Shown here in pieces: positions 1-64,000 of a stretch of DNA of 64,000 nucleotides. Within the stretch, counting starts at the first letter, position 1; every line of letters begins with the position of its first letter. Below the pieces are notes generated by a model. The model did not search any database. It was not told the origin of the DNA and saw only the letters and a program-made list of their open reading frames with translations. Source of the stretch: Oscillospiraceae bacterium (GTDB lineage Bacteria > Bacillota > Clostridia > Oscillospirales > Oscillospiraceae); assembly GCA_021770845.1 (NCBI GenBank), contig JAETQF010000005.1, forward strand, positions 62,001 to 126,000, read 5' to 3'. The position numbers were made by a program, and so were the translations under genes.

Positions 1-786
1 CTGATGCTGGCCGCCGTGCTCGCCGAGGGCACCACTGTCATTGAAAATACCGCCCGAGAGCCCCATATTGTGGATCTGGCCAACTTTTTGAACTCCATGG
101 GGGCCGAGATCACCGGGGCGGGCACCGATGTGATCAAGATCCGGGGCGTGGAGCGGCTCCACGGCGGGGAATACTCCATCATCCCCGATCAGATCGAGGC
201 GGGCACCTATATGGCCGCCGTGGCCGCCGCCGGGGGCGAGGTTCGGGTGTGCGGCATCATCCCCAAGCACATGGAGTGCATCACCGCCAAGCTGGTGGAG
301 ATGGGCGCCGAGGTGGAGGAGGAGGGGGATTCCCTCATTGTGCGCCGCCATGGGCCCCTCCAGAGAACCAACATCAAAACCATGTTTTATCCGGGCTTTC
401 CCACCGATATGCACCCTCAGATCGCGGCGGTGCTGTGCCTGGCCCAGGGCACCAGCGTGATCACCGAGGGCGTGTGGGACAACCGGTACCGCTATACCGA
501 GGAGTTCCGGCGGCTGGGCGCCAAGATCCAGGTGGACGGCAAGATCGCCATCATCGAGGGCGTGGAGAAGCTGACGGGGGCGCCCATGGAGGCCTGCGAT
601 CTGCGGGCGGGGGCGGCCATGATCATCGCGGGTCTGGCTGCTCAGGGCACCAGCGAGATCTCCAATGTGAAGCACATCGAGCGGGGCTATGAGGACATCA
701 TCGGGAAGCTGACCGGGATCGGAGCGGATATCCGGGCGGTGGAGGTGCCTGAGCCGGAGCGGAAGCAGACGCCCGTCGCGGGGTGA
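1..786 (+). CDS. murA: UDP-N-acetylglucosamine 1-carboxyvinyltransferase, 3' part (MurA)
   Basis: MurA transfers enolpyruvate from PEP to UDP-GlcNAc, the first committed step of peptidoglycan synthesis in the cytoplasm. The frame is already open at base 1, so the true start lies outside the window. About 260 residues of a usual 420 are present, i.e. the C-terminal two thirds. The motif YPGFPTDMHPQ and the DLRAGAAMIIAGLAA segment are characteristic of MurA, and the conserved late block HIERGYEDI is intact. The catalytic Cys loop would lie upstream of the window. It is followed by a 250-base gap holding a degenerate 80-bp tandem repeat and a terminator, so it probably ends its transcript there. 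Confidence 0.95.
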   Translation: MMLAAVLAEGTTVIENTAREPHIVDLANFLNSMGAEITGAGTDVIKIRGVERLHGGEYSIIPDQIEAGTYMAAVAAAGGEVRVCGIIPKHMECITAKLVEMGAEVEEEGDSLIVRRHGPLQRTNIKTMFYPGFPTDMHPQIAAVLCLAQGTSVITEGVWDNRYRYTEEFRRLGAKIQVDGKIAIIEGVEKLTGAPMEACDLRAGAAMIIAGLAAQGTSEISNVKHIERGYEDIIGKLTGIGADIRAVEVPEPERKQTPVAG

Positions 787-829
787 CAGGATAAAAGCTG
801 GTGCCCCCGCAAAGCCCGTCCTCCGGCTT

Positions 830-988
830 TGTGGGGAGAGAAGGGGCAAGGGTGCGCAGCAGAAAATGCCCGAGGGGCGTTTCCTGGGGAACGGATTTTG
901 CCCCGACGATGTGGGGAGAGGCAGAGCAAGGAGATGAAGTCCGGGATGCTCGAGGGGCGTCCCGGACGGAATGGACTTTGCGACGGCG
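830..988 (+). repeat. two degenerate 80-bp tandem copies
   Basis: Two copies with a period of exactly 80 bases begin TGTGGGGAGAG at 830 and 910. Both carry the shared block CGAGGGGCGT near their middle and a GGA-TTTGC/GGACTTTGC block near their end. They are diverged (roughly two thirds identical by eye) and no protein is evident. They lie between murA and the walJ-like gene. Confidence 0.6.
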
Positions 989-1013
989 AAGGGCGGCGAT
1001 GCCGCCCTTTTTT
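989..1013 (+). terminator. intrinsic terminator upstream of the walJ-like gene
   Basis: GGGCGGC, loop GAT, GCCGCCC, then TTTTTT. It would end murA transcription just before the metallo-hydrolase gene. Confidence 0.8.
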
Positions 1014-1033
1014 GATGGGAGAGGGTGTGTTTT

Positions 1034-1819
1034 GTGTTAAAAGCGGCGACGCTGGCCAGCGGATCCTCCGGAAACTGCATGGTGGTCAGCGACGGGCGGG
1101 TACATATTTTGATCGACGCGGGCATATCTACCCGGCGGATCGCCCAGGGGCTGAAGGAGCTGGGGCTGGAGCTGCGGCATATCGCCGGGGTGCTCATCAC
1201 CCATGAGCACGTCGATCACGTGGCGGCGCTGCCGGTGCTGTGCCGGCAGGCCGGGGCAGCGCTGTTTACCGCGGAGAGCACCGCCTTCGCCCTGTGCGCC
1301 AAGTGGCCCGGGCTGGAGGAGCGGTTCCGGGTGTTCGCGCCGGGACAGCGGTTCGCCCTGGGGGAGTGGGAGATCGGCACCTTCGCCACCAGCCACGACT
1401 GCGCCTGCCCGGTGGGGTTCTCCGTGGAGGACGGGCGGCGAAAGCTGGCGCTGTGCACCGATACCGGCTATATCACCCCCCAGGCCCGGGAGGGGGTGCG
1501 GGGGGCCCGCACGCTGGTGGGGGAGTTTAACTATGACCCGGAGATGCTGCGGCGGGGGCCCTATCCCAGGCACTTGCAGGAGCGCATACGGGGGGACGCG
1601 GGGCACCTGTCCAACGAGATGGGCGGGGAGCTGGCGGCCTGGACGGTTGAGCACGGGGCGGCGCGGGTGGTGCTCGCCCACCTCTCCCAGGAGAACAACC
1701 GGCCGCAGCTGGCGCTGGAGGCGGCGGGACGGGCGCTGGCGGGGGCTGGAGTCAGAGAGGGAGACGTGGAGCTGCTCTGCGCGCCCCGGGGGGAGTGCTC
1801 AGGGTGGTTTGAGGTTTGA
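1034..1819 (+). CDS. MBL-fold metallo-hydrolase, WalJ/YycJ family
   Basis: The 261-residue protein has the metallo-beta-lactamase signature THEHVDH at residues 56-62, preceded by the family's N-terminal ASGSSGNC segment. Later ligands are visible at SHDC, CTDTGY and the histidine of LAHLSQENN. These features match the YycJ/WalJ group, implicated in nuclease or DNA-repair-type functions and often linked with WalK/WalR or rlmH. The next gene here is rlmH, as in many Firmicutes. The GTG at 1034 is chosen because GGGAGAGGG lies about 8 bases upstream; the ORF-track start at 1025 overlaps that site. No WalRK genes are visible in the window. Confidence 0.85.
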   Translation: MLKAATLASGSSGNCMVVSDGRVHILIDAGISTRRIAQGLKELGLELRHIAGVLITHEHVDHVAALPVLCRQAGAALFTAESTAFALCAKWPGLEERFRVFAPGQRFALGEWEIGTFATSHDCACPVGFSVEDGRRKLALCTDTGYITPQAREGVRGARTLVGEFNYDPEMLRRGPYPRHLQERIRGDAGHLSNEMGGELAAWTVEHGAARVVLAHLSQENNRPQLALEAAGRALAGAGVREGDVELLCAPRGECSGWFEV

Positions 1820-1860
1820 GGGGACGTTCCGCGATGAGCCTGGACTTCTGGGGCGGCTGT

Positions 1861-2000
1861 CAGGCGCCGCCCGTGGGAACCGCTTGGGCTAATAACCGCA
1901 TACGGGCGGCAGCACAAATGGGGAGAAAACGCGTCCAGATCCTGGGCGCCGGAAACCTTTAGACACGTTTTCCAAGGAAGAAGGGGGTACATAGGGGGGA
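1861..2000 (+). repeat. family A interspersed repeat, copy 1
   Basis: Shares AGGCGC..CCGTGGGAACCGC, ACGGGCGGCAGCACAAATGG and GCGCCGG with copies near 4.9, 14.3, 49.8 and 49.95 kb. It is followed by CCAAGGAAG..AAGGGGGTACATAGGGG, which also follows the copy at 14.3 kb. It lies between the walJ-like gene and rlmH. Confidence 0.8.
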
Positions 2001-2057
2001 ACAAAGGGGCCCCCGCCGGAGGCGCGTCCCCCGGTGGACAGAAGGGGGAAAATAACG

Positions 2058-2540
2058 ATGATCGATGTTACGCTGATCTGTGTTGGGAAAATGAAGGAGA
2101 AGTTTTATCAAGAGGCAGCGGCCGAGTATGTCAAGCGGCTGGGCGGGTACTGCAAGCTGAGCATTGTGGAGATCCCCGAGCAGCGGCTGCCGAAAAATCC
2201 GTCGCTGGGGGAGATCCAGGGGGCGCTGGAGAAGGAGGGGGACGCGATCCGGGGGAAGATTCCGCCCAATTCCAGCGTGGTTGTGCTGGCCATTGAGGGG
2301 AAAACGCGATCCAGCGAGGAGCTGGCCCAGATGATCTCCGATTGGGCCCGCAGCCCGGCAAAGCATCTGGTGTTTGTCATCGGGGGATCCTATGGGCTCC
2401 ACCCGTCGGTGAAGGCGGGAGCGTGGTGCTCGCTGTCTATGTCGCCCATGACCTTTCCCCACCATTTGGCCCGGGTGATGCTGCTGGAGCAGATCTATCG
2501 GGCGTTTAAGATTCAGGAGGGGGCGGATTATCATAAGTAG
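2058..2540 (+). CDS. rlmH: 23S rRNA (pseudouridine1915-N3)-methyltransferase RlmH
   Basis: RlmH is a SPOUT methyltransferase that methylates pseudouridine 1915 in helix 69 of 23S rRNA. The 160-residue length matches the family (about 155-160). The SAM-binding knot is visible as VFVIGGSYGL and the C-terminal block is highly conserved (MTFPHHLARVMLLEQIYRAFKI, ending YHK). The ATG at 2058 (MIDVTLICVGKMKEKF) is preferred over the track start at 2034, because it gives the standard N-terminus and is preceded by GAAGGGGG. Confidence 0.96.
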   Translation: MIDVTLICVGKMKEKFYQEAAAEYVKRLGGYCKLSIVEIPEQRLPKNPSLGEIQGALEKEGDAIRGKIPPNSSVVVLAIEGKTRSSEELAQMISDWARSPAKHLVFVIGGSYGLHPSVKAGAWCSLSMSPMTFPHHLARVMLLEQIYRAFKIQEGADYHK

Positions 2541-2550
2541 GCAGACCGGG

Positions 2551-3192
2551 ATGGAACGGGTTGTGGACGACGCGCTGGCCTTCGTCAAAGATGTGTTTTG
2601 CGAGGATTGCAGCGGGCACGATTATTTTCATACCCTGCGGGTATACAGGATGGCGGTGAAGCTGGCGGAACGGGAGCAGGCGGATTTGAGCATCGTTCGG
2701 CTGGCTGCGCTGCTGCATGACGTGGACGACGTCAAATTGTCGCCGGAGACCTGCGCGGATCAGGGCAGGGCGGCGGGCTTCTTGAGGGCGCACGGCGTGC
2801 CGGAGGACAGGATAAAAACGATATGCGATATCATCGGGGAGGTGTCGTTCAAGGGGAGTGATTCCGCTGCGCCGGAGACGGTGGAGGGGAAGTGCGTGCA
2901 GGACGCGGATCGGCTGGACGCGCTGGGGGCCATCGGGATTGCCAGGGCGTTTGCGTATGGGGGAAGCCGAGGCCGCGTCATGTATGACCCCGAGGTAAAG
3001 CCGGTTGAACATATGGACGGGGCACAATACCAGAGCCATTGCGCTACAACGGTGAACCACTTTTATGAAAAGCTGTTTCTGCTCAAGGATCTGATGAATA
3101 CAGACACGGCAAAAAAGATTGCGGAGCAGAGAGAGGATTATATGAGACGCTATCTTGCGGAGTTTATGAGGGAATGGGACGGTATGTGTTAA
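2551..3192 (+). CDS. HD-domain phosphohydrolase
   Basis: A 213-residue soluble protein with metal ligands typical of the HD superfamily: HDYFHTLRV near residue 23, LLHDVDD near residue 56 and DADRLDALG near residue 116. The arrangement resembles the YedJ-like group of predicted metal-dependent phosphohydrolases, whose substrate is not established. It starts 10 bases after rlmH, so co-transcription is likely. Base composition is less GC-rich than in the flanking genes (codons such as ATT, AAA and TAT are commoner), which may point to a separate origin. A strong terminator follows directly. Confidence 0.85.
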   Translation: MERVVDDALAFVKDVFCEDCSGHDYFHTLRVYRMAVKLAEREQADLSIVRLAALLHDVDDVKLSPETCADQGRAAGFLRAHGVPEDRIKTICDIIGEVSFKGSDSAAPETVEGKCVQDADRLDALGAIGIARAFAYGGSRGRVMYDPEVKPVEHMDGAQYQSHCATTVNHFYEKLFLLKDLMNTDTAKKIAEQREDYMRRYLAEFMREWDGMC

Positions 3193-3221
3193 ATACCAAG
3201 GACAAGAAAATAGACGCGGAG

Positions 3222-3257
3222 GATTCCGGGGCAAAATTTGCCTCGGAATTTTTTTGG
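3222..3257 (+). terminator. intrinsic terminator after the HD hydrolase gene
   Basis: ATTCCGGGGCAAA, loop AT, TTGCCTCGGAAT, then TTTTTTT. It separates the housekeeping genes from the phage cluster. Confidence 0.85.
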
Positions 3258-3314
3258 TTTGCACCGGAATGGACAACAAAAGGGGCGTTTCCGGCACCGG
3301 CGAGGAGGCTTGGT

Positions 3315-3635
3315 ATGGAGCGCGAGGAGATGGGGCTGGAGGAGCTGGGCCAGGCGGAGCTGCTGGAGGAGCTGCGGCGGCTGGCGGCGTGGAGGAACAA
3401 CGACGTGGTGAAGCTGGCCTTCCTGGACGGGGAGGCGGCGGATCAGGTGGACGCGCTGGATCTGTCCGGCGTGGTGGAGCTGAAACGGAACGCAAACGGT
3501 ACGTTTGAGGCCAAATTTGTGGACAAGGTGCGGGTTTTGACCATGATCCGGGAGCTGATGGAGGAGCGCCGGGACGGGGAGCTGGAGGCGTTTCTGGACG
3601 GGCTGTGCCGGAACGGGGAGGCGGATAAGGAGTGA
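3315..3635 (+). CDS. probable phage terminase small subunit or packaging accessory protein
   Basis: A 106-residue, highly charged, largely helical protein (EELGQAELLEELRRLAAWRNN near the N-terminus, MIRELMEERRDGELEAFLDGL near the C-terminus). Its stop overlaps the TerL start (GTGA), the usual position of a small terminase, and its size and central helical part fit TerS-like proteins. No clear helix-turn-helix is seen, so the call rests mainly on position. The ATG at 3315 is chosen because GAGGAGG lies 6 bases upstream; the longer track ORF begins before the terminator. Confidence 0.6.
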   Translation: MEREEMGLEELGQAELLEELRRLAAWRNNDVVKLAFLDGEAADQVDALDLSGVVELKRNANGTFEAKFVDKVRVLTMIRELMEERRDGELEAFLDGLCRNGEADKE

Positions 3636-4864
3636 GGCGGCCGGAGTTTTCCCCCAAGCAGCGGGTGGTGCTGGACTGGTGGAGGGACGGGCGGTACGAC
3701 GCCGTGATCTGCGACGGGGCGGTGCGGTCGGGGAAAACCTTTGCCCTGAGCGTGTCCTTTTTTCTGTGGGCCATGGCCCGGTTCCAGAGGCAAAAGTTCG
3801 GGCTGTGCGCCGGGTCGATTGCCGGGGTGCGGCGGAACCTGCTGGCCCAGGCCAGGCCCGTGCTTACCGGGCTGGGGTTCCGGTGGGAGGAGGTTGTGAG
3901 CCGGAACGAGGTCACCCTGCGGGGCGGGGGACGGGAGAATACCTTTTACCTCTACGGCGGACGGGACGAGGGGAGCTTTGCCTCCATCCAGGGGATCACG
4001 CTGGCGGGGGCGCTGCTGGACGAGGCGGCGCTGATGCCCCGATCCTTTGTGGAGCAGGCGGCGGCCCGTTGTTCCGTGCGGGGCGGGCTGGTGTGGTTCT
4101 CCTGCAACCCGGCGGGGCCGGAGCACTGGTTTTATAAGGAGTGGATCTGCAAGGCGGAGGAGAAGCGGGCGCTCTACCTGCGCTTCACCATGGAGGACAA
4201 CCCGGCGCTGGCGCCGGCGGTGCGGGAGCGGTATGAGCGGATGTTCCGGGGGGCCTTTTACCGGCGGTATGTGCTGGGGGAGTGGGCGGCGGCGGAGGGG
4301 CTGGTGTATGACTTCTTTGACGCGGACGCCATGCCGCCGGCCCCGGCGGGGCCCTTTGCCCGGTGGCGGATCTCCTGCGATTATGGGACGAGGAACCCGG
4401 CCTCCTTCGGGCTGTGGGGGGAGCTGGACGGGGCCTGGTACCGGGTGCGGGAGTTTTACTATGACGCGCGGCAGGAGGGACGGCAGAAAACCGATGGGGA
4501 ATACGCGCAGGAACTGAAAAATTTGGCGGGGGAACGTTGCATCGAAACAGTCATCGTAGACCCCTCGGCGGCCAGCTTTATTGAGACGCTGCGGCGGGAG
4601 GGCTGGAGCGTGCGGAAGGCGGACAACCGGGTGCTGGAGGGCATCCGGAGGACGGCTACGGCGCTGAAAACCGGGCGGATTGTGATCTGCCGGGAGTGCG
4701 GGGCGGCGGCCCGGGAGTTCGGGCTGTACCGCTGGGAGGAGAGCGGGGACGGCGATCAGGTGCGGAAGGAAAACGATCACGCCATGGATGAGATTCGGTA
4801 TTTTGTGATGGCCATGGACAGCGGCGGAGAAACGGCACGGTTTGTGGAGCGAGGAGTGTTTTGA
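3632..4864 (+). CDS. phage terminase large subunit (PBSX/XtmB-like TerL)
   Basis: TerL is the ATP-driven motor and nuclease that packages DNA into the prohead. The 410-residue protein shows Walker A GAVRSGKT (29-36), Walker B ALLDEA (127-132), coupling motif FSCNPAGP (about 156-163), and an RNase H-like nuclease with acidic positions in SCDYGTRNP (Asp250), VIVDPSAAS (Asp310) and HAMDEIRY (Asp386). All catalytic elements look intact, so this part of the cluster is not obviously decayed. It starts with GTG inside the stop of the preceding gene. A family A repeat begins about 40 bases after its stop and separates it from the capsid module. Confidence 0.95.
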   Translation: MRRPEFSPKQRVVLDWWRDGRYDAVICDGAVRSGKTFALSVSFFLWAMARFQRQKFGLCAGSIAGVRRNLLAQARPVLTGLGFRWEEVVSRNEVTLRGGGRENTFYLYGGRDEGSFASIQGITLAGALLDEAALMPRSFVEQAAARCSVRGGLVWFSCNPAGPEHWFYKEWICKAEEKRALYLRFTMEDNPALAPAVRERYERMFRGAFYRRYVLGEWAAAEGLVYDFFDADAMPPAPAGPFARWRISCDYGTRNPASFGLWGELDGAWYRVREFYYDARQEGRQKTDGEYAQELKNLAGERCIETVIVDPSAASFIETLRREGWSVRKADNRVLEGIRRTATALKTGRIVICRECGAAAREFGLYRWEESGDGDQVRKENDHAMDEIRYFVMAMDSGGETARFVERGVF

Positions 4865-4902
4865 GGAGGCTGGGTGCGCCACGGTGGTACGCAGGAGAAG
4901 CT

Positions 4903-5012
4903 TAGGCGCTAACCGAGGGAACCGCTTGGGGTTGTTCCCACACACGGGCGGCAGCACTAATGGGGAGTATATCAGTCCAGCCCCTGCGCGCCGGTCACTC
5001 CCTCCTGACTCA
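4903..5012 (+). repeat. family A interspersed repeat, copy 2
   Basis: Carries TAGGCGCTAACCGAGGGAAC, CACACGGGCGGCAGCACTAA, TGGGGAG, CAGTCCAG and GCGCCGGTCACTCCC as in the other copies. It lies between terL and the capsid genes and is directly followed by family B. Confidence 0.85.
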
Positions 5013-5025
5013 AAGGGGATAGCCC

Positions 5026-5180
5026 CCGTAAAATGGGGGTTCTTAGGGGGTGGCCAACCTGTGAGCGCAGGGCCGCCCTTTGGCCCGGAGTCGAACCGGT
5101 GGCCACCCCCTAAGCGTGTCTTTCGGTTCCTTTCTGCACGAGCAGAAAGGAACGCCCCCGGCAGGGGTGCCCCCCCTGTC
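5026..5180 (+). repeat. family B interspersed repeat, forward copy
   Basis: Begins AGCCCCCGTAAAATGGGGGT and runs through GGCCCGGAGTCGAACCGGTG to a hairpin with arms GTTCCTTTCTGC and GCAGAAAGGAAC. The complementary strand at 48964-49122 holds a nearly identical copy. The segment AACCGGTG/CACCGGTTCGACTCCGG resembles a tRNA T-arm. In the other frame it gives the spurious ORF at 4842-5210. Confidence 0.85.
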
Positions 5181-5251
5181 CAGGGGAAAACTTTGGGGAA
5201 TGCCCCTTGAAGGGGGATTTCTATAACTTTTTAAGCGAAAGGAGAAGGGAT

Positions 5252-5635
5252 ATGGATATCTGTTTCGAGGGCGTGGGCCAGACGGCCGCCACCTTCCAGG
5301 CCGGGGAGGGCGTGAAGCCGGGCATGGCGGTGGCCATGACGGGCAACGGCGCCGTGGGCCTGGGCAGCGATGGGGCGCTGCCCTGCGGCGTGGTGCTGGG
5401 CGGCGTGCGGGACGGCGCGGCGGCGGTGCAGATCGGCGGGGCCGCCGAGGTGGCCTACTCCGGGGACACCGCGCCCACGGCGGGCTGGCAGGAACTGGTG
5501 CTGGACGGCGCGGGCGGCGTCCGGCTGGCGAACAAGACCGCGGATCAGGCCGCCGGCAAGACCGCCGAGAGCGGCTTGCACTGTCTGGTGCTGACGGTGG
5601 ACACCACGGCGAAAACCGCCGTGGTGTGTATGTGA
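5252..5635 (+). CDS. predicted capsid decoration/stabilisation protein
   Basis: A 127-residue, glycine- and alanine-rich beta-type protein directly upstream of the major capsid gene. It has the pattern of small phage proteins with a head-decoration fold (lambda gpD/DUF2190-like): VKPGMAVAMTGNGAVGLGSD followed by GVVLGGVRDGAAAVQIGGAAEVAYSG. The function is inferred from position and composition. The ATG at 5252 is preceded by AAAGGAGAAGG and is preferred over the track start at 5207. Sixteen bases separate it from the capsid gene. Confidence 0.6.
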   Translation: MDICFEGVGQTAATFQAGEGVKPGMAVAMTGNGAVGLGSDGALPCGVVLGGVRDGAAAVQIGGAAEVAYSGDTAPTAGWQELVLDGAGGVRLANKTADQAAGKTAESGLHCLVLTVDTTAKTAVVCM

Positions 5636-5657
5636 GACGGGAAAGGGAGGAATGGAT

Positions 5658-6668
5658 ATGGCGCAGAGATTTGACGGCCTGAGGCTGGAAAAGGGGATGT
5701 ACCACGAGGCGGGCAAGTCCTTTACCCAGGTGCTGGAGAAGCTGGATCCCAGCGAGCAGTACCGGGGCACCGCTTTGGAGGGGCTGGACGCCTACCAGCG
5801 GCAGCTCAAGCGGTTCGACATCCGGGTGAAGGGGGCGGGCTCCGACCTGGTGGACAAGTTCTTCTCCACCAGCCAGTCGGCGGTGCTGTTCCCCGAGTAT
5901 ATCGCCCGGGCGGTGAAGGCGGGCATGGAGGAGGCCAATATCCTCCCCGAGATCACCGCCACCGAGACCCTCATCGAGGGGATGGACTACCGCTCCATCA
6001 CCTCCGTGCCCGAGGACGAGAAAAAGCTCAAGGAGGTGGCTGAGGGGGCGGCTATTCCCCAGACCACCGTCCGCACCCGGGACAGCCTGGTGAAGCTCCA
6101 CAAGCGGGGCAGGGTGCTGGTGGCCTCCTATGAGGCCATCCGGTTCCAGAAGCTGGATCTGTTCTCCGTCACCCTGCGGCAGATCGGAGCCCAGATCGGG
6201 CGGATGCACCTGGAGGACGCCATCAACGTGATTGTGAACGGCGACGGCAACAACAATGCCGCCAAAACCAGCGCCGTCGCCACCGCGGGCAAGCTCACCT
6301 ACGCGGATCTGGTGGCGTTCTGGAACAGCTTTGAGCCCTATCAGCTCAATACGCTGCTGGTGGGCGCCGACACCATGCCCAAGCTGCTGGAGATGAGCCA
6401 GATGCAGGACGCCGCGGCCGGCCTGGACTTCCACGGCACCGGCAAGCTCATCACCCCCATGGGCGCCAGGGTGCTGCGTACCTCCGCCGTCACCGGGGGC
6501 AAGCTCATCGGCCTGGACAAGAACTACGCCCTGGAGATGGTGAAGGCCGGGGACGTGATGGTGGAGTACGACAAGATCATCGACCGGCAGCTGGAGCGGG
6601 CCGCCATCACCACCATCTCCGGCTATGCCAAGATCTTTGAGGACGCCAGCCGGGTGCTGACCGTCTGA
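5658..6668 (+). CDS. phage major capsid protein
   Basis: The 336-residue protein fits an HK97-fold capsid protein. There is a helical N-terminus, then FFSTSQSAVLFPEYIARAVKAGMEEANILPEI as the N-arm/E-loop entry, a P-domain helix (RQIGAQIGRMHLEDAINVIVNGDG) and an A-domain C-terminus (DKNYALEMVKAGDVMVEYDK). No long N-terminal scaffold domain is evident. ATG 5658 is chosen over 5652 because GGGAGG ends 7 bases upstream. The gene lies before the portal and protease genes instead of after them, an unusual order. Its stop overlaps the portal start. Confidence 0.85.
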   Translation: MAQRFDGLRLEKGMYHEAGKSFTQVLEKLDPSEQYRGTALEGLDAYQRQLKRFDIRVKGAGSDLVDKFFSTSQSAVLFPEYIARAVKAGMEEANILPEITATETLIEGMDYRSITSVPEDEKKLKEVAEGAAIPQTTVRTRDSLVKLHKRGRVLVASYEAIRFQKLDLFSVTLRQIGAQIGRMHLEDAINVIVNGDGNNNAAKTSAVATAGKLTYADLVAFWNSFEPYQLNTLLVGADTMPKLLEMSQMQDAAAGLDFHGTGKLITPMGARVLRTSAVTGGKLIGLDKNYALEMVKAGDVMVEYDKIIDRQLERAAITTISGYAKIFEDASRVLTV

Positions 6669-7816
6669 TGAGCGGGCGCAGGCGAGACACGGGGCGGGGG
6701 GCGGCGGCTGCCGCCGCCCAGCTCCGGGACGCGGGCCGGCACCCCTTCTTGCAGCTGGACGGGTACGTGCCCCTGGGGCGGGGGGAGATCGCCCTGTACC
6801 GGGCCATCCGGGAGGGGGTGCCGGTGGTGGACGCGGCCATCTGCAAGCTGGTGCGGCTGTGCGGCGGGGCCAAGGCGGCCTGCCGGGATCCCAGGGCCCA
6901 GGAGGGGCTGGATCGGTTCCTTCGCACGGTGAGCGTGGGCCGGGGACAGCGGGGGCTTCAGGCCTTTCTGGATCAGTATCTGGACTCCATGCTGGTGTGC
7001 GGCAGGGCGGTGGGCGAGCTGGTGCCCAGCCGGGACGGGCGGGATGTCGCCGCGCTGCTGTGCGCCGACCCGGCCAGGGTGGAGATCAAGGAGGGGGACA
7101 GCCCGCTGGACATCACCCTGTGGGCCAGGGACAGCGGCGGAAAGCTCCGGGAGCTGCCCCGGCAGGAGCTGCTGCTGTTTACGCCGTTCCAGCCGGAGAC
7201 GGGGTCTCCCTACGGCGTGTCCATGCTGCGCTCCATGCCCTTTTTGGCGGAGATCCTGCTGAAGATCTTTGACGCGGTGGGCAAGAACTGGGAGCGGATG
7301 GGCAATGTGCGCTTCGCCGTGGTGTGCAAGGGCGAGGACGGCACGGCCCGGGATCGGTGCAATACGGTGGCCCGGGAGTGGAGCGCCGCCATGCAGGCGG
7401 GCCGGGACGGGGCCGTGCGGGACTTCGTGTGCGCCGGGGATGTGGACATACGCGCCATCGGGGCGGACAACCAGATCCTGGATTCCGAGGTTCCGGTGCG
7501 GCAGATCCTGGAGCAGCTGGTGGCCAAGACCGGCATACCGCCCTTTTTGCTGGGGCTGAGCTGGTCGTCCACCGAGCGGATGAGCTCCCAGCAGGCGGAC
7601 ATTATGACAAGCGAGATCGCCGCCATCCGCCGGGGGCTGGAGCCGGTGGTGGAGCGGATCTGCGAGCTGTGGCTGCGGCTGAAGGGGTTTGACGACCGGG
7701 TGGAGGTGGACTGGCTGGACGTGAATTTGCAGGACGAGGAGTCGGAGGCCAAGGCGGCGCTGTACCGGGCCCAGGCCCGGGCGCTGGAGGAGGAGCGAGA
7801 CGATGGAGATCTGTAA
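6668..7816 (+). CDS. phage portal protein
   Basis: The portal is the dodecameric ring at the head vertex through which DNA enters and to which the tail joins. The 382-residue protein has portal hallmarks: an early helix and AICKLVRLCGG, a clip/wing region with GRAVGELVPSRDGRDVAALLCADPARVEI, LLLFTPFQPETGSPYGVSMLRS, and a C-terminal stem QLVAKTGIPPFLLGLSWSSTERMSSQQADIM. It starts at ATG 6668, overlapping the capsid stop, and its last codons overlap the protease gene by 14 bases, suggesting translational coupling. Confidence 0.9.
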   Translation: MSGRRRDTGRGAAAAAAQLRDAGRHPFLQLDGYVPLGRGEIALYRAIREGVPVVDAAICKLVRLCGGAKAACRDPRAQEGLDRFLRTVSVGRGQRGLQAFLDQYLDSMLVCGRAVGELVPSRDGRDVAALLCADPARVEIKEGDSPLDITLWARDSGGKLRELPRQELLLFTPFQPETGSPYGVSMLRSMPFLAEILLKIFDAVGKNWERMGNVRFAVVCKGEDGTARDRCNTVAREWSAAMQAGRDGAVRDFVCAGDVDIRAIGADNQILDSEVPVRQILEQLVAKTGIPPFLLGLSWSSTERMSSQQADIMTSEIAAIRRGLEPVVERICELWLRLKGFDDRVEVDWLDVNLQDEESEAKAALYRAQARALEEERDDGDL

Positions 7817-8672
7817 GGAAGCGGCGGTGAAGGGGATCGGCACCCCGGATCAGGAGGAGCTGGGGCTGATCAACGCCCTGGCCCGGCGGGAGCTGGGGGC
7901 GGACGAGGTGTACACCTTCGCCCTGCGGCTGTGCGACAACGACATCGACCGGGATTTGGAGCGGTTTGACGACGCCACCCTGGATCAGCTGGCCCCCATG
8001 TTCGTGGGGGCGTCCGGGGTGTTCGATCACCAGTGGAGCGCCCGGGGGCAGACCGCCCGGATCTACCGGGCGGAGGTGGTGGGCGGAGAGGGCCTGCTCA
8101 CCTCCGACGGGCGGCCCTACCGCTTTTTGAAGGGATGGGCCTACCTGATGCGCACGGCGGAGAACGCCGCCCTCATCGCCGAGATCGACGGCGGCATCAA
8201 GCGGGAGGTCAGCGTGGGCTGCGCGGTGGAACGGGTGCTGTGCTCCGTGTGCGGCCAGGAGCTGGACGGGTGCCCCCACGAGAAGGGGGAGGAGTATGAC
8301 GGCCAGATGTGCCACGGGGTGCTCACCGGGGCCAAGGACGTGTACGAGTGGTCCTTCGTGGCGGTGCCCGCCCAGCGGCGGGCCGGGGTGATCAAGAGCG
8401 CCGGGGCGCGGCTGGAGGACGAGGCGCGGCTGGGGCGGAAGTACCTGAAGGGCCTGCGGGCCGAGCTGGTGCGGCTGGCGGGCATCGCCGAGCCGGAGCT
8501 GGAGCACGGACTGCTGGAAAAGGTGGCCGGCAAGCTGGGCGAGGAGGAACTGGCGGGGCTGATCCGGGTGTACCGGGGGAAGGCGGACCGGCTGCTGGCG
8601 CCCGGGCCCCAGCTGAGCTATGGACAGGAGGAGGTTCCGGAGGGGATCGCGGACGGGGCCTTCCTCATTTAG
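7803..8672 (+). CDS. predicted prohead (maturation) protease with a cysteine-rich insert
   Basis: A 289-residue protein directly after the portal. The HK97-type protease pattern is seen as FDHQW (His76), a helix NAALIAEIDGGI and KREVSVGC with a candidate nucleophile Ser137. A cysteine cluster follows (CSVC, CPHEKG, then MCHG; Cys147, 150, 157 and 170 with a nearby His), which could bind zinc and is not part of the minimal protease. WSFVAVPAQRRAG ends the catalytic domain as in XkdF-like proteins. The C-terminal third is helical and may act as scaffold. Activity is inferred only. Confidence 0.75.
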   Translation: MEICKEAAVKGIGTPDQEELGLINALARRELGADEVYTFALRLCDNDIDRDLERFDDATLDQLAPMFVGASGVFDHQWSARGQTARIYRAEVVGGEGLLTSDGRPYRFLKGWAYLMRTAENAALIAEIDGGIKREVSVGCAVERVLCSVCGQELDGCPHEKGEEYDGQMCHGVLTGAKDVYEWSFVAVPAQRRAGVIKSAGARLEDEARLGRKYLKGLRAELVRLAGIAEPELEHGLLEKVAGKLGEEELAGLIRVYRGKADRLLAPGPQLSYGQEEVPEGIADGAFLI

Positions 8673-8684
8673 GAGCGTGAGCGG

Positions 8685-9035
8685 ATGACGGAAGAAGTGC
8701 TGGAGCTGGTGCAGGCGCTGCGGGGGCCGGGGACGGACGAGACGGTGCTGCGCACCCTGTGCGGGAGCGCCTGCGGGGCGCTGAACCGGCGGCTGAGGAA
8801 CGGGGTGCGCCCGGAGGACTGCGGGGGGCTCTACCCGGTGGCGGCGGCGTGGCTGGTGATGGACTGGCTTGGCCAGTGCCAGGGGATGGACGGGATCACG
8901 GCGCTGTCCGCCGGGGATATCTCCGTCCGCCGGGAGGGAGGCGGCGACGGCAGCAGGCTGTCGGAGCGGGCCATGGAGCTGATGGCCCCCTTCCTGGAGG
9001 ATGACGGGTTTGTGTTTCGGGGGGTGAGCGGTTGA
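8685..9035 (+). CDS. predicted head-tail connector protein
   Basis: A 116-residue helical protein in the position of gp6/YqbG-type head-tail adaptors: VAAAWLVMDWLGQCQGMDGITALSAGDISVR followed by a helix RLSERAMELMAPFLEDDGF. The SAGDISV turn followed by helical segments is typical of these adaptors, which bind beneath the portal. It starts 12 bases after the protease gene and overlaps the next gene by 4 bases. Assigned from order and pattern. Confidence 0.65.
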   Translation: MTEEVLELVQALRGPGTDETVLRTLCGSACGALNRRLRNGVRPEDCGGLYPVAAAWLVMDWLGQCQGMDGITALSAGDISVRREGGGDGSRLSERAMELMAPFLEDDGFVFRGVSG

Positions 9036-9367
9036 TCGAGGCGTTCGATTGGGTGATCAGAACCTATGGACAGGAGATGGTGTGCCGCAAGGAGGACGGC
9101 ACGGAGGCCGGACGGGGTATGGCCATCGTGCAGCCCATGACAAAGGCGGACTGGCAGTATACCGGCGGGGCGCTGGGCAGCTTCTCCCAGGATCGGTTCC
9201 TGGGGCTGGCGGAGCCGGAAATGCCGCTGGACAAGCTGGGGCCCGGGGGCTGGCTGGAATGGGGCGCGGGGCGGTTTGAGGTGATGACCGTGCGGCCCGT
9301 CTGGGTGGGGGGCCAGGTGACCCACCTGTGGCTGGCCCTGCGGCCCTGCCCGGAGGACGGGGCTTGA
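9032..9367 (+). CDS. predicted head completion (stopper) protein
   Basis: A 111-residue beta-rich protein with TTG start overlapping the previous stop. GFEVMTVRPVWVGGQ-like strands (RFEVMTVRPVWVGGQVTHLWLALRP) and an early strand with MAIVQPMTKADWQYTGGALG fit YqbH-type stopper proteins that close the head after packaging. The assignment rests on order (connector, stopper, terminator, sheath) and the predicted beta character. Confidence 0.55.
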   Translation: MIEAFDWVIRTYGQEMVCRKEDGTEAGRGMAIVQPMTKADWQYTGGALGSFSQDRFLGLAEPEMPLDKLGPGGWLEWGAGRFEVMTVRPVWVGGQVTHLWLALRPCPEDGA

Positions 9368-9864
9368 CCGGGGCGCTGGGCCGCTGGCGGAGGTTGGTGA
9401 CGGAGCAGCTGCGCTCCGCGGGGCTGGAGGCCGTGGAGGCCATGGGGCCGGAGCGGGCGGCTCGGGTTCGGGGGCCGGCGGCGGCGGTGGCGCTGGCCGG
9501 GGCGGTCTGCGGCCCGGGCGGGTTCCAGGACTATCTGGGCGCCGAGGAGACCCAGGGCGGCGGACGCCGGGAGGTGTACGGACGCTGGGTGGAGCTGACG
9601 CTGCGGGTGGATGTGTTCGCCCCCAGGGACGGGGGCGCCCCCGCCTGCCGCGCCGCGGCGGAACAGGCGGCGGAGGAGCTGCTGTTCCAGGGGGCGGCGG
9701 GACTGCCCGTGGCGGAGCTGACGGCGGGAGAGACGGAGTTTTTGGAGCGGGACGGACTGTACCGGCTGGCGGTGCGCTGCCGGTGCGGGGCGTGGCTGAC
9801 GGCCCGGGCCGACGAGGAGACCGGGACGCTGACAGACTTTGAAGTGAGGGGGACGATGAGATGA
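9364..9864 (+). CDS. predicted tail terminator/tail completion protein
   Basis: A 166-residue protein immediately upstream of the sheath, the place of YqbJ/gpU-like tail terminators that cap the tube at the head-proximal end. An N-terminal helix is followed by VYGRWVELTLRVDVFAPRDG, a helix with AAAEQAAEELLFQG and terminal beta strands (YRLAVRCRCGAWLT). TTG at 9364 lies in TTGA with the preceding stop, matching the 4-base overlaps elsewhere in the cluster, so the track start at 9328 is rejected. Its stop overlaps the sheath start. Confidence 0.6.
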   Translation: MTGALGRWRRLVTEQLRSAGLEAVEAMGPERAARVRGPAAAVALAGAVCGPGGFQDYLGAEETQGGGRREVYGRWVELTLRVDVFAPRDGGAPACRAAAEQAAEELLFQGAAGLPVAELTAGETEFLERDGLYRLAVRCRCGAWLTARADEETGTLTDFEVRGTMR

Positions 9865-10895
9865 GCGCAGGGACTAAGCACGAGCGGCCGGGGGTGTATT
9901 CCTCCTATGAGACGTCCGGGCTGACGGCGGCCAACGCCGGCGGCGGCCGGGTGGCGGTGATTGCCGCCGCCGGGGAGACGGACGCGGGGAAGTGCTTCCA
10001 GTGGACCAGCTACAGCCGGGCGGCGGCGGACGTGGGCGACTGCGCCCTGAGCCGGCTGGCGCGGCTGGCCCTCCGCAACGGCGCGGGGACGGTGTACGGC
10101 GCGGCGGCGGGGACGGACTACACCGACGCCATCGAGGCGGTGGGCAAGCTGGAGGACGTGGACGTGGTGGTGTGCGACAGCACGGTGCTGTCCGTCCAGC
10201 AGAAGGTGAAAACCATGGTGACGGAGTGCTCCGCCGCCCGGAAGGAGCGCATCGCCGTGGTGGGCGGCGCGGCGGAGGAGACGGTGGAACAGCTCACCAC
10301 CCGGGCCGCGGGCCTCAACTGCGAGCGGGTGGTGCTGGTGGCCCCCGGCATGGGGGACGGCTCCGGCGGGGCGGCCTGCGCCGCCGCCGTGGCGGGGGCC
10401 ATCGCGGGCAACCGCGACCCGGCCCTGCCCCTGGGGGGCGCGGAGCTCTACGGGCTGGACGGGCTGGAGTGTAGCTATGACGACGGCGAGATCGACGCGC
10501 TGGTGCAGGGGGGCGTGACGGCGCTGGAGACGCTGGCGGGCTCCTGCTACGTGGTGCGGGGGGTGACCACCCGTACCACCACCGGCGGCGCGGCGGATAC
10601 CACCTGGCGGGAGCTGACCACCATTCTGGTGGTGGACGAGGTGATCCCGGGGCTGCGCGACGCCCTGCGTGCCCGGTTCAACAGGGCCAAGAATACCGTC
10701 CAGACCCGGGGGGCCATCCGATCCCAGACGGTGATGGAGCTGGAGAAGCGGGTGGCCCGGGAGATCATCGACGGGTACGAGGACGTGACGGTGACGGCGC
10801 TGGAGGACGACCCCACGGTGTGTTTGGTGGAGTTCGCCTTTACGGTGGCCCACGGGCTCAACCAGGTGTGGCTGTCGGCGCATATTACCGTTTGA
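9861..10895 (+). CDS. contractile tail sheath protein (XkdK-like)
   Basis: The sheath contracts to drive the tube into the target. The 344-residue protein starts with the family pattern KHERPGVYSSYE and has the alpha/beta middle domain (ALRNGAGTVYGAAAG, AIEAVGKLEDVDVVVCDS, KERIAVVGGAAEETVEQLTTRA, CERVVLVAPGM). The conserved C-terminal domain contains the subunit-linking strands (YVVRGVTTRT, ITV end). It is shorter than B. subtilis XkdK but similar to the short sheaths of clostridial phages and diffocin-type particles. It defines the cluster as a contractile system. Confidence 0.9.
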   Translation: MSAGTKHERPGVYSSYETSGLTAANAGGGRVAVIAAAGETDAGKCFQWTSYSRAAADVGDCALSRLARLALRNGAGTVYGAAAGTDYTDAIEAVGKLEDVDVVVCDSTVLSVQQKVKTMVTECSAARKERIAVVGGAAEETVEQLTTRAAGLNCERVVLVAPGMGDGSGGAACAAAVAGAIAGNRDPALPLGGAELYGLDGLECSYDDGEIDALVQGGVTALETLAGSCYVVRGVTTRTTTGGAADTTWRELTTILVVDEVIPGLRDALRARFNRAKNTVQTRGAIRSQTVMELEKRVAREIIDGYEDVTVTALEDDPTVCLVEFAFTVAHGLNQVWLSAHITV

Positions 10896-10914
10896 CGGCC
10901 GCTGGGACGGAGAG

Positions 10915-10966
10915 GCGGGCCGGGGTCGTCCCGCCCTACGGCCTGGGCTTGGCGGGAGCGCCGCGC
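10915..10966 (+). repeat. solo right end of family C repeat
   Basis: GGCGGGCCGGGGTCGTCCCG followed by CCCTACGG matches the right arm of the inverted-repeat element seen at 27.75, 40.5 and 62.65 kb. The left arm is absent. It lies between the sheath and tube genes. Confidence 0.6.
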
Positions 10967-11003
10967 GGCAACGGGCGGGGCATGAGTATAAGGAGGGGTT
11001 TGA

Positions 11004-11414
11004 ATGGCAGGGTTTAACACGGGGCTGCGGGCGGCGGGCTTCCCCACCAGCAGCGACATCTGGCTGGAGGTGGACGGGCAGAAGGTGGCGGTGGTGCAGA
11101 GCTATTCCTGCAAGGCCAGCCGCACGTCCATGACGGTGGAGGCCTTTGGCGAGGACGAGCCGGTGGCTACGGTGCAGGGGCCCCAGAGCTATGTGATCCA
11201 GCTCACCCGGCTGTACGCCACCGATCAGGCGCTGGCGGACGGGCTGAATTTCTACGACTTGAAGAATTTTTCCCTGGTGATCTGCAAGCCGGATCGGAAG
11301 GTGATCTACTCCGACTGCCAGTGGAGCGGCATCGAGGAGGACGCCCAGCTGGGCAAGACCGTGGTGGAAAAGCTCACCCTGGTGGCCGGCCGCCGGATGG
11401 AGACGGCGGCTTAA
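11004..11414 (+). CDS. phage tail tube protein (XkdM-like)
   Basis: A 136-residue protein of the size and pattern of XkdM tube proteins that stack as rings inside the sheath. SDIWLEVDGQKVAVVQSYSCKASRT is the N-terminal strand pair, VQGPQSYVIQLTRLYATDQAL the central part and YDLKNFSLVICKPDRKVIYSDCQWSGIEE the C-terminal strands. ATG 11004 is preceded by AAGGAGG. The next gene starts directly at the stop. Confidence 0.85.
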   Translation: MAGFNTGLRAAGFPTSSDIWLEVDGQKVAVVQSYSCKASRTSMTVEAFGEDEPVATVQGPQSYVIQLTRLYATDQALADGLNFYDLKNFSLVICKPDRKVIYSDCQWSGIEEDAQLGKTVVEKLTLVAGRRMETAA

Positions 11415-11834
11415 ATGGGCGGGCCGGTGTGGATGGGACAGGAGCGGGTGAGGGTTCCCGAAGGGGAGCTGCGGCTGCTGTCCGCCCGGGAGGTGCTGGA
11501 CGCCCGCCGGGAGGGAGACGCCCTGGCCGGGGACGGGGGCGGGCGGGCGCTGTGCCGCAACGCCTGCCTCCTGGCCCGGGCGCTGGAGCGGAAGGGGCGG
11601 CCCGTGTTTGACAGCGGGCGGGCCGTGCTGGACGGGCTGCGGGTGGAGGACATCGCCCGGCTGGCGGACGCCTGGGGGGCGTTCAACCGGGAGGCCAACC
11701 CCTCCCCCCTGGACGGGGAGGAGGAGATCCGGCGGCGAAAAAAAGGCTGGAGCACGCGCCTTATGAGCGCCTTCAGTGGCGCGTGCTCCGGCTGTTCGGC
11801 GCTCTGCCCACGGAGGAACGGGCGAAACGGATGA
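11415..11834 (+). CDS. tail assembly chaperone, zero-frame product (XkdN-like)
   Basis: This 139-residue helical protein lies between the tube gene and the genes that normally lead to the tape measure, where phages place the G/GT-type chaperone. The first about 110 residues form the conserved part (LLSAREVLDARREGDALAG ... VEDIARLADAWGAFNREANPSPL). Near codon 110 the frame reads CGA AAA AAA GGC, an A-AAA-AAA slippery heptamer. The remaining in-frame tail is low-complexity (SGACSGCSALCPRRNG) and looks non-native, which supports a frame change at that point. Chaperone function is inferred from the family. Confidence 0.75.
   Translation: MGGPVWMGQERVRVPEGELRLLSAREVLDARREGDALAGDGGGRALCRNACLLARALERKGRPVFDSGRAVLDGLRVEDIARLADAWGAFNREANPSPLDGEEEIRRRKKGWSTRLMSAFSGACSGCSALCPRRNGRNG
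11738..11744 (+). promoter_or_regulatory. candidate programmed -1 ribosomal frameshift site
   Basis: Heptamer A AAA AAA in the zero frame, followed by GGC. It joins the two tail-chaperone frames in the -1 direction, as in lambda G/GT and many long-tailed phages. A downstream stimulatory structure was not defined. Confidence 0.7.
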
Positions 11835-12046
11835 CCGACCGGGACTTCCTGTGGTGCGCCCTCAACCTGGCCCTTGACCGGGAGGAGGAGCTGGGACGGC
11901 TGTGCCCCGCCTGCCGGGAGCGGGCGGAGGCGGAGCCCTGCCCGGTGTGCGGCGCGCCCCGGGGGGAGTGGGCGGTCAACGAGGGATTTGACTGGAAGCG
12001 GTATGAGGAATTGAAGGGGGGGCGGGACGATGACGGATTGGATTGA
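11738..12046 (+). CDS. tail assembly chaperone, -1 frameshift extension (T-like domain)
   Basis: The -1 frame is open from the slippery A-AAA-AAA (11738-11744) to the stop at 12044-12046. Read this way it continues KKRLEHAPYERLQWRVLRLF and then PTEERAKRMTDRDFLWCALNLAL, a coherent helical domain. It is followed by paired CxxC motifs (CPACRERA, CPVCGAP) that could bind zinc. The track start at GTG 11783 lies inside this domain without a good ribosome binding site, so translation by frameshift is the simpler explanation. The fusion would span 11415-12046. Confidence 0.7.
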   Translation, partial: KKRLEHAPYERLQWRVLRLFGALPTEERAKRMTDRDFLWCALNLALDREEELGRLCPACRERAEAEPCPVCGAPRGEWAVNEGFDWKRYEELKGGRDDDGLD

Positions 12047-12677
12047 GTGGATGCTGGGCGAGGACGACGAGGACGAAGCGGAGGACGAGGAGCGGCCCGC
12101 CCTGGACGGGGCGGCGGAGGTGCGCCGCCCGGCGCTGCCTCGGGAGGACGGGGCGGAGGATGAGTTGGAGCCGGAAGCGGAGCCGGAGAAGGCGCCGGAA
12201 TGGAAGCCGGGGTACGGGATGCAGGACGCCGCGCCGGGGGCTTTGGGCGGGACGGACTGGGCCGGGGTGAGGACGGACAGGACGGACTGGGCCGGGGTGA
12301 GGACGGACGGGACGGACTGGGCAAGGTGGACGGCGGAGGCTGGGCTGGACGCGATAGTTCCGGAGTGGGCGCGGGAGACGGCCGAAGCGGGCCGAAAGCT
12401 GGGCGGAGATCTGGAGAACAGGCCGGAGGCGGCGGAAGCGGGTTCGCCGGGGCCGGCGCGGAAGCCGGACAGGGGAGGCTCCGCCGCGCTGATGGAGCTG
12501 TACCGGGGGGCGGCGGAGGGGGCCCGGGCCCCTGCCCCCGCCCTGGCCCGGTCGGAGACGTCCCGGACGGTGCTGGAACGGGAGACCGGGGGAGCGCCGG
12601 GGCTGACGGTGGAGGAGCTGGATCGGGCCGTGCGGCGGGACAGCAGACGGTATGACGGCGGGATGAGTATTTTCTGA
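12030..12677 (+). CDS. acidic, low-complexity phage protein at the tape-measure position
   Basis: A 215-residue protein. The N-terminus is very acidic (GEDDEDEAEDEE), a 10-residue unit TDWAGVRTD(R/G) follows nearly two and a half times (about residues 75-98), and the rest is Ala/Glu/Pro-rich with a C-terminus EELDRAVRRDSRRYDGGMSIF. It overlaps the chaperone extension by 17 bases and is followed directly by the LysM protein. The C-terminus resembles small proteins located before tape-measure genes in clostridial phages, but no tape measure follows. Function unknown; probably disordered. Confidence 0.6.
   Translation: MTDWIEWMLGEDDEDEAEDEERPALDGAAEVRRPALPREDGAEDELEPEAEPEKAPEWKPGYGMQDAAPGALGGTDWAGVRTDRTDWAGVRTDGTDWARWTAEAGLDAIVPEWARETAEAGRKLGGDLENRPEAAEAGSPGPARKPDRGGSAALMELYRGAAEGARAPAPALARSETSRTVLERETGGAPGLTVEELDRAVRRDSRRYDGGMSIF
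12251..12325 (+). repeat. 30-bp tandem repeat inside the acidic phage gene
   Basis: The unit GACGGACTGGGCCGGGGTGA plus 10 bases occurs at 12251 and 12281 and partially at 12311. The copies differ by a single base and keep the reading frame, encoding the TDWAGVRTD repeat. Confidence 0.9.
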
Positions 12678-12695
12678 TTGAGGGGAGGATGCGGA

Positions 12696-13274
12696 ATGAT
12701 TCTTTCTCCCATGCGGTTCAAAAATTTTGTGTGGCCCCACAATCCCCGGGTGTACTCCATCACCTATGAGCGGAAGATCGCGGTGCACAAGATCCCCTTC
12801 GGGCGGCACTATTTGCAGAGCCTGGGGCAGACGCGCCGGGTGCTCCGGGGGGAGGGGGAGTTTGTGGGCGAGGGGGCCTACGACACCTTCAAGGAGCTGG
12901 CCACCGTGTTCTATGAGGAGACGCCGGGGGTGCTGGCCCATCCGGTGTGGATGACTACCACGGCCTGGTTCGCGGGGCTGGAGCTGCGGCAGGAGCCCCG
13001 GCGGGACTATGTGGCCTACTCCTTTGAGTTCTGGGAGGTCATGACCGACGGGAACAACGGGGAGCTGGAGCGCCGGACAACGGCCGAACCGGGGTCGGGG
13101 ACGGGGACGGCGGATACGGGCCAGGGGACACTGTGGCACACGGTGGTTCGGGGGGACACCCTCTGGGGGATCGCCCGGAAATACGGGGTGGCGCTGAACC
13201 GGATCATCGCCCTGAACCCGGACATCCGGAACCCCAACCTGATCTATCCGGGACAGAGGGTGAGAATTTCATGA
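12696..13274 (+). CDS. LysM-domain tail/baseplate protein (XkdP-like)
   Basis: A 192-residue protein. The N-terminal domain (FKNFVWPHNPRVYSITYERK ... AYDTFKELATVFYEE) matches the XkdP/gp53-like baseplate family. A GSGTGTADTGQGT linker leads to one C-terminal LysM domain (WHTVVRGDTLWGIARKYGVALNRIIALN ... IYPGQRVRI) that in related particles binds the hub. The ATG at 12696 follows GGGGAGGATG and is preferred over TTG 12678. Its stop lies within the ATGA start of the next gene. In PBSX the gene before this one is the tape measure, which is missing here. Confidence 0.88.
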   Translation: MILSPMRFKNFVWPHNPRVYSITYERKIAVHKIPFGRHYLQSLGQTRRVLRGEGEFVGEGAYDTFKELATVFYEETPGVLAHPVWMTTTAWFAGLELRQEPRRDYVAYSFEFWEVMTDGNNGELERRTTAEPGSGTGTADTGQGTLWHTVVRGDTLWGIARKYGVALNRIIALNPDIRNPNLIYPGQRVRIS

Positions 13275-14224
13275 TGGAGTGCTGGGTGAGGCTGGGTGAC
13301 GGGCAGGAGTGGAAGCTGCCCACGGCGGTGGGGTGGACGTTCCGCTATGGGACGGATACGCCCTGCGACAGCTTTTCCCTGCGGTGCCTGTGGGACAAGG
13401 GGCAGGAAAAGCTGCTGTCCGGCGCCTGCCGGTTCTTCGCCGAGTGGGACGGGGAGCGGGTGTTCACCGGGGTGGTGGACGAGTTCGCCGTGGTGTGCGG
13501 CGGGGACGGGCTGCGCCTGGAGCTGGAGGGCCGGGGTATGGCGGCGCTGCTGCTGGACAACGAGGCCATGCCGGCGGAGTACCAGCGGTGCACCCGGGCG
13601 GATCTCATCGCCAACCACGTGGCGCCCTATGGGGTGGAGGCCCTGGGGGGCGGCGGGCTGCCCCCCGTCAGCGGCTTCACCGTGGGCAGCGGGGAGAGCG
13701 AGTGGAGCGTGGTGCGGCGGTTCGCCCGCTATTACGGCGGGGTGACGCCCCGGTTTGACCGGCAGGGGCGGCTGGTGCTGGATCCCTATGGGGACAGGCT
13801 GGCGGCCCAGATCGGCGGAAAGGAGAGGATCACGGCCTGGGAGTACCGGGAGGATCGGCACGGGGTGCTCAGCCGGGTGGCGGTGCGGCGGCGCACCACC
13901 TGGGGCACCCAGTGGGTGTCCGATCCGGCGTTTCTCGCCCAGGGGGGCTGCGCCCGCAGGGTGATCACGGTGCCCAACACCACGGGCACCACCGCCATGC
14001 GGTATACGGCGGACTATCAGCTCCGGGCGGCGCGGCGGGAGCGGGTGCGCCTGCGGCTCACGGTGGCCGGGGGCTTCCTGGCCTGGCCGGGGGAGCTGGT
14101 GGACGTGGAGCTGGATGGCTTCGGGGCCAACGGGCGCTACCGGGCGGCCCAGGTTGAGGTGAGCTGCGGAGGCGATGGGCTCACCACCACGCTGGTGCTT
14201 GGGGAAACGGACGCGATGATTTAG
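13271..14224 (+). CDS. tail hub protein (XkdQ/gpD-like)
   Basis: A 317-residue protein of the hub type that forms the ring joining tube and spike. The N-terminal domain has WTFRYGTDTPCDSFSLRCLW and FFAEWDGERVFTGVVDEF, the middle has GRGMAALLLDNEAMPAEYQRCTRADLI, and the later part SESEWSVVRRFARYYGGVTPRFDRQGRLVLDP is the usual late-domain signature of this family (here GESEWS). It starts at ATG 13271 inside the LysM gene's stop. A family A repeat and a long palindrome follow and separate it from the spike gene. Confidence 0.85.
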   Translation: MMECWVRLGDGQEWKLPTAVGWTFRYGTDTPCDSFSLRCLWDKGQEKLLSGACRFFAEWDGERVFTGVVDEFAVVCGGDGLRLELEGRGMAALLLDNEAMPAEYQRCTRADLIANHVAPYGVEALGGGGLPPVSGFTVGSGESEWSVVRRFARYYGGVTPRFDRQGRLVLDPYGDRLAAQIGGKERITAWEYREDRHGVLSRVAVRRRTTWGTQWVSDPAFLAQGGCARRVITVPNTTGTTAMRYTADYQLRAARRERVRLRLTVAGGFLAWPGELVDVELDGFGANGRYRAAQVEVSCGGDGLTTTLVLGETDAMI

Positions 14225-14242
14225 GGCCTCCCAGCGCCCCGG

Positions 14243-14405
14243 CGGTTAGGCGCACCACCCAGGCGCCAACCGTGGGAACCGCCTGTGACAGTACCCACAC
14301 ACAGGCGGCAGCACAAATGGGGGAGAAGCCAGTCCAGTTCCGGAGCGCCGGTCACTCCCCCGCCACGTGCTCCAAGGAAGCAAGGGGGTACATAGGGGCA
14401 CAGCC
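14243..14405 (+). repeat. family A interspersed repeat, copy 3
   Basis: Contains AGGCGCCAACCGTGGGAACC, CACAGGCGGCAGCACAAATG, CAGTCCAG and GCGCCGGTCACTCCC, then CCAAGGAAGCAAGGGGGTAC as at copy 1. It lies between the hub and spike genes of the phage cluster. Confidence 0.85.
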
Positions 14406-14420
14406 CCTATGCGCGCTCTT

Positions 14421-14452
14421 TGGTTACTTTCTCTCGCGCGAGAGAAAGTAAC
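14421..14452. repeat. 32-bp perfect palindrome
   Basis: GGTTACTTTCTCTCGC followed by its exact reverse complement. The same type of palindrome, with related sequence, ends the repeats at 5.13, 43.8, 48.99 and 50.16 kb. It could form a hairpin in RNA or a cruciform in DNA; no T-run follows. Confidence 0.85.
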
Positions 14453-14510
14453 CCCCCGCGGAGCGGCGTCCCCTGGGGGCTGAGGGGGAAAACAAAAGGA
14501 GGAATTGACA

Positions 14511-14936
14511 TTGTGGCTGAGCGGACAGCAGAAGCGCCCCGCCGACTTTGGCGAGGGCCAGACCGGCATCGTCACCATGAGCGGCGGCGAGACGGCGGTG
14601 CTGCTGGATCGGGAGCGGCGGGGGCTGGAGGTGTACGCCCCCGGCGGCTACCACTGGACGCCCCAGGCGGGGCAGCGGGCGCTGGTGATCCAGGGCCGGG
14701 GGGAGATCCCCTGCGTGGTGGGGGTGCGGCAGGGGGGCGGCACCCCGGATTCCGTGGGCATCGGGGCCAAATCCGTGGAAATCAACGGGCAGAGCGTGTC
14801 CATACAGTCGGAGGGGACGGCGGCAGTAGGGGGCGGCGGGGTGGATCTTCAAGGGGACGTTTTTGTGAACGGGGAGCCGCTGCCGGAGTACATCGCCCGG
14901 ATTGTGGCCGGACTTCTGGGAGGAGGCGGAGCATGA
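14511..14936 (+). CDS. baseplate spike protein (gpV/OB-fold type)
   Basis: A 141-residue protein with an OB-fold-like N-terminal half (GQTGIVTMSGGETAVLLDRERRGLEVYAPGGYHWTPQAGQRALVIQG) and glycine-rich beta repeats after it (IGAKSVEINGQSVSIQSEGTAAVGGGGVDLQGDVFVNG), the pattern of short central spike proteins of contractile tails. TTG at 14511 is 8 bases from AGGAGG; TTG 14505 is too close to it. The stop overlaps the next start. Confidence 0.7.
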   Translation: MWLSGQQKRPADFGEGQTGIVTMSGGETAVLLDRERRGLEVYAPGGYHWTPQAGQRALVIQGRGEIPCVVGVRQGGGTPDSVGIGAKSVEINGQSVSIQSEGTAAVGGGGVDLQGDVFVNGEPLPEYIARIVAGLLGGGGA

Positions 14937-15283
14937 GCCTGAAGCTGATAAACCGGGACTATGTGCCGGACGGCAACGGCGGCGTGGCCGTGGCCTCGGA
15001 CGGGGACGAGCTGGTGGGCGAGGCCCTGTTCCGGCTGACGGCCCGGCGGGGGAGCTTCCCCTTTTTGCCGCAGCTGGGCAGCCGGATGCATCTGCTGCGC
15101 CGGGAGCGGCCCTCGGAGTGGGACAGCCTCGCCCTGCAATACGCCGTGGAGGCGCTGGAGGATATGGAGGGCGTCCAGGTCACCGGGGCGGCGGTGCGCC
15201 GGGACGGGGACGGCCTGCTGGTGACGGTGGAGCTGCTGTGGCAGGGGGCAACTCTGCCGGTGGAGGTCAGGCTGGAGGGATGA
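14933..15283 (+). CDS. baseplate protein, DUF2634/XkdS-like (gp25-type wedge)
   Basis: A 116-residue protein with the gp25/XkdS pattern: a conserved entry (DGDELVGEALFRLTARRGSFPFLPQLGSR), a helix with LALQYAVEALEDMEGVQVTGAAVRRDGD and a final strand pair (LLVTVELLWQGATLPVEVRLEG). Proteins of this family form part of the baseplate wedge that triggers sheath contraction. ATG 14933 overlaps the previous stop (ATGA). Four bases separate it from the baseplate J gene. Confidence 0.8.
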   Translation: MSLKLINRDYVPDGNGGVAVASDGDELVGEALFRLTARRGSFPFLPQLGSRMHLLRRERPSEWDSLALQYAVEALEDMEGVQVTGAAVRRDGDGLLVTVELLWQGATLPVEVRLEG

Positions 15284-15287
15284 GCAT

Positions 15288-16385
15288 TTGATTACGTTAG
15301 AGGAGATCTACGCGGGGCTGGCGTCGGAGTTCCAGACCCGGACGGGCAAGACCGCCGGGGCCAGCAGCGAGCTGGCGGTGCGGTTCTACGCGGTGGCGGC
15401 CCAGATTTACGCCCTGTACGTCCAGGGGGAGTGGACGCGGCGGCAGTGCTTCCCCCAGACCGCCCAGGGGGAGGATCTGGACAAGCACGCCCAGATCCGG
15501 GGCGTCACCCGCCGGCAGGCGGCCAAAGCCAGCGGCGCGGTGCGCTTCTATGTGGACGAGGCCCAGGAGGTGGAGGTGGACATACCGGCGGGGACGGTGT
15601 GCATGACCGCCGGCGGCGTGCGGTTCGCCACCACCCAGGCGGCGGCGGTGGCGCCGGGGGCGCTGTACGCCCAGGCGCCCGTGGAGGCCGTGGAGGCCGG
15701 GGCGGCGGGCAACGTGGGAGCGGGTACCATTGTATATATGTCCCTGCCGCCGGTGCGGATTGTGGCCTGCGCCAACCCGGAGCCCTTCACCAACGGGCTG
15801 GATCAGGAGGGGGACGACTCCCTGCGGGAGCGGGTGCTGGCCACCTACCGTCGGCTGGCCAACGGGGCCAACAGCGCCTTCTACCGGCAGGCGGCCATGT
15901 CCTTCCCCGAGGTGGCGGCGGTGACGGTGCTGCCCAAGAACCGGGGGGTGGGGACGGTGGACATCGTCCCCGCCGCCCAGGGCGGGGCGCCCAGCCAGGC
16001 GCTGCTGGCGGAGATGCAGAGCTATTTCGACCAGGTGCGGGAGATCGCCGTGGACGTGGAGGTGAACGCCCCCACGGTGGAGACGGTGAACCTGTCGCTG
16101 AAGCTGTGGGCGGAGGAGGGCCGGGACTTTGACGACGTGGCCGAGGCGGTGGAGGACGCCCTCACCGCCTGGTTCAACGGGGAGCGGCTGGGCAAGCCCC
16201 TGCCCCGGGCCCAGCTCACCAGCCTGGTGTTTGCGGTGGACGGGGTGGACAACTGCCAGATCCTCCAGCCGGGGTCGGATCTGGAGCTGAGCAACGTGAC
16301 CCTGCCGGTGCTGGGGACGGTGACCATCGCCAACGGGGCGGCGGCCGCGGCCTCCAACGCCCCGCAGGAGGGGGTGAGCCAATGA
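15288..16385 (+). CDS. baseplate J family protein (XkdT-like)
   Basis: The 365-residue protein has the baseplate J pattern: the N-terminal helix-rich part (LASEFQTRTGKTAGASSELAVRFYAVAAQIYALYVQGEW), QTAQGEDLDKHAQIRGVTRRQA, then AVEAGAAGNVGAGTIVYM, and the C-terminal DVEVNAPTVETVNLSLKLW ... AQLTSLVFAVDGVDNCQI. The family builds the wedge scaffold that links hub and fibres. TTG 15288 lies 8 bases from GGAGGG. It overlaps the next gene by 4 bases. Confidence 0.92.
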   Translation: MITLEEIYAGLASEFQTRTGKTAGASSELAVRFYAVAAQIYALYVQGEWTRRQCFPQTAQGEDLDKHAQIRGVTRRQAAKASGAVRFYVDEAQEVEVDIPAGTVCMTAGGVRFATTQAAAVAPGALYAQAPVEAVEAGAAGNVGAGTIVYMSLPPVRIVACANPEPFTNGLDQEGDDSLRERVLATYRRLANGANSAFYRQAAMSFPEVAAVTVLPKNRGVGTVDIVPAAQGGAPSQALLAEMQSYFDQVREIAVDVEVNAPTVETVNLSLKLWAEEGRDFDDVAEAVEDALTAWFNGERLGKPLPRAQLTSLVFAVDGVDNCQILQPGSDLELSNVTLPVLGTVTIANGAAAAASNAPQEGVSQ

Positions 16386-16969
16386 TCCACGAGGACTACC
16401 TGGCGGCGCTGCTGCGGCCCCTGGGCGTCTACGACCTGCGGGCGAGCACGGTGAACCGGGGGGAGCTGGGGGCCTACGGCAAGCGGCTGGATCACATGGA
16501 GCAGGAGCTGGAGGATACCGCCCGGGAGATGAACCTGGCCACCGCCCGGGGCTTCGGGCTGGAGCGGGTGGAGGAGCTGCTGCCCTACCGCCCGGTGTGC
16601 AGCACCCCGGGCCAGCGGCGGGCGGCGCTGGCGGCCCTGCTGCGGATCGGCGGGGACAGCTTCACCCCCGCGGCCATCAATGACACCCTGCGGGGCTGCG
16701 GCCTCAACGCCCGGGCGGAAGAAGGGAATCAGCCGGGGTATGTGAAGGTATACTTTCCCGATGTGGCGGGCATTCCCGAGGGGTTCCAGGAGCTGCGGGC
16801 CATCATTGAGGAGATTCTGCCCAGCCATGTGGACGTGACCTATGTGTTCTGGTACAACACCTGGGCCATGGCGGCCCAGCGGCACCCCACCTGGGGACAC
16901 GTCCAGGCCGCGGGGCTGAGCTGGTACGGCGTCGCCACCGAGAACGACGGGGATCTGGACTGGCCGTAA
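16382..16969 (+). CDS. baseplate/tail protein, DUF2313 family (XkdU-like)
   Basis: The 195-residue protein is the usual partner directly after baseplate J in PBSX-like clusters, where it attaches tail fibres. Visible are an N-terminal helical region (ALLRPLGVYDLRASTVNRGELGAYGKRLDHMEQELE), a central helix with VEELLPYRPVCSTPGQRRAALAALLRIGGDSFTP and a C-terminal domain ending HVDVTYVFWYNTW. In phages the fibre genes follow; here a stem-loop and a non-coding RNA gene follow instead, so the cluster ends at this gene. Confidence 0.85.
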   Translation: MIHEDYLAALLRPLGVYDLRASTVNRGELGAYGKRLDHMEQELEDTAREMNLATARGFGLERVEELLPYRPVCSTPGQRRAALAALLRIGGDSFTPAAINDTLRGCGLNARAEEGNQPGYVKVYFPDVAGIPEGFQELRAIIEEILPSHVDVTYVFWYNTWAMAAQRHPTWGHVQAAGLSWYGVATENDGDLDWP

Positions 16970-16973
16970 ACTG

Positions 16974-17014
16974 GGGCGGGCCTGTGTCTGCGATAGGCGG
17001 ACACAGGCCCGCCC
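16974..17014 (+). terminator. strong stem-loop at the end of the phage cluster
   Basis: An 18-bp stem (GGGCGGGCCTGTGTCTGC paired with its complement around GATAG, one G-T pair). No clear T-run follows, so termination efficiency is uncertain. Confidence 0.6.
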
Positions 17015-17060
17015 TTTGCGGATGGGATCAAAAAAATTTAAAAAATCCCACAAAAGGGGG

Positions 17061-17089
17061 TTGACAAATCCGAGGGTTTATCGTACAAT
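17061..17089 (+). promoter_or_regulatory. sigma-A promoter of the structured RNA
   Basis: A perfect TTGACA -35 box, a 17-base spacer and a TACAAT -10 box. Transcription would begin near 17096. No ribosome binding site with a coherent ORF follows. Confidence 0.9.
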
Positions 17090-17095
17090 ACAGAC

Positions 17096-17397
17096 AGAAA
17101 GGAAAAGGTGAGTCCAATGTATTAACGTAGAACGCACCAACCTCTTTCTGCGATTGGGGAACGCAAAGTGAGACGAAGTCTCAACCGTTCCAAACACGCT
17201 TACGCAAGCGACGGAAGCCAGATCAAGTCTGAAGCCCACCATTGTTTGAGGAAACGAGGAGAAGCAGTTTCAGGCGCAGCCCCAACGCAAACCATCCGGC
17301 AGGGCCGGAAGAAAGTGAAGGTATCAGCCCTTGGACAATCAAACCCAGAAGTAGGCCCCCAGCCGCGGAATAGGACGGCTGGGGGCCTGGTGTTTTT
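17096..17397 (+). ncRNA. about 300-nt structured non-coding RNA (possibly raiA-motif RNA)
   Basis: A free-standing transcription unit with perfect promoter, about 300 bases of structured sequence and an intrinsic terminator. Visible helices include GGGGAACG...CGTTCC enclosing TGAGAC-gaa-GTCTCA, CGCTT-acgc-AAGCG, and CCGG-cagg-GCCGG. Purine-rich unpaired stretches such as GACGGAAGCC and GAAAGTGAAGGTATCAGCCC look like conserved core segments of a large structured RNA. Length and features remind me of the raiA-motif RNA known from Firmicutes and Actinobacteria, but this is from memory and could not be checked. It does not match 6S, tmRNA, RNase P or SRP RNA. No raiA gene is adjacent. Confidence 0.8.
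17354..17397 (+). terminator. terminator of the structured RNA
   Basis: GGCCCCCAGCCG, a 10-base loop, CGGCTGGGGGCC, then TGGTGTTTTT. Confidence 0.9.
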
Positions 17398-17500
17398 GGA
17401 GGGCAGGCATCGATCCGCTGGGCGGTGCTTTTGATCAAGGGGAACATGGAATAGAACTGGTGCGGCTCCATAGAACTGGGCGGAGAAAGGGGAGGCTGGG

Positions 17501-17848
17501 ATGTTTCATGAAATCACGATTTATGAGGCGAAGATTGAGAAGCAGGAGGAAATAGAGGCTTTGATGAAGGAGGTTGCCGCGTTCTATCGCGCGCAGCCCG
17601 GAGTGGTGGAGGTAACATACATCAAGCGGACGCACCGGCAAGCGGATTTTAATGCGGTCAGGGAGGGAAAGCCGCCCATCCGCCTGACAAAATGGGTGGG
17701 GAAGGTTACCTATATGCTGCATTGGATACTGGAGGACGAGGAAGCCCATGCCCGGGCTTCGAGGCTTGGATTGGAACGTTTTTATAAACGATGGAACCGC
17801 TGCTTGATTACAATGCCCAAAATTTTGTTGGGGGAGGAGATCGGATAG
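17501..17848 (+). CDS. small ABM/dimeric alpha-beta-barrel-like protein
   Basis: A 115-residue soluble protein with the rough pattern of antibiotic-biosynthesis-monooxygenase-like or other dimeric ferredoxin-fold proteins: strand FHEITIYEAKI, helix KQEEIEALMKEVAAFYRAQPG, strand VVEVTYIKRT, then a helix ending RLGLERFYKRW. No catalytic residues can be named, so no reaction is assigned. It has a good ribosome binding site (GGGGAGG) and lower GC content than its neighbours. It stands alone between the RNA gene and mreB, with no clear terminator after it. Confidence 0.6.
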   Translation: MFHEITIYEAKIEKQEEIEALMKEVAAFYRAQPGVVEVTYIKRTHRQADFNAVREGKPPIRLTKWVGKVTYMLHWILEDEEAHARASRLGLERFYKRWNRCLITMPKILLGEEIG

Positions 17849-17931
17849 GGGAATTTGGCGGGGCGACAATCCGCCGGAGGGCGCGCTCCCCTTCTTCACG
17901 AAAATTTAAAGGGCCGAACAGGCAAAAAGGC

Positions 17932-17960
17932 TTGCAAATTGGGAAATAGTTTAGTATCAT
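17932..17960 (+). promoter_or_regulatory. sigma-A promoter of mreB
   Basis: TTGCAA, a 17-base spacer and TATCAT, with transcription from about 17967 and an 85-base leader before mreB. Confidence 0.75.
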
Positions 17961-18050
17961 GAGATGTGGTACCCAGACGGGCACCTGCGGCGATTCAAGG
18001 CGCTTTTGGTGCATACCTCCAGGCGCAGAACAGATACAGGAGTGAAAACT

Positions 18051-19073
18051 ATGTTTGCAAGAGATATCGGCATTGATTTGGGCACTGCCAGCGTGCTGGT
18101 TTATATCAAGGACAAGGGCATCGTCCTGCGGGAGCCGTCGGTGGTGGCGCTGGACAAGAACACCGGCAAGCTGCTGAAAGTGGGCACCGAGGCCCAGCAG
18201 ATGCTGGGCAAGACCCCCGGCAACATCGTGGCCATCCGCCCCCTGCGGGAGGGCGTGATCTCCGACTACGACATGACCGAGCGGATGCTCCGGGAGTTCA
18301 TCCGCAAAGTGTCCCCCGTCCACCTGTTCAAGCCCCGGGTGGTGATCTGCGTGCCCTCCGGCATCACCGAGGTGGAGGAGCGCGCCGTCATCGACGCGGG
18401 CATCCAGGCCGGCGCCCGGCGGGTGTACCTCATTGAGGAGCCCCTGGCCGCCGCCATCGGCGCAGGGGTGGACATCACCCAGCCCGACGGCCACATGGTG
18501 GTGGACATCGGCGGCGGCACCGCCGACATCGCGGTGATCTCCCTGTCCGGCATTGTGGAGTCCGCCTCCATCAAGGTGGCGGGGGATGCGTTCAGCGAGG
18601 CGGTGGTGAAGTATATCCGCAAGCGGCACAACGTGCTCATCGGCGACCGCACCGCGGAGGAGCTGAAGATGACCATCGGCTGCGTGTTCCCCCGGCCGGA
18701 GGAGATCTCCATGGAGGTCAAGGGCCGCTGTCTCATGACCGGCCTGCCCCGGGTGTTCTCCGTCACCTCCGGCGAGATGATCGAGGCCTTCGAGGAGCCC
18801 TGCTCCCGGATTCTGGAGGCCGTCCACGGGGTGCTGGAGCGCACCCCCCCCGAGTTGGTGGCCGATATCTCCAGCAACGGCATCATCATGACCGGCGGCG
18901 GCTCGCTGGTGTGGGGGTTCGACAAGCTCATCGAGTCCCACACGGGCATCGAGACCTATGTGGCGGACGACGCCATCTCCTGCGTGGCCAACGGCACCGG
19001 GCGCAGCCTGGAGTGGGTGAACGAGATGCAGGACGGAACCATGAACATCTCCCGCAGCAGGCAGATGCTTTAA
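18051..19073 (+). CDS. mreB: actin-like cell-shape protein MreB/Mbl
   Basis: MreB-type actins polymerise under the membrane and organise lateral wall synthesis. The 340-residue protein contains phosphate-1 loop GIDLGTASVLVY, connect-1 motif EEPLAAAIGAG, phosphate-2 loop VVDIGGGTADIAV and adenosine motif IIMTGGGSLV. The N-terminal MFARDIGIDLG and lack of adjacent mreC/mreD fit a stand-alone Mbl/MreBH-type copy as well as MreB itself. ATG 18051 follows ACAGGAGTG; the longer track ORF starts upstream of the promoter -10. It is followed by a terminator and is probably monocistronic. Confidence 0.93.
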   Translation: MFARDIGIDLGTASVLVYIKDKGIVLREPSVVALDKNTGKLLKVGTEAQQMLGKTPGNIVAIRPLREGVISDYDMTERMLREFIRKVSPVHLFKPRVVICVPSGITEVEERAVIDAGIQAGARRVYLIEEPLAAAIGAGVDITQPDGHMVVDIGGGTADIAVISLSGIVESASIKVAGDAFSEAVVKYIRKRHNVLIGDRTAEELKMTIGCVFPRPEEISMEVKGRCLMTGLPRVFSVTSGEMIEAFEEPCSRILEAVHGVLERTPPELVADISSNGIIMTGGGSLVWGFDKLIESHTGIETYVADDAISCVANGTGRSLEWVNEMQDGTMNISRSRQML

Positions 19074-19089
19074 GAATCCAAACAACGGG

Positions 19090-19121
19090 AGGGGGCTTCT
19101 TCCGAAGCCCCCTCCTTTCGC
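19090..19121 (+). terminator. terminator of mreB
   Basis: GGAGGGGGCTTC, loop TTCC, GAAGCCCCCTCC, then TTTCG. Confidence 0.8.
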
Positions 19122-19143
19122 GCCTTTTCGCGTGGCCGGGGCC

Positions 19144-19173
19144 TTGACTGCTCCGGCCTTTTTGCGGTATACT
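19144..19173 (+). promoter_or_regulatory. sigma-A promoter of the topoisomerase B gene
   Basis: TTGACT, an 18-base spacer and TATACT. It gives a leader of about 255 bases that contains the multi-hairpin element. Confidence 0.75.
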
Positions 19174-19211
19174 ATAAAATCAGGGAATGAATGCGCTCCC
19201 CCTGCAAATTT

Positions 19212-19384
19212 TTATACTAATTCTTCATAAAACGGTTTTACCGTTTTATGGGGCCGCGGAACGCGGCCCGGCGGCGAAGCCGTCAAGAATGTTGTCAATA
19301 CTTTTCTTGGCGCGCCGCAGGCGCGGCGGCGCGAAGCGCCGCGATAAAAAGGTTTTAACCTTTTTATCAAGAAACAGTATTACC
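19212..19384. repeat. multi-hairpin, MITE-like element in the topoisomerase leader
   Basis: The ends are imperfect inverted repeats: ATACTAATTCTTCATAAAAC at left, and at right the complement of ATACTGTTTCTTGATAAAAA. Inside are successive hairpins: ATAAAACGGT/ACCGTTTTAT, GGGCCGCG-gaa-CGCGGCCC, GGCGGC-gaa-GCCGTC, CGGCGC-gaa-GCGCCG and GATAAAAAGGTT/AACCTTTTTATC. A third ATACTTTTCTTGG unit lies in the middle. No ORF is present. It may be a small non-autonomous mobile element. Confidence 0.7.
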
Positions 19385-19435
19385 ATTTGGCTTCCTCGGG
19401 GCGCGGCCACACTATGGGTTTAGGCAGGTGCAGAC

Positions 19436-21424
19436 ATGGCGAAGTCCACATCGAAACAGCAGTACGGCAACGACTCCATCTCCGCCCTCAAGGGGGCCGA
19501 CCGGGTGCGGAAGCGCCCCGGCGTCATCTTTGGCTCCGACGGGCTGGAGGGCTGCCAGCACGCCGTCTTTGAAATTCTGTCCAACGCCATCGACGAGGCC
19601 CGGGAGGGCCACGGCGATCTCATCACCGTCACCCGGTACGAGGACAAGTCCATCGAGGTGGAGGACTTCGGCCGGGGCTGCCCGGTGGACTGGAATGAGG
19701 CGGAGGGCTGCTACAACTGGGAGCTGGTGTTCTGCGAGCTGTACGCCGGCGGCAAGTACCAGGAGGGGGGCGGGGACAACTACGAGTACTCCCTGGGCCT
19801 CAACGGCCTGGGGGCCTGCGCCACCCAGTACACCAGCGAGTACTTCGACGCGGTGATCTACCGGGACGGCTTCAAGTACACCCTCCACTTCGAGAAGGGC
19901 GAGATCGCGGGGGAGATGAAGAAGGAGCCCGCCGACCGGAAAAAGACCGGCTCCCGTTTCCACTGGAAGCCCGACCTGGAGGTGTTCACCGATATTGACA
20001 TCCCGGCGGACTACTACCTGGACATGATCAAGCGCCAGGCGGTGGTGAACGCCGGGGTCACCTTCCGCTTCCGGAACCAGGAGGGCGGGAAGTTCGAGAC
20101 CACCGACTTCCGCTATGAGAACGGCATCAGCGATTACGTGGCGGAGCTGGCGGGGGAGGACTCCCTCACCGCCCCGGTGTTCTGGCAGGGGGAGCGGAGG
20201 GGCCGGGATCGGGAGGACAAGCCGGAGTACAAGGTGAAGCTGTCCGTGTCCTTCTGCTTCTCCAACCGGGTGCAGGTCATCGAGCACTACCACAACTCCT
20301 CCTGGCTGGAGCACGGCGGCTCGCCGGAGAAGGCCATGCGCTCCGCCTTCGTGTCCGCCATCGACGGCTGGCTGAAGCAGAACGGCAAGTATCAGAAGGG
20401 GGAGGCCAAGCTCACCTTCAACGACATCCAGGACGCCCTGGTGCTGGTGAGCAGCAACTTCTCCACCCAGACCAGCTATGAGAACCAGACCAAGAAGTCC
20501 ATCACCAACAAGTTCGTCCAGGAGGCCATGACCGACTTCCTCCGCTCCCAGCTGGAGGTGTACTTCATCGAGAACCCCCTGGACGCGGAAAAGATCGCCG
20601 GCCAAGTGCTGGTGAACAAGCGCTCCCGGGAGACGGCGGAAAAGACCCGGCTGGGCATCAAGAAGAAGCTGTCCGGCTCGGTGGACATATCCAACCGCGT
20701 GGCCAAGTTCGTGGACTGCAGAACCCGCGACGTGGAGCGCCGGGAGCTCTACATCGTGGAGGGCGACTCCGCCCTGGGCAGCGTGAAGCTGGCCCGGGAC
20801 AGCGAGTTCCAGGCCATCATGCCCATCCGGGGCAAGATCCTGAACTGCCTCAAGGCGGACTATGCCCGCATATTCAAAAGCGAGATCATCACCGACCTGC
20901 TGAAGGTGATGGGCTGCGGCGTGGAGGTGAAGGATAAGCACGTCAAGGATCTGAACGCCTTCGACCTGGACAACCTGCGGTGGAACAAGATCGTCATCTG
21001 CACCGACGGCGACGAGGACGGCTTCCAGATCCGCACACTCCTGCTGGCCATGCTCTACCGGCTCACCCCCACCCTGATCCAGGAGGGCTACGTGTATATC
21101 GCCGAGTCCCCCCTGTACGAGATCACCTGCAAGGAAAAGACCTGGTTCGCCTACTCCGACCGGGAGCGCAACGAGATCGCCGCCTCCCTGGAGGGGAAGA
21201 AGTTCGACGTGCAGCGCTCCAAGGGCCTGGGCGAGAACGAGCCGGACATGATGTGGCTGACCACCATGAGCCCGGACACCCGGCGGCTGATCAAGGTGAT
21301 GCCCGAGGACGGGGAGCGCACGGCCCAGATCTTCGAGATGTTCCTGGGCAACGACCTCCAGGGCCGGAAGGATCACATCGCGGACAGCGGGTACAAGTAT
21401 TTGGAGCTGGCGGATATTTCCTGA
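19436..21424 (+). CDS. type IIA DNA topoisomerase, B subunit (GyrB/ParE-like, divergent)
   Basis: This subunit supplies the ATPase and TOPRIM parts of a type IIA topoisomerase. The 662-residue protein has the GHKL ATPase N box (EILSNAIDEAREG), GRGCPVD and GLNGLGA motifs, a transducer region, TOPRIM glutamate in YIVEGDSALGS, and metal-binding DGDEDG where canonical GyrB has DADVDG. KGLGENEPDMMW is the end signature. The sequence is clearly divergent from housekeeping GyrB. Its A partner at 24602 is separated from it by two unrelated genes. Probably a decatenase-type second topoisomerase; the biological role is inferred. Confidence 0.85.
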   Translation: MAKSTSKQQYGNDSISALKGADRVRKRPGVIFGSDGLEGCQHAVFEILSNAIDEAREGHGDLITVTRYEDKSIEVEDFGRGCPVDWNEAEGCYNWELVFCELYAGGKYQEGGGDNYEYSLGLNGLGACATQYTSEYFDAVIYRDGFKYTLHFEKGEIAGEMKKEPADRKKTGSRFHWKPDLEVFTDIDIPADYYLDMIKRQAVVNAGVTFRFRNQEGGKFETTDFRYENGISDYVAELAGEDSLTAPVFWQGERRGRDREDKPEYKVKLSVSFCFSNRVQVIEHYHNSSWLEHGGSPEKAMRSAFVSAIDGWLKQNGKYQKGEAKLTFNDIQDALVLVSSNFSTQTSYENQTKKSITNKFVQEAMTDFLRSQLEVYFIENPLDAEKIAGQVLVNKRSRETAEKTRLGIKKKLSGSVDISNRVAKFVDCRTRDVERRELYIVEGDSALGSVKLARDSEFQAIMPIRGKILNCLKADYARIFKSEIITDLLKVMGCGVEVKDKHVKDLNAFDLDNLRWNKIVICTDGDEDGFQIRTLLLAMLYRLTPTLIQEGYVYIAESPLYEITCKEKTWFAYSDRERNEIAASLEGKKFDVQRSKGLGENEPDMMWLTTMSPDTRRLIKVMPEDGERTAQIFEMFLGNDLQGRKDHIADSGYKYLELADIS

Positions 21425-21493
21425 CCCGCTCCCCACGCCGCGGGCGCGGCGTAACGATAGAAACCCACAAGCCACAAAAAAGGAGGAAGCAAG

Positions 21494-23077
21494 ATGAAGA
21501 AACTGTTTGCACTGCTGCTGTCTCTGGCCATGGCCCTGTCCCTGGCGGTTCCCGCCTTCGCGGACGGCGCCTACACGGTGGACGGCGAGCCTGTGCCCAC
21601 CTACACCCCGGGGGACGCCATTGGCATCATCGGCGGCGCGGACGGGCCCACGGCCATCTTTACCACCGAGATACCCGCCGACGTGGATGCGCTCAAGACC
21701 GCCCTGGGCGGCGTGCCCGGGCAGATCGGCGTGCTGGTGAACGGGGCCTATGTGAAGTTCCCGGACGCCGTCCCCGAGATCTCCAGCAGCCGCACCATGA
21801 TCCCCGTCCGGGCGCTGGTGGAGACCCTGGGCGGCGAGATCGGCTACCAGGACGGGGTGGTGACCTTTGTGCTGGACGGCTATGCCTATGAGTTCACCAT
21901 CGGCAGCACCACCGTGACGGCTGCCCCCACCGGGGAGGGCGGCGAGCCCCTGCCCGACATCAAGATGGACTGCGCCCCCTACATCAAGGGCGGCCGCACC
22001 TATGTGCCCATCCGCTTCATCAGCGAGGCCCTGGGCTACGAGGTGGGCTGGGACGACGACTTCCAGACCGCCGTGCTGCTGGATCGGGCGGCGCTGGCGG
22101 CGGAGATCGACAAGGACTTCACCATCCTCAACAAGGTGCAGGCCAACCAGGGCATGGCCATGGAGGAGGGCAAGAACTACAAGGCCGACGTGAAGGGGAA
22201 CCTGACCGTCACCGCCTTCGACACCATCAACGGCAACAAGACCTACACCGCCGACCTGGCCGCCAAGCAGATCTTCAACACGGAGGCGGCCAACGCCCAG
22301 GTGTCCCTGAAGCTGTCCGACAATGTGAAGGAGGATCTGGTGAAGCTGCTGATCAGCGCCAACGCCCCCGAGGGGGACACCGCCGCTGTGAACGAGCAGG
22401 TTGGGCTGCTGCTGGACGGCCTGGAGGACATGGAGATCATCCTGACCCGGAAGGGGCTGGGCTGGTTCCGGATGGCCTCTCTGGATGAGCTGGCCGGGGT
22501 GGACAACGTGTGGCTGGGCCTGGATCTGGGCGCTGAGCTGGGCGAGCTGGCCTTTGCCCAGACCGGAGAGGCCACCGTGGGCTCCGCCCTGACAGGCGTG
22601 CTGGACGAGAACTCCGTGATCAGCGTGGCCGCCCTGGACTACACCGTGGAGATGATGGCCGTCCTCTACGGGGACGACACCTTTACCACCACCGGCGGCG
22701 TGTCCACCCGCACCATCGGCGTGGACGACCTGATGGCGCTGTACGAGGATCTGGATCTCAGCGCCGACGACCTGGAGGAGGCCAAGGCCGCCTTCAAGGA
22801 GTACCAGATCACCATGAAGGTGGACAGCAAGGGCGGGGTTGACGTGACCTGCACCGTGGAGACCGCGGCCCAGGCCGGCGTGCCCGCCATCAAGCTCACC
22901 ATGGACGCCAAGCAGGACGGCGGGAACGCCACCCTGAACATGAGCCTCCACGTGGCCAATCTGTGCGAGGGCAAGCTGACCCTCACCCAGACCTGGGGCG
23001 CCACCACCCAGACCCCCGAGGATCAGCCCCCCGAGGGCTCCACCGTGGTGGACGCCGGGGAGCTGCTGGAGTCCTGA
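21494..23077 (+). CDS. secreted protein with copper-amine-oxidase N-terminal-like domain
   Basis: A 527-residue exported protein. Signal peptide: MKKLFALLLSLAMALSLAVPAFA. Residues about 32-55 contain GIIGGADGPTAIF, a motif best known from the sodium-pumping decarboxylase beta subunit, here outside a membrane context. Residues about 75-195 match the paired Cu_amine_oxidN1-type repeat (LVNGAYVKF, SRTMIPVRALVETLGGEI; then GGRTYVPIRFISEALGYEVGWDD). The rest (about 200-527) is an uncharacterised acidic domain. There are no copper-oxidase catalytic residues, so this is an extracellular adhesion or structural module, not an enzyme. AGGAGG precedes the ATG. Confidence 0.75.
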   Translation: MKKLFALLLSLAMALSLAVPAFADGAYTVDGEPVPTYTPGDAIGIIGGADGPTAIFTTEIPADVDALKTALGGVPGQIGVLVNGAYVKFPDAVPEISSSRTMIPVRALVETLGGEIGYQDGVVTFVLDGYAYEFTIGSTTVTAAPTGEGGEPLPDIKMDCAPYIKGGRTYVPIRFISEALGYEVGWDDDFQTAVLLDRAALAAEIDKDFTILNKVQANQGMAMEEGKNYKADVKGNLTVTAFDTINGNKTYTADLAAKQIFNTEAANAQVSLKLSDNVKEDLVKLLISANAPEGDTAAVNEQVGLLLDGLEDMEIILTRKGLGWFRMASLDELAGVDNVWLGLDLGAELGELAFAQTGEATVGSALTGVLDENSVISVAALDYTVEMMAVLYGDDTFTTTGGVSTRTIGVDDLMALYEDLDLSADDLEEAKAAFKEYQITMKVDSKGGVDVTCTVETAAQAGVPAIKLTMDAKQDGGNATLNMSLHVANLCEGKLTLTQTWGATTQTPEDQPPEGSTVVDAGELLES

Positions 23078-23087
23078 GCCATACAAA

Positions 23088-23114
23088 GCCCTCCCCCCAT
23101 GAAGGGGGGAGGGC
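23088..23114 (+). terminator. intercistronic stem-loop after the secreted-protein gene
   Basis: GCCCTCCCCCC, loop ATGAA, GGGGGGAGGGC. There is no T-run, so it may be an mRNA-stabilising or partial terminator structure. Confidence 0.55.
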
Positions 23115-23140
23115 GTCCAAAAGGAAGGGCGTGATCCCCC

Positions 23141-24589
23141 ATGGGCGCGAAGCTCAAACGGAACTGGCCAGCGGCGGCGCTCCTGGGGGCGCTGCTGCTG
23201 TCGGTGATCCCCATCCTGCTGGTGGGGGACTGCGCCCACCCCTACGGGGATGACTACGCCTTCTCCGAGTGGATCCACCACGCGGCAGCGGACGGGCGCA
23301 CCCCCCTCACCGCCCTGCTCTACACCATCAAACGCTACTACTTCGGCTGGCAGGGCACCTACGCCGGGACGGCGGTGATGGCCCTCCAGCCGGGGCTGAT
23401 CTCCGAGGGGGCCTACGCCCTCACCCCTGTGGTGCTGCTGTCCGCCCTGAGCCTGTCCGCTCTGGCCCTGTCCCACACCCTGCTGCGGCGGTGGCTGGGG
23501 CAGGGCTGGGGGGCGTGGCTGGGCTTTACGGCGGGGCTGCTGCTGGTGACCGTCCAGTTCCAGCCCAGCCCCCACCAGGCGTTCTTCTGGTGGAACGGTT
23601 CCACCTACTACACCCTGTTCTACTGCCTCACCCTGCTGCTGGCCTGCTGCCTGATCCGGCTTCAGCTGAACCCCGGGAGGCCGGGGCTGTGGCTGGTGGC
23701 GGCGGTGATGCTGGCGGCAATCATCGGCGGGGGGAACTACGTCTCCGGCCTGTTTGCCTGCCTGTTGACGGCGGGCTTTGTCCTGCTGACCCTGATCCGG
23801 GACAAAAAGAAGGTCTGGCAGCCTCTGCTGGTGGAGCTGGTGCTGATCACCGGTTTCCTGATCAACGCCCTGGCCCCGGGCAATCAGGTGCGGCAGGCGT
23901 CCTCTGAGGGGATGGGGCCGGTGCGGGCCGTGCTGCGCTCCCTCACCCTGGCGGGGGAGGACATGGTGGGCTGGTTCAACCTGCCCACTCTGGCGCTGCT
24001 GATCCTCCTCATCCCCCTGCTGTGGCGGGCGGCGGGAGGGACGGGCTTTTCCTTCCCCCTGCCGGGAGTGGCCACGGTGGTGTTCTTCCTGGCCCTGGCC
24101 TGCCAGAACGCCCCCCACCTCTACGCCCTGGCCGCCCCCGGGCCGGGGCGGCTGCGGAATATCGTCTATGACAGCTACCTCTGGCTGGCCATCCTGTGCC
24201 TGGGCTACTGGCTGGGCTGGCTGCGCCGCCGGATGGAACGGCAGGGGCGCACCCCTCCGCCCCGGCTGGGCCGGGGACTTGCCGCCCTGGGGCTGGCTCT
24301 GGGCTGTATCGGCTTTGCCCTCACCCTCCCCAATACCACGTCGGGCCAGTGCGTCCGGGCGCTGGCGGACGGCTCCGCCCGGGCCTATGACGCCGCCATC
24401 CTGGAGTGGGATCGGATCCTGTCCGACCCCGGCTCCGGGCCGGACGTGGTGGTGGACGCCCTGCCCGTCCGCCCGCCTCTGCTGTACGCCTTCAACCTGG
24501 AGGAGATCCCGGACAGCTTCCCCAACATCGCCTGCGCCAACTACTATGGCAAGAACACCGTGCGCGCCCTGCCCCCAAACCAACAGTAA
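23141..24589 (+). CDS. polytopic membrane protein, DUF6056-like
   Basis: A 482-residue integral membrane protein with about 10-11 hydrophobic segments, the first at residues 10-28. A conserved-looking extracytoplasmic motif HPYGDDYAFSEW follows the first segment, and FQPSPHQAFFWWNGSTYY lies in the middle. This arrangement, with an early acidic DDY motif, resembles DUF6056/GT-C-fold glycosyltransferase-like proteins of Firmicutes, in which the acidic pair would contact a lipid-linked sugar. That role is an inference. The hydrophilic C-terminus (VVVDALPVRPPLLYAFNLEEIPD) is probably extracellular. It precedes the topoisomerase A gene by 12 bases. Confidence 0.65.
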   Translation: MGAKLKRNWPAAALLGALLLSVIPILLVGDCAHPYGDDYAFSEWIHHAAADGRTPLTALLYTIKRYYFGWQGTYAGTAVMALQPGLISEGAYALTPVVLLSALSLSALALSHTLLRRWLGQGWGAWLGFTAGLLLVTVQFQPSPHQAFFWWNGSTYYTLFYCLTLLLACCLIRLQLNPGRPGLWLVAAVMLAAIIGGGNYVSGLFACLLTAGFVLLTLIRDKKKVWQPLLVELVLITGFLINALAPGNQVRQASSEGMGPVRAVLRSLTLAGEDMVGWFNLPTLALLILLIPLLWRAAGGTGFSFPLPGVATVVFFLALACQNAPHLYALAAPGPGRLRNIVYDSYLWLAILCLGYWLGWLRRRMERQGRTPPPRLGRGLAALGLALGCIGFALTLPNTTSGQCVRALADGSARAYDAAILEWDRILSDPGSGPDVVVDALPVRPPLLYAFNLEEIPDSFPNIACANYYGKNTVRALPPNQQ

Positions 24590-24601
24590 GGACTGATCCC
24601 A

Positions 24602-26854
24602 TTGGCCAAGAAGAAAACCCCGGAACAAAAGGGGCCCAAAAAGGTGGACAACCCCAACGTCCTGGGCCTGCGGGCCCAGGTGCTGGAGCAGCCCATCACC
24701 GAGACGCTGGAGCTCAACTATATGCCCTACGCCATGTCCGTCATCGTCTCCCGGGCCATCCCGGAGATCGACGGCTTCAAGCCCTCCCACCGGAAGCTGC
24801 TGTACACCATGTACCAGATGAAGCTGCTGGGCGGGGCGCGGACGAAATCCGCCAATGTCGTCGGAGCCACCATGAAGCTCAACCCCCACGGGGACGCCGC
24901 CATCTACGACACCATGGTGCGCCTGTCCCGGGGCTACGGGGCGCTGCTCCACCCCCTGGTGGACTCCAAGGGCAACTTCGGCAAGGTGTACTCCCGGGAC
25001 ATGGCCTGGGCCGCTTCCCGATATACGGAGGTGCGCCTTGACCCCATCTGCCAGGAGCTGTTCCGGGACATCGACCAGGACGCGGTGGACTTCGTGCCCA
25101 ACTACGACGGCAAGCTCACCGAGCCCACCCTGCTGCCCACCACCTTCCCCAACGTGCTGGTGTCCGCCAACCAGGGCATTGCCGTCAGCATGGCGTCCAA
25201 CCTGTGCGGCTTCAACCTGGGCGAGGTGTGCGACGGGGCCATCGCCTGTATGAAGAACCCCGGGGTGGATCTGCTGGGCATTTTGAAGGCCCCGGACTTC
25301 TCCACCGGCGGGGAGCTGCTGTACGACGGGGCGGCCCTGGCGGAGATCTACCGCACGGGCCGGGGGCCCGTCAAGCTGCGGGCCAGGTGGCGGTACAGCA
25401 AGGCGGACAACGTGATTGAGATCTACGAGATCCCCTACTCCACCACCGTGGAGGCCATCCTGGACAAGGTGGCCGAGCTGGTGAAGGGGGGCAAAATCCG
25501 GGAGATCGCCGATATGCGGGACGAGACGGATCTGAACGGCCTGAAGCTGGCCATCGACCTGAAGCGGGGGACGGATCCGGAAAAGCTGATGGCCCGCCTG
25601 TTCCAGGCCACCCCCCTCCAGGATACCTTCTCCTGCAACTTCAACATCCTCATCGCCGGGGTGCCCCGGGTGATGGGGGTGGGCGAGATTTTAGAGGAGT
25701 GGATCGCCTGGCGGATGGACGGGGTGCGGCGGCGCACCTGGCACGTCTGCAAGAAGAAGGAGGAGAAGCTCCACCTGCTCAAGGGCTTGAAGCGCATCCT
25801 GCTGGACATCGACAAGGCCATCCGCATCATCCGGGAGACGGAGGAGGAGGCCGAGGTGGTGCCCAACCTGATCATCGGCTTCGGCATCGACCAGATCCAG
25901 GCGGAGTACGTGGCGGATATCCGGCTGCGGAACATCAACAAGGAGTATATCCTCAAGCGGACGGAGGAGACCGCCTCCCTGGAGGACGAGATCGCCGACC
26001 TGAAGGAGATCATCAACTCCCCCGACCGGATCAAGCAGATCATCACCGAGGAGCTGCGAAACGTCAAGAAGAAGTACGCCGTCCCCCGGCGCACCGAGAT
26101 CGTCTACGAGTACCAGCAGGCGGGGGAGGAGCGGGCCGGGTTGGTGGAGGAGATCCCCGCCTATCCGGTGAACGTGTTCATCTCCCGGGAGGGGTACTTC
26201 AAGAAGATCACCCCCCAGTCCCTGCGCATGAGCGGCGAGCAGAAGTACAAGGAGGGGGACGGCCCCTACCTCCAGTGGGAGGGGGCCAACGGGGACGAGC
26301 TGCTGGTGTTCACCGACAGGCAGCAGTGCTACAAGACCCGCCTCAGCGACTTCGATGACGCCAAGGCCAGCGTGCTGGGCGACTACCTGCCCGCCAAGCT
26401 GGGCATGGATCCGGAGGAGCGGTTCGTGTGGGCCTGCGCCCCGGGGGACTACTCTGCCCATGTGCTGTTCTTCTTCGACAACGGCAAGGCCGCCCGGGTG
26501 GAGCTGTCCGCCTACCAGACCCAGACCCGGCGGCGGAAGCTCACCGGGGCCTACTGCGACAAGTTCCCCCTGGTGTCCGCCTGCCTGCTCCCGGAGGATC
26601 AGGAGATGGCGGTGGGGGCGTCCGACGGGCGGTGCGTGGTGTTCCACACCGCCTCCCTCACCCCCAAGACCACCCGGAACACCCAGGGGGTGGGTGTCAT
26701 GGCGGTGAAGGCCCGGCATAAAGTGGAGTGGGCGAAGCCCCTGGCCGCCACCCACATCGTCAACGCCGCCCGCTACCGGGCCCGCTCCCTCCCCGCCGCC
26801 GGGGCCCTCCTCAAGGAGGAGGATCGGGGGGAGGAGCAGATGACGCTGCTGTGA
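24602..26854 (+). CDS. type IIA DNA topoisomerase, A subunit (GyrA/ParC-like, divergent)
   Basis: The A subunit cleaves and rejoins DNA. The 750-residue protein has the winged-helix entry AIPEIDGFKPSHRKLLYTM, the conserved HGDAAIYDTMVRLS block, and the active-site pair Arg140-Tyr141 in AASRYTEVRL. A coiled-coil segment (about 390-470) and a C-terminal beta-pinwheel-like domain (EIPAYPVNVFISREGYFKKI, VSACLLPEDQEMAVGASDGR) follow. No GyrA box (QRRGGKG type) is seen, which argues against gyrase wrapping activity and for a topoisomerase IV-like enzyme. TTG start at 24602. It pairs with the B subunit at 19436. Confidence 0.85.
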   Translation: MAKKKTPEQKGPKKVDNPNVLGLRAQVLEQPITETLELNYMPYAMSVIVSRAIPEIDGFKPSHRKLLYTMYQMKLLGGARTKSANVVGATMKLNPHGDAAIYDTMVRLSRGYGALLHPLVDSKGNFGKVYSRDMAWAASRYTEVRLDPICQELFRDIDQDAVDFVPNYDGKLTEPTLLPTTFPNVLVSANQGIAVSMASNLCGFNLGEVCDGAIACMKNPGVDLLGILKAPDFSTGGELLYDGAALAEIYRTGRGPVKLRARWRYSKADNVIEIYEIPYSTTVEAILDKVAELVKGGKIREIADMRDETDLNGLKLAIDLKRGTDPEKLMARLFQATPLQDTFSCNFNILIAGVPRVMGVGEILEEWIAWRMDGVRRRTWHVCKKKEEKLHLLKGLKRILLDIDKAIRIIRETEEEAEVVPNLIIGFGIDQIQAEYVADIRLRNINKEYILKRTEETASLEDEIADLKEIINSPDRIKQIITEELRNVKKKYAVPRRTEIVYEYQQAGEERAGLVEEIPAYPVNVFISREGYFKKITPQSLRMSGEQKYKEGDGPYLQWEGANGDELLVFTDRQQCYKTRLSDFDDAKASVLGDYLPAKLGMDPEERFVWACAPGDYSAHVLFFFDNGKAARVELSAYQTQTRRRKLTGAYCDKFPLVSACLLPEDQEMAVGASDGRCVVFHTASLTPKTTRNTQGVGVMAVKARHKVEWAKPLAATHIVNAARYRARSLPAAGALLKEEDRGEEQMTLL

Positions 26855-26882
26855 TACCCTGTTTGAGAAAGAAGGCCGCCCT

Positions 26883-27749
26883 ATGGCAACTGTGAAAAAG
26901 ACCCTGATCTCCTTTGTGATCATCACCCTGGGCGCCGCCGCCTACGCCCTGGGCTTCGTCTGGTGCTACGCCCCCAACGGCATCGCCTTCGGCGGCGTCA
27001 CCGGCGTGGCCCAGATCCTCAACTATCTGATCCCCGCCCTGCCTGTGGGCATCACCGTCATTGTGCTCAACATCCCCCTGTTCCTGCTGGGGTGGAAGCT
27101 CATCGGCGGGCGGCTGCTGGTGTCGTCGCTGTACGCCATGTTTATCTCGTCGGTGTTCATCGACCTGCTCACCGCCGTCCATTCCTGGCAGCCCATGGAT
27201 CCCATGCTGGCCACCATCTTCGGCGGGGTGCTGATGGGGCTGTCCCTGGGGCTGGTGTTCCAGCAGGGGGCCACCACCGGCGGCACCGACCTGCTGGCCC
27301 GGCTGCTGAAGCTGAAGCTGGCGTGGCTGCCCATGGGCAAGCTGCTGATGGGCATTGACCTGGCGGTGATCCTGTCGGTGGCGGCGGCCTTCGGCACGCT
27401 GAAGGCCGCCCTGTACGGGCTGGTGGCGCTGTATATTACGTCCATCGTCATGGACGGGGTGCTGTACGGCATGGACAAGGCCAAGGTGGCCTACATCATC
27501 AGCGACCGGAACCAGGAGATCTCGGAGGCCATTTTCAAAGGGCTGGATCGGGGGGTCACCATCCTCCACGGCCAGGGGGCGTACACGGGGAAGGAGAAGG
27601 ACGTGCTCATGTGCGCCTTCAAGCAGCGGGAGATCACCGCCATCAAGGCGGCGGTGAAGGAGATCGACCCGGAGGCGTTCCTCATCGTGTGCGACGCCCA
27701 CGACGTGCTGGGCGAGGGATTCAAAGAGTACAAGAAGGACGATCTGTAG
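26883..27749 (+). CDS. YitT family membrane protein (DUF161/DUF2179)
   Basis: A 288-residue membrane protein. It has five to six hydrophobic segments in the N-terminal 190 residues (e.g. LISFVIITLGAAAYALGFVW, NYLIPALPVGITVIVLNIPLFLLG), including the family motif LVFQQGATTGGTDLLARLL. The cytoplasmic C-terminal domain (KVAYIISDRNQEISEAIFKGLDRGVTILHGQGAYTGKEKDVLMCAF) is the DUF2179 nucleotide-binding-like domain. The function is not established; transport has been proposed for the family. It follows the topoisomerase gene by 28 bases. A family C repeat begins at its stop. Confidence 0.9.
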   Translation: MATVKKTLISFVIITLGAAAYALGFVWCYAPNGIAFGGVTGVAQILNYLIPALPVGITVIVLNIPLFLLGWKLIGGRLLVSSLYAMFISSVFIDLLTAVHSWQPMDPMLATIFGGVLMGLSLGLVFQQGATTGGTDLLARLLKLKLAWLPMGKLLMGIDLAVILSVAAAFGTLKAALYGLVALYITSIVMDGVLYGMDKAKVAYIISDRNQEISEAIFKGLDRGVTILHGQGAYTGKEKDVLMCAFKQREITAIKAAVKEIDPEAFLIVCDAHDVLGEGFKEYKKDDL

Positions 27750-27832
27750 GGCGGGACGATCCCGGCCCGCCGCACCATGAACGGAAGGCGCCGGCACAAA
27801 GGGTGCGCCGGGTCGTCGCGCCCTGCTGAGCG
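27747..27832. repeat. family C inverted-repeat element, copy 1
   Basis: Left arm GTAGGGCGGGACGATCCCGG, right arm GCGCCGGGTCGTCGCGCCCT. About 85 bp, with related copies at 40.5 and 62.65 kb and half a copy at 10.9 kb. No ORF. Confidence 0.75.
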
Positions 27833-27851
27833 GAAAAGGGGGAGGCTCGCA

Positions 27852-28997
27852 GTGAAAAAGCGCATATTAGCCCTGCTGCTGTGCCTGGGACTGCTGCCCC
27901 TGCCTGGCTGCGCCGCCATGCTGGAGCGGGGCCACGTGTCCTCCGCCGACCATGTGGACTACGCCGTGGAGGATGATGACGAGTCCATCCTCCGGGCGGA
28001 GAGCTATGCGGGGCTGGTGAACTCCATCCTGTATATGGTGGACGGGCACCGGGGAGGCGGTACCATCCGGCTGTACCATTACGCCGGGGATGTGGAGGCG
28101 GATCTGGCCGCCGCCCGGGAGGCGGTGCTCCAGACCCCGGTGGGGGCCTACGCCGTGGGGGAGCTGGAGCTGGACAGCACCCGGATCCTCACCTACTACG
28201 AGGTGAAGCTGGCCATCCGCTACACCCGCACCGCCCGGGAGGTGGAGGACATCCCGGACGTGATGGGGCTGGCCGGGGTGCGGCAGGAGCTGAACCGGCT
28301 GGTGTCCGAAGGGCGGCGGAGCGTCACCTTCCTGGCCTCCTACTTCACCGGGGACAAGGCACTGGTGGAGCAGCTGTTCCGCCTGGCCTGCCAGGGGGCA
28401 CCGCATCTGTTCCGGCACCACCAGCTGAGCGCCTCCGGAGACGGGGCGGGGATCTCGGTGGCCCTCTACCCCGAGACGGGGGCCCGCCGGATCATCGAGG
28501 TGAAGCTGAGCCTCCCCTTCGGGACGGACGGGGAGGAGCGGAGCTACGCGGAACAGCTGGAGGCGGCGTCCTCCGCCCTGCTGGAGGAACACCCCCCCGC
28601 CGGGGAGGGTTACACGGTGGAGGAGCTGGCCGCCCTCGTCCGGGCCTCCGCCGCGGCCTGGGAGGAGGAGGGCTCCGACCTGGCGCTGGACGCGCTGTCC
28701 GGGGCGGGGGCCTCCGACTTCGGTCTGCTGATGGCCATGGAGCACCTGTGCCGCCAGTGCGGGATCGGGGTGGAGCCGGTGGAGGGGGAGCAGGGCCTGT
28801 GGCTCATTGTGAACACCCCCCGGGGCAGCCGGCATCTGCTTCCCCAGTCCCTGCGGCCCGTCCCGCCGCGGTCGGACGGGGAGGAGCCGGGGGAGCCGGA
28901 GTTCCGCCTGTACACCGACCGGGAGCTGACGGAGCTGGGCTATGAGTGGGCCACGTCGCTGTACCCGGTGTGCCTGGATACGGGGACGGGGGGATAG
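27852..28997 (+). CDS. predicted lipoprotein of unknown function
   Basis: A 381-residue protein with a lipoprotein signal peptide (MKKRILALLLCLGLLPLPGC, lipidated Cys20), so it is predicted to sit on the outer face of the membrane. The N-terminal half (SILYMVDGHRGGGTIRLYHYAGDVEADLAAAREAVLQ) and a second half (YTVEELAALVRASAAAWEEEG ... LMAMEHLCRQCGIGVEPVEGEQGLWLIV) suggest two alpha/beta domains; the latter resembles a degenerate transglutaminase-like or peptidase-associated module. No catalytic triad can be named. GTG 27852 is chosen for the signal peptide and the upstream GGGGGAGG; the ORF track's extension runs into the repeat. Confidence 0.65.
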   Translation: MKKRILALLLCLGLLPLPGCAAMLERGHVSSADHVDYAVEDDDESILRAESYAGLVNSILYMVDGHRGGGTIRLYHYAGDVEADLAAAREAVLQTPVGAYAVGELELDSTRILTYYEVKLAIRYTRTAREVEDIPDVMGLAGVRQELNRLVSEGRRSVTFLASYFTGDKALVEQLFRLACQGAPHLFRHHQLSASGDGAGISVALYPETGARRIIEVKLSLPFGTDGEERSYAEQLEAASSALLEEHPPAGEGYTVEELAALVRASAAAWEEEGSDLALDALSGAGASDFGLLMAMEHLCRQCGIGVEPVEGEQGLWLIVNTPRGSRHLLPQSLRPVPPRSDGEEPGEPEFRLYTDRELTELGYEWATSLYPVCLDTGTGG

Positions 28998-29010
28998 ATC
29001 AGATTGCCTG

Positions 29011-29039
29011 TTGCTTTTCTGCGGGAAAACGGATATAAT
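29011..29039 (+). promoter_or_regulatory. sigma-A promoter of glnS
   Basis: TTGCTT, a 17-base spacer and TATAAT, with transcription starting near 29046. Confidence 0.8.
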
Positions 29040-29079
29040 GAATGGGTTCCGGCCAGGCCCGGAACCCATTCAAATTTTT
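29040..29079 (+). terminator. hairpin with T-run at the glnS transcription start
   Basis: GAATGGGTTCCGG, loop CCAGG, CCCGGAACCCATTC, then AAATTTTT. It may terminate transcripts from upstream. Because the predicted start lies inside its left arm, a glnS transcript would keep only a shortened stem. Confidence 0.65.
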
Positions 29080-29096
29080 ACCGAGGAGTGACAGAC

Positions 29097-30785
<1,689 letters not shown>

Positions 30786-30797
30786 GGGTGACACGGC

Positions 30798-31175
30798 ATG
30801 GTTACAGGACTTCATCACATATCAATGAAGTGCGGAACAACCGAGGACTTTGAGCGGGCGAAAGCGTTTTACTGTAACGTTTTGGGCTTGTCCGTAAAGC
30901 GGGAGTGGGCAGAGGGCATTTTGATTGATGCAGGCAGCGGTTTGATTGAAATTTTCAACAATGGAAAAGGGGAAATGAAAAAGGGCGCAGTCCGGCATTT
31001 TGCGCTGAAAACGGACAATGTGGACGTGGATGCTGAAAAAGTCAAGCGGGCCGGATACCGGGTCTTTATTGAGCCCAAAAACATTGTAATGGATTCGATT
31101 CCACCTTATTCGGCGAGAATTGCCTTTTGTTTTGGCCCGCTGGGGGAAGAAATCGAACTGTTCCAGGAGCTGTAG
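30798..31175 (+). CDS. VOC (glyoxalase/bleomycin-resistance fold) protein
   Basis: A 125-residue single-domain VOC protein. Two beta-alpha-beta-beta-beta modules are visible, with metal-ligand positions His (LHHISMKC), Glu (GLIEIFNN), His (VRHFALKT) and Glu (EEIELFQ). These proteins act as dimeric metalloenzymes or ligand binders; the substrate here cannot be named. It starts 12 bases after glnS, so readthrough is possible. Codon use is more AT-rich than glnS (ATT, AAA, TTT frequent), suggesting separate acquisition. Confidence 0.85.
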   Translation: MVTGLHHISMKCGTTEDFERAKAFYCNVLGLSVKREWAEGILIDAGSGLIEIFNNGKGEMKKGAVRHFALKTDNVDVDAEKVKRAGYRVFIEPKNIVMDSIPPYSARIAFCFGPLGEEIELFQEL

Positions 31176-31184
31176 CGATCTAAA

Positions 31185-31224
31185 ATAAGCCCGGGCGGAA
31201 TAACTCCTGCCCGGGCTATTCTGT
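31185..31224. terminator. bidirectional terminator between the VOC gene and sigF
   Basis: AAGCCCGGGC and GCCCGGGCTATT around GGAATAACTCCT. It lies at the convergent ends of the VOC gene and the spoIIA operon. Confidence 0.6.
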
Positions 31225-31929
31225 TAAGGCTTCCCTTAAATGCGCCACCGCCCGCCGCTCGATGCGGGACACCTGCACCTGGCTCACGCCTAAGACCTTG
31301 GACACCCTGTCCTGGGTCAGGTTCTTGTAAAACCGCAGCAGGATCACCATCCGCTCCCGCTCCGGCAGGTTGTCGATGGCGTGGCGCAGGGCCAGCTTTT
31401 CCACCAGCTCGTCCTCAATGCCCTCGTCGCCTAAGACCGCCTCCAGGGAGAAGCCGCCCTCCCCCGTCTCCTCCTGGAGGGAGGCCACCGACAGCACCGC
31501 CGTGTCCGCCGCGGCGATCTCCTCCGGCTCCAGCCCGGTGGCGGCGGCCAGCTCGCCCACCGTGGGCTCCCGGCCCAGCCGCTGGGTCAGCTCCTGCCGC
31601 CGCTGGCGCAGGGCCATGGCCCGCTCCTTCGTCCCCCGGCTCACCTTCACCGCCCCGTCGTCCCGGAGGAAGCGCCGGATCTCCCCGGCGATCTTGGGCA
31701 CGGCGTAGGTGGAGAACTGGGTGCCGTAGGCGGTGTCAAACCCCCGGATGGCCTTCAAAAACCCCAGACAGCCCAGCTGGTACAGATCCTCCGGATCCAC
31801 CCCCCGGCCGTAGTACCGCCGGGCCACCGACCAGATCAGGCCGCTGTTGTCCAGCAGCAGCCGCTCGCAGGCGTCGTTGTCGCCGGCCTTGGCGGCCTCC
31901 AGCAGGGCGGGGGCGTCCAGCCCCCTCAC
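31216..31929 (-). CDS. sigF: forespore-specific RNA polymerase sigma factor F
   Basis: SigF directs early forespore transcription in sporulating Firmicutes. The 237-residue protein has region 2 (GLIWSVARRYYGRGVDPEDLYQLGCLGFLKAIRGFD, FSTYAVPKIAGEIRRFLRDDG), region 3 (RQELTQRLGREPTVGELAAATG) and region 4 (DNLPERERMVILLRFYKNLTQDRVSKVLGVSQVQVSRIERRAV). It is third in the spoIIA operon, starts with GTG inside the stop of spoIIAB, and would be held inactive by SpoIIAB until forespore formation. This operon is the firmest evidence that the host forms endospores. Confidence 0.96.
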   Translation of the reverse strand: MRGLDAPALLEAAKAGDNDACERLLLDNSGLIWSVARRYYGRGVDPEDLYQLGCLGFLKAIRGFDTAYGTQFSTYAVPKIAGEIRRFLRDDGAVKVSRGTKERAMALRQRRQELTQRLGREPTVGELAAATGLEPEEIAAADTAVLSVASLQEETGEGGFSLEAVLGDEGIEDELVEKLALRHAIDNLPERERMVILLRFYKNLTQDRVSKVLGVSQVQVSRIERRAVAHLREALTE

Positions 31930-32369
31930 CGGGCTCCGCCCGCCCGGGGGGCTAGGCGTTTCCGCATGGTAACGGTGGTGCCCTTCCCAGGCAGGGAGCG
32001 TACCTTCAGCTTGTCCATAAAGCTCTCCATGATGGTGAAGCCCATGCCGGAGCGCTCCTCGCCGCCGGTGGTGTAGAGGGGGGTGCGGGCCTTGTCCACG
32101 TCGGGGATGCCCACGCCGGAGTCCTTCACCTGGAGCTCCAGCCAGCCCTCCTCGTAGAGCCGCAGGCGCAGGGTGATCCGGCCCAGCCGGTCGGGGTAGG
32201 CGTGGACGATGGCGTTGGTGACCGCCTCGGACACGGCGGTTTTGATGTCCGCCACCTCGTCCAGGGTGGGATCCAGCTGGGCGGCGAAGCAGGCCGCGCA
32301 GGCCCGGGCAAAGCCCTCGTTGGCGGAGCGGGAGGTGAAGGTGATGGTCACCTGATCCGTAGCTTTCAT
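31926..32369 (-). CDS. spoIIAB: anti-sigma F factor and serine kinase SpoIIAB
   Basis: SpoIIAB binds sigma F and phosphorylates SpoIIAA. The 147-residue protein shows the GHKL/Bergerat ATPase elements: N box SEAVTNAIVHAYPD, G1 box VKDSGVGIPDV and G2 box SGMGFTIMESFMD. Length and order match B. subtilis. It begins 15 bases after spoIIAA and overlaps sigF by 4 bases, so the operon is translated in a coupled manner. Confidence 0.96.
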   Translation of the reverse strand: MKATDQVTITFTSRSANEGFARACAACFAAQLDPTLDEVADIKTAVSEAVTNAIVHAYPDRLGRITLRLRLYEEGWLELQVKDSGVGIPDVDKARTPLYTTGGEERSGMGFTIMESFMDKLKVRSLPGKGTTVTMRKRLAPRAGGAR

Positions 32370-32384
32370 CTTATGTAGCCCTCC

Positions 32385-32690
32385 TTATTCAAATGGGATC
32401 AGCCGGCCTACCCCGGCGGCGTCCAGCACCCGGCGGGCCTGGGCGGGGATATGAGAGGCCCGCAGGGCGCCCCCGTGCCGCTCCATCTGCCGCAGGGCCC
32501 GGAGGAGCACGGCGATGCCCGAGCTGTCCATGAAGGTGACGCCGGACAGATCCAGGGTGAGCCGGGAGGGCAGGCGCTCCGCGATGGCCTCGTCCAGCTG
32601 GGCCATCATGTCCCGGGCGGCGTGGTGGTCGATCTCGCCGGACAGGGCGATGGTGAGGCCGCTGTCCCGGCCGGTGATGGTGATGGGCAT
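32385..32690 (-). CDS. spoIIAA: anti-anti-sigma factor SpoIIAA
   Basis: SpoIIAA is a STAS-domain protein that, when dephosphorylated, releases sigma F from SpoIIAB. The 101-residue protein has the phosphorylation motif FMDSSGIAVLLRAL with the target serine in DSSG and a typical STAS start (ITGRDSGLTIALSGEIDHHAA). ATG at 32690 (MPITIT) is chosen because GGAAGGGA precedes it; the longer ORF crosses an intrinsic terminator. No SpoIIE phosphatase gene is in the window. Confidence 0.95.
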   Translation of the reverse strand: MPITITGRDSGLTIALSGEIDHHAARDMMAQLDEAIAERLPSRLTLDLSGVTFMDSSGIAVLLRALRQMERHGGALRASHIPAQARRVLDAAGVGRLIPFE

Positions 32691-32711
32691 GGCTTGTCCC
32701 TTCCTTGCGTC

Positions 32712-32752
32712 AAAAATAAGCGCGGTACGGGATTGTCCCGTATCGCGCTTAT
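32712..32752 (-). terminator. intrinsic terminator immediately upstream of spoIIAA
   Basis: On the minus strand AAGCGCGATACGGGA, loop CAA, TCCCGTACCGCGCTT, then ATTTTT. It lies only about 20 bases before the spoIIAA start, just downstream of the AT-rich TATACTATAAT. It terminates the ECF sigma/anti-sigma transcript and may attenuate spoIIA. Confidence 0.8.
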
Positions 32753-32808
32753 TATAGTATACCCCGTTGGGCGGATTTTGTTGAAGGGGAAACCAGAAAC
32801 TGGAAAAT

Positions 32809-33633
32809 TTATGGGGCGGGGAAGCTGTCCAAAACCGTTTTGAGTTGGGCTTCGGTGGTCTCCTGGGGAGGAATGGGGTGGAAGGCGGTGACAAAGTAGA
32901 GGATGCCGTCCTGCATGAAGTAGCCGGCGCAGTGCTGGGGGCGGAAGCCGGTGGGGGCGCCGTCTGCATAGACTGTCTCGGGATCGGTGACCCGGATCAG
33001 CTCCGCCGTGGCCCCGCTGGCCATGGGATAGCTGTCCAGCTGCGTGACGTTGCCGCCGGGGAGGGTGCCCATGCTGGAGCTGGCGTTTTCGCCCGGCCAG
33101 AGTTCTGTGCGGATTTCCATTAGGATCTGTGCCTGACGGGAAAGATCTGTGCTGTAGATGTCAACGCCCCACAGCACTTCCGATTCCGTGTGGAACAGCA
33201 ACACCTGGATCCAACTGGTGTCCCAGTCCTCCGGCCAGACGCAGGGAATGTCCTCGCCCAGAAACGCCTGTACCTCGTCCCAGGTGTGAAAGGTCAGGCT
33301 GACAACGGGGCCGTCCCGGTTCTCGCTGGCGGCAAGGAGGGCGGGGCTGAAGGCGCTGAGGGGGTATTTGGTCATGGCGCCGCCGGTGACGGAATAGCCG
33401 GGGGCCTGTTCGTCGGGAAAAATACGGACGGTCAGACGGTCGATGAACTGGGCCACCGCTTCCGGGTTGGCGGCAAAGGCGGTGCCCAAGAGGGCAAAGC
33501 ACAGGCAGGCGGCGATGAGCCCCGCCCGGGCCAGCCTGGGCAGGCGGCGCTTTACGGGCGCGTCGAGATCGGCCTCCTCGATGAGGTCGGCGGGCAGGCC
33601 GGTCATGAGATTCAAAACGTCCTCTTTTTTCAC
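32809..33633 (-). CDS. membrane-anchored anti-sigma-like protein for the ECF factor
   Basis: A 274-residue protein with a short cytoplasmic part (KKEDVLNLMTGLPADLIEEADLDAPVKRRLPRL), one membrane segment (AGLIAACLCFALLGTAFA) and an extracytoplasmic domain of about 200 residues. The C-terminus (YFMQDGILYFVTAFHPIPPQETTEAQLKTVLDSF) resembles DUF4367-type sensor domains. GTG 33633 overlaps the stop of the ECF sigma gene and follows GGAGGG, so the pair is coupled. The cytoplasmic part would bind the sigma factor. The signal sensed is unknown. Confidence 0.75.
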   Translation of the reverse strand: MKKEDVLNLMTGLPADLIEEADLDAPVKRRLPRLARAGLIAACLCFALLGTAFAANPEAVAQFIDRLTVRIFPDEQAPGYSVTGGAMTKYPLSAFSPALLAASENRDGPVVSLTFHTWDEVQAFLGEDIPCVWPEDWDTSWIQVLLFHTESEVLWGVDIYSTDLSRQAQILMEIRTELWPGENASSSMGTLPGGNVTQLDSYPMASGATAELIRVTDPETVYADGAPTGFRPQHCAGYFMQDGILYFVTAFHPIPPQETTEAQLKTVLDSFPAP

Positions 33634-34178
33634 AGGAAACCCTCCTTTAGCAGTTGTGCGCGCAGCCTGTTCCGGGTGCGGAACAGGACGCTTTTGGTTT
33701 TGCTCACGCTCCAGCCCAGGCGGCGGGCGGCGTCCTCCACCCGGTCGCCGTACCAGTAGCGGCGCAGGAAGGCGATACGCACGTCCTTTGGCTGGGCGCG
33801 GAGGAAATGGGCCACGGCGTCCAGCAGGGCGCGGCGGGCGGCCTCCTCCTCCGGGCCGTCCCCCGGGGGCAGGCAGGAGGCCAGCTCCAGGGCCGCCTCG
33901 TCCACCGTGGGCGGGCGGCGGCTGTTCTCCCGGCCCAGGGCCAGGGCCCGGTGGCGGACGATGGCCGCCAGCCAGCCCTTGAAATGCTCCGGCCGGGCGG
34001 GCGGGATGGCCTGCCACACCGCCAGGAAGCTGTCATTGAGGCACTCGTCCACGTCCCGGGGGTCGGACAGGAGGCGGGACGCCACGGCGCGGCAGTAGGG
34101 GCCGTATTGGGAGTTTAGGGCGGGGATCGCGTCCTCCGAGCGGGCGGTGAACAGGGCGATGAGATGGGCGTCCGTCAT
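33630..34178 (-). CDS. ECF-type RNA polymerase sigma factor
   Basis: A 182-residue sigma factor with only regions 2 and 4. Region 2 reads YCRAVASRLLSDPRDVDECLNDSFLAVWQAIPPARPEHFKGWLAAIVRHRAL. Region 4 reads AQPKDVRIAFLRRYWYGDRVEDAARRLGWSVSKTKSVLFRTRNRLRAQL, with a clear helix-turn-helix. ATG 34178 is chosen for the upstream GGAAAGGAAG and the usual N-terminal length. It is the first gene of a two-gene operon with its predicted anti-sigma protein and is likely autoregulated. Confidence 0.9.
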   Translation of the reverse strand: MTDAHLIALFTARSEDAIPALNSQYGPYCRAVASRLLSDPRDVDECLNDSFLAVWQAIPPARPEHFKGWLAAIVRHRALALGRENSRRPPTVDEAALELASCLPPGDGPEEEAARRALLDAVAHFLRAQPKDVRIAFLRRYWYGDRVEDAARRLGWSVSKTKSVLFRTRNRLRAQLLKEGFL

Positions 34179-34349
34179 GGCGTCACTTCCTTTCCGGGGC
34201 GGGAACCGGTTCCTGTCTCTATAGAGTGCCATTTAGGGCGGTTGGTTGCAAGTGCCCGCAAAAAATTTTTTGTCTGCCTGTCCCCGCTCTGCCGGAAGCA
34301 GACGAAAACCGCCTGGATCCCTCAGACGGTTTTTGTGCACAATCCCAGC

Positions 34350-34378
34350 TTGCAACTTTTGCCCGGTTCTGGTATCAT
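34350..34378 (+). promoter_or_regulatory. sigma-A promoter of the uracil permease leader
   Basis: TTGCAA, a 17-base spacer and TATCAT, with transcription starting near 34385. Confidence 0.8.
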
Positions 34379-34405
34379 AGAGCGAACGCAAAGGAGGGGA
34401 ACGAG

Positions 34406-34474
34406 ATGCGCCAGCTTACGCCGCTGTTTTTCAAAGCGCCCGGCTGCGGGCGTGCTGTTCCCTTTTCCACGTAG
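34406..34474 (+). CDS. 22-residue leader peptide upstream of the uracil permease
   Basis: A short ORF MRQLTPLFFKAPGCGRAVPFST begins 24 bases or so after the predicted transcription start and has a strong AAAGGAGGGG ribosome binding site. It ends just 2 bases before the left arm of an intrinsic terminator that precedes the permease gene. That is the layout of transcription attenuators in which translation of a leader is coupled to terminator formation, as in E. coli pyrBI. It was too short for its own line in the ORF track. The regulatory role is inferred. Confidence 0.6.
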   Translation: MRQLTPLFFKAPGCGRAVPFST

Positions 34475-34476
34475 CT

Positions 34477-34515
34477 GAGACAATCGCCGTTTTTTCGGTG
34501 GTTGTCTCTTTTTTT
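34477..34515 (+). terminator. attenuator-type terminator before the uracil permease gene
   Basis: GAGACAATCGCCG, loop TTTTTT, CGGTGGTTGTCTC, then TTTTTTT. It lies between promoter and gene, so permease expression requires readthrough. Confidence 0.85.
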
Positions 34516-34558
34516 GCGCGGAGCCGTACCATGACATTTGAAAGGGAGAGAGTAGAGT

Positions 34559-35917
34559 ATGACAAATCAGGAACCCGTCCGCGACGCCCGCACCCTGGGA
34601 GTGCCCAAAATGCTCATCCTGGGCCTGCAGCATATGTTCGCCATGTTCGGGGCCACCATCCTGGTGCCCATCATCGTCAGCGGCGCCTATGGCCTGCCCC
34701 TGTCCGTCCAGACCACCCTGTTCTTCGCCGGCATCGGCACCCTGTTCTTCCACCTGTGCGCCAAGCTGAAGGTGCCCGCCTTCCTGGGCTCCTCCTTCGC
34801 CTTCCTGGGCGGCTTCGAGGCCGTGTCCAAGCTGGACTCCGGCAGGTTCGCCGGCATGGAGGCGGCGGAAAAGCTCCAGTACGCCTGCGGCGGCATCGTG
34901 GTGGCCGGCCTGCTGTACCTGGTGCTGGCCCTGCTGGTGAAGGTGGTGGGCGTGCGCAAGGTGATGCGCTTCCTGCCCCCGGTGGTGACCGGGCCCATCA
35001 TCATCTGCATCGGCCTGAACCTGGCCCCCTCCGCCGTGGCCAACGCCTCCCAGTGCTGGCCCCTGGCCCTCATCGCCCTGGCCGTCATCGTGGTGTTCAA
35101 CATCTGGGGCAAGGGGATGTTCAAAATCATCCCCATCCTGCTGGGCGTCGTCATCGCTTACATTGCCGCCATCATCATGAACGCCTGCGGCGTAACCAAC
35201 GCGGACGGCTCCGCCATCCTGAACTTTGAGGCGGTGGCCAAGGCCGGCATCGTGGGCCTGCCCCCCTTCCAGATCGCCAAGTTCGACCTGTCCGCCATCC
35301 TGGTGATGGCCCCCATCGCCATCGCCGCCATGATGGAGCACATCGGCGATATGTCCGCCATCTCCGCCACCGTGGGCGAGAACTTCATTGAGGATCCCGG
35401 CCTGCACCGCACCCTCATCGGCGACGGCGTCGCCACCTCCCTGTCCGCCATGTTCGGCGGCCCCGCCAACACCACCTACGGCGAGAACACCGGCGTGCTG
35501 GTGCTGTCCAAGGTCTATGACCCCCGGGTCATCCGGCTGGCCGCCATCTACGCCATCGTGCTGGGCTTCATCCCCAAGATGAGCGAGCTCATCGGCTCCA
35601 TGCCCACCGCCATCGTGGGCGGCATCAGCTTTATGCTCTACGGCATGATCTCCGCCATCGGTGTGCGCAACGTGGTGGAGAACCGGGTGGACTTCACCAA
35701 CTCCCGGAACCTGATTATCGCCGCGGTGATTCTGGTGTGCGGCCTGGGCTTCTCCGGCGGGCTCACCTTCCAGGTGGGCGGCGCGTCCATCACCCTCACC
35801 TCCCTGGCCATCGCCGCCATCGCGGGGATTGTGCTCAATGCCATCCTGCCGGGGAAGGACTACGAGTTCGGCTCCGACGTGACCGACGGGCGGTCGGCGG
35901 ATTTTGGGCGGTATTGA
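34559..35917 (+). CDS. uraA: uracil permease, NCS2/UraA family
   Basis: A 452-residue membrane protein with 12-14 predicted segments that imports uracil with protons. The diagnostic NCS2 motif GGPANTTYGENTGVL is present, as are the MMEHIGDMSAIS segment with the substrate-binding Glu and the N-terminal LGLQHMFAMFGATILVPIIVSG. These match UraA/PyrP instead of the xanthine/urate branch. Expression is controlled by the leader peptide and terminator directly upstream, consistent with pyrimidine-responsive regulation. No PyrR-binding consensus was recognised. A bidirectional terminator follows. Confidence 0.93.
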   Translation: MTNQEPVRDARTLGVPKMLILGLQHMFAMFGATILVPIIVSGAYGLPLSVQTTLFFAGIGTLFFHLCAKLKVPAFLGSSFAFLGGFEAVSKLDSGRFAGMEAAEKLQYACGGIVVAGLLYLVLALLVKVVGVRKVMRFLPPVVTGPIIICIGLNLAPSAVANASQCWPLALIALAVIVVFNIWGKGMFKIIPILLGVVIAYIAAIIMNACGVTNADGSAILNFEAVAKAGIVGLPPFQIAKFDLSAILVMAPIAIAAMMEHIGDMSAISATVGENFIEDPGLHRTLIGDGVATSLSAMFGGPANTTYGENTGVLVLSKVYDPRVIRLAAIYAIVLGFIPKMSELIGSMPTAIVGGISFMLYGMISAIGVRNVVENRVDFTNSRNLIIAAVILVCGLGFSGGLTFQVGGASITLTSLAIAAIAGIVLNAILPGKDYEFGSDVTDGRSADFGRY

Positions 35918-35939
35918 GACGCGCCCTCTCAAATCGATC

Positions 35940-35971
35940 AAAAGGCCCCTGCCATGTGGCAGGGGCCTTTT
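35940..35971. terminator. bidirectional terminator between uraA and the membrane hydrolase
   Basis: AAAAGGCCCCTGCC, loop ATGT, GGCAGGGGCCTTTT. It serves the two convergent genes. Confidence 0.9.
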
Positions 35972-35981
35972 GATCCGCTCC

Positions 35982-38033
35982 TTATTTCTGGAAGTAGACA
36001 GTGGTGTTGGCTACGGTCATCATGGTGATGAGCATGGTGTTCAGAAAAGCGGGAATCCAGATGTTTCCGGTTTTCTTATACAGGAACTTGGTCAGGCAGG
36101 AGGCCAGGGCCAAGGTGGGCACCAGCGCCATGAGCAAAATGCCGGACAGGGCTTCGCCGGGATAGAAGGCGGAACCAGTTATGAACAGCTTGCCGTACTG
36201 GAAGATGAGCCATAACAGGATTCCACCCATGTTGGTCAGCGCGGCCAGCACATATCCCCAGGCACCTTGGAGCTTCTCGCTGCTGGTGTTGTTGACGCAA
36301 GCCATACCAGCTACCAGATAGTAGATGAAGAACAGGGGCATATACTTGAGTGCGGCGGGGATGGCGCTGACCTCAAAGGTCTTAAAAGCGAAGGTCCAGA
36401 TGCGGAAATCTGTCTTGAAAATGGCGTCCACGAGAAATACCAGGACGAAAGCCATGACCGTCACGATGATTGCCACGCAGAAAGAGGCCAAGACGCTCAT
36501 GGGGGTTCCAGCGACGCCGTAGTGGGCCAGGCTGGAGCCCTGTGCCTTCTTATTGCCCAGCAGATACACGCAGACCATCACCACGGCGGCGATGCAGGCG
36601 CAAATCACAGCCCAGGTAACAATGGTGCTGGTGGTAGGAGCTTGGAAGATTTCATTGTTAGGAACGCCCTTAGTTACCATGTAGCGCATCAGGACGCCAG
36701 CTACGATAACCACCACAGAACCGCCGACCCAGGAGGTTTTCTGCTCCTCCTTCGTTACCAGGGTCACAACCAGGCCGACGACGCCGCAGATGATAGCCAG
36801 AATCGCGGCATAACCCAGCCAGTTTTTGGCCTCGGAGTTTCCGGCGGTGTAGATGATGGAGGGGATTACCATCGTCACCAGGAAAAGGGAGATGGCGCCC
36901 ACCCGGCCGCGGGTGGTGGTGGCGGCGGGCATGGGAGCGGGCGCTTCGGTAACAGCGTTTTTGAGGAATGGGGCCTTTATCAGCAGCAGAACCGCAGCCA
37001 CCAGCACCATAAAGAAGCCCACCATGGCCACCAGCTCAAAGAGCTCCTTGAACATCCAGATCTGGTTGTTGGAGGCAATGCTGGTGAGAGAGTCCTGATA
37101 ATCGGCGAAGGCAGTCTCATAGAAGGAGAGCATATGCCCGGTGGTAGTTCTGGAGAAGTGGTTCCACGGATGAATTTCACTGGGCTCATAGATAATGCGC
37201 TGGCCTCCGTCGGAAGTGGAGTACCAGGTATTGGCCTTGGTGTCGGGATTCAAAACGGCATTCCCATCAGCATCATAGCTGATGGTTTCCAGAATAATCT
37301 GGCCCTCCTCGGTGGCTACGTAGTCTTTGTAGTTGACGGTGCCCGTGTCTTCGGGGGCGTTGAAGAAAAATTCATCATAATGGGCGGCGATCTTACCAAT
37401 GGTACGCCCGCCGAACATGGACGCGCCAGTGGCAGCGTCCAGACCCAGATAGGAGGTCCAGGAGTAATCAGCGCCGGCGGAAAGCTGGGCATAAATCATC
37501 CGCACACCAGTTTCCTGATAGGCAAGCTCGTCATAGTATACTGCGGTGGTGGAGGAGAAGCCGCCCATGGAGTGGCCGCTGACAGCGATGATTCCATTGC
37601 CGTCGGCGTCTTTCAGGACATAGTCCTGCTGATACATATACTGGACGGCGTCCCAAATGGCAGTGGGCCAGAAACTGAAGAACGCACCGGTGTGCTCCGC
37701 GTTGCCCTTGGAGTGGCCGTGGTCATACATATCCAGCGCCAGCACCACATAACCCCGACGGGACATCTCAACAGCGGGCGCGTCCTGCATCTCCGCGCTA
37801 TTCAGGTAGCCGTGGGTGGTGACCAGAGTGGGCCGGGGATCACTGCCGCTGGCGCCCTTGGGCAGATACAGCAGGCCGGACAAGGTGCCGGACTCCGTAT
37901 CAAAGTAGACGCGAGATACCTTGACGGAATAGAAAGACGTGTTAAAGGCCTGAGCCAAGATGCTGCCCAACAGCATCACTGCCAACCCGATGGCCAAGAT
38001 GATGATAGACTTGTTCTTTTGCGTTGCTTTCAT
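35982..38033 (-). CDS. alpha/beta-hydrolase fused to a polytopic membrane domain
   Basis: A 683-residue protein. A membrane segment (residues 9-28) leads to an extracytoplasmic alpha/beta-hydrolase domain: TLVTTHGYLNSAEMQD as the oxyanion region, LALDMYDHGHSKG, and nucleophile elbow GHSMGG with Ser155. A candidate catalytic His lies in the HPWNHFSRTTTGH stretch (about 290-300). From about residue 325 to the end there are 8-9 membrane segments. The hydrolase half resembles dienelactone/S9-type esterases; the substrate is unknown and may be a lipid. Codon use is less GC-biased than most of the window, suggesting transfer. It is monocistronic with its own promoter. Confidence 0.8.
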   Translation of the reverse strand: MKATQKNKSIIILAIGLAVMLLGSILAQAFNTSFYSVKVSRVYFDTESGTLSGLLYLPKGASGSDPRPTLVTTHGYLNSAEMQDAPAVEMSRRGYVVLALDMYDHGHSKGNAEHTGAFFSFWPTAIWDAVQYMYQQDYVLKDADGNGIIAVSGHSMGGFSSTTAVYYDELAYQETGVRMIYAQLSAGADYSWTSYLGLDAATGASMFGGRTIGKIAAHYDEFFFNAPEDTGTVNYKDYVATEEGQIILETISYDADGNAVLNPDTKANTWYSTSDGGQRIIYEPSEIHPWNHFSRTTTGHMLSFYETAFADYQDSLTSIASNNQIWMFKELFELVAMVGFFMVLVAAVLLLIKAPFLKNAVTEAPAPMPAATTTRGRVGAISLFLVTMVIPSIIYTAGNSEAKNWLGYAAILAIICGVVGLVVTLVTKEEQKTSWVGGSVVVIVAGVLMRYMVTKGVPNNEIFQAPTTSTIVTWAVICACIAAVVMVCVYLLGNKKAQGSSLAHYGVAGTPMSVLASFCVAIIVTVMAFVLVFLVDAIFKTDFRIWTFAFKTFEVSAIPAALKYMPLFFIYYLVAGMACVNNTSSEKLQGAWGYVLAALTNMGGILLWLIFQYGKLFITGSAFYPGEALSGILLMALVPTLALASCLTKFLYKKTGNIWIPAFLNTMLITMMTVANTTVYFQK

Positions 38034-38103
38034 AAAGCAATTACCTCCTGTTTCTCTTCCGTTTCACAGTTTAAGTCCGCTCCGAAACCGCTCCACACCC
38101 CCT

Positions 38104-38147
38104 GTTAAAACAAAATGGGCGTAACAGCCCTCTAAGCTGCCACGCCC
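38104..38147 (-). terminator. leader stem-loop upstream of the membrane hydrolase
   Basis: On the minus strand GGGCGTGGCAGC, then GCTGTTACGCCC, followed by ATTTTGTTTT. It lies between promoter and start codon, so it may act as an attenuator. Confidence 0.55.
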
Positions 38148-38197
38148 TTCTCCAAACTCATGAGCAGATATCCACTTTTCAGCATTGCTGTACTTTC

Positions 38198-38226
38198 AGC
38201 ATACCAGCCTCACAGTTTTTTGTCAA
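38198..38226 (-). promoter_or_regulatory. sigma-A promoter of the membrane hydrolase
   Basis: Minus-strand TTGACA, a 17-base spacer and TATGCT, giving a leader of about 155 bases. Confidence 0.85.
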
Positions 38227-38316
38227 TCTACTTTTTTGATTTTGTAGAAAACCTCCAAATGTGAAAGGCATTTTTTGTCTGCCCCGCCAAAATGCCAAAA
38301 ACCAGAGTTTCCCGAC

Positions 38317-38345
38317 TTGCATTTTTTCCCGGGTCCTGTTATGAT
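38317..38345 (+). promoter_or_regulatory. sigma-A promoter of the glp operon
   Basis: TTGCAT, a 17-base spacer and TATGAT, with transcription starting near 38352. Confidence 0.8.
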
Positions 38346-38378
38346 AAATGCACGTAAGTTTTGTGCAGAGTCTGAGAC

Positions 38379-38416
38379 GCGCAGAGCAGCCGCCCGGTTG
38401 CTTTGCGCTCTTTTTG
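38379..38416 (+). terminator. leader terminator upstream of glpP (candidate GlpP antitermination target)
   Basis: GCGCAGAGCAGC, loop CGCCCG, GTTGCTTTGCGC, then TCTTTTTG. It lies between promoter and glpP. Confidence 0.75.
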
Positions 38417-38445
38417 TCCGCGGGGATGTGGAAGGGGGGACTCCC

Positions 38446-39012
38446 ATGGATCGAAACAAGCTGCTGGATCTGCTGGCCGAGGGGCCGGTGATTGCCGCCG
38501 TGAAGGACGGGGACGGCCTGACCGCCGCCCTGGAGAGCGACGTGTCCGTGATCTTCCTGCTCAGCGGCGACGTGCTCACCATACCGGATGCCGCCGCCCG
38601 GGTAAAGAAGGCGGGCAAGCGGGCCTTCGTCCACCTGGATCTGGTGGACGGGCTGGCCTCCCGGGAGGTGTCCGTGGACTTCATCGCCCGGCAGACCGCC
38701 GCCGACGGCATCATCTCCACCAAGGCCGCCCTCACCCGCCGGGGCCGGGAGCTGGGGCTGGTGAGCATACAGCGGTTTTTCCTGCTGGACTCCATGGCGC
38801 TGGACAACATCCAGCGCCAGCGGCCCCAGGACGCGGATCTCATTGAGGTGCTCCCCGGCCTGATGCCCAAGATCATCCGCCGGGTGGGGCAGATCACCGG
38901 CAAGCCCGTCATCGCCGGGGGGCTCATCTCCGACAAGGAGGACGTGACCGCCGCCCTCAGCGCGGGGGCGGTGGCGGTGTCCACCACCAACCCGAACGTG
39001 TGGCGGATGTGA
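38446..39012 (+). CDS. glpP: glycerol-3-phosphate-responsive antiterminator GlpP
   Basis: GlpP binds leader mRNA in the presence of glycerol 3-phosphate and prevents termination of glp genes. The 188-residue protein matches the family (DUF/TIM-barrel-like): AAVKDGDGLTAALESDVSVIFLLSGDVLTI, KRAFVHLDLVDGLA, DGIISTKAALTRRGRELGLVSIQRFFLLDSMA, IEVLPGLMPKII and PVIAGGLISDKEDV. It is first in a glp operon with a terminator in its own leader, pointing to autoregulation. ATG 38446 follows GAAGGGGGG; the longer track ORF begins upstream of the promoter. Confidence 0.93.
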   Translation: MDRNKLLDLLAEGPVIAAVKDGDGLTAALESDVSVIFLLSGDVLTIPDAAARVKKAGKRAFVHLDLVDGLASREVSVDFIARQTAADGIISTKAALTRRGRELGLVSIQRFFLLDSMALDNIQRQRPQDADLIEVLPGLMPKIIRRVGQITGKPVIAGGLISDKEDVTAALSAGAVAVSTTNPNVWRM

Positions 39013-39060
39013 CAATTTTTATGGTAAAACCCTGAATTTTCCGATTTGGGAGGTTATTTC

Positions 39061-40593
39061 ATGTACGATGTCCTGATCATCGGCTGCGGCGTCACCGGCG
39101 CGGCCGCCGCCTTCCAGCTGTCCAAGTACCGGCTGAAGGTGGGCATTTTGGAGCGGGAGAACGACGTGGCCCTGGGCACCACCAAGGCCAACTCCGCCAT
39201 CCTCCACGCCGGGTACGACCCGGAGCCGGGGACGCTGATGGCAAAGCTCAACGTCCGGGGGGTGGAGCTGGCCCGGGAGCTGTGCCAGAAGCTGGACGTG
39301 CCCTATCACAACTGCGGATCCCTGGTGCTGGCCTTCTCGGAGGAGGAGCGGCCCGCGGTGGAGGAGCTGTACCGCCGGGGGATCGAGAACGGCGTGCCGG
39401 GGCTGAGGCTGCTCACCGGGGACGAGGCCCGGGCGCTGGAGCCCAACCTGTCCGGGGAGGTGGTGGCCGCCCTCCACGCCCCCTCCGCCGCCATCTGCTC
39501 GCCCTGGGAGTACTGCCTGGCCCTGGCGGAGACGGCGGTGAAAAACGGGGTGGAGCTGCATTTGAGCACCGCGGTCACCGGCCTGGAGCGGACGGCGGAG
39601 GGCTGGACGGTGCGCACCAGCAGCGGGGAGTTCCAGAGCCGCTTCGTGCTCAACGCCGCCGGGGTGGACGCCGCCATTGTCCACGACCTGGCCGCCCCCC
39701 ACGCCTTTGACATCCACCCCAGCCGGGGGCAGTATTACCTGCTGGACAAGAGCGAGGGCGGCCGGGTGAGCCGGGTGATCTTCCAGTGCCCCAGCAAGGT
39801 AGGCAAGGGCGTGCTGGTGGCCCCCACCGTCCACGGCAACCTCATCGTGGGCCCCGACGCGGAGCGGGTGGAGGGGAACGACACCGCCACCACCGGGGAC
39901 GGCCTGTGCTTCGTCCGGGAGACGGCCCGGAAGTCCGTGCCCTCCGTCAACTTCCGGGAGTCCATCCGCAACTTTGCCGGGGTACGGGCGTCCACCGACC
40001 GGGGGGACTTCATTTTGGAGGAGAGCGCCCCCGGCTTCATCGACCTGGCGGGGATCTGCTCGCCGGGGCTGTCCGCCGCCCCCGCCATCGGGGAGTACGC
40101 GGTGGAGCTGCTGCAAAAGGCGGGGCTGGCGCTGGAGCGGAAGGACGACTTTGTGTGCGAGCGCCGCCGCACCCGTTTTAAGGAGCTGCCCCCCCAGGAG
40201 CGGGGGGCGCTGGTGGAGCGGGAGCCCGCCTTCGGCCGGGTGATCTGCCGGTGCGAGACCATCACCGAGGGGGAGATTTTGGAGGCGCTCCACGGCCCCA
40301 TCCCCCCCTGCTCGGTGGACGGGGTGAAGCGCCGGGTGAACGCAGGCATGGGCCGCTGCCAGGGGGGGTTCTGCGGGCCCCGGGTGGTGGACATCCTGGC
40401 CCGGGAGCTGCACAAGTCCCCTGGGGAGATTGTGCAGGATCAGGCGGGCTCCTGGCTGCTGGATCGGGAGACGAAAACCAATGCCGAACCCAATGTAGGG
40501 CGCGACGACCTCGGCGCGCCGCTCAATTCAGCCCACGGCGGGCCGAGTCGTCCCGCCCTACAATCCACAGAAGGAGGTGCCAGCCATGTATGA
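39061..40593 (+). CDS. FAD-dependent glycerol-3-phosphate dehydrogenase-like protein (GlpA/GlpO-like) with BFD-type iron-sulphur domain
   Basis: A 510-residue flavoprotein. It has an N-terminal FAD site (VLIIGCGVTGAAAAFQLSKYRLKVGILE), the DAO domain with GQYYLLD and GVRASTDRGDF, and a C-terminal BFD-like [2Fe-2S] domain (CRCETITEGEIL ... CSVDGVKRRVNAGMGRCQGGFCGPRV). It would oxidise glycerol 3-phosphate to dihydroxyacetone phosphate together with the next two proteins. ATG 39061 follows GGGAGG. The last about 30 residues (NVGRDDLGAPL ... SRPALQ) are encoded by a family C repeat and overlap the next start by 8 bases; they are not expected in relatives. Confidence 0.88.
   Translation: MYDVLIIGCGVTGAAAAFQLSKYRLKVGILERENDVALGTTKANSAILHAGYDPEPGTLMAKLNVRGVELARELCQKLDVPYHNCGSLVLAFSEEERPAVEELYRRGIENGVPGLRLLTGDEARALEPNLSGEVVAALHAPSAAICSPWEYCLALAETAVKNGVELHLSTAVTGLERTAEGWTVRTSSGEFQSRFVLNAAGVDAAIVHDLAAPHAFDIHPSRGQYYLLDKSEGGRVSRVIFQCPSKVGKGVLVAPTVHGNLIVGPDAERVEGNDTATTGDGLCFVRETARKSVPSVNFRESIRNFAGVRASTDRGDFILEESAPGFIDLAGICSPGLSAAPAIGEYAVELLQKAGLALERKDDFVCERRRTRFKELPPQERGALVEREPAFGRVICRCETITEGEILEALHGPIPPCSVDGVKRRVNAGMGRCQGGFCGPRVVDILARELHKSPGEIVQDQAGSWLLDRETKTNAEPNVGRDDLGAPLNSAHGGPSRPALQSTEGGASHV
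40494..40562. repeat. family C inverted-repeat element, copy 2, inside a coding frame
   Basis: Left arm GTAGGGCGCGACGACCTCGG, right arm GGCCGAGTCGTCCCGCCCTA. It has been read into the 3' end of the GlpA-like gene. Confidence 0.85.
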
Positions 40594-41845
40594 CCTCATT
40601 GTGATCGGCGGCGGGCCCGCCGGGCTGGCCGCGGCCTGCGCCGCCTGGGAGGGCGGACTGCGGAAAATTTTGATTGTGGAGCGGGACAGGGAGCTGGGCG
40701 GCATCCTGAACCAGTGCATCCACAACGGCTTCGGCCTGCACCACTTCAAGGAGGAGCTCACCGGCCCGGAGTACGCCGGACGGTTCGTGAAGCTGCTGGG
40801 CGAGACCGGCGTGGAGGTGCGGCTGGACACCATGGTGCTGGAGGTCACCGGCCACCGCCAGGTGCACATGGTGGGCAAGTCCACCGGCTACCGGGTGGAG
40901 GAGGCCAAGTCCATCGTCCTTGCCATGGGCTGCCGGGAGCGCACCCGGGGGGCCATCGCCATCCCCGGCACCCGCCCCGCCGGGGTGTTCACCGCCGGGG
41001 CCGCCCAGCGGTATGTGAACATGGAGGGCTGGATGCCCGGGAAACGGGTGGTGATTCTGGGCAGCGGCGACATCGGCCTCATCATGGCCCGGCGCATGAC
41101 CCTGGAGGGCGCCAAGGTGCTGGCCTGCGTGGAGGTGATGCCCTACTCCGGCGGGCTGAACCGGAACATCGTCCAGTGCCTCCACGACTACGACATCCCA
41201 TTGTACCTGTCCCACACCGTCACCGACATCAGGGGCCGCGACCGGGTGGAGCAGGTGGTGGTGTCTCAGGTGGACGCCAGCCGCAATCCCATCCCCGGCA
41301 CGGAGATGGTGTTCGACTGCGACACCCTGCTGCTGTCGGTGGGGCTCATCCCGGAGAACGAGCTCACCCGGCAGGCGGGCATCGAGATCGACCGCCGCAC
41401 CAACGGCGCGGTGGTGTACGAGAATATGGAGACCTCCCTGCCGGGGGTGTTCGCCTGCGGCAACGTGTGCCACGTCCACGACCTGGTGGACTTCGTGACG
41501 GCGGAGAGCCAGAAGGCCGGGGCCGCCGCGGCGGCCTACGTGCGGGGCGGCGGGGCCGCCGCCCCTGACCGGGTGCTGGAGGTCAAAAACGGGGACGGGG
41601 TGACCTACACCGTGCCCCAGCGCATCCGGCCCCATCGGGTGGACAAGCTGTGCGGGCTGTTCTTCCGGGTGAACCGGGTGTGCGGGGACAGCGAGATTCT
41701 GGTGAAGTCCGGGGATACCCAGATCGCCCGCTTCAAGCGGGAGCACCTGGCCCCCGGCGAGATGGAGCGCATCGACCTGCCCCGGGCCCTGCTGGACAGG
41801 GCGGAGGGGGAGCTCACCGTGTCCATCCGGGAGGTGGAGCAATGA
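40586..41845 (+). CDS. FAD/NAD(P)-dependent oxidoreductase of the glycerol operon
   Basis: A 419-residue two-dinucleotide-fold flavoprotein: FAD site LIVIGGGPAGLAAACAAWEGG, conserved GGILNQCIHNGFG segment, NAD site VVILGSGDIGLIMARRMTLEG and a third FAD contact VFACGNVCHVHDLVDFVTAE. In clostridial and Thermotoga glp operons the same protein sits between the GlpA-like dehydrogenase and DUF1667, presumably transferring electrons between the dehydrogenase and NAD or other acceptors. ATG 40586 is 8 bases from AAGGAGG. It overlaps the DUF1667 gene by 4 bases. Confidence 0.88.
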   Translation: MYDLIVIGGGPAGLAAACAAWEGGLRKILIVERDRELGGILNQCIHNGFGLHHFKEELTGPEYAGRFVKLLGETGVEVRLDTMVLEVTGHRQVHMVGKSTGYRVEEAKSIVLAMGCRERTRGAIAIPGTRPAGVFTAGAAQRYVNMEGWMPGKRVVILGSGDIGLIMARRMTLEGAKVLACVEVMPYSGGLNRNIVQCLHDYDIPLYLSHTVTDIRGRDRVEQVVVSQVDASRNPIPGTEMVFDCDTLLLSVGLIPENELTRQAGIEIDRRTNGAVVYENMETSLPGVFACGNVCHVHDLVDFVTAESQKAGAAAAAYVRGGGAAAPDRVLEVKNGDGVTYTVPQRIRPHRVDKLCGLFFRVNRVCGDSEILVKSGDTQIARFKREHLAPGEMERIDLPRALLDRAEGELTVSIREVEQ

Positions 41846-42195
41846 AGGAACTGATCTGCATCGTCTGCCCCAAGGGGTGCCACCTGAAGGTGGACGAGGA
41901 AAAGGGCTTTGCCGTCACCGGCAACGCTTGCCCTCGGGGGGCGGAGTATGGTAAACTGGAGCTGACGAACCCCACCAGGGTGGTGACCTCCACCGTGCGG
42001 TGCGAGGGCGGCGCCCACCCCCGGTGCCCGGTGAAAACCGACCGGGCCGTCCCCAAGGGGAAGATCGCCGACGTGATGCGGGCGCTTGATACTGTGTCCC
42101 TTACCGCCCCTGTCCGGGTGGGGCAGGTGGTGCTGGAGAACGTGTGCGGCACCGGGGTGGACGTGGTAGCGACCCGGGATTTGATTTGCCCGTAG
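41842..42195 (+). CDS. DUF1667 protein, probable iron-sulphur electron carrier
   Basis: A 117-residue protein with Cys motifs CIVCPKGC at the N-terminus, NACPRG at about 31, and Cys in RCEGGAHPRCPVK, the signature of DUF1667. It almost always accompanies the GlpA-like and FAD oxidoreductase genes and probably carries electrons from G3P oxidation via an iron-sulphur centre. It starts in the stop of the previous gene. A family D palindromic element lies between it and glpK. Confidence 0.88.
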   Translation: MKELICIVCPKGCHLKVDEEKGFAVTGNACPRGAEYGKLELTNPTRVVTSTVRCEGGAHPRCPVKTDRAVPKGKIADVMRALDTVSLTAPVRVGQVVLENVCGTGVDVVATRDLICP

Positions 42196-42276
42196 GGGAG
42201 GGGCTTGCCCCTCCCGTGGGTATGGTTTTCACCGCGTTCCATATGACGGCGGGCGGGGCAAGCCCCGCCCCTACAT
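42192..42276. repeat. family D palindromic element upstream of glpK
   Basis: Left arm GTAGGGGAGGGGCTTGCCCC, right arm GGGCGGGGCAAGCCCCGCCC then CTACA, about 85 bp, with internal palindromes GGGGCTTGCCCC and GGGGCAAGCCCC. Related to but different from family C. Confidence 0.75.
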
Positions 42277-42299
42277 AATCGAGTGGGAGGTATCGTGAA

Positions 42300-43787
42300 A
42301 TGTCCGGCAAATACATCCTCGCCCTGGATCAGGGCACCACCAGCTCCCGGGTGATCCTGTTCGACCGGGATCAGAACATTTTAGGGGTGAGCCAGAAGGA
42401 GTTTACCCAGTATTACCCCCACGAGGGCTGGGTGGAGCACGACGCCATGGAGATCTGGTCGTCCCAGTACGCCACCATGATGGAGGTGGTGGCCCAGTCC
42501 GGCGTGGCCCCGGAGGACATCGCCGGCATTGGCATCACCAACCAGCGGGAAACCACCATCCTGTGGGATAAGGAGACGGGCCGGCCCGTCTGCAACGCCA
42601 TCGTGTGGCAGTGCCGCCGGACGGCGCCCATTGTGGATCAGCTGCTGGCCGACGGTTTAGGGGATCACATCCGGGAGACCACCGGCCTGATCCCCGACGC
42701 CTATTTCTCCGCCACCAAGATCAAGTGGATCCTGGATCACGTGGAGGGGGCCCGGGAGAAGGCCCGGCGGGGGGAGATCCTGTTCGGCACCGTGGACAGC
42801 TGGCTGGTGTGGAAGCTCACCGGCGGGGCGGCCCACGTCACCGACGTGACCAACGCCTCCCGCACCATGTTGTTTGACATCCACAAGCTGGACTGGGACG
42901 AGACGCTGCTCAACGCCCTGGACATCCCCCGGGCCATGCTGCCCAAGGTCTGCTCCTCCAGCGAGATCTACGGCTACGCCGACATTCAGGGGGTGCGGGT
43001 GCCTATCGCGGGCATCGCCGGGGATCAGCAGGCGGCCCTGTTCGGCCAGACCTGCTTCCAGCCCGGGGACGCCAAGAATACCTACGGCACCGGCTGCTTC
43101 CTGCTGATGAACACCGGGGAGAAGCCCTGTGAGAGCAAAAACGGCCTGCTCACCACCATCGCCATCGGTCTCAATGGGAAGGTGCAGTACGCCCTGGAGG
43201 GCTCCGTGTTCGTGGGCGGGGCGGTGATCCAGTGGCTGCGGGACGAGCTGCGCTTCTTCACCGATTCCAGCGACGCGGAGTATTACGCCCAGAAGGTGCC
43301 GGACAACGGCGGGGTGTACCTGGTGCCCGCCTTTACCGGCTTAGGCGCGCCCTATTGGGATATGTACGCCCGGGGGACCATCGTGGGCCTCACCCGGGGC
43401 ACCAAGCGGGAGCACATCATCCGGGCCGCCCAGGAGTCCATCGCCTATCAGGTGGCGGATCTGGTGGGGGCCATGGAGGCGGACACCGGCCTGCCCCTCA
43501 GCGCCCTGAAGGCGGACGGCGGGGCCAGCCGGGATCGGTTCCTCATGCAGTTCCAGGCAGACATCGTGGGCCGGGAGGTGCGCCGGCCCGCCATCCGGGA
43601 GACCACCGCCCTGGGGGCGGCGTACTTAGCGGGGCTGGCCACCGGCGTGTGGAGCGGCACGGACGAGATCAAGCGCCTTTGGATGTGCGACAACAGCTTC
43701 CAGCCCGCCATGGCCCCGGAGGAGCGGGAGCGGCTGCTGTCCGGCTGGCACCGGGCGGTGGGCCGCAGCCGGGACTGGGCGCGGTAG
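42300..43787 (+). CDS. glpK: glycerol kinase
   Basis: GlpK phosphorylates glycerol to glycerol 3-phosphate. The 495-residue length is typical. Motifs: [16 protein letters not shown] (phosphate-1 loop), GHTG-type replaced by [48 protein letters not shown] and the C-terminal [20 protein letters not shown]. It ends the glp operon, so the cell would take glycerol through G3P to DHAP. No glpF facilitator gene is present in the window. The ATG follows GGGAGGTATC. Confidence 0.97.
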
Positions 43788-43813
43788 TACTTTTTCTCGA
43801 GAGAAAAAGTACC
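43788..43813. repeat. 26-bp perfect palindrome after glpK
   Basis: GTACTTTTTCTCG and its exact reverse complement, related to the palindromes that end family A/B composites. It is followed by the unrelated terminator at 43913. Confidence 0.75.
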
Positions 43814-43912
43814 AAAAGGGTCTTAGACCCGCGAGCTTGAAACCGTTACCGCCGTGGGCAATCCAGGAGACGTTCTACGTCGGCAACGGTACGAGCCGGT
43901 CAAGACAAAAAG

Positions 43913-43939
43913 CAGCCCCCCGGCAAAGCCGGGGGGCTG
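43913..43939. terminator. bidirectional terminator between glpK and the chemoreceptor gene
   Basis: CAGCCCCCCGG, loop CAAA, GCCGGGGGGCTG. On the minus strand it is followed by CTTTTTG. Confidence 0.9.
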
Positions 43940-43955
43940 TCTGTTATGTTATCTG

Positions 43956-45632
43956 TTATCGGATACCGGCGGGGATGTGGCCGCCGTTCTTCAGGCGGAA
44001 CTTCTTCGTCTCGTCCTCCAGCAGGTGCACCTGCTCGAACAGCTCGGTGCTGACGGCGGCGGATTCCTCGCTGCTGGCGGAGTTGGTCTGCACCACGGAG
44101 GAGATCTGCCCGATGCCCTCGGACACCTGGGACAGGGACTCGGCCTCCTGGTGGACGGCGTCGGTGATGGAGTGGATGGCCTTGTCGGACTGCACCACCA
44201 GCTCCAGCGCCGCCTTCAGGGACTGGGACACCTCGCCCACGATCCGGCTGCCCCGTTCAGTGGACTGGACGGAGTTCTCAATGAGATCCTTGGTGGCCTT
44301 GGCCGCCTCGTCGGACTTGGAGGCCAGGTTGCGGACCTCGTCCGCCACCACGGCGAAGCCCTTGCCCGCCGAGCCGGCCCGGGCGGCCTCCACCGCCGCG
44401 TTCAGGGCCAGGATATTGGTTTGGAAGGCGATATCCTCAATGGTGGCGATGATCCGGCCGATCTGCTCGGAGGAGTCCGCGATGTCCGCCATGGCGGCCA
44501 CCATCTCCTCCATCTGCTTGCTGCTGAGGGTGACCTGCTCGCTGGTGAGCTTGGCGCTCTTTTGGGCGTTGGCGGCGGCCTCCACGTTGCGGCTGGCGCT
44601 CTTGGACAGGTCGTCCACCGTGGCGTACAGCTCCTGCACCGCGCTGGCCTGCTCCGTGGCCCCCTGGGCCAGGGCCTGGGCCCCGCTGGACAGCTGCTCG
44701 GCGTGGTTGGCCACCCGCTGCTCCGCCTGGACGATGCTGCCCATGGCGCCGGAGATGGACACGGTAAAGCGATCCAGCGCCTCCTCAATGGACTGGAAGT
44801 CGCCGATGTACCGGGCGGAGGTGGACACGTCGAAATTGCCCCGGGACAGCTCGGACATCACCCGGTCAATGTCCTCCACGTATTCCTTGACGCGGCCCAT
44901 GGACTCCTCCAGGGTCAGGGCCAGCTGGCCCAGCTCGTTTTTGGAGCGGTAGCCCAGATCCAGGTTGAGGTGGCCCTCCTGGAGGGGCTGAACCCGCTGG
45001 GTGATCTGCACCAGAGGCTTGATGACATACCGCAGCACATAGACCACCAGGCTGATCAGGGCCACCAGGGCCAGCACCAGGCAGATCACGGTGGAAAAGT
45101 GCATAAAGGCGATGGTGCTGTTCATCGTCTCCGTGCACTCGCTGCTCAGGGCGGTGCCCCGCTCCACCACCTTGTCCAGCAGGCCCACCAGGGTGGTGAG
45201 GTTGGCCTGGATCGTCTCCTGATAATACTGCTGGGCGGTGGTGCGGCTGTTGGAATACAGCCCCAGGGCGGTGCCCGCGGAGGCGTGGAGCTCCTTGTGG
45301 AGGGGCTCGATCTGGGTGCGCAGGGCCTCGATCTGGCTGTCCGGCAGGTTCAGATCGGAGTAGAGCCACTTGCCCAGCACGCAGCTGGTGTGATCCATGC
45401 TGCCGGTGAACTCGGTGCCGGAGTACAGGGCGTTGCTCAGGTTGGCTGACCACTTGTAGTGGGCGGTCTCCGCCTGCTGCACCTGGCTGAGCACATTGGC
45501 GGCCCGGACGCTTTCATCCTGGGTGGCCTCAATGCGGAGAATATTCATGGTAGTGATGCCGCTGAACAGGAAGATGGCCACGATGGCGCAGACGACGCGG
45601 ATGCTGACGGAGCGTTTGATACTGGTACCCAT
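43956..45632 (-). CDS. methyl-accepting chemotaxis protein with extracytoplasmic CZB-like domain
   Basis: A 558-residue chemoreceptor. TM1 ([20 protein letters not shown]), an extracytoplasmic domain whose HYKWSANL and [13 protein letters not shown] motifs match the chemoreceptor zinc-binding (CZB) fold, TM2 ([21 protein letters not shown]), a HAMP domain, and a cytoplasmic signalling domain whose hairpin tip is [22 protein letters not shown]. Methylation helices flank the tip. It would pass ligand state to CheW/CheA, not encoded here. ATG 45632 follows AGAAGGAGG; the track start at 45662 overlaps that site. Sensing of zinc, hypochlorite or redox is a possibility from the CZB family. Confidence 0.9.
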
Positions 45633-45739
45633 GGGATAGGTCCTCCTTCTCGCTTTTTTCAAGGGCTTCGGGGGAGCGGCGCAGGGCCTATCCCCCCGCC
45701 GCGGCAGGCGCGGCAGGCTGTTGGGCAGATTACATACTT

Positions 45740-45768
45740 ATTTTAGCACAGCGCCCAGGCGTATGCAA
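45740..45768 (-). promoter_or_regulatory. sigma-A promoter of the chemoreceptor gene
   Basis: Minus-strand TTGCAT, a 17-base spacer and TAAAAT. No sigma-D-type flagellar promoter was noticed. Confidence 0.75.
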
Positions 45769-45916
45769 GAATTTTGTGGAGGGGATCGTATTTTTTCCAG
45801 GACTCCCTGTTCCCGGCTTCCCCGCAACCTGGGGTTGACAAAAAAATAACCCGCGATTGGTGGCGGGCGGGGGCGTTTCATGGTATCATAGGGCCAAAAG
45901 AAAGGAGGCGGAGCCC

Positions 45917-47170
45917 ATGACGGTGGGACAGCGGATCGCGCAGAAGCGCAGGGAGCTGGGCCTGTCCCAGGAGGGGCTGGGGGAGAAGCTGGGGGTGTCC
46001 CGGCAGGCCATCTATAAATGGGAGTCGGACGCCGCCCTCCCGGAGATCGAGAAGCTGGTGAACCTGAGCCGGGAGTTTTCCGTGTCGGTGGACTGGCTTT
46101 TAGGCGAGGAGGACGGGGCTCCGGAGCGTCCCGAGCTGACGGCGGAGCAGCTGCGCATGGTGGAGGAGATCGTGGGGCGGTATCTGGACGCCCGGCCCGC
46201 CGCCGTCCCGCAGAAGGCGGAACCGGAGGAGGGCGGGGAATCGGAACACCCGGAGCCCGAAACGTCCAACCGCCGCCGGCGGTGGATTGCGGCGGCGCTG
46301 GTGCTCATCGGGGTGTTCGCCAGCCTGTTCATCCGGCTGGAGCAGATGCGGCAGGAGAACCAGGGCCTGCAAATGGCGATGGAAGGGATGCTCTCCGATG
46401 TGAACAGCGAGATCTACGCCATCACCCGCCGGGTGGAGGAGGTGCTCCAGAGCCAGAACGCCCTGACGGCGGAGCAGAGCGCCCAGGTGGTGGATCTGGA
46501 TTACAGGGCCAACACCGTCACCATCGAGGCAAGGGTGGTGCCCCGCACCTATGTGGAGGGCGTCACAGCGCAGTTCGCTGTGGTGAGCGGCGGGGAGACG
46601 GTCAACGTGACCGGGGAGCTGGAGGAGAACCACGCCTTCACCGCCCGGATCACCGCCCCCCTTACCGATCAGATCACGGTGTCCGCGGCCTTGCTCAACG
46701 GGGAACAGCGGCAGACCCAGGTGCTGGCGGAATTCACCGACCTGTATAACCGGAGCTTTTCCGGCGTCGCCCCCATGGGCGGAGTGTCCCGGGCCACCAA
46801 AGTCCCGTGGACTTCGGCGCTGCGGGTTCCCATACATCGGGTGGAGGTGTATACCTGGAACGGAGGGCTGGACGACGCCCCGGATCTGGCCAGCGTGCGG
46901 GTGGGCATATTCCAGGATCAGAAGCTGATGGCGTGGCTGACCGAGGAGGGGGAGGGGCCCAAGCCCACGGGAGAGCGCCGGTTCTTCCGGCTGGAGGAGG
47001 AGACGATCTGGATGGAGGCGGGCCACATCTACTGCATCGCTGCCGTGGTGGAGGACGAGGCGGGCCGGAAATGGGTGGAACCGGAAAACGACGTCTATAC
47101 CGTAACGGAGGACGGAATGAAGAAGCAGAGGGTGGAACTCAGCCGGGATCCGGCGGACTGGGAGTATTGA
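45917..47170 (+). CDS. XRE-type regulator with a membrane anchor and extracellular domain
   Basis: A 417-residue protein with an N-terminal DNA-binding helix-turn-helix ([58 protein letters not shown]). An acidic linker, one membrane segment ([20 protein letters not shown], about 122-141) and a coiled-coil stretch ([26 protein letters not shown]) follow, then an outer beta-rich domain with two Ig-like halves. Such one-component membrane-bound XRE proteins in Firmicutes sense extracellular conditions. ATG 45917 follows AAAGGAGGCGG. It stands alone between the chemoreceptor and pyrG. Signal and targets unknown. Confidence 0.8.
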
Positions 47171-47181
47171 ACGAAGCGCAG

Positions 47182-47218
47182 GCGGGGCCGGGGAATTTTC
47201 CTCCGGCCCCGCATTTTT
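47182..47218 (+). terminator. terminator of the XRE-membrane regulator
   Basis: GCGGGGCCGG, loop GGAATTTTCCT, CCGGCCCCGC, then ATTTTT. Confidence 0.9.
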
Positions 47219-47232
47219 GTGCGCTTCTTCCC

Positions 47233-47261
47233 TTGACTGCCGCTTCCGGCGGGCGTAAAAT
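47233..47261 (+). promoter_or_regulatory. sigma-A promoter of pyrG
   Basis: TTGACT, a 17-base spacer and TAAAAT, with transcription from about 47268. A hairpin ATGGGG...CCCCAT (47313-47348) lies just before the Shine-Dalgarno sequence. Confidence 0.8.
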
Positions 47262-47361
47262 AAACCGTCTGAAATTGGATAAACGGGCAGGCCGGACAAG
47301 GGCGTCCGGGCAGATGGGGTTGAGGCAAGGGGGCCGCACCTGCCCCATGGGAGGAATTCTT

Positions 47362-48963
47362 ATGGCAACGGGCACGAAATTCATCTTTGTCACCGGCGGC
47401 GTGGTGTCCGGCCTGGGCAAGGGCATCACGGCGGCGTCCCTGGGGCGGCTGCTGAAGCAGCGGGGGCTGCGGGTGCGGGTGCAGAAGCTGGATCCCTACC
47501 TCAACGTGGATCCGGGCACCATGTCCCCCTACCAGCACGGGGAGGTGTTCGTCACCGACGACGGGGCGGAGACCGACCTGGATCTGGGCCACTATGAGCG
47601 GTTCATCGACGAAAATCTGACCTTCAACTCCTCCGTGTCCTCCGGCAAGGTGTACTGGAATGTGCTGAACCGGGAGCGGGCGGGGGACTACCTGGGGGGC
47701 ACGGTGCAGATCATCCCCCACATCACCGACGAGATCAAGCGGCACATCTACTCCCTGGAGGGGGAGGACGTGGACGTAGCCATCGTGGAGATCGGCGGCA
47801 CCGTGGGCGATATCGAGTCCCAGCCCTTCCTGGAGGCCATCCGGCAGGTGGCCGCCGAGCGGGGGCGGCAGAACGTGATGTTTATCCATGTCTCGCTGAT
47901 CGTGTCCATCCCCGGCTCCGGGGAGCTGAAGTCCAAGCCCACCCAGCACTCCGCCAAGGAGCTGCTGTCCCTGGGTATTCAGCCGGACGTGATCATGTGC
48001 CGCAGCGACGCTCCCATCCCCCGGGAGATTCTGGACAAGATCTCCCTGTTCTGCAACATCCCCCGGGATCACGCCATCCCCAACCTGACGGCGGAGCTGC
48101 TGTACGAGGTGCCGCTGATGCTGGAGCGGGAGGGGCTGGCCGACGTGGTGGTGCGGCGCTTAGGGCTGATCTGCCACGCGCCGGATCTCACCGAGTGGGC
48201 CACCATGGTGCACCGGGCCAAGCACCCCACGGGGAAGGTGACCATCGCGCTGGTGGGCAAATATGTGGCCCTCCACGACGCGTACCTGTCGGTGGCGGAG
48301 GCCCTCACCCACGGGGGGATTGAGAACGGCGTGTCGGTGGACGTCCGCTGGGTGAACTCGGAGGAGGTCACGGCGGACACGGCGGACAGGCTGCTGGCGG
48401 GGGCCCAGGGGATTCTGGTGCCCGGGGGCTTTGGGAACCGGGGGATTGATGGAAAAATTGAGGCCATCCGGTACGCCCGGGAGAAGAAAATCCCCTTCCT
48501 GGGCATCTGCCTGGGGATGCAGCTGGCGGTGGTGGAGTTCGCCCGGAACGTGTGCGGGCTGACGGGGGCCCACTCGTCGGAGCTGGATCCCCAGACGCCC
48601 TATCCGGTCATCGACCTGATGCCCGACCAGGTGGGGGTGACGGCCAAGGGGGGCACCATGCGGCTGGGCAGCTATCCCTGCCGGCTGAAGGAGGGCTCGC
48701 TGGCGGCGTCGGTGTACGGCGGGTCGGAGATCGGCGAGCGGCACCGCCACCGCTACGAGTTCAACAACAAGTACCGGGAGGCGCTGGAGGGGGCGGGGCT
48801 GTCGCTGTCCGGCCTGTCGCCCGACGGGCGGCTGGTGGAGCTCATCGAGCTGCCGGGGCACCCCTGGTTTGCGGCGTGCCAGTTCCACCCGGAGCTGAAG
48901 TCCCGGCCCAACCGGGCGCACCCGCTGTTCCGGGAGTTTATCCGGGCCGCGGCGGCGCGGTAG
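47362..48963 (+). CDS. pyrG: CTP synthase
   Basis: PyrG makes CTP from UTP, ATP and glutamine. The 533-residue protein has the synthase domain ([64 protein letters not shown]) and a class I glutamine amidotransferase domain with nucleophile Cys in GICLGMQ and catalytic His/Glu in CQFHPELKS. Length is typical (about 530-545). ATG 47362 follows GGGAGGAATTCTT; the ORF track's upstream extension runs back into the regulator gene. A family B repeat in reverse orientation follows the stop directly. Confidence 0.97.
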
Positions 48964-49122
48964 GGCAGGGTTGCGCCCTGCCGGGGGCGTTCCTTTCTGC
49001 TCGTGCAGAAAGGAACCGAAAGACACGCTTAGGGGGTGGCCACCGGTTCGACTCCGGGCCAAAGGACGGCCCTGCGCTCACAGGATGGCCGCCCCCTAAG
49101 AACCCCCTTTTACGGGGGCTGT
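48964..49122 (-). repeat. family B interspersed repeat, reverse copy
   Basis: The reverse complement of 5026-5180 over about 150 bases with only scattered differences, including AGCCCCCGTAAAAGGGGGTT, GGAGTCGAACCGGTGGCCAC and the GTTCCTTTCTGC hairpin. With the forward copy it forms a pair of inverted repeats 44 kb apart. Confidence 0.9.
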
Positions 49123-49299
49123 CAGATCGGTGGGTTGGGTGGTTACCCTTCCGGCGCGGAGGGGATACGGACGCGGGGGCCCCTGTCGCCGCTGCCGCTG
49201 AGGGTGCGGGTACTGAGAAGTAGGTGGGATCCACGTCAGATGCGCCTGGGTGTCGGGTGGTGCTTCACGCGGTGGGGATCGGGCGCACCCGCCCTGCTG
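49123..49299. other. gene-free stretch between the family B repeat and the XRE gene
   Basis: GC-rich, without a recognisable gene, promoter or terminator. It may hold diverged remnants of the repeat composites (e.g. GTCGGGTGGTGC and GGGCGCACCCGCCC). Confidence 0.5.
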
Positions 49300-49524
49300 C
49301 TATCCCGGTATCCTGGGATAGGGTTCCCGCACGTTGGTCAGGCCCAACAGATAATCCACGCTGGTATTGTAGAATTTGGCCAGGGCGATTAAAACATCCG
49401 GCGGGATGATCTGCCGGCCTAATTCATATTGACTGTAGGTCTGCTGGTAGCAGTTCAATGCCTCTGCCAGCTGTGCTTGCGTCAAATCGGAATCCTCCCG
49501 CAAATCTCGAATTCTACGGTACAT
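49300..49524 (-). CDS. small XRE-family DNA-binding protein
   Basis: A 74-residue protein that is almost entirely one helix-turn-helix domain: RRIRDLREDSDLTQAQLAEALNCYQQTYSQYELGRQIIPPDVLIALAKFYNTSVDYLLGLTN. Such proteins repress nearby promoters. ATG 49524 follows GAGGTGATCATC and is preferred over the track start at 49578. It is divergent from the RHH gene at 49616, with shared inverted repeats between them, which suggests mutual control. Its GC content is below the window average. It could be a phage or conjugative-element remnant. Confidence 0.85.
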   Translation of the reverse strand: MYRRIRDLREDSDLTQAQLAEALNCYQQTYSQYELGRQIIPPDVLIALAKFYNTSVDYLLGLTNVREPYPRIPG

Positions 49525-49555
49525 GATGATCACCTCAGCACCAGTATAAATACAA

Positions 49556-49595
49556 TCAATTCTTGTATTTACGTTCACAAGAATATCTTGTAAAA
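49556..49595. promoter_or_regulatory. candidate operators between the XRE and RHH genes
   Basis: Inverted repeat ATTCTTGT ... ACAAGAAT with a 10-base centre, overlapping CAAGAATATCTTG, then TAAAAT. They lie in the 90-base AT-rich divergent promoter region. Confidence 0.6.
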
Positions 49596-49615
49596 TGGGG
49601 TTGAGGTGATTGTTT

Positions 49616-49906
49616 ATGATAAGCGGCCCGAAGAAAACAATTTCTATAATCGTACCGTTGGATCTCTATGAGGAGCTGGACGCACTGGCAAAAGGCGCTT
49701 CCCATTCCCTGTCGGCCTACCTCCGGCAGGTGTTAAAGGCGCATCTGCACTATATCCAGCGGGTTTCCCCGCACCCCCCAGGCGCCAACCGAGGGAACCA
49801 CCCAGGGGTTGTCCCGCACACGGGCGGCAGCACCAATGGGGAGCCCACCAGTCCAGCCCCACGCGCCGATCACTCCCCCGCCCCTCAAAATCGACGGTGC
49901 CCTTAA
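49616..49906 (+). CDS. ribbon-helix-helix (CopG-like) protein with repeat-derived C-terminus
   Basis: The first about 45 residues (KKTISIIVPLDLYEELDALAKGASHSLSAYLRQVLKAHL) form a typical CopG/Arc ribbon-helix-helix domain, DNA-binding as a dimer. From about residue 50 the frame runs into a family A repeat and encodes PGANRGNHPGVVPHTGGSTN, a sequence generated by the repeat and also seen in spurious ORFs at other copies. The gene was therefore probably cut short or extended by the repeat. ATG 49616 follows TTGAGGTGAT. It may pair with the divergent XRE gene. Confidence 0.65.
   Translation: MISGPKKTISIIVPLDLYEELDALAKGASHSLSAYLRQVLKAHLHYIQRVSPHPPGANRGNHPGVVPHTGGSTNGEPTSPAPRADHSPAPQNRRCP
49768..49900 (+). 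repeat. family A interspersed repeat, copy 4
   Basis: AGGCGCCAACCGAGGGAACC, CACACGGGCGGCAGCACCAA, CAGTCCAG and GCGCCGATCACTCCC. It forms the 3' half of the RHH gene. Confidence 0.9.
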
Positions 49907-49923
49907 CCGCACCCCGAACGTCC

Positions 49924-50060
49924 GGCGCACCACTTAGGCGCCAACCGAGGGAACCGCCTGGGTGCCGTCCCCACATACGGGCGGCAGCACCAATGGGGGA
50001 GAAGCCAGTCCAGTCTTTGCGCGCCGGTCACTCTCCCGCTCCGCAAAATCGGCGTGCCCT
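49924..50060 (+). repeat. family A interspersed repeat, copy 5
   Basis: TAGGCGCCAACCGAGGGAAC, CATACGGGCGGCAGCACCAA, CAGTCCAG and GCGCCGGTCACTCTC, in tandem with copy 4 (about 155 bases apart). Confidence 0.9.
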
Positions 50061-50065
50061 TGACC

Positions 50066-50188
50066 TTAACGGGGGTTCTCAGGGGGAGGCCGTCCTGAGA
50101 GCGGGGGCCCGCCCTTGGGGCCCCCGCGAACCGGCGGCCACCCCCTGAGCGTTCTCTTTGGTTACTTTCTCTCACGTGAGAGAAAGGC
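50066..50188 (+). repeat. diverged family B repeat with terminal palindrome
   Basis: GGGGGTTCTCAGGGGGAGGC, GGCCACCCCCTGAGCG and the palindrome CTTTCTCTCA/CGTGAGAGAAAG. It follows family A copy 5 exactly as family B follows copy 2 near 5 kb. Confidence 0.75.
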
Positions 50189-50196
50189 AAAAAGCA

Positions 50197-50232
50197 GCAC
50201 CCCCGGTCAAACGACCGAGGGTGCGTTTTTTT
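50197..50232. terminator. terminator of the branched-chain aminotransferase gene
   Basis: GCACCCCCGGTC, loop AAAC, GACCGAGGGTGC, with GTTTTTTT on the plus strand and GCTTTTTG on the minus strand. Confidence 0.85.
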
Positions 50233-50234
50233 GC

Positions 50235-51302
50235 TCAGTCCACCGGCTCCACCCAGCCGTAGGGGTCGGGCTCGGTGCCCCACTGGATGCCGGTGAGGGT
50301 GTCGTACAGCCGCTGGGTCAGCCGGCCGATTTTGCCGCCGCTGACCTCCACCTTGGCGTTGCCCTCCGCCAGCAGGCCGATGGGGGATACCACCGCCGCC
50401 GTGCCGGTGCCCCAGGCCTCCTCTAAAGTGCCCGCCCGGGCGGCGTCAAACAGCTCCTGGGCGGAGATGAGCCGCTCCTCCACGGAGTAGCCCCAGTCCC
50501 GCAGCAGCTCCAGGCAGCTCTTGCGGGTGATGCCCGGCAGCACCGAACCGGTGAGCTCCGGCGTCACCACTGTGCCGCCGATCTTGAACATCACGTTCAT
50601 GGAGCCCACTTCCTCAATATACTTCCGGTGCACGCCGTCCAGCCACAGCACCTGGGAGTAGCCCTGCTCCTCCGCCCGCTCGCCGGCGCGGATGGAGGCG
50701 GCGTAGTTGCCGCCGCACTTGGTGAAGCCCGTGCCGCCCTTGACGGCCCGCACGTCCTCGTCCTCCACGTAGATCTTCACCGGGTTGATGCCCTCGGGGT
50801 AGTAGGCCCCCACCGGGCAGCAGATCACCGCGAACAGGTAGCTGTGGGAGGCGTGGACGCCTAAACCGTTGTCGGTGGCGATGATGAAGGGGCGGATATA
50901 CAGGGAGGTGCCCACCTTGTCCGGCACCCACGCCTTGTCGGCGGACACGATGGCCTTGACGGCCTGGACGAAGTCCTCCTCCGGGATCTCGGGGATGCAC
51001 AGGCGGCGGCAGGAGGAATTCATCCGCCGGGCATTCTCATAGGGGCGGAACAGCTGCACCTTGCCCTCGGGGGTGCGGTAGGCCTTCATGCCCTCAAAGA
51101 TCTCCTGGGCGTAGTGGAACACCATGCAGGACGGCTCGAAGGGCAGGGGGCCGTAGGGCACCACCCGGGGGTCGTGCCAGCCCTGGCCCGCGTCATAGTT
51201 CATCAGGAACATATGGTCGGTGAAGGTCTTGCCGAACACCAGCGTGTCCGGGTCGGGCCGGGGCTTGGGGTTGGAATTGGGGGTAAACGAAATATCCAGC
51301 AT
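50235..51302 (-). CDS. ilvE: branched-chain amino acid aminotransferase
   Basis: This PLP enzyme converts 2-oxo acids to Val, Leu and Ile with glutamate, and back. The 355-residue protein is of the class IV long (BCAT II) type. PLP lysine is Lys195 in GGTGFTKCGGNYAAS; other family blocks are FHYAQEIFEGMKAYR, LFRPYENARRMNSSCRRLCIP, SLYIRPFIIATD and SMNVMFKI. ATG 51302 lies 8 bases after AAAGGAG; the upstream ATG at 51323 lacks a binding site and the sequence between them contains that site. Monocistronic with its own promoter and terminator. Confidence 0.94.
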   Translation of the reverse strand: MLDISFTPNSNPKPRPDPDTLVFGKTFTDHMFLMNYDAGQGWHDPRVVPYGPLPFEPSCMVFHYAQEIFEGMKAYRTPEGKVQLFRPYENARRMNSSCRRLCIPEIPEEDFVQAVKAIVSADKAWVPDKVGTSLYIRPFIIATDNGLGVHASHSYLFAVICCPVGAYYPEGINPVKIYVEDEDVRAVKGGTGFTKCGGNYAASIRAGERAEEQGYSQVLWLDGVHRKYIEEVGSMNVMFKIGGTVVTPELTGSVLPGITRKSCLELLRDWGYSVEERLISAQELFDAARAGTLEEAWGTGTAAVVSPIGLLAEGNAKVEVSGGKIGRLTQRLYDTLTGIQWGTEPDPYGWVEPVD

Positions 51303-51349
51303 CAGGATCGGCTCCTTTTTCATCGAAGTAAATCGGTAAAACCTCACCT

Positions 51350-51378
51350 ATTATACCAGCGCCGGGGCCGGGACGCAA
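51350..51378 (-). promoter_or_regulatory. sigma-A promoter of ilvE
   Basis: Minus-strand TTGCGT, a 17-base spacer and TATAAT. Confidence 0.8.
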
Positions 51379-51434
51379 GGATCTTTTTTCCGGGGCCGGG
51401 CCGTGGCTTTTTCCGCCCCGCGCCCCAGTCCCTC

Positions 51435-51488
51435 TTGACAAACTCGATATTCGAGAATATAATGAAACCAGGATACTCGAATATCGAG
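51435..51488 (+). promoter_or_regulatory. padR promoter with two facing 13-bp operators
   Basis: TTGACA, a 17-base spacer and TATAAT (51435-51463). CTCGATATTCGAG (51443-51455) fills the spacer and its exact reverse complement CTCGAATATCGAG (51476-51488) lies after the -10, 33 bases away (about three turns). The likely binding protein is the PadR regulator encoded next. Confidence 0.85.
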
Positions 51489-51504
51489 ATTAGGGGGTGG
51501 GCCC

Positions 51505-51828
51505 ATGCCCAGGGAGAAATTCAGCACCCTGACGGAGCAGATGTTTTATGTGCTGCTGTGCCTCCGGGAGGAGTGCTGCGGCATGGATATCCTGGACAAG
51601 GTGCCGTCCATGACGGGCGGGCGGGTGAGTGTGGGCTCGGGGACGCTCTACAACCTGCTGGAGCAGTTCCGGGCGGAGGGCATGATCCGGGAGACCCGCA
51701 CAGAGGGCCGCAAGCGCAGCTATCTGCTCACCGACGCCGGACGGGCCCGGCTGGAGCGGGAGTATCAACGGATACAGGCCCAGGCGGAGGACTACCGCCG
51801 GGCCTTCGGAGAGGAGGGCGCCACATGA
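51505..51828 (+). CDS. PadR-family transcriptional regulator
   Basis: A 107-residue winged-helix repressor: EQMFYVLLCLREECCGMDILDKVPSMTGGRVSVGSGTLYNLLEQFRAEGMIRETRTEGRKRSYLLTDAGRARLEREYQRI. The YxLLxxLxxEG-type segment and the LTDAGR wing are diagnostic. It overlaps the DUF2812 gene by 4 bases, a very common partnership in Firmicutes in which PadR controls a membrane protein. The facing operators over the promoter predict autoregulation. Ligand unknown. Confidence 0.93.
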   Translation: MPREKFSTLTEQMFYVLLCLREECCGMDILDKVPSMTGGRVSVGSGTLYNLLEQFRAEGMIRETRTEGRKRSYLLTDAGRARLEREYQRIQAQAEDYRRAFGEEGAT

Positions 51829-53207
51829 GAGAGATCAAGCGGCAGATGACCCTGTATTCCTTTTACGACCACACCGGGCTGGAGCGGCACTTTGAGCGGA
51901 TGGCGGCCCAGGGCTGGCTGCTGTGCAAGGGCGGGCAGTACACCTGGCACTACCGGCGGATCGAGCCGAAACAGCTGACCTTCTGCGTGTGCTATTACCC
52001 CAGGGCCACTATTTTCGACCCCCTGCCCTCGGTGAGCCAGGAGGAGTTCTATGACTTCTGCGCCCACACCGGCTGGACGCTGGCGGCCTCCTCGGCCCAG
52101 CTCCAGGTGTTTTACAACGAGCGGGAGGATCCCACGCCCATCGAGACCGACCCGGCGCTGGAGGTGGAGGCCATCCACCGCTCGGCAAAAAAGAGCTTTC
52201 TGCTGCCCAACGGCCTGCTGCTGGCGGTGGGGCTGCTGAATCTGGGGCAGTTCCTGTGGCGGCTGCGGGACGATCCCATCCAGACCCTGTCCAACGCCGG
52301 CACCCTGCTGGCCGCCGTGGCGGGCGTCATCCTGCTGGCGCTGTGCTCCGTAGAGCTGTGCGCCTACTTCCTTTGGCACAGGCGGGCGCGGAAGGCGGCG
52401 GAGCGGGGGGAGTTTTTACCCACCCGCAGCCACCGCTGGTTCCAGAGAATCATGCTGGTGATTCTGGCGGCGGCGACGGTGTGGTTTTTCATCAGTATGG
52501 CCGGGGACGGCCTGGGCGGCGTGATGCTGGTGTCCATGGCGGGGGGCGTGCTGGTGGTGGCCGCGGTGATCGGCGTCCGAGAGGGGCTGAAAAGGTGCTA
52601 TTTCTCCGCCGAGGACAACCGGGTCATCACCATCATTGCCTGCGTGGTGCTGTCTCTGGCGGTTTCGGCGGGCATCCCCTGGCTTGTGGTGCGGGGGCTG
52701 GACAGCCGCCCCCAGCCCAAGGCGGAGGATCTGCCCCTGACGCTGGCCGACCTGCGGGAGGGGGACTTCGGCGGCTACACCCGGAAGTGGCAGGGGGCCC
52801 AGTCCCCCCTGCTGGGGCGGTACAACGCCCACGAATGGCCCCTGGGGCCCGCAGGGCAGTTTCCGGAGAAGGTCTATCTGGACTATGAGGTCACCCTGGT
52901 GAAGCTCCCCGCCCTCTATGGCCTGTGCCGGGAGACCCTGCTCCATGAGCGGGACGACTGGGGCAGTGAAGGCCCAGAGGACGTGTGGTACGGGTACGCC
53001 TACGTCCCCACAGACCCCGCCCCCTGGGGGGCGGAGGAGGCGTACCAGTGGCTGCCGGAGGACGGGTTGGACAATGGGGCGGACAACAACCAATACCTGC
53101 TGTTCTACCCGGATCGGGTGGTGACCATCAGCCTGCAGTGGGATGGGCCGCCCACCCGGTCGCAGATGGCGGCGGTGGGGGAGAAGCTGGGCCGGGGGCC
53201 GCTGTAA
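51825..53207 (+). CDS. DUF2812 membrane protein (PadR partner)
   Basis: A 460-residue protein. The N-terminal 110 residues match DUF2812 (YDHTGLERHFERMAAQGWLLCKGG ... HYRRIEPKQLTFCVCYYPRA, FCAHTGWTLAASSAQLQVFY). They are followed by four to five membrane segments (LLLAVGLLNLGQFLW, LLAAVAGVILLALCSVELCAYFLW, IMLVILAAATVWFFISMAG, IIACVVLSLAVSAGIPWLVV). A C-terminal extracytoplasmic domain of about 150 residues ends the protein. Function unknown. It is co-expressed with PadR and is longer than the minimal DUF2812 proteins because of that C-terminal domain. Confidence 0.85.
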   Translation: MREIKRQMTLYSFYDHTGLERHFERMAAQGWLLCKGGQYTWHYRRIEPKQLTFCVCYYPRATIFDPLPSVSQEEFYDFCAHTGWTLAASSAQLQVFYNEREDPTPIETDPALEVEAIHRSAKKSFLLPNGLLLAVGLLNLGQFLWRLRDDPIQTLSNAGTLLAAVAGVILLALCSVELCAYFLWHRRARKAAERGEFLPTRSHRWFQRIMLVILAAATVWFFISMAGDGLGGVMLVSMAGGVLVVAAVIGVREGLKRCYFSAEDNRVITIIACVVLSLAVSAGIPWLVVRGLDSRPQPKAEDLPLTLADLREGDFGGYTRKWQGAQSPLLGRYNAHEWPLGPAGQFPEKVYLDYEVTLVKLPALYGLCRETLLHERDDWGSEGPEDVWYGYAYVPTDPAPWGAEEAYQWLPEDGLDNGADNNQYLLFYPDRVVTISLQWDGPPTRSQMAAVGEKLGRGPL

Positions 53208-53214
53208 ATTTCCG

Positions 53215-53243
53215 TTGCGGCGGGGGTGGAAAGGTGATATACT
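53215..53243 (+). promoter_or_regulatory. sigma-A promoter of the dCMP deaminase-apbE pair
   Basis: TTGCGG, a 17-base spacer and TATACT. Confidence 0.7.
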
Positions 53244-53275
53244 CTCCCCATAAAAAACAGAAATGAGGGATCCCC

Positions 53276-53800
53276 ATGGCCCGCATCGACAAACAGAACT
53301 ATTACCTGGACATCGCCGCCACCGTACTGGAGCGCTCCACCTGTATGCGCCGGTGCTACGGGGCCATCATCGTCCAGAACGACGAGATCGTGTCCTCCGG
53401 CTACAACGGAGCGCCCCGGGGGCGGAAAAACTGCGGCGATCTGGGCTACTGCGCCCGGGAGGCCATGAACATCCCCTCGGGCCAGCGGTACGAGCTGTGC
53501 CGCTCCGTCCACGCCGAGGCCAACGCCATCATCTCCGCCCCCCGGCGGGAGGTTTTAGGCGCCACCCTCTATATGGCCTGCAAGGATCCGGCCACCGGGG
53601 CGCTGATCCCCGGCTCCACCTCCTGCTCCATGTGCCGCAGGCTCATCATCAACGCAGGCATCGCCAAGGTGGTGATCCGGGACACCCCCACCGAGTACCG
53701 GGTGGTGGACGTACAGCGGGAGTGGATCGATCAGGACGACTCCATCCCGGAGCACCTGCGATGCGAGCACCTGCGGGAGGCGGGAGAGTGCGGGGTATGA
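53276..53800 (+). CDS. deoxycytidylate deaminase-like protein (dCMP deaminase/ComEB family)
   Basis: A 174-residue zinc deaminase. The zinc ligands and proton shuttle are HAEANAI (His79, Glu81) and SCSMCRR (Cys117, Cys120). An extra Cys-rich stretch (KNCGDLGYCAREAMNIPSGQRYELC) is typical of dCMP deaminases/ComEB. It would convert dCMP to dUMP for dTTP synthesis. The substrate is inferred from family. It overlaps apbE by 4 bases. Confidence 0.9.
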   Translation: MARIDKQNYYLDIAATVLERSTCMRRCYGAIIVQNDEIVSSGYNGAPRGRKNCGDLGYCAREAMNIPSGQRYELCRSVHAEANAIISAPRREVLGATLYMACKDPATGALIPGSTSCSMCRRLIINAGIAKVVIRDTPTEYRVVDVQREWIDQDDSIPEHLRCEHLREAGECGV

Positions 53801-54804
53801 GGCGCTGGGCGGCCCTGCTCTGCGTCATGCTGCTCCTGGCGGGCTGCGCCGCCCCCCAGGCCCAGGCCCAGCCGGGGGCGGAGCGCACCTTCTTTGCCAT
53901 GGATACCGTCATGACCCTGCGGCTGTATGAGGGCGGGGACGAGGCCCTGCTGGCCGACGCCGAGGCCCGGGTGCGGGAGCTGGAGGGCCTGCTGTCCGTC
54001 ACCGGCAGGGGCAGCGAGATCCACTCACTCAACCGGGACGGGGCGGCGGAGCTGTCATCGGAGACGGGGTCGCTGCTGCGGGGGGCGCTGGCGCTGTGCG
54101 CCCGGACGGAGGGGGCGCTGGACATCTCCACCTACCCGGTGCTGCGCACCTGGGGCTTCACCACGGGGGAGTATGCCGTCCCCGACGGGGAAGCCCTGGC
54201 CAAGCTGCTGCCGCTGGTGGACTATACCAGGGTGGCGCTGGACGGGAACGCCGCCTCCCTGCCGGTTGGCATGGAGATCGACCTGGGCAGCGTGGCCAAG
54301 GGCTACACCGGGGCGGCGCTGGCCGCCCTGCTGCGGGAGGGCGGCGTCACCTCCGCCCTGCTGGATCTGGGGGGCAACATCCAGGCGGTGGGGGCCAAGC
54401 CCGACGGCTCCCCCTGGCGGGTGGGCATCCGGAACCCGGCGGGGGAGGGGAACATCGGCGTGGTGGAGGTGGACAACCAGGCCGTGATCACCTCCGGCGG
54501 ATACGAGCGGTATTTTGAGGAGGGCGGCGTGCGCTATTGGCACATCCTGGATCCCAAGACCGGGGCCCCCGCGCACAGCGGGCTGGCCTCCGTCACCGTG
54601 GTGGGGGACGACGGGCTGATGTGCGACGGGCTGTCCACCGCCCTGTTCGTCATGGGGCGGGAGAAGGCCGTGGAGCACTGGCGGCGGCATCGGGACTTTG
54701 AGGCGGTGCTGGTGGCGGAGGACGGCTCGGTCACCATCACCCCGGGGCTGGAGGGGCGGTTCACCCTGACGGAGCAGGGGCGGACGCTGACGGTGGCGGA
54801 ATGA
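53797..54804 (+). CDS. apbE: FAD:protein FMN transferase (ApbE lipoprotein)
   Basis: ApbE attaches FMN to threonine residues of partner proteins such as Rnf or Nqr subunits. The 335-residue protein has a lipoprotein signal (MRRWAALLCVMLLLAGC, Cys17), MDTVMTLRLYEGGDEA, ISTYPVLRTWGF, IDLGSVAKGYTGAALAALLREGGVTSALLDLGGNIQAVG and HILDPKTGAPAHSGLASVTVVGDDGLMCDGLSTALFVMG, all family blocks. ATG 53797 overlaps the previous stop; the ORF track's start at 53263 is in the wrong context. No rnf genes are in the window. Confidence 0.94.
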   Translation: MRRWAALLCVMLLLAGCAAPQAQAQPGAERTFFAMDTVMTLRLYEGGDEALLADAEARVRELEGLLSVTGRGSEIHSLNRDGAAELSSETGSLLRGALALCARTEGALDISTYPVLRTWGFTTGEYAVPDGEALAKLLPLVDYTRVALDGNAASLPVGMEIDLGSVAKGYTGAALAALLREGGVTSALLDLGGNIQAVGAKPDGSPWRVGIRNPAGEGNIGVVEVDNQAVITSGGYERYFEEGGVRYWHILDPKTGAPAHSGLASVTVVGDDGLMCDGLSTALFVMGREKAVEHWRRHRDFEAVLVAEDGSVTITPGLEGRFTLTEQGRTLTVAE

Positions 54805-55007
54805 GAGTTCCACGGCATTGTCACGCTGCGAAGCCTCCGCGACGGAGCCTAAGTCCTCCGACTCCGGGAAAACCCATCCGGGGCCTGCGGCCCCTCCTTG
54901 GGCTTTTCCCTGCGCTCCGGCCTTAGTCTCCTGCTCCCGGCTTCTCCGCGCTTCTGCAATCTGCACAGAAAAAATTTGGAATGTTTACGAAACTTTCACA
55001 TTTCCAC
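54805..55007 (+). other. gene-free stretch with a composite hairpin after apbE
   Basis: The hairpin at 54866-54910 has outer arms GGGAAAACCCA and TGGGCTTTTCCC around GGGGCCTGCGGCCCC. No ORF with a credible start is present. The hairpin may end apbE transcription. Confidence 0.5.
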
Positions 55008-55036
55008 TTGACGGCGGCGCGGCCGGACTATATAAT
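55008..55036 (+). promoter_or_regulatory. sigma-A promoter of rny
   Basis: TTGACG, a 17-base spacer and TATAAT, giving a leader of about 200 bases. Confidence 0.85.
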
Positions 55037-55149
55037 GGACGAGGATAATTTTGAAAGACCGCCGTCTTGTTTGCCGTTTGAGCGTTTGCGCCCCCTTTGG
55101 GGTGTTTATATAGTCTATACGACCCGTCATAGATTTTGACACTCAAATA

Positions 55150-55222
55150 CTGCGCCCAAACCTGGTGGGCGGTTTTTCAATTATCGCGGTGCGTCTATTC
55201 ACGCATCGCGTGTTATTTTGTA
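55150..55222 (+). promoter_or_regulatory. hairpins in the rny leader
   Basis: CGCCC...GGGCG followed by GTTTTT (about 55151-55177), then CGCGGTGCG...CGCATCGCG followed by TGTTATTTTG. Both look like weak terminators and could attenuate rny. Confidence 0.5.
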
Positions 55223-55242
55223 ACAGGAGGTGTGGAACCCAG

Positions 55243-56802
55243 ATGCAAGTGCCAGTCTTTGTGACCGTGATCATTGCCATCGCCGCCGGTCTGATCTGCC
55301 TGGCGATCGGAGCGGTGGTTGGATACCAGCGGCGAAAGGCCGCCGCCGAGCGGGAGATCGGCTCCGCCGAGGAGGAGGCCCGCCGGATCATCAACGACGC
55401 CATCAAGTCCGCTGAGAGCAAAAAGCGGGAGGCCACCGTGGAGGCCAAGGAGGAGATCCTGAAAGCCCGCAGCGAGTTCGACAAGGAGGTCAAGGATCGC
55501 CGCAGCGAGATCCAGCGCCAGGAGAACCGGCTCAACTCCAAGGAGGAGAACCTGGATCGCAAGCTGGAGAACCTGGAGCGCAAGGAGGAGAACGTCTCCG
55601 CCCGCATCGCCCAGTTGGAGCAGGAGAAGGTGGAGCTGGACGGGCTGAAGAACAGCCAGGTGGAGCTGCTGGAGCGCATCTCCGGCCTGACGGTGGAGGA
55701 GGCCAAGCGCTACCTCATCGAGCAGCTGGAGGAGGATGTGACCCACGAGCAGGCCCTGAAGCTCAAGGAGATCCAGGCCCGCTACAAGGAGGAGGCGGAG
55801 ACCTACGCCCGGGAGCAGATCGCCCTGGCCATCCAGCGGTGCGCCGCCGACCATGTGGCGGAGGCCACCGTGTCCGTGGTGCCCCTGCCCAACGACGAGA
55901 TGAAGGGCCGCATCATCGGCCGGGAGGGCCGCAACATCCGCACCCTGGAGACCATGACCGGGGTGGATCTCATCATCGACGACACCCCCGAGGCCATCAC
56001 CGTGTCCTGCTTCGACCCGGTGCGCCGGGAGATCGCCCGGCTGGCCCTGGAAAAGCTCATTCTCGACGGCCGCATCCACCCCACCCGCATCGAGGAGATG
56101 GTGGAGAAGGCCAAGCGGGAGGTGGACGCCACCATCCGGGCCGAGGGCGAGCGGGCGGTGTTTGAGACCAACGTCCACGGGCTGAACCCGGAGCTGGTGA
56201 AGCTGCTGGGCCGTCAGCACTACCGCACCAGCTACGGCCAGAACGTGCTCAACCACTCCATCGAGGTGGCCCAGCTGGCGGGCCTGCTGGCCGCCGAGAT
56301 CGGCGTCAATGTGGCCGAGGCCAAGCGGGCGGGACTGCTCCACGACCTGGGCAAGTCCATCGACCACGAGGTGGAGGGCTCCCACGTGCAGATCGGCGTG
56401 GAGCTGGCCCGGAAGTACCGGGAGAGCGAGAACGTGATCCACGCCATCGAGGCCCACCACGGCGACGTGGAGGCCCGCACCATCGTGGCCTGTCTGGTGC
56501 AGGCCGCCGACGCCATTTCCGCCGCCCGCCCCGGCGCCCGCAAGGAGAATGTGGAATACTACATCAAGCGGCTGGAGAAGCTGGAGGAGCTGACCTCCGC
56601 CTTCCCCGGGGTGGACAAGGCCTTCGCCATCCAGGCGGGCCGGGAGGTGCGCATCATGGTGAATCCGGAGGACGTGCCCGAGGATCGCATGGTGCTGCTG
56701 GCCCGGGAGATCGCCAAAAAGATCGAGGACGAGCTGGAGTACCCGGGGCAGATCAAGGTGAACCTGATCCGGGAGACGAAGGCGATCGAATACGCCAAAT
56801 GA
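55243..56802 (+). CDS. rny: ribonuclease Y
   Basis: RNase Y is the membrane-bound endonuclease that starts mRNA decay in many Firmicutes. The 519-residue protein has an N-terminal membrane segment ([22 protein letters not shown]), a long charged coiled coil (about 30-200), a KH domain ([31 protein letters not shown]) and an HD domain with [17 protein letters not shown]. Length and order match the family. ATG 55243 follows AACAGGAGG. The long leader with hairpins suggests post-transcriptional control. Confidence 0.97.
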
Positions 56803-56807
56803 ATCAA

Positions 56808-56841
56808 GCGCGCCGCCGGAAAGCCCCGGCGGCGCGCTTTT
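56808..56841 (+). terminator. terminator of rny
   Basis: GCGCGCCGCCGG, loop AAAGCC, CCGGCGGCGCGC, then TTTT. Confidence 0.85.
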
Positions 56842-56846
56842 ACCCG

Positions 56847-56875
56847 TTGCGCTTTTCTCGCCGCCGTGATATGAT
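56847..56875 (+). promoter_or_regulatory. sigma-A promoter of the DUF2156 gene pair
   Basis: TTGCGC, a 17-base spacer and TATGAT. Confidence 0.75.
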
Positions 56876-56905
56876 ATCCAGACACCAAGAAAAGGAATGG
56901 TATGG

Positions 56906-57820
56906 ATGCTTACCTTTGAAAGCCCTCAGTTTGAGGATCGGGAATGGGTGCAGCCCCTGCTTGCTGCCGAGGCCAGCCCCGCCTGCGAGTACAACTTCGC
57001 CAACATCTACCTGTGGAGCCGGGCCTACCCCCAGCAGATCGCCCGCCTGGGGGATCGGCTGCTGGTGCAGATCCAGGGCTCCCTGGGGCTGTGTTACCTC
57101 TACCCGGCGGGCGGCGGGCCCCTGGCCCCGGCCGTGGACGCGTTAGCCAACCACGCCGCCGCCAACGGGGTGCCCCTCACCCTGGTGTGCGTGACGGAGG
57201 ATCAGCGGGCCGCCCTGGAGGAAGCCTGCCCGGGCCGCTTCGCCTTTGAGGAGGATCGGGGCGGCTTCGACTACCTCTACGACGTGAACCGGCTGGCCGA
57301 CCTGCCGGGGAAGAAGCTCCACGCCAAGCGGAACCACATCCGCCGCTTTGACGAGCAGTTCCCCGACTGGCTGCTGGAGGACATCACCCCCGCCAACGTC
57401 CCCGAGTGCGTGGAGCTGGAGCGCCAGTGGGCCGCCATCCGCCAGGAGGAGGCCGGGGAGGACGTGAACTCCGTCTCCGAGGAGACGGTGGCGGTCATCG
57501 AGGCCCTGTACCACATGGACAAGCTGGGGCTGGAGGGGGCGCTGATCCGGGCGGACGGCTCGCCGGTGGCCTTCTCTTTGGGGGGCTTCATCACCCCCGA
57601 GGTGTTCGACGTGAACTTCGAGAAGTCCTTCGGCGACATCCAGGGGGCCTACCCCGCCATCAACCGGGAGCTGGCCCGGCTGATCCGCGGCCGCCACCCC
57701 CAGGTCAAGTGGTTCAACCGGGAGGACGACCTGGGGCTGGAGGGTCTGCGGAAGGCCAAGCTGTCCTACTATCCGGATATTCTGCTCACCAAATACACCG
57801 CCCGGGAGGTGGCCCGATGA
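56906..57820 (+). CDS. DUF2156 (phosphatidylglycerol lysyltransferase-like) acyltransferase
   Basis: A 304-residue soluble protein of the DUF2156 group, built of two GNAT-like halves as in the catalytic part of MprF. Visible are CEYNFANIYLWSRAYPQQIARLGDRLLVQ, KKLHAKRNHIRRFDEQFPDW, ALIRADGSPVAFSLGGF, VFDVNFEKSFGDIQGAYPAINRELARLI and FNREDDLGLEGLRKAKLSYYPD. No membrane segments, so it is not a full MprF; the substrate is unknown. ATG 56906 is chosen since AAGGA ends about 9 bases upstream, whereas ATG 56897 abuts it. It overlaps the next gene by 4 bases. Confidence 0.85.
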   Translation: MLTFESPQFEDREWVQPLLAAEASPACEYNFANIYLWSRAYPQQIARLGDRLLVQIQGSLGLCYLYPAGGGPLAPAVDALANHAAANGVPLTLVCVTEDQRAALEEACPGRFAFEEDRGGFDYLYDVNRLADLPGKKLHAKRNHIRRFDEQFPDWLLEDITPANVPECVELERQWAAIRQEEAGEDVNSVSEETVAVIEALYHMDKLGLEGALIRADGSPVAFSLGGFITPEVFDVNFEKSFGDIQGAYPAINRELARLIRGRHPQVKWFNREDDLGLEGLRKAKLSYYPDILLTKYTAREVAR

Positions 57821-58650
57821 TTCAGATCCACCACGCCGAGGGCTGGGAGATCTCCGACGCGGAGGCCCTGTGGGGCAACGCCTTCGGGGACGAGCCAGAG
57901 TTCCAGCAGTCGTTTTACCGCCTGTGCGCCCCCGAGGGGCCGCTGGTGCTCAGCGAGGAGAGGCTGGTGCGCTCCATGCTGGCCCTGCCGGAGCTGGCCC
58001 TGATTCTGGCGGACGGCACCCGGCTGCGGGCGGGATATGTCTACGCCCTGGCCACCGATCCGAGCTGCCGGAGGCAGTGCTGGGCGACCATCCTGCTGGA
58101 GGTGGCGGCGGGGCTGGGCGGCAGCCGGGGGCTGGACTGCCTGCTCACCGTGCCGGCGAGGCCGGGGCTGTTCCCCTTTTTTGAGCGGAACGGCTTCCAG
58201 CCGGGCTGTTACCTCCGGGAGATGGAGGCGGAGCCCGTCCCCGCCCCGGTGGAGGAGCTGTCCCCCGAGGGGTACGCCGCCCTGCGGGAGGAGCTGCTGG
58301 CGGGCCGAACCCACACGGCGTACACCGCGGAGCAGCTGGCGTTCCAGCGGGCCATGTGCCCCGAGCCCGGCAGCGGGCTGTACCGGCTGGAGCTGGCCCA
58401 CGGCCCCGGCTGCGCCGCCGTGGAGAACTGGGACAGGGCGCCGGTGGTGAAGGAGCTGCTGTGCGCCCCCGGCGACCAGGATCAGGGAGCGGCGGCCTGC
58501 GCCGCCCTGTGCGGGAGGCCGGTGAAGGTTCGGGTTCCGGCGGGGCGGTCGGAGGGGAGGCCGTTTGCCTGCATTCGCTGGGCGGAGGGCACCCCCGCCT
58601 CGATCCAGGCCGGGGCGGGGGAGGGCTGGCTGGGGCTGGCCTTTGACTGA
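57817..58650 (+). CDS. GNAT-family N-acetyltransferase-like protein
   Basis: A 277-residue protein. The N-terminal half has the GNAT order: RLRAGYVYALATDPSCRRQCWATILLEVAAGLGGSRGLDCLLTVPARPGLFPFFERNGFQ. This includes the strand 4-like YVYALATDP, the acetyl-CoA-binding turn region (poorly conserved RRQCWA) and the FFERNGF end. The C-terminal half is a diverged second domain. Overlap with the DUF2156 gene (ATGA) suggests both act on the same molecule. The weak CoA loop leaves activity uncertain. Confidence 0.75.
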   Translation: MIQIHHAEGWEISDAEALWGNAFGDEPEFQQSFYRLCAPEGPLVLSEERLVRSMLALPELALILADGTRLRAGYVYALATDPSCRRQCWATILLEVAAGLGGSRGLDCLLTVPARPGLFPFFERNGFQPGCYLREMEAEPVPAPVEELSPEGYAALREELLAGRTHTAYTAEQLAFQRAMCPEPGSGLYRLELAHGPGCAAVENWDRAPVVKELLCAPGDQDQGAAACAALCGRPVKVRVPAGRSEGRPFACIRWAEGTPASIQAGAGEGWLGLAFD

Positions 58651-58752
58651 ATCCCCACCGGGGCGCTATGGTTCATTTTGTATAGAAATGTATTTTTATT
58701 CGCCTCAAATTGTATAAACCCCATGAAATGCAGGAGGACGCCAAAAATCCTC

Positions 58753-58781
58753 TTGCATTTTTTGTGAATAGGCGGTATACT
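58753..58781 (+). promoter_or_regulatory. sigma-A promoter of the amino-acid ABC transporter operon
   Basis: TTGCAT, a 17-base spacer and TATACT. Confidence 0.85.
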
Positions 58782-58844
58782 CTGTCTCAACAACCCGCTG
58801 ACCGGGCGGGCTGTACCGCATCCTATTCAATGGAGATGAATGAA

Positions 58845-59723
58845 ATGAAAACGATGAAAAAGCTGACGGCCCTTCTGCTGGCCCTCACCATGGCACTGGC
58901 GCTGTGCGCCTGCTCCAGCACGGGGGGCACCCCCACGGACGCCCCCACCCAGCCCGCCGAGAGCCAGCCCGCCGCCGACCCCACCGACGCGCCCACGGAG
59001 GAGCCCACCAACGCCCCCGCAGCCTTCACCACCGTGGAGGAGGGCAAGCTACATATGTCCACCAACGCCGCGTTCCCTCCCTATGAGATGACCACCGACG
59101 ATGGCGGCTTCGAGGGCATCGACGTGGAGGTGGCCGAGGCCATCGCCAAGAAGCTGGGCCTGGAGCTGGTGGTGGACGACATGGCTTTCAACAACGCCCT
59201 GCTGGCCGTGCAGAACGGCGAGAGCGACATTGCCATGGCCGCCATCACCGTGAAGCCCGACCGTCTGGAGGTCATGGACTTCACCGAAAGCTACGCCACC
59301 GGTGTCCAGGTGGTCATCGTCAAGGAGGACTCCCCCATCCAGTCCATCGACGACCTGGGCAACGCCGAGATGATCGGCTGCCAGGCGGACACCACCGGCT
59401 ACTTCTACTGCTCCGATACCCCGGAGAACGGCGGCTACGGCGAGGATCACGTCACCGCTTATGACACCGGCGCCCTGGCCGTCATGGATCTGGTGGCGGG
59501 CACCATCGACGCGGTGGTCATCGACAACGGCCCCGCCCAGGCCTATGTGGCCCAGAACCCCGGCCTGAAGATCCTGGACGGTGCCTGGGTCACCGAGGAC
59601 TACGCCATCGGCCTCGCCAAGGGGAACACCGCCCTGCTGGATGCGGTGAACGCCGCCCTGGCCGAGCTGAAGGCGGACGGCACCTTCCAGGGCATCGTGG
59701 ATAAGTACATCAAGGCCGGCTGA
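58845..59723 (+). CDS. polar amino-acid ABC transporter substrate-binding lipoprotein
   Basis: A 292-residue family 3 solute-binding protein. The lipoprotein signal (MKTMKKLTALLLALTMALALC) is followed by a Thr/Pro-rich linker and the SBP_bac_3 domain: LHMSTNAAFPPYEMTTDDGGFEGIDVEVAEAIAKKLGLELVVDDMAFNNALLAVQNGESDIAMAAITVKPDRLEVMDFTESYAT. The specificity (Gln, Glu, Arg, cystine) cannot be read from the sequence. ATG 58845 follows GGAG by about 9 bases. First of three genes; a stem-loop after it can keep its mRNA more abundant than the permease part. Confidence 0.93.
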   Translation: MKTMKKLTALLLALTMALALCACSSTGGTPTDAPTQPAESQPAADPTDAPTEEPTNAPAAFTTVEEGKLHMSTNAAFPPYEMTTDDGGFEGIDVEVAEAIAKKLGLELVVDDMAFNNALLAVQNGESDIAMAAITVKPDRLEVMDFTESYATGVQVVIVKEDSPIQSIDDLGNAEMIGCQADTTGYFYCSDTPENGGYGEDHVTAYDTGALAVMDLVAGTIDAVVIDNGPAQAYVAQNPGLKILDGAWVTEDYAIGLAKGNTALLDAVNAALAELKADGTFQGIVDKYIKAG

Positions 59724-59748
59724 TTCGCAACCAAACGGAAATGCTCCA

Positions 59749-59782
59749 AGCAGGGGCGGCTCTGACGGGCCGCCCCTGCCTT
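59749..59782 (+). terminator. intercistronic stem-loop between binding protein and permease genes
   Basis: GCAGGGGCGGC, loop TCTGACGG, GCCGCCCCTGC. Without a long T-run it probably acts as a partial terminator or 3' stabiliser. Confidence 0.7.
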
Positions 59783-59808
59783 ACAACACTTGAGAGGGGA
59801 ATACCTCA

Positions 59809-60567
59809 ATGCTCCAACCGCTTATCGACTGGCTGTACGGCCTTCCCTTTGTCCAATGGCTGATCAAGCTGGCCCCCCGGTTCCATACCGCCTTCGTGGA
59901 GGCCGACCGCTGGCAGATGTACCTCAAGGGGCTGGTGATCACCTTTGAGATCACCTTGGTATCCATCGCCATGGGCCTGGTGCTGGGCCTGTTTGTGGCC
60001 ATGGTACGTACCGCCCACGATCAGCAGCGCCCCGGGCGGCGCAACCCCCTGCTGGGCGTGGTCAACCTGATCTGCAAGGTGTATACCACCGTGATCCGGG
60101 GCACCCCCATGATGGTGCAGATCCTGATCTGGGCTTTTGTCATCCTCCGGGGGGAGCGCAACAAGGTGATGGTGGGCATGATCGGCATGGGCGTCAACGC
60201 CGGGGCCTACATCTCGGAGATCATCCGGGGCGGGCTGATGAGCGTGGATCCGGGCCAGTCCGAGGCGGGCCGCTCCCTGGGGCTGGGCTATTTTGACACC
60301 ATGCGCTTTATCATCATCCCCCAGGCCTTCAAAAATATCCTGCCCTCCATGGGCAACGAGCTGGTGACGCTGTTCAAGGACACCTCTCTGGTGAACGCCA
60401 TCGGCGCGGCGGAGATGACCTACTACGCCAACCGGATCGGCGGCAAGACCTACGACTATATGCCGCCCCTCATCGGCATCGCCTGCATCTACTTATTCTT
60501 CGTTATCATCCTCACCTGGCTCCAGGGAAAGCTGGAAAGGAGGCTGGCCCAAAGTGATCGACGTTAA
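59809..60567 (+). CDS. polar amino-acid ABC transporter permease
   Basis: A 252-residue HisM/GlnP-type permease with about five membrane segments. The EAA loop is [90 protein letters not shown] is the entry segment. It would form a homodimer with the ATPase of the next gene, which it overlaps by 14 bases. Its N-terminal 40 residues before the first membrane segment resemble other amino-acid permeases of clostridia. Confidence 0.93.
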
Positions 60568-61276
60568 ACACCTGTCCAAGTCCTTTGGGGACAACCTGGT
60601 GCTGGACGATATCTCGGAGCACATCCACCCCGGGGAAAAGGTGGTGGTGATCGGCCCGTCCGGCTCGGGCAAGTCCACCTTCCTGCGGTGCCTCAACCTG
60701 CTGGAGACTCCCACCGCCGGCACCATCACCTTCGACGGCGCGGAGATCACCGACCCCAAGGCGGACATCAACAACCTCCGCCGCCAGATGGGGATGGTGT
60801 TCCAGCACTTCAACCTGTTCCCCAACATGACCATACGCAAAAACATCACCCTGGCCCCGGTTCGCACCGGCCTGATGAAGCAGGCCGAGGCGGAGGAGGA
60901 GGCCATGGCCCTGCTGCGCCGGGTGGGGCTGGAGGAGAAGGCGGACGCCTACCCCGCCCAGCTGTCCGGCGGCCAGAAGCAGCGCATCGCCATCGTGCGG
61001 GCCCTGGCCATGAAGCCCAAGGTGCTGCTGTTCGACGAGCCCACCTCCGCCCTGGATCCCGAGATGGTGGGGGAGGTGCTGGAGGTCATGAAGGAGCTGG
61101 CCCGGGAGGGCATGACCATGGTGGTGGTGACCCACGAGATGGGCTTTGCCCGGGAGGTGGGCACCCGGGTGCTGTTCATGGACGGGGGGAAGATCCTGGA
61201 GCAGGACGAGCCCCACGCCTTCTTCGCCCACCCCAGGGAGCAGCGCACCATTGATTTTTTGTCCAAGGTGCTGTAA
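60554..61276 (+). CDS. polar amino-acid ABC transporter ATP-binding protein
   Basis: A 240-residue GlnQ-type ATPase: Walker [11 protein letters not shown] loop [15 protein letters not shown], signature [15 protein letters not shown], Walker [20 protein letters not shown], and the switch histidine in [10 protein letters not shown]. The GTG start lies within the permease gene. A duplicated remnant of its 3' end lies 65 bases downstream. Confidence 0.95.
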
Positions 61277-61278
61277 GG

Positions 61279-61311
61279 AATTTCCCACCCCTGCGGGGTG
61301 GGAAATTTGCG
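61279..61311 (+). terminator. terminator of the ABC transporter operon
   Basis: AATTTCCCACCCC, loop TGC, GGGGTGGGAAATT, then TGCG. Confidence 0.75.
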
Positions 61312-61356
61312 TACCTCCGGGAGCGGCGCGCCATCGGCTTCCAGTCCAAGGTGCTG
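61312..61356 (+). pseudogene. remnant of a second ATPase gene 3' end
   Basis: Read in frame it gives YLRERRAIGFQSKVL then TAA, against [11 protein letters not shown] then TAA at the end of the ATPase gene. TCCAAGGTGCTGTAA is identical in both. A tandem duplication followed by deletion is the simplest reading. Confidence 0.65.
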
Positions 61357-61399
61357 TAAAAAATATCGGCGGAACGGGTTTTCCATTCCGCCGATATTT
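61354..61399. terminator. bidirectional terminator between the ABC operon and the glycine-rich gene
   Basis: AAAATATCGGCGGAA, loop CGGGTTTTCCA, TTCCGCCGATATTTT. Confidence 0.9.
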
Positions 61400-61413
61400 T
61401 GCTGTTGAAACGG

Positions 61414-61959
61414 CTAACGCCGACCGCCTCCCCGGCCGCCGCCGAAGGAGCCGCCGCCGGGACGCCCGCCCCCAAAGGAGGAGCGCCCCCCGCCAAAGGA
61501 GCCGCCGGGCCGTCCCCCGCCGAAGGAGGAGCGCCCGCCGCCGAAGGATCCACCGGGCCGTCCGCCGCCGAAGCTGCCGCCAGGCCGGGAGGAGGGCCGG
61601 GTGGTGGGCCGCCCGCCGCCGAAGGAGCCGCCGGGCCGGGGGCCGGAGGAGGGCCTGCCTCCCCCGAAGGAGCCGCTGGGCCGTCCGCCGCCAAAGGATC
61701 CGCCCGGCCTTGTGCCCGCGCCGGGCCGTGCGTTGGGACGGGGCTGGCCTGGGCCGAAGCCCATGCCGGGGCCGAACCCCGGGCCGTGGGGGGGCCGGGG
61801 GGGCCTGGGGGGCCGGGGCCGGAAGATATAGAAGGGCCGGTAGACGTAGCTGGGCCCGTACCACCCGCAGCGGTAGCGCCGCCGGTGGGAGCCCTCCAGA
61901 GCCAGCAGCACGATCACCACCAGTACGATGATGATAATAAGGTCGGTCAAATCGCCCAT
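61414..61959 (-). CDS. membrane-anchored glycine-rich repeat protein
   Basis: A 181-residue protein with one N-terminal membrane segment (LTDLIIIIVLVVIVLLALEG) and a Tyr/Arg/Pro-rich part. From about residue 75 it has some ten units of the type GGSFGGGRP or SSFGGGRP, ending GGGRGGGRR. TPM/YgcG-type proteins normally carry such a GGSFGGG tail themselves; here the adjacent TPM protein lacks it and this separate protein supplies it. Function unknown; a wall- or membrane-associated scaffold is a guess. It starts 21 bases after the TPM gene and shares its transcript. Confidence 0.7.
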   Translation of the reverse strand: MGDLTDLIIIIVLVVIVLLALEGSHRRRYRCGWYGPSYVYRPFYIFRPRPPRPPRPPHGPGFGPGMGFGPGQPRPNARPGAGTRPGGSFGGGRPSGSFGGGRPSSGPRPGGSFGGGRPTTRPSSRPGGSFGGGRPGGSFGGGRSSFGGGRPGGSFGGGRSSFGGGRPGGGSFGGGRGGGRR

Positions 61960-61980
61960 TGCGGGGCCTCCTTTCCCGGG

Positions 61981-62610
61981 TCAGCGGTAATAGCTCCCGT
62001 ACCAGTCCTCCAGCGCCGCGGTGAGATCCAGCACGGCGTCGTCATACATTCCGCGGACGAAATAGTCCTCCATATAGTCGTAGGCGTAGTTGGAGCAGTC
62101 GTCGTCGGTGAAATCCCGGCGGATGTCGTCCCCCTGCACCAACCAGTAGTTGTCGCCGCTGATGTCCAGGGCCACGATCATGTCGTAGCCGCCCAGGCCC
62201 ATCTCCACGGCCTGCCGGTAGGCGTAGTCACCCAGATCGTCCCGGCCGTAGTTGCAGGTGATCACGGCCACGGTGACGCTGTGCCGCTGCCACAAGCGCT
62301 GGTTGCGCTGGGCCAGCTCCTGCTCCGTCCGGGTGGACAGCACGCTGGCGTCGTCCCGCACGAAGGTGTCGGAAGCGGCGGGGGCGTTGGGCAGATCAGG
62401 CTCCGGCACCGGGTTGTTGATGGGCGCCCTGGCGTAGCCGATGCCGATGGCGGCAACAACCATCAGCGCCGTCAGCCCCCAGGCCACCCCCTGCTTTTTG
62501 AACACAGTCCTGCCCCGCTGGCTGACGGCGGCCAGCACCGCCGCCGCGATGGCCACCGGGAGGAGGAGCATCAAGATCCATCTGATTGGAAATACAGGTA
62601 ACATAGACAT
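61981..62610 (-). CDS. TPM-domain membrane protein (YgcG-like, without the glycine-rich tail)
   Basis: A 209-residue protein with two N-terminal membrane segments (WILMLLLPVAIAAAVLAAVS; WGLTALMVVAAIGIGYA) and then a TPM domain: FVRDDASVLSTRTEQELAQRNQRLWQRHSVTVAVITCNYGRDDLGDYAYRQAVEMGLGGYDMIVALDISGDNYWLVQGDDI. TPM domains are implicated in phosphatase-like activity or membrane protein quality control. The ATG follows AAAGGA. It lies between telA and the glycine-rich gene on the same strand, the three probably forming one functional group. Confidence 0.82.
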   Translation of the reverse strand: MSMLPVFPIRWILMLLLPVAIAAAVLAAVSQRGRTVFKKQGVAWGLTALMVVAAIGIGYARAPINNPVPEPDLPNAPAASDTFVRDDASVLSTRTEQELAQRNQRLWQRHSVTVAVITCNYGRDDLGDYAYRQAVEMGLGGYDMIVALDISGDNYWLVQGDDIRRDFTDDDCSNYAYDYMEDYFVRGMYDDAVLDLTAALEDWYGSYYR

Positions 62611-62654
62611 AGGAAGTCCTTTCTAAGACGCGGACGTTTTCTTTGTGTGCGCCC

Positions 62655-62742
62655 TGTAGGGCGCGACGACCCGGCGCGCCGCTGGATCGCGCGGCATTTG
62701 CTGAAAGATCGGCGGGCCGGGTCGTTCCGCCCTACGGTGCAC
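62655..62742. repeat. family C inverted-repeat element, copy 3
   Basis: Left arm GTAGGGCGCGACGACCCGGC, right arm GGCCGGGTCGTTCCGCCCTA. It lies between telA and the TPM gene and may disturb their operon. Confidence 0.85.
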
Positions 62743-62755
62743 CGTTTACGATCTC

Positions 62756-63973
62756 TTACCCCCGCAGCTCCAGCAGCTTCTGCTTCAGTTCGCCCTCGAT
62801 ACGGCCCAGCTCCAGCTCGGCCTCCTTGCGCTTCTGGGCGCCGTCCTTCTGGATCTGCATCACCTCGTCCAGGGTGGAGATGAGCTGCTGGTTGGTGTGC
62901 TGGAGGGTCTCGATATCCACCACGCTCCGCTCCGCCTCCTTGGCCGTCTCAATGGTGCCCATCTTCAGCATCTCGGCGTTTTTCCGCAGCAGGTCGTTGG
63001 TCATGTTGGTGACGGCGGACTGGGCCGCGGTGGCCTGCCGGGAGTGCTCCAGCCCCAGGGCCAGCACCATCTGGCTTTTCCACAGGGGGATGGTGTTCAC
63101 CAGGGAGGACTGGATCTTCTCCAGCATCAGCGCGTCGTTGTTCTGGATCATCCGGGTCTGGGGGCCCATCTGGATGGAGATCATCCGGGTGAGCTCCAGG
63201 TCGTGGAGCTTCTTCTCAAACCGGTTGCACAGGTTGGCGTAGTCGTTGTACTTCTGGGCGTCCTCCTGGGAGCCGCTCTCCGCCGCCTTTTTCCGCAGCT
63301 CCTCCAGATCCTCGTTCCGGGCCTTCATCAGGGCCTTCTTGCCCGCCAGGATATACATGGTGAGCTCCTTGTAGTACTTGGTGTTCAGCTCATACATCTG
63401 ATCCAGCATGGCGATGTCCTTCATCAGCGTGACCTGGTGCCCCTCCAGGATGGAGGCGATCTTATCCACGTTGACCTCCGCCTTGTCGTAGCTGGCCTTG
63501 AGGGCCAGGGCCTCGTTCTTCTTCTTCTGGAACCAGCCGCCGATGCCCTTCTTCTCCTCCTGGCCGAAGGTTTTCAGCTCCACCACCAGGGAGGACAGGG
63601 CCTCCCCCACCTGGCCCAGATCCTTGGTGCGCACGTTGTTGAGGGCGTTCTCCGAGAAGCCGGCGATGTTCTTCTGGGCCGCCGCGCCGTACTGGAGCAC
63701 CTGGGTGGAGTCGGTGATGTCGATCTTCTGGGCGAAGTCGTTCACCATCTTCCGCTCCGCCTCGGACAGCTGGCTCTCGTCCAGCTGGATGGCCTGGGCG
63801 TCCCGGGCGGCCTGCACCGCGGCGGCGTCCTCCGGGGTGACGCTGTTCTCCAGAGTGAGGGTGGGGGCCTCCGGGGCCTTGGGAATGGTGGCCTCGGCGG
63901 CCTGGGCGGCCTGAGCGGCGGCCGCGGCGCCGGTGGGATCCAGGGTCAGCTCGGGCATCATGTTCTCATCCAT
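62756..63973 (-). CDS. toxic anion resistance protein TelA family
   Basis: A 405-residue soluble, mostly helical protein. After an Ala-rich N-terminus comes the TelA domain: VNDFAQKIDITDSTQVLQYGAAAQKNIAGFSENALNNVRTKDLGQVGEALSSLVVELK, YDKAEVNVDKIASILEGHQVTLMKDIAMLDQMYELNTKYYKELTMYI, and the conserved IQMGPQTRMIQNNDALMLEKIQSSLVNTIPLWKSQM. The family is linked with tellurite resistance and cell-envelope stress, though its biochemical action is not known. The ATG follows CGGAGGAG. The XpaC gene that often precedes telA may lie beyond the window. Confidence 0.94.
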   Translation of the reverse strand: MDENMMPELTLDPTGAAAAAQAAQAAEATIPKAPEAPTLTLENSVTPEDAAAVQAARDAQAIQLDESQLSEAERKMVNDFAQKIDITDSTQVLQYGAAAQKNIAGFSENALNNVRTKDLGQVGEALSSLVVELKTFGQEEKKGIGGWFQKKKNEALALKASYDKAEVNVDKIASILEGHQVTLMKDIAMLDQMYELNTKYYKELTMYILAGKKALMKARNEDLEELRKKAAESGSQEDAQKYNDYANLCNRFEKKLHDLELTRMISIQMGPQTRMIQNNDALMLEKIQSSLVNTIPLWKSQMVLALGLEHSRQATAAQSAVTNMTNDLLRKNAEMLKMGTIETAKEAERSVVDIETLQHTNQQLISTLDEVMQIQKDGAQKRKEAELELGRIEGELKQKLLELRG

Positions 63974-64000
63974 GTTTTTTCTCCTCCGTTTTCTGATCGG

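Follow-up and report, generated by a model that had tools for sequence, protein, structure and literature searches.

On the forward strand of a Clostridia genome (2.48-Mb assembly, contig C9), in a 64-kb stretch of DNA that was analysed as a whole and is called here the window, lies a locus that is tentatively explained as a stand-alone RNA gene with a constitutive promoter, belonging to a family so far undescribed. Its product would be a stable RNA engaged by ribosomes, in which micro-ORFs would dock ribosomes that protect and insulate the molecule, and in which the structured core would act in trans. We hold this explanation, taken as a whole, to be the best one, with somewhat less than even confidence. 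The RNA gene, its conservation, the covariation of helix H1, the complementarity to 16S rRNA and the conserved starts and stops are read directly in the sequence (Table 1). We know of no description of a structured core placed between two micro-ORFs with ribosome sites; this refers to the open-access literature, and an earlier description is possible.

Table 1. Features of the RNA gene, in positions of the window
Feature	Position	Strand	Evidence
Sigma-A promoter, TTGACA-17-TACAAT	17061..17089	+	Same position in most of 31 core-model matches
5' extended Shine-Dalgarno, AGAAAGGAAAAGGTGAGTCC	17096..17115	+	16S-tail duplex -21.3 kcal/mol; 60 relatives
ORF1, two-codon minigene ATG TAT TAA (Met-Tyr-stop)	17117..17125	+	AUG-X-stop in 54/60 relatives and 26/30 independent sequences
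Anti-SD imitation, CACC AACC UCUUUCUG	17135..17150	+	Minimum-energy fold; can pair the 5' SD into a hairpin
Structured core, closed by H1	17150..17288	+	H1 covariation; RNAalifold; R1 in 39/42 genomes
Second ribosome-binding site (SD2), AGAAAGTGAAGGT	17310..17322	+	16S-tail duplex -12.9 kcal/mol; conserved
ORF2, 7 codons + stop, TTG GAC AAT CAA ACC CAG AAG TAG (MDNQTQK)	17331..17354	+	60 relatives; 31/31 core matches
Intrinsic terminator	17354..17397	+	Sequence; A-U/G-C covariation at the ORF2-stop/stem pair in 10 sequences

Promoter, Fold and Terminator

The promoter consists of TTGACA (17061-17066), a 17-nt spacer and TACAAT (17084-17089). An earlier note on this DNA had described it as perfect; the promoter itself stands, with 11 of 12 matches to the consensus, although TACAAT agrees in five of its six positions. 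Two promoter-like sites were found in 3 kb, compared with 0.5 expected. Transcription is expected to start near 17096, and the RNA, of about 300 nt, has a fold of -106.6 kcal/mol, whereas shuffled sequences give -86.9 kcal/mol (z -4.4; none of 100 as good), bearing out the strong structure that had been claimed. The intrinsic terminator was likewise confirmed, as a 12-bp GC stem (17354-17387) with T5 at 17393-17397, which the automatic scan overlooked because the T run begins 5 nt past the stem.

In helix H1, positions 17150-17158 pair with 17281-17288 (GCG(A)UUGGG with CCCAACGC), and the inner core contains hairpins such as CGCUU/AAGCG (17197-17210), within the context GUUCCAAACA. When homologues were aligned, four of the eight H1 pairs were found to covary. 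Among 27 sequences, pair 2 alternates between C-G and U-A, pair 3 between G-C and U-A, pair 4 among U-A, C-G and A-U, and pair 8 between G-C and A-U; over distinct arm pairs, 96% of the cells are paired, compared with 81% when the partners are shuffled and with none of 5000 shuffles as high, although this control is optimistic because the patterns used for locating the arms were chosen after the alignment had been read. Applied to the core alignment, RNAalifold recovered H1 and the CGCUU/AAGCG hairpin without the chosen arm patterns; on the full alignment H1 was missed and the covariation term was small. The remaining core helices are mostly invariant, with a small RNAalifold covariation term. 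Compensatory changes in one helix, the mark of a conserved structured RNA, are thus found in H1. Comparing the best helices with swapped partners gave no discrimination in this GC-rich sequence, and a conserved long-range pairing between GUCCAAUG and the ORF2 start was discarded, since by eye it could be followed in part of the genus only.

Comparison with Known RNA Families

When the window as a whole was run through cmscan with the 4227 models of Rfam 15, nothing matched at the gathering score; at the locus, E up to 10 brought up chance-like matches only, with raiA, 6S, ROOL, GOLLD and OLE absent. In 11 relatives scanned against Rfam, the significant matches were tRNA genes only. The raiA-motif RNA (RF03072, at the gathering score or E up to 10), 6S RNA (RF00013), ROOL, GOLLD, OLE and the remaining Rfam 15 families were consequently all rejected as the identity of this RNA, for want of any relevant match at the locus. 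This agrees with the claim that no housekeeping RNA is involved and leaves the novelty standing at the sensitivity of Rfam, and the suggestion of raiA has to be abandoned. The raiA-motif RNA (ModT) is also a free-standing structured RNA of Bacillota, and its size, its taxon and its strong promoter resemble those seen here; however, its covariance model does not match and the genuine 6S of the source genome lies elsewhere (G000:C18), so that a divergent raiA or another known housekeeping RNA is hardly conceivable. A search for raiA in 14 genomes, the source genome included, found none, and is weak by itself, the control genomes being silent too. We know of no raiA RNA with flanking micro-ORFs. 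6S RNA resembles the RNA described here in being free-standing, and adjoins related RNAs in two sister families, although it differs in sequence and structure and is present in the source genome as a separate single copy. The RNA was unmatched in phage records and gave 34-nt chance-like matches only in plasmids, for which reason a phage or plasmid origin was rejected; three IMG/VR contigs contain the RNA.

Relatives and Distribution

A DNA search of 300 genomes of the family yielded one full-length relative at 72% and 3' ends within the genus, together with a conserved 5' end of about 34 nt lying right behind promoters in many genera. Of 400 genomes of the family, 46 contained the pattern AAAGN{0,5}RGGTGAGTCCVATG, and none contained the reversed form that served as control. 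The strict pattern was found in 99 stretches among 85,000 species genomes and in nine among viral contigs, and named sources of pattern matches include Pseudoflavonifractor, Intestinimonas, Enterenecus and Galloscillospira; many of the genomes searched are metagenome assemblies. The member set comprises 60 distinct relatives with both ends, for which ORF2 was a selection criterion.

R1, a covariance model built on the core alone (about 140 nt), matched 39 of the 42 genus genomes, and 23 of the 24 of good quality, nearly always as a single copy, a conservation that exceeds chance by far. Together with the Rfam negatives, this supports the earlier proposal of a free-standing structured RNA gene, possibly of a new class. 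When R1 was run on other subgroups the core was not matched; since it finds the genus and no other subgroup, the core is taken to belong to the genus level, and the flanks to be older and family-wide. Some loci depart from the common arrangement: L065 is a minimal relative with both micro-ORFs (MYQ and MMVEPKTYIE), the terminator and almost no core, L041/L088 (G193) has the RNA in tandem, as two copies and one more that lacks the first AUG, and L177 has two tandem copies.

Ribosome Sites and Micro-ORFs

The locus had been described as lacking an ORF, which proved incorrect, since it bears two conserved micro-ORFs with ribosome sites. Three blocks of the 5' Shine-Dalgarno (SD), namely AGAAAGGA, GGUGA and UCC, are complementary to the 16S tail GGAUCACCUCCUUUCUA, and the energy given in Table 1 is that of the 5' end AGAAAGGAAAAGGUGAGUCC with the tail GGATCACCTCCTTTCTA; the tail was taken from four genomes of the family, no 16S being recoverable from the source assembly. 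The best sites of 95 ORFs, drawn from the window and from four contigs of the same genus, are all weaker (median -12.6). Like a STAB-SD element, the site lies close to the expected start of the RNA, a few nt away. The conserved AUG at normal spacing suggests that the site may direct translation initiation, which a STAB-SD element does not.

The arrangement of SD, AUG, one codon and stop that defines a two-codon minigene is found at the frequencies given in Table 1, the second set being the readable sequences of 31 places found independently by the core model, a few of which were read by eye where the script had chosen another start. The frequency of the stop is not built in, because the patterns of both searches for relatives left it out. 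The peptides are MY, MG, MI and MT, the second codon (X) being mainly Tyr UAC/UAU or Gly GGC, and TAA, TAG and TGA all serve as stops; six of the 60 relatives have no immediate stop, and two members of the genus (L278, L279) lack ORF1 and retain ORF2. Judging from these alignments, it is the position of ORF1 that is conserved, not its peptide, and docking is favoured over a peptide function because X varies, all three stops are used and the position is fixed.

The anti-SD imitation could, according to the predicted fold, switch off the 5' site in the window, but not generally: only the genus group shows elevated pairing of the 5' SD (SD1; 0.58 vs 0.45), which is unconvincing elsewhere, so that a universal sequestration of the SD was discarded as unsupported outside the genus.

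At the 3' end, SD2 has a strength that is ordinary for genes. ORF2 starts with TTG in 44 of the 60 relatives, ATG in 14 and GTG in two, and stops with TAG in 26, TAA in 21 and TGA in 13. It is mostly 7-10 codons long and its stop codon lies directly against the terminator stem; in the window, the two share a base, the final one of the stop and the first one of the stem. Every one of the 31 independent places has ORF2; in two of these places it has 13 codons and ORF1 is missing. Synonymous changes make up 46% compared with 21% expected, a count that comes from non-independent pairs and in which stop-codon swaps are treated as synonymous.

Genomic Neighbourhood

Upstream, the window contains phage tail genes (sheath, LysM, Baseplate_J, Gp48-like), in line with the phage cluster of the earlier note; the significance given to this neighbourhood is not supported, the tail genes being found beside the RNA in part of the genus only and not in other genera. 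The contractile-tail cluster (9861-16969), possibly a domesticated tail-like particle, also adjoins the RNA in G247 and probably in G319. Within the same genus, G202 has the RNA between other genes and mreB, with no tail cluster. Downstream in the window lie a 115-aa protein without a Pfam match, then the cell-shape protein MreB and two topoisomerase/gyrase subunits, and in other genera the neighbours include flagellin- (hag), ClpB-, FabG- and HemW-like genes, named by their first residues only.

Since the neighbours differ between relatives, the closeness to phage genes is taken to be incidental, and regulation in cis to be unlikely. A leader or attenuator acting in cis on the downstream gene, in the mreB region, would accord with mreB following on the same strand in several genera and with the ORF2 stop abutting the terminator. 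However, the mreB-like frame of G087 is oppositely oriented, hag, clpB or fabG-like genes are found elsewhere, and the 115-aa gene lies in between within the window; this reading is thus highly improbable, and a leader of one gene was rejected on account of the varying neighbours.

Related Modules in Sister Families and beside 6S

Across the order, GGTGAGTCCVATGNNNTRR was found in 21 of 394 genomes, and its control in none. In two sister families (f15 and f16, which like f1 are working labels) it is often in tandem, in RNAs of up to about 1 kb, one of which has the micro-ORFs MYR, MK, MYT, MK and MI and then a 25-codon ORF. Sister-family RNAs of this size with tandem GGTGAGTCC modules (L213-L218, L231, L238, L244-L249) gave no Rfam match, and some GTGAGTCC copies in these families have no AUG. 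In 10 of 10 of those genomes 6S lies about 1-2.5 kb off on the opposite strand (divergent), and it is likewise nearby on the opposite strand at Neglectibacter loci. In 40 further regions flanking 6S, for which presence of the motif played no part in the choice, all 15 occurrences of GTGANTCC lay on the divergent strand, for the most part in f16. Two-codon ORFs as a type showed no clear enrichment in these regions (11 vs 6), the motif standing instead ahead of ORFs of about 18 codons. In the family of the window 6S lies elsewhere, within 6 kb only in G150.

Similar modules were also observed further afield. Three Lachnospiraceae loci (L118:7100-8000; L121, minus strand, first ~1200 nt; L132:6000-8000) each combine a sigma-A promoter and this 5' module, encoding MG or MQ, in a transcript unit of about 1 kb; L121 ends in an SD, MDEIV and a terminator. 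Other Clostridia (L103, L126, L156, L196, L114) have units of about 0.5-0.9 kb with one to four tandem GAAAG-GGTGARTCC-VATGG modules, and an Rfam scan of L103 and L126 gave no match. In L155, L128, L221 and L222 the 5' module and a minimal ORF stand upstream of longer frames resembling secreted proteins, as if in an mRNA leader.

6S RNA sequesters RNA polymerase. By analogy, one could envisage an order-wide and so far undescribed class of strongly promoted, free-standing ribosome-docking RNAs, each with a single two-codon micro-ORF or several of them behind an unvarying GGTGAGTCC site and placed beside 6S in sister families, which would keep ribosomes in store or restrain them in the way that 6S acts on RNA polymerase, a generalisation that we consider rather doubtful.

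Proposed Mechanism and Alternatives

Taking into account the presence of the core throughout nearly the whole genus, the changes in H1, the match to 16S, the AUG-X-stop layout, the closing of ORF2 at the terminator and the varied neighbours, it is tentatively proposed that ribosomes are docked on this RNA. The extended SD would draw a 30S subunit to the 5' end, and the ribosome captured in this way would start at the AUG and terminate after one codon; the 5' end would stay occupied against RNase J-type 5'-3' decay, and ribosomes would be kept from entering and unfolding the core. A second ribosome would work on the seven-codon ORF2, finishing at the terminator hairpin, and the function proper would reside in the structured core, which would act on some target in trans. 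Ribosome occupancy, the effect on stability and the trans function are what we infer. Against this stand the failure of R1 to match other subgroups, the six relatives without an immediate stop and the loss of ORF1 in L278 and L279. Moreover, in L065, having both micro-ORFs and almost no core, the core cannot be the working part, and the GTGAGTCC copies without AUG imply that the motif may have another role.

STAB-SD stabilisers, such as that of cry3A, in which a 30S subunit blocks RNase J1 (PMC4113751), share with this RNA an extended SD near the 5' end that is complementary to the 16S tail; they belong, however, to the 5' UTR of a protein mRNA, whereas here an AUG-X-stop follows at normal distance on a stand-alone structured RNA, and stabilisation is predicted. 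The two-codon minigenes axe-txe mg2, LEE1/ler and B. subtilis ycbK also combine an SD with AUG-X-stop, that of axe-txe acting in cis, possibly via mRNA stability (PMC8708949). Those known lie in leaders of protein genes, whereas here the minigene is the genus-conserved 5' end of a free-standing RNA, and is found in tandem in sister families.

The same layout could serve as a sink for ribosomes and tRNA, if strong initiation on the two-codon minigene captured ribosomes, shed peptidyl-tRNA and damped translation globally, with the core tuning access, for instance through an SD-sequestering hairpin. The model for this would be the lambda bar minigenes, which are AUG-X-stop ORFs on a strong ribosome site, although here the ORF lies on a structured transcript that is encoded in the chromosome and has a promoter and a terminator of its own, and we know of no toxicity of this RNA. 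Having the strongest SD among those compared, the AUG-X-stop layout, tandem modules on one RNA with 6S nearby in sister families, and a possible sequestration of SD1 within the genus would all suit a sink; yet X is mostly Tyr or Gly, with no single rare codon, and the family of the window has one module per RNA, so that this proposal, which is by analogy, seems rather unlikely.

Alternatively, the transcript might be a small mRNA in which ORF2 (7-10 codons) encodes a functional peptide, the remainder being a regulatory 5' UTR with a minimal uORF. The synonymous excess of ORF2, its maintained frame and recurring acidic-then-Gln pattern, and the 15-25-codon ORFs with homologous starts in sister-family RNAs point in that direction, but the peptides are diverse (e.g., MDNQTQK, MEKPDQK, MLDNKKHQK), the excess has the weaknesses already mentioned, and the covarying core is big for so small a product, which makes a coding function unlikely. 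A further reading, quite unlikely, takes GGTGAGTCC primarily as a site at which a protein or a different RNA binds, with the micro-ORFs partly a by-product: nine of its bases are invariant, the spacer GTCC included, some sister-family copies lack the AUG, and the motif is rare elsewhere (VATG comes next in 20 of 21 occurrences, in 375 kb of loci selected for the motif), but AUG-X-stop is maintained with all three stops, the same layout occurs with other spacers (AGGTGTTACCAATGAAATAA), and the motif matches the 16S tail.

Concluding Remarks

A single-copy RNA that is present in nearly all genomes of a genus of gut bacteria and absent from Rfam is likely to have an important role. With its layout, the function of conserved dipeptide ORFs becomes open to direct testing, and the tandem module that related families have beside 6S suggests a larger class, still unannotated, tied to the global control of expression.
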